Position numbers and translations under genes: made by a program | Shown here: piece after piece, positions 1 to 6,889 of the stretch | How the letters are laid out: each line of letters opens with the position of its first letter | Numbering within the stretch: the first letter of the stretch is position 1 | The notes under the pieces: generated by a model | The model's database searches: none | What the model was told of the DNA's origin: nothing | What the model saw: the letters and a program-made list of their open reading frames with translations, nothing else | NCBI GenBank assembly: GCA_020061125.1 | Contig: JAGUYV010000075.1 | Coordinates: 1-6,889 of the forward strand | Origin: a bacterium | Lineage (GTDB): Bacteria; UBP15; UBA6099; DSWB01 | Direction: 5' to 3' | DNA length: 6,889 nucleotides

Positions 1-290
1 ACGCGCTTGACCGCGCCCTGCGCCGCCTGCTCGTTCCCATCTATCCCTTCCTCAAGCATGTGCGCCTCATGCGCTACGGCGTGCAGAACTCCACCAGCAG
101 CACCTCGTCCGAAGTCGAAGTCTTCATCCTCGCCAGCAACAAGCACGGAAAGCTCTACTTTTCCGAAGTTACCTCGGTGAGCGTGATCGAAGCCTCGTTC
201 TTCGCTCTGGCCAACATATACAACCGTTATTTCAAGGATGATTACGAGCAGAAAGCCGCACAATCCTCCGGTAAAAAGCAAGACGGTTAA
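1..290 (+). CDS. C-terminal end of a 2-isopropylmalate / citramalate synthase family protein (5' partial)
   Basis: Only the last 95 codons are present. The frame is open from base 3 and ends at TAA 288-290. The translation begins ALDRALRRLLVPIYPFLKHV, followed by VRLMRYGV, an alternating beta-strand segment (EVEVFILAS) and a final helix containing VIEASFFALANIYNRYF. This order resembles the C-terminal regulatory (LeuA dimer) domain of LeuA and especially CimA-type synthases, where ALDxALRKAL, VRLxDYKV and IIEASWxALxD occupy the same places. Such enzymes condense acetyl-CoA with a 2-keto acid at the head of leucine or isoleucine synthesis, and this domain carries feedback control. The adjacent ilvD supports that pathway. 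The catalytic TIM barrel is outside the window, so CimA, LeuA and homocitrate-synthase-like enzymes cannot be told apart. A GTG at base 60 is an internal codon, not the start. Confidence 0.72.
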   Translation, partial: ALDRALRRLLVPIYPFLKHVRLMRYGVQNSTSSTSSEVEVFILASNKHGKLYFSEVTSVSVIEASFFALANIYNRYFKDDYEQKAAQSSGKKQDG

Positions 291-321
291 CTCTTTGTAC
301 ATGAGAGAAATGGATCGCAAT

Positions 322-325
322 GGAG
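322..325 (+). promoter_or_regulatory. Probable ribosome binding site for ilvD
   Basis: GGAG lies 8 bases before the GTG at 334. It is the best-spaced Shine-Dalgarno-like sequence near any of the candidate ilvD starts (ATG 238, ATG 301, ATG 310, GTG 334) and is the main reason for preferring GTG 334. Confidence 0.4.
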
Positions 326-333
326 CCAGACCC

Positions 334-1977
334 GTGAAGAAACCGAAAAGCAACGACATATTCGACGCCAAAGATTTCCCGGTCAGTTTTGTGAGGCGGT
401 CCGTGTTTCAGGGCACGGGCGAGGATGTGGACGAAATGGCCGGCAAGCCGCTGGTCGCGGTGGTGAATTCCCACACGGAGATGAACCCCGGGCACATGCA
501 TCTGGGCGCTCTCGCGGAGCGCGTGAAGCAGGGCGTGCGCGCTGCGGGCGGCGTGCCCTTCGAGTTCAATGTCCCGGCCCCCTGCGACGGCATCGCCATG
601 GGACACCGCGGCATGAAGTACATCCTGGCCCAGCGCGATCTCATCGCCGACCTCGTGGAAACGCATGTGCGCAGCATGCGCTTCGACGCCGTTGTCATGA
701 TCGCAAGCTGCGACAAGATCGTGCCCGGCATGATCATCGCGGCCGCGCGCCTGGACCTGCCCGCCATCTTCATCACAGGCGGGCCGAACGCCATGGGCAT
801 CCGCTTCAGCCCCGGATTCAAGGGCAGCATCGCGCACAAGGACTACGACAACTCCATGGACAAGTTCGCCACGGCCACCTGCGCCACCTGCGGCTCGTGC
901 GAAATCATGGGAACCGCAAACACCTTCCAGTGCATGACCGAAGCCCTGGGCCTGTCCCTGCCCGGTTCGGCCACGATCCCGGCGTTCCACGCGGACAAGC
1001 TGCTGTTCGCGCGACGCGCGGGCGCGCGCGCCGTGGCCATGATCGAGCAGGAACTCACCGCCCGTAAAATCATCACGCCGCAGGCCCTGGAGAACGCGCT
1101 GGCCGTGGACCTGGCCATAGGCGGCTCAACCAACGCTGCGCTGCATCTGCCCGCTATCGCACATGCCATCGGCGCGTCGCTTCCGCTCTCAAAGTTCAAT
1201 GAATTCAACAAACGGATTCCCACAATCTGCGGCATCGCGCCCAACGGGCGCCACGGCCTGACCGACCTTCATGTCGCGGGCGGCATTCCGGCCGTGATGA
1301 AGGTTATCGCCGCGGATCTTCACGGAGACACGCTCTGCGTAAACGGCAAAACCGTTGCGGACATCGTGAAAACCGCGCGCATATTGAATGCGGAAGTCAT
1401 CCCCCCGCGGGACACGCCGCATCTGCCCGAAGGCGGCACCGTGGCGCTGTTCGGCAACCTCGCGCCCGACGGTTCGGTGATTAAACAGTCGGCCGTGGCT
1501 GAAGACATGCGCGTGTTTCAGGGGCCGGCGCGGGTGTTCGATTCCGAAGCGGACTGCCTGACGGCCATACGCGGGATGAAGCTCAAGGAGGGCGAGGTTC
1601 TGGTCATCCGCTACGAGGGGCCGCGCGGCGGTCCGGGCATGCCGGAAATGCTGGCCGTGACCATGGCCCTGGACCTGGGCGGGTACAAGAAAGTCGCGCT
1701 GGTCACGGACGGCCGGTTCTCGGGCGCCACCTCCGGCCCGTGCGTGGGGCATGTGTCGCCCGAGGCCTATTGCGGCGGCCCACTGGCCGTTCTGCAGGAC
1801 GGCGACATCGTGTCCATAGACATTCCCGGCCGGAGGCTTGATGTCGCGCTTTCGGAGCAGGAAATTCAGGACCGGCTGCGCAACTGGACGCCCGTGGAAA
1901 ACCCCGTGCCGCACGGATACATGGCTCGTTACCGCCGGCTCGTCGGCTCCGCGGCGCACGGCGCGGTATTGGATTAA
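334..1977 (+). CDS. ilvD: Dihydroxy-acid dehydratase (IlvD/Edd family)
   Basis: This enzyme dehydrates 2,3-dihydroxy-3-methyl acids to 2-keto acids, a shared step of valine, isoleucine and leucine synthesis in the cytoplasm, using an iron-sulfur cluster and Mg. From the GTG start it is 547 aa, normal for the shorter family members. Landmarks are VAVVNSHTEMNPGH (about 41-54), CDGIAMGH with Mg-ligand D85 (84-91), SCDK with cluster ligand C126 and K128 (125-128), CGSCEIMGTANT with ligand C189, GPRGGPGMPEM (429-439) and DGRFSGATSGPC with the catalytic serine S463. The first cysteine of [2Fe-2S]-type enzymes is valine here, as in E. coli-type IlvD. The start is uncertain. GTG 334 has GGAG at good spacing and places the conserved RRS at 20-22, ATG 310 or 301 would add 8 or 11 residues, and ATG 238 would overlap the preceding gene. 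Related sugar-acid dehydratases are a less likely alternative, given the neighbouring synthase. Confidence 0.93.
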   Translation: MKKPKSNDIFDAKDFPVSFVRRSVFQGTGEDVDEMAGKPLVAVVNSHTEMNPGHMHLGALAERVKQGVRAAGGVPFEFNVPAPCDGIAMGHRGMKYILAQRDLIADLVETHVRSMRFDAVVMIASCDKIVPGMIIAAARLDLPAIFITGGPNAMGIRFSPGFKGSIAHKDYDNSMDKFATATCATCGSCEIMGTANTFQCMTEALGLSLPGSATIPAFHADKLLFARRAGARAVAMIEQELTARKIITPQALENALAVDLAIGGSTNAALHLPAIAHAIGASLPLSKFNEFNKRIPTICGIAPNGRHGLTDLHVAGGIPAVMKVIAADLHGDTLCVNGKTVADIVKTARILNAEVIPPRDTPHLPEGGTVALFGNLAPDGSVIKQSAVAEDMRVFQGPARVFDSEADCLTAIRGMKLKEGEVLVIRYEGPRGGPGMPEMLAVTMALDLGGYKKVALVTDGRFSGATSGPCVGHVSPEAYCGGPLAVLQDGDIVSIDIPGRRLDVALSEQEIQDRLRNWTPVENPVPHGYMARYRRLVGSAAHGAVLD

Positions 1978-2104
1978 GCGCCCCGTCAAAACAAGCACGC
2001 GCGGCCCGCAGATTATATTTTCATTGTTGTCATCCCGCCGACAGGAACATCTTTAGAATTATTGTTGTTATGCGAATGGGAAGATTCTTGGGCATGGGGG
2101 CCGT
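1978..2104 (+). promoter_or_regulatory. AT-rich intergenic spacer, possible promoter of the receiver/HD-GYP/FapA unit
   Basis: This is the largest gap in the window and it is clearly AT-richer than its surroundings between about 2009 and 2072. Promoter-like hexamers are TTGTCA at 2027-2032 and TAGAAT at 2054-2059, each one mismatch from the sigma-70 consensus. Their 21-base spacing is too long for a standard promoter, while TTTAGA at 2052 gives 19. TATATT at 2014-2019 has no matching -35 box. I see no convincing hairpin-plus-T-tract terminator for ilvD here. A promoter is inferred mainly from position and composition. Confidence 0.3.
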
Positions 2105-2602
2105 ATGCCGGGCGCCGCGGAAGGCAAGATCGAAACCGGACTCAAGCACAGGGTGCTTGCGTACACCACGGATGTGGCCACGCGCTATCTGCTCGACATT
2201 TGCATAGATACCGGAAAATTTGAATTGCAGTACGCCAACACATCGGAAGACGCTTTCTCCGCGGCCGAGAAAAAGGGCGTTGACATCCTGGTGCTGGACA
2301 GCTCGGACGGGCAGCTCGGCGCGGACATTGTGCGCCGCATCGCCGATGCCAAGTGGAAGCACCTGGTGCGCGTGGTCCTGCTCATGGACAAGGCGCCCAA
2401 GCCCGGCAGCAACCACATGCAGCCCTTCGGCCCCTTCTGTATGCTCGAGGCGTTTTTCACCCGCCAGCGCCTCAACGCCACCCTCAACGAATCGCTCACT
2501 ATCAAGGACACCGGAAGCCGCGTGCGCGCGGACGACAAGTTCTTCGATGTCACCATCTTCAACAAACGCAGCGCGGATCAGAAGCAGGAACCCGAAGCAT
2601 AA
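2105..2602 (+). CDS. Small receiver-like (degenerate REC) protein
   Basis: This 165-aa protein looks like a single response-regulator receiver domain with no output domain. RVLAYTTD (16-23) matches strand 1, the A-T-S-E-D-A-F helix region near 44-54 matches the usual 'A.dg.eAl' segment, and DILVLDSSDG (60-69) matches strand 3 with D65 at the phospho-acceptor position. VRVVLLMD (88-95) matches strand 4 and QPFGPFCMLEAF (106-117) matches the usual KPF segment. The acidic pair after strand 1 is T21-T22, the strand-4 Thr/Ser is M94 and the strand-5 Lys is Q106, so normal Mg-dependent phosphorylation is doubtful. Residues 135-165 are a polar, probably loose tail. ATG 2105 follows a G run (2096-2100) by 4 bases and no other in-frame ATG lies just upstream. 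It lies 27 bases before the HD-GYP gene, suggesting co-expression and perhaps physical partnership. Receiver homology is from fold pattern only; the protein could be annotated as hypothetical. Confidence 0.75.
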   Translation: MPGAAEGKIETGLKHRVLAYTTDVATRYLLDICIDTGKFELQYANTSEDAFSAAEKKGVDILVLDSSDGQLGADIVRRIADAKWKHLVRVVLLMDKAPKPGSNHMQPFGPFCMLEAFFTRQRLNATLNESLTIKDTGSRVRADDKFFDVTIFNKRSADQKQEPEA

Positions 2603-2616
2603 CGGGATTTCGCGCT

Positions 2617-2626
2617 GGAAGCAGGA
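2617..2626 (+). promoter_or_regulatory. Ribosome binding site for the HD-GYP gene
   Basis: GGAAGCAGGA precedes ATG 2630. It offers GGAAG about 8 bases upstream or AGGA 3 bases upstream. It is one of the clearest Shine-Dalgarno-like sequences in the window and supports ATG 2630. Confidence 0.5.
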
Positions 2627-2629
2627 TCC

Positions 2630-3766
2630 ATGCCCGAGGAAAAAAAAGACAAGCGCGTCAAAGTCGTGGTGGGTGAGGAACTGCCCCGGGACATCACCTC
2701 CATGGACGGGTCCGTGGTGCTGTGCCGCAAGGGCACCCTGGTGACGCCCGAACTTATCGAGCGCCTGTCCAACTGGATTGTGGAGGAGGAGCCGCGCCTC
2801 ACGGACGGCGAGGAGCGCCCCAAACGCAAGGCCGCGCCGAGCCGCATGCGCGACGACATGCTCCGCCGCCTGGAATTCGAGCAGATCGTTTCCGAAAAAA
2901 CACGCGAGAGCCTGGAAAAGGGCGCCGAGAGCTTTTTCGGCGGCGTGACAAAAGATAAAAAGGGCGGCCGCATGGACCTGGCCGAACTCGAAGACGCCAT
3001 CCAGGAACTTGTGCAGGGCACCCCGGACAACCCCGATGTGCCGGTCAAACTCTTCGAACTCAAAAAGCACTCCTCGTACATGTACCAGCATTCCATCGAG
3101 TGCGGCATTCTCGCGTCCTTCGTGTCCACCACTTTGAACTACCATCCCATGGAAGTGAACAATTTCTCCATGTCCATGATGGTTCACGACACGGGCATCC
3201 TCGAGGTGCCGCTGGAGGTGCTGGACAAGGACGGCCCGCTGGCGGATGACGAATGGCAACGCATCAAGGGCCACACGCGCCGCGGCTTCGAGGTGCTCAA
3301 GCGCGTTCCGGGCATTGATCCCCTGGCCCTGCTCATGGCCATGGGGCACCACGCCTACGCCGACGGCTCCGGGTATCCGCAGGAGGTGGACTTCAACGAG
3401 TTGCCGCCCCTGGTGCATCTGGGCGCGGTCATCAACCACTTCGAGGCCCTCACCTCGGAGCGCCCCTACCGGCCCGCGTATTCCCTGTACGACGCCATGC
3501 GCATCATTCTGCGCCAGCGCGAGAAATACCACCCTGCGGCGCTCGAAAATTTTGTGCGCGTTGTCGGCATCTATCCCATCTCCACCTTCGTCCAACTTAA
3601 CACCGGCGAGGTCGGTGTCGTGGTGCGCAACAACCAGGACGGCCTGTTCCTGCCAGAAGTCAAGCTCGTGCTCGATCAGACCGGAAAGCCCTATCAAAAA
3701 GAAATTATCGTCAACCTGCTCGAAGAGCAGGATCGCGTCATCACCGGCGTGCGCGAATCCATTTAG
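2630..3766 (+). CDS. HD-GYP domain protein with altered active-site residues (c-di-GMP phosphodiesterase family)
   Basis: The 378-aa protein has an N-terminal strand-rich segment (residues 10-52, including a DGSVVLCRKGTLVT turn) typical of the leader before HD-GYP domains. A charged linker follows (53-115), then an HD-GYP domain (about 145-320) and a short beta-rich tail (320-378). Family members hydrolyse c-di-GMP with a two- or three-metal centre. Visible ligands and motifs are H154, HD at 186-187, H215, HH at 240-241, DGSGYP at 245-250 and LTSERPYRP at 274-282. Three canonical positions differ: HDIGK reads HDTGI (Lys to I190), HHE reads HHA (A242), and the Asp of the 'aDxfDA' segment is N269, with E272 replacing the second Asp. 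The GYP signature is intact. Activity may be reduced, changed or lost, leaving ligand binding. No membrane segment is evident. It sits between the receiver-like gene and fapA with gaps of 27 and 41 bases. Confidence 0.92.
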   Translation: MPEEKKDKRVKVVVGEELPRDITSMDGSVVLCRKGTLVTPELIERLSNWIVEEEPRLTDGEERPKRKAAPSRMRDDMLRRLEFEQIVSEKTRESLEKGAESFFGGVTKDKKGGRMDLAELEDAIQELVQGTPDNPDVPVKLFELKKHSSYMYQHSIECGILASFVSTTLNYHPMEVNNFSMSMMVHDTGILEVPLEVLDKDGPLADDEWQRIKGHTRRGFEVLKRVPGIDPLALLMAMGHHAYADGSGYPQEVDFNELPPLVHLGAVINHFEALTSERPYRPAYSLYDAMRIILRQREKYHPAALENFVRVVGIYPISTFVQLNTGEVGVVVRNNQDGLFLPEVKLVLDQTGKPYQKEIIVNLLEEQDRVITGVRESI

Positions 3767-3807
3767 TACGCGCCGGGAGCAAATAAACCGGATCGGCCGT
3801 TTCCGCC

Positions 3808-5787
3808 ATGAACCTGGACCTGCTGAAAAAGAAACAGGATGCGATCTTCCAGATCGAGGCTGTGCCCGTGGCGCCCAAGCAGCGCAATTTCCGCGTGCAG
3901 GTGAGCGTTGCCGACCGCGACATGTCCGCGTTCGTGAGGATCATTCCCGTGGGCAAGCCCGAGGAGCATGTGCCGGTCACGGAAGTGGACATTCTGCTCA
4001 AGCTGTACTCCGCGGGCGTGCGTCTCGGCATTGACTACGATCGCGTCGGGCAGATAGTGGCGCGCATGCAGTACAACAAAGATGTGCTTGTGGCCATCGG
4101 CGAGGAACCGATCAAGGGCGAACCGGCGCGGCTCGAGCCCAAAGTGCATCTCGAGGAATTCACCACCGCGGAGCTGCTCAAGCAGTTTCCGGGCCAGGAA
4201 ATCCGGCGCGGCGTGCCCGTGGATCTGGACGAGGTCATTGTTGAGAAGATACCGGCCACGATCGGCGTGCCCGGATACACCGTGCGCGGCCGCCGCATTG
4301 ACCCCGAGCCGGGTGACGATGTGCAATTCCAGTTCGGAGACGGCGTGCGCGTGAACGACGACAAAACCGCGCTCGTGGCCGCCATGCCCGGCATGGTTGG
4401 CCTGTCCAAAGACATGATCGGCGTCAAGGATGCCGAATACGAGCAGTGGAAAGCGGAGATCAAGCTGCGGCGCGACAACATGGAGGCCGTGCTCACCATC
4501 ATCCCCGGTCTCACAAAGCAGCCCGATTTCGACGAGTCCTGGTACCGCGAAATCCTGGATGACTACAACATAAAATTCGGCGCGGACCGCGACGGGCACC
4601 GGTTCATCCCCGACAAAGTGCGCGGTACTTATGTTCGCACCGTGGCCGAGGGCGAGCCGCCGCTCCCGGGCGAGGACGCAAAGCTCATCGAGCGCTACCG
4701 CGAGAGCGCGGACCCGGGACAGCGCATTTTCCCGGTGCAGGCCGGGCAGGTGATTGTGGAAAAGAAGCCGCCCGCCAAGGGTGCGCGGGGCCGCAATGTG
4801 TTGGACGAACCCGTGCAGCCCTCGCCGGGAAATGATTTCGATCTCGTTGCCGGACCCAATACCGCATTGAGCAGCGACGGGCTGAAGATCACGGCCACAG
4901 TGGACGGATTTGTGAGCCGCATCAAGGATGCCTGGACCGTGGCGCCGGCCATGCAGGTGGACCCCGCATCAGGCACGCTGCCGCGGCGCATCAACCACGA
5001 CGGCGTGGTGCGCGTACTCGGAAGCCTGCCCCGCGGGCACATGATCGTGGCCGCGCACCATGTGGAGATTCTGGGCGATGTGTCCGAAGCCGAGGTGGTT
5101 GCCGGCGGCACCCTGCATGTGCATGGCGCGGTCCAGGAGTGCATCCGCACCAAGGTGCAGTGCGGCGCGGACATGTATGTGGGATCGGCGCGGCGCGCGC
5201 GCCTGCGCGCCGACGGCGCGGTGTACATCAAGGAAGCCGCGCGCGAGTGCAACATCATTGCGGGCGGCGGCCTGTTCGGCGAAACCCCCAAAGCGTCCGT
5301 GGCCGGAGGCCGCACCGTGATCGGCAACGGCGCGGACATCGCCTCCATCGGCGCCGTGCCAAAAGTCGCCACCATCATCTACGCGGGCGTTCCCTATGTG
5401 CTCCGTGTGCGCTTCGAGCAGACCTCCCGCGAGGTCATGGCCCTGCAGCAGAAACTCGATCTTGTGAATGCGCCCCTGATCAATCTGCATAAGAAACTGC
5501 TGGCCAAGCAGATTTCCAAACAGGAAATTCTGATGTACCGCAAGCTCAAACTGGCGCGCGAAACCCTGACCGAACGCCTGCGCCTGCGCAGGGCTTTGTT
5601 TGAGAAGCTCAACGAAGCCGTACGCGCCACGAGCCGCAATTCGCGCGTGCGCGTCACGGACGCCGCATTCGCGGGCGCGGTCATCGCCATCGGCACGAGG
5701 CCCCACAAAATTGAGGTCCGCACCGCCAAGTCCGAATTCCACCTCGACGACGACGGCAAGCATGTCGTGGTCCGGAAATTTTCTTGA
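3808..5787 (+). CDS. fapA: FapA/DUF342 family protein, long form with duplicated N-terminal module
   Basis: The 659-aa protein matches the FapA (flagellar assembly protein A, DUF342) architecture. Module 1 (about 41-200) holds LYSAGVRLGIDYDRVGQIV, VLVAIGEEPIKGE, then GVPGYTVRGRRIDPEPGDD and VAAMPGMVGL. A second, more diverged copy (about 226-372) holds ILDDYNIKFGAD, TVAEGEPPLPGED, then GARGRNVLDEPVQPSPGND and ITATVDGFVSR. A right-handed beta-helix-like section follows (about 398-515), with short strands such as VEILGDVSEAEVVAGGTLHV. Next is a helical, probably coiled-coil arm (about 535-607), then the usual closing segment with FAGAVIAIGT (621-630). No signal peptide or membrane helix is visible. 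In Vibrio, FapA affects polar flagellar assembly; elsewhere its role is mostly unknown. An in-frame TAA at 3784 limits the start to ATG 3808, which lacks a clear Shine-Dalgarno (GGGAG at 3775-3779 is too far). It is probably translated from the same message as the HD-GYP gene. The symbol reflects family, not proven function. Confidence 0.9.
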   Translation: MNLDLLKKKQDAIFQIEAVPVAPKQRNFRVQVSVADRDMSAFVRIIPVGKPEEHVPVTEVDILLKLYSAGVRLGIDYDRVGQIVARMQYNKDVLVAIGEEPIKGEPARLEPKVHLEEFTTAELLKQFPGQEIRRGVPVDLDEVIVEKIPATIGVPGYTVRGRRIDPEPGDDVQFQFGDGVRVNDDKTALVAAMPGMVGLSKDMIGVKDAEYEQWKAEIKLRRDNMEAVLTIIPGLTKQPDFDESWYREILDDYNIKFGADRDGHRFIPDKVRGTYVRTVAEGEPPLPGEDAKLIERYRESADPGQRIFPVQAGQVIVEKKPPAKGARGRNVLDEPVQPSPGNDFDLVAGPNTALSSDGLKITATVDGFVSRIKDAWTVAPAMQVDPASGTLPRRINHDGVVRVLGSLPRGHMIVAAHHVEILGDVSEAEVVAGGTLHVHGAVQECIRTKVQCGADMYVGSARRARLRADGAVYIKEAARECNIIAGGGLFGETPKASVAGGRTVIGNGADIASIGAVPKVATIIYAGVPYVLRVRFEQTSREVMALQQKLDLVNAPLINLHKKLLAKQISKQEILMYRKLKLARETLTERLRLRRALFEKLNEAVRATSRNSRVRVTDAAFAGAVIAIGTRPHKIEVRTAKSEFHLDDDGKHVVVRKFS

Positions 5788-5834
5788 ACAACGCAAAACC
5801 GCGGCCGGCGTTCGCGAACCGTGCGCAAGCGGCC

Positions 5835-5840
5835 TATACT
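5835..5840 (+). promoter_or_regulatory. Possible -10 box just upstream of the rlmD start
   Basis: TATACT is one mismatch from TATAAT and ends 7 bases before ATG 5848, so transcription could start at or next to the initiator codon. The -35 region is weak (TTCGCG at 5811-5816, 18-base spacer). It may be chance, and the gene may be read from the upstream operon instead. Confidence 0.25.
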
Positions 5841-5847
5841 ATGTGCC

Positions 5848-6889
5848 ATGAACACACAGGGCGATCCGCGCCCGGACGCCGGCGCTCCCACGCGCAGGCC
5901 CCGGCCGGGCGAAATCCTCGAGTTGCGCATAGACAACCTCGCGTACGGCGGGCAGGGTGTGGCGCGTCTCGACGGCCTCGTGGTTCTGGTGCGCCGCGGC
6001 CTGCCGGGAGACACGGTGCGCGCGCGGGTCTCACGGCGGAAAAAGAACCTCATCGAAGCGCGGGTCGAGGAGGTTGCCGAACCCTCGCCGCATCGCATTG
6101 CGCCGCGCTGCGCGCACTTCGAGCACTGCGGGGGCTGCGCGTGGCAGCACCTCGATTATGGGCAGCAGCTCACCTGGAAAGAGCGGCATGTGCGCGATCA
6201 CTTCGAGCGCCTGGCCGGCATGCCCGGCGCGCCCGTGCTGCCCATCGCGGGCATGGACGACCCGTGGCGGTACCGCAACAAAATGGAATATGCGTTCGGC
6301 GAGTTCGGAGACGGGCGGCTCAAGCTGGGCCTGCACGCCATGGGCCGGTTCGATGTGATTATTGACATAGATGATTGCCATCTGCAGCCCGAGGTGTGCA
6401 ACGCGGTGCGAAACCGGGTGCGCGCCATGGCGCGCGCGGGCGGCTGGGCGGCCTACCACATGCGCCGCCACACGGGCGTGATGAGGCATCTGGTGCTGCG
6501 GTCCGCACAGGGCGGAGACGCGCTCATGGCGGTGTTCTCCACTTCCGGCGAGCCGTTCACGGACGCCCGGGAAACCGCCGAAACCCTGGCCGCGGAATTC
6601 CCGCAGATTCAGAGCGTGATGCACTTTGTCAACCCGTCAAAAGGCGGCGCGGCCGTGCAGGGCGAGGGCCGCGCGCTTGTCGGCCCGGACCGCATCGTGG
6701 AGGCCATTCTGGGGCTGGAGCTTGAGGTGAGCGCGGAGTCATTCATGCAGACCAACACCGCGCAGTGCGAACGCCTGTATGAAGCGCTGCTCGACGCCTG
6801 CGAATTCGACGGAACCGAAACCGTGCTGGATCTGTACACCGGGGCCGGCCCCATCGCGCTGCTGGCCGCGCGGCGCGCCGCGCGCGTGG
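5848..6889 (+). CDS. rlmD: 23S rRNA (uracil-5-)-methyltransferase, RlmD/RumA type (3' partial)
   Basis: The first 347 codons are present and the frame runs off the window end. A TRAM RNA-binding domain (about 20-80, with LAYGGQGVARLDGLVVLVRR) is followed by the cysteine cluster C88-x5-C94-x2-C97 and a later C177 in IDDCHLQPE. This is the pattern that holds a [4Fe-4S] cluster in RumA. Then come WRYRNKMEYAF (140-150), ESFMQTNTAQCERLYE (297-312, the family's 'FxQxN' segment) and the SAM-binding motif VLDLYTGAGPIALLAA (326-341). The catalytic cysteine and the general base lie beyond the end. Family members make 5-methyluridine in rRNA; RlmD acts at U1939 in E. coli. RlmC, RlmCD and TrmA-like specificity cannot be excluded. 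ATG 5848 has no Shine-Dalgarno, and GTG 5821 is an in-frame alternative adding 9 residues. The gap after fapA is 60 bases, with no evident terminator. Confidence 0.93.
   Translation, partial: MNTQGDPRPDAGAPTRRPRPGEILELRIDNLAYGGQGVARLDGLVVLVRRGLPGDTVRARVSRRKKNLIEARVEEVAEPSPHRIAPRCAHFEHCGGCAWQHLDYGQQLTWKERHVRDHFERLAGMPGAPVLPIAGMDDPWRYRNKMEYAFGEFGDGRLKLGLHAMGRFDVIIDIDDCHLQPEVCNAVRNRVRAMARAGGWAAYHMRRHTGVMRHLVLRSAQGGDALMAVFSTSGEPFTDARETAETLAAEFPQIQSVMHFVNPSKGGAAVQGEGRALVGPDRIVEAILGLELEVSAESFMQTNTAQCERLYEALLDACEFDGTETVLDLYTGAGPIALLAARRAARV

Follow-up and report, generated by a model that had tools for sequence, protein, structure and literature searches.

In the candidate phylum UBP15, three consecutive genes encoding a pseudo-receiver, a divergent HD-GYP protein and a FapA/DUF342 protein are inherited and relocated as one unit. 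The trio was found in identical order and strand at 8 of 8 loci, distributed over 6 of the 7 UBP15 genomes and 5 flanking contexts, and a chance arrangement is excluded by its recurrence wherever the proteins occur. The trio is a new combination built from known kinds of signalling proteins, and the evidence suggests one signalling device that is separate from the flagellar FapA. The window analyzed here (6,889 nucleotides) is one whole contig (G000:C430) of a 4.1-Mb source genome that is 79% complete; its assignment to UBP15 is based on relatives of the same order with names such as UBP15_UBA6099 and ADurb.Bin236. The earlier note on this DNA had proposed such a module from the window alone, to be given up if relatives did not keep the genes together; the linkage is kept at every locus.

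The 3 same-strand open reading frames are separated by gaps of 27 and 41 bases, and the coordinates previously assigned to them proved exact (Table 1). The spacer preceding them, with a GC content of 50.4% compared to 63.1% across the window, had been described as sizeable and AT-rich; it is indeed the largest non-coding stretch of the window, but not its lowest-GC stretch. A promoter scan gave no match to the sigma-70 consensus in this spacer, and the number of matches in a promoter and terminator scan of the window did not exceed that in shuffled sequences. The downstream boundary of the cassette is not sharp, because rlmD follows closely on the same strand. At the other end of the window (238-330), the ilvD open reading frame overlaps the 3' end of the leuA-like gene, and the true ilvD start is probably a downstream ATG (301 or later).

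Table 1. Features of the window, with positions counted from its first nucleotide
Feature	Position	Strand	Remarks
leuA-like gene, 3' end	3-290		
ilvD	238-1977		As longest open reading frame
Spacer 5' of cassette, presumed promoter region	1978..2104	+	127 non-coding bases
Pseudo-receiver protein, 165 aa	2105..2602	+	Receiver fold and CheY4 profile match
D65 codon, equivalent to CheY D57	2297..2299	+	D in 8/8
C-terminal tail motif DTG[SC]RV[KR]xDxKF	2507..2542	+	Invariant in 8/8; pLDDT ~41, predicted disordered
Divergent HD-GYP protein, 378 aa	2630..3766	+	Pfam HD_5 2.7e-18
HDTGI motif (H186, D187, I190)	3185..3199	+	Metal-binding HD kept, HDxGK lysine replaced
N269 and E272, equivalent to PmGH D305 and D308	3434..3445	+	PmGH alignment
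FapA/DUF342 protein, 659 aa	3808..5787	+	Pfam FapA_N 2.8e-56, FapA 9e-33
First FapA_N domain	3895..4404	+	Residues 30-199 (Pfam)
Second FapA_N domain	4456..4923	+	FapA_N 3e-25 on the segment alone
FapA beta-solenoid, hairpin inside	4990..5751	+	Residues 395-648 (Pfam)
Helical hairpin within solenoid	5395-5634	+	Helices 530-565 and 571-609; solenoid resumes after
rlmD	from 5848	+	60 bases past fapA

The trio is present in 2 copies in both the window genome (G000, second copy on contig C263) and G006. For contig C320 of G006, which clusters with G001, misbinning is possible, and the FapA gene is cut by the contig end in C263 and C320. Across the 8 loci, the gaps range from −1 to 27 bases between the receiver and HD-GYP genes and from 21 to 41 bases between the HD-GYP and FapA genes, with one exception of 249. 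These counts come from incomplete genomes, the source genome included, with genes called by a simple codon-model script. Because 4 of the 8 loci (f3) are near-identical orthologues, the effective sampling is about 5 lineages, and among near-identical genomes conserved neighbors are to be expected even if the 3 genes were unrelated. Yet the 5 flanking contexts and the 2 within-genome copies retain exactly these 3 genes and nothing else, which makes such passive linkage barely credible. The f3 clade and the grouping of G006b with G001 are shared by the phylogenetic trees of the 3 genes, which have moderate support, but the placement of the G000 copies differs among them.

The distribution of the cassette is narrow. 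The receiver family profile matched solely at cassette loci, always beside the cassette, and gave no match in 380 of the 386 genomes. HD-GYP homologues above E 1e-40 were found in the window genome, 5 more genomes of the order and 1 outside the order. An alignment-based scan across 84,980 species, which rests on 2 short patterns, returned 6 loci only, all from UBP15, and a single-protein scan of genome contigs with the HD-GYP query gave no match.

The first gene product had been called receiver-like, and this assignment is borne out by its fold and family profile, although the Pfam Response_reg match is sub-threshold (E 0.15). The profile of the family, whose 8 orthologues are 32-43% identical to the window copy, matches CheY4 along its full length (E 6e-5). 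The AlphaFold model built with 8 homologues (mean pLDDT 68.5, with the alpha4 region poorly predicted) displays the receiver strand order and the (beta-alpha)5 receiver fold, with Z scores of 12-13 to many receivers; the KaiA N-domain and the KdpE REC domain are tied at the top (VIA Z 13.0, 119-126 residues). In the residue numbering of what we take to be the CheY sequence, the equivalents of D12/D13, T87, and K109 are gone in all 8 cassette receivers, which are therefore not ordinary phospho-receivers; judging from these residues, the usual phosphate acceptance should not occur. By contrast, receivers fused to other FapA proteins in the same genomes retain the full phosphorylation set. A receiver fold without this set is shared with the KaiA N-domain and similar pseudo-receivers, from which the cassette protein differs in retaining the D57 equivalent, in being a stand-alone protein and in its conserved C-terminal tail. 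The tail motif is unique to the receiver among the called genes of the cassette loci, and its invariance combined with predicted disorder suggests a candidate docking peptide.

The HD-GYP protein is the best-conserved member of the trio (51-57% identity), and its family profile matches PmGH (4mcw, 5.4e-19). All 8 cassette proteins carry the HD and HHxxxDGxGYP motifs, keeping the GYP equivalents and those of the 6 His/Asp metal ligands H189, H221, D222, H250, H276, and H277 (PmGH numbering as in a printed alignment segment). These features are shared with phosphodiesterases of the PmGH and RpfG type; unlike those, the cassette proteins have no fused receiver and lack the HDxGK lysine, the K225 equivalent being I, V, or L in 8/8, whereas it is K in 9 of the 11 non-cassette HD-GYP proteins compared. 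The D308 equivalent is E in 8/8 and the D305 equivalent is N in 6 and D in 2, so that the lysine and aspartates of HD-GYP phosphodiesterases are not found together in any cassette protein. The position of E185 is occupied by Y, as in the second, Y/F-type HD-GYP subfamily that lacks E185 (PMC4159591). In PmGH, the K225A and D308A mutations abolish activity, as does loss of the metal ligands, whereas D305A leaves some activity and mutants of the GYP motif retain most of it (PMC4159591). Since the lost lysine is essential for the phosphodiesterase activity of PmGH, c-di-GMP turnover by the cassette protein is uncertain and, from its residues, catalysis appears doubtful. Thus, of the suggestion that an atypical HD-GYP protein here handles c-di-GMP, the altered HD-GYP is confirmed, but turnover is in question. 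The window genome encodes a further altered HD-GYP-like protein (L003, G000:C154:19992-20720), in which K225 is replaced by L, D305 by E, and D308 by C.

Two catalytic readings of the HD-GYP protein have to be weighed. It could be a working phosphodiesterase for cyclic dinucleotides, with a specificity that may have changed; the pseudo-receiver and FapA would position or regulate it, bringing about a local drop in c-di-GMP at a FapA structure. The invariance of the metal ligands and GYP, the highest conservation within the trio, the activity retained by PmGH D305A (PMC4159591) and the catalytically complete state of L029, the nearest relative outside the phylum that shares its N-terminal layout, all fit such an enzyme; we consider it possible but would not expect it, given that the positions of the lysine and D308, at which PmGH does not tolerate alanine (PMC4159591), are altered in 8/8. 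L029 itself, the HD-GYP protein of G022, was rejected as a distant cassette, its neighborhood containing neither FapA nor a receiver. Alternatively, the HD domain might have been repurposed for a ligand other than a cyclic dinucleotide, turning the trio into a scaffold-bound nucleotide phosphohydrolase. The equivalents of the substrate contacts do drift among the cassette proteins (I294 to L; R314 to R, H, or K; K317 to R or S), but GYP and DGxGYP are kept in 8/8 and GGDEF enzymes are encoded in every genome, rendering this option quite improbable.

A non-catalytic role has a precedent in DvhD of Desulfovibrio, in which the HD-GYP domain acts as a non-hydrolyzing c-di-GMP receptor (PMC13090378). 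The cassette protein shares with DvhD an altered HD-GYP active site and the ligand-sensor role that we propose for it. However, DvhD is membrane-bound and contains PAS, and its HD and HH metal ligands are gone (PMC13090378), whereas the cassette protein keeps the ligands and has no PAS match.

The identification of the third gene product as FapA/DUF342 stands, with both Pfam domains far above the cut-offs. It shares with that family (Pfam PF03961 and PF20250; FapA of Vibrio and Borrelia) the FapA_N domain and the beta-solenoid, both evident from Pfam and from the structural model (mean pLDDT 89.7), which consists of an N-terminal helix, 2 FapA_N domains, the solenoid, and a helical hairpin. 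The C-domain of MinC (1hf2) superimposes on model residues 464-659 with a Z score of 9.1 (rmsd 2.0, 103 residues), as expected for a beta-solenoid; in a PDB sequence search, MinC matches were only weak. The 2 FapA_N halves match each other by BLASTP (E 1e-10), and 2 such stretches are also present in the cassette FapA proteins L025 and L026, but absent in 6/6 other FapA proteins scanned. Compared to the Vibrio and Borrelia proteins, the cassette FapA is thus distinguished by tandem FapA_N domains, a location outside a flagellar cluster and an operonic association with the pseudo-receiver and HD-GYP genes. Matches of the model to LpxA (rmsd 11) and of FapA_N to bL27-like proteins (Z ~8) were discounted, the DUF3426 entries returned by a DUF342 search belong to an unrelated family, and a plasmid search for FapA gave weak matches only.

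The cassette FapA is not the flagellar FapA. In 5 genomes, including that of the window, a separate FapA gene (L052, L060, L067, L072, and L080) lies in a cluster with a MinD-type, FlhG-like ATPase and a sigma-28-like sigma factor, the place that a flagellar FapA would take; hence, the cassette protein more likely acts outside the flagellum or in an accessory capacity. The earlier note had seen no flagellar genes in the window and left a non-flagellar role open. None was recognized around any of the cassette loci, whose flanking genes were mostly assessed visually from the sequence, but the organism does have flagella, as FliG is found in all genomes of the phylum, that of the window included. 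The trio might still help to determine where flagella are placed or how many are made, like the FapA of Vibrio or Borrelia. FapA has featured in studies of the polar flagella of Vibrio (cited in PMC8789113), and the Borrelia FapA lies within a flagellar sub-module (PMC11607428), links that together with the ubiquity of FliG favor this explanation; in view of the separate FlhG/sigma-28-associated FapA and the flanks of the cassette, we regard it as improbable. GGDEF proteins are likewise encoded in 7/7 UBP15 genomes, so that c-di-GMP as well as flagella should be available in these cells, with no direct tie to the trio.

Other FapA neighborhoods recur across UBP15 genomes (gene identities by Pfam on representatives), each of the 7 genomes having 6-12 FapA matches, whereas FapA exceeds the cut-off in 13 of 53 other genomes. 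In 4 genomes, a FapA-REC fusion gene forms an operon with genes for Hpt and an HD-GYP protein (L059:3033-6841, L069:5287-9087, L073:5646-9446, and L085:3-3159), the latter being a catalytically complete GAF-GAF-HD-GYP protein in the representative scanned. These operons resemble the cassette in uniting FapA, receiver, and HD-GYP, but differ in the intact receiver fused to FapA, the Hpt gene and the complete active site. Another FapA-REC neighborhood contains CheX/CheB, and in 5 genomes FapA is divergent from a GGDEF gene, whose GGDEF score is weak and after which comes a gene for a TPR membrane protein (L062, L068, L078, L081, and L084). Among 386 genomes, full-length FapA-REC matches number 14 in UBP15 (plus 2 partial ones at contig ends) and 1 outside (G361), which reads through stops. 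An intact C-terminal receiver on FapA was seen at L051, L054, L056, L057, L059, L069, L070, L073, L074, L076, L082, and L085. FapA genes preceded by TPR genes and followed by a DUF1844 gene are conserved phylum-wide (L048, L058, L066, L071, L077, and L079). At about 40 FapA loci outside the phylum, a FliA-like sigma factor gene adjoins at several and no HD-GYP gene lies within ~1.5 kb. The link between FapA, receiver, and HD-GYP is thus seen at least twice in UBP15, in different forms. Among the indirect evidence, this is the strongest sign that the members of the trio work together. The FapA-REC fusions near Hpt and HD-GYP genes also lend independent support to the former idea that the receiver and HD-GYP proteins may be split partners acting with FapA, as does the linkage itself, with the correction that the receiver cannot be an ordinary phospho-receiver.

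We infer that the trio most likely senses c-di-GMP or hydrolyzes it slowly, thereby controlling the FapA scaffold. Over the rival explanations we favor, if tentatively and with somewhat less than even confidence, a ligand-sensing HD-GYP protein, a phosphorylation-independent adaptor and a FapA scaffold. In this scheme, the HD-GYP protein would bind c-di-GMP and hydrolyze it poorly at most, whereas the pseudo-receiver would serve as a constitutive adaptor joining it to FapA through the invariant DTGxRVKxDxKF tail; the ligand state of the HD-GYP protein would then control assembly of the FapA solenoid or its recruitment of partners. The trio would correspond, in split form and without dependence on phosphorylation, to the FapA-REC/Hpt/GAF-GAF-HD-GYP operons of the same genomes. 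The ligand-sensing reading is supported by the conserved gene order, the confinement of the receiver to the cassette, the lack of HD-GYP genes near FapA loci outside the phylum, the existence of FapA-REC fusions, the altered HD-GYP active site and the loss of the phosphorylation residues in the receiver, as well as by the DvhD precedent (PMC13090378) and the presence of GGDEF proteins in all 7 genomes. It is weakened by the retention of 6 metal ligands and GYP, which is more than a pure receptor needs, by the conservative nature of the D308E replacement and the residual activity of PmGH D305A, and by the small number of effective lineages and the conflict between gene trees over the G000 copies. 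A bolder version, which we hold to be unlikely, is a soluble, phosphorylation-independent device in which an HD-GYP domain turned c-di-GMP receptor and a pseudo-receiver adaptor switch the assembly of a non-flagellar FapA filament, that is, a second-messenger-gated beta-helical cytoskeleton.

To our knowledge, a function has yet to be assigned to the majority of DUF342/FapA proteins, and a literature search for DUF342 together with HD-GYP found no paper. In UBP15, several of the FapA proteins adjoin or are fused with proteins of two-component or c-di-GMP signalling, and one set is always accompanied by just 2 partners, which provides a concrete hypothesis, namely, that FapA is the output of a receiver and an HD-GYP protein. 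If true, this would also add an HD-GYP protein that may be a sensor of its ligand instead of an enzyme degrading it.
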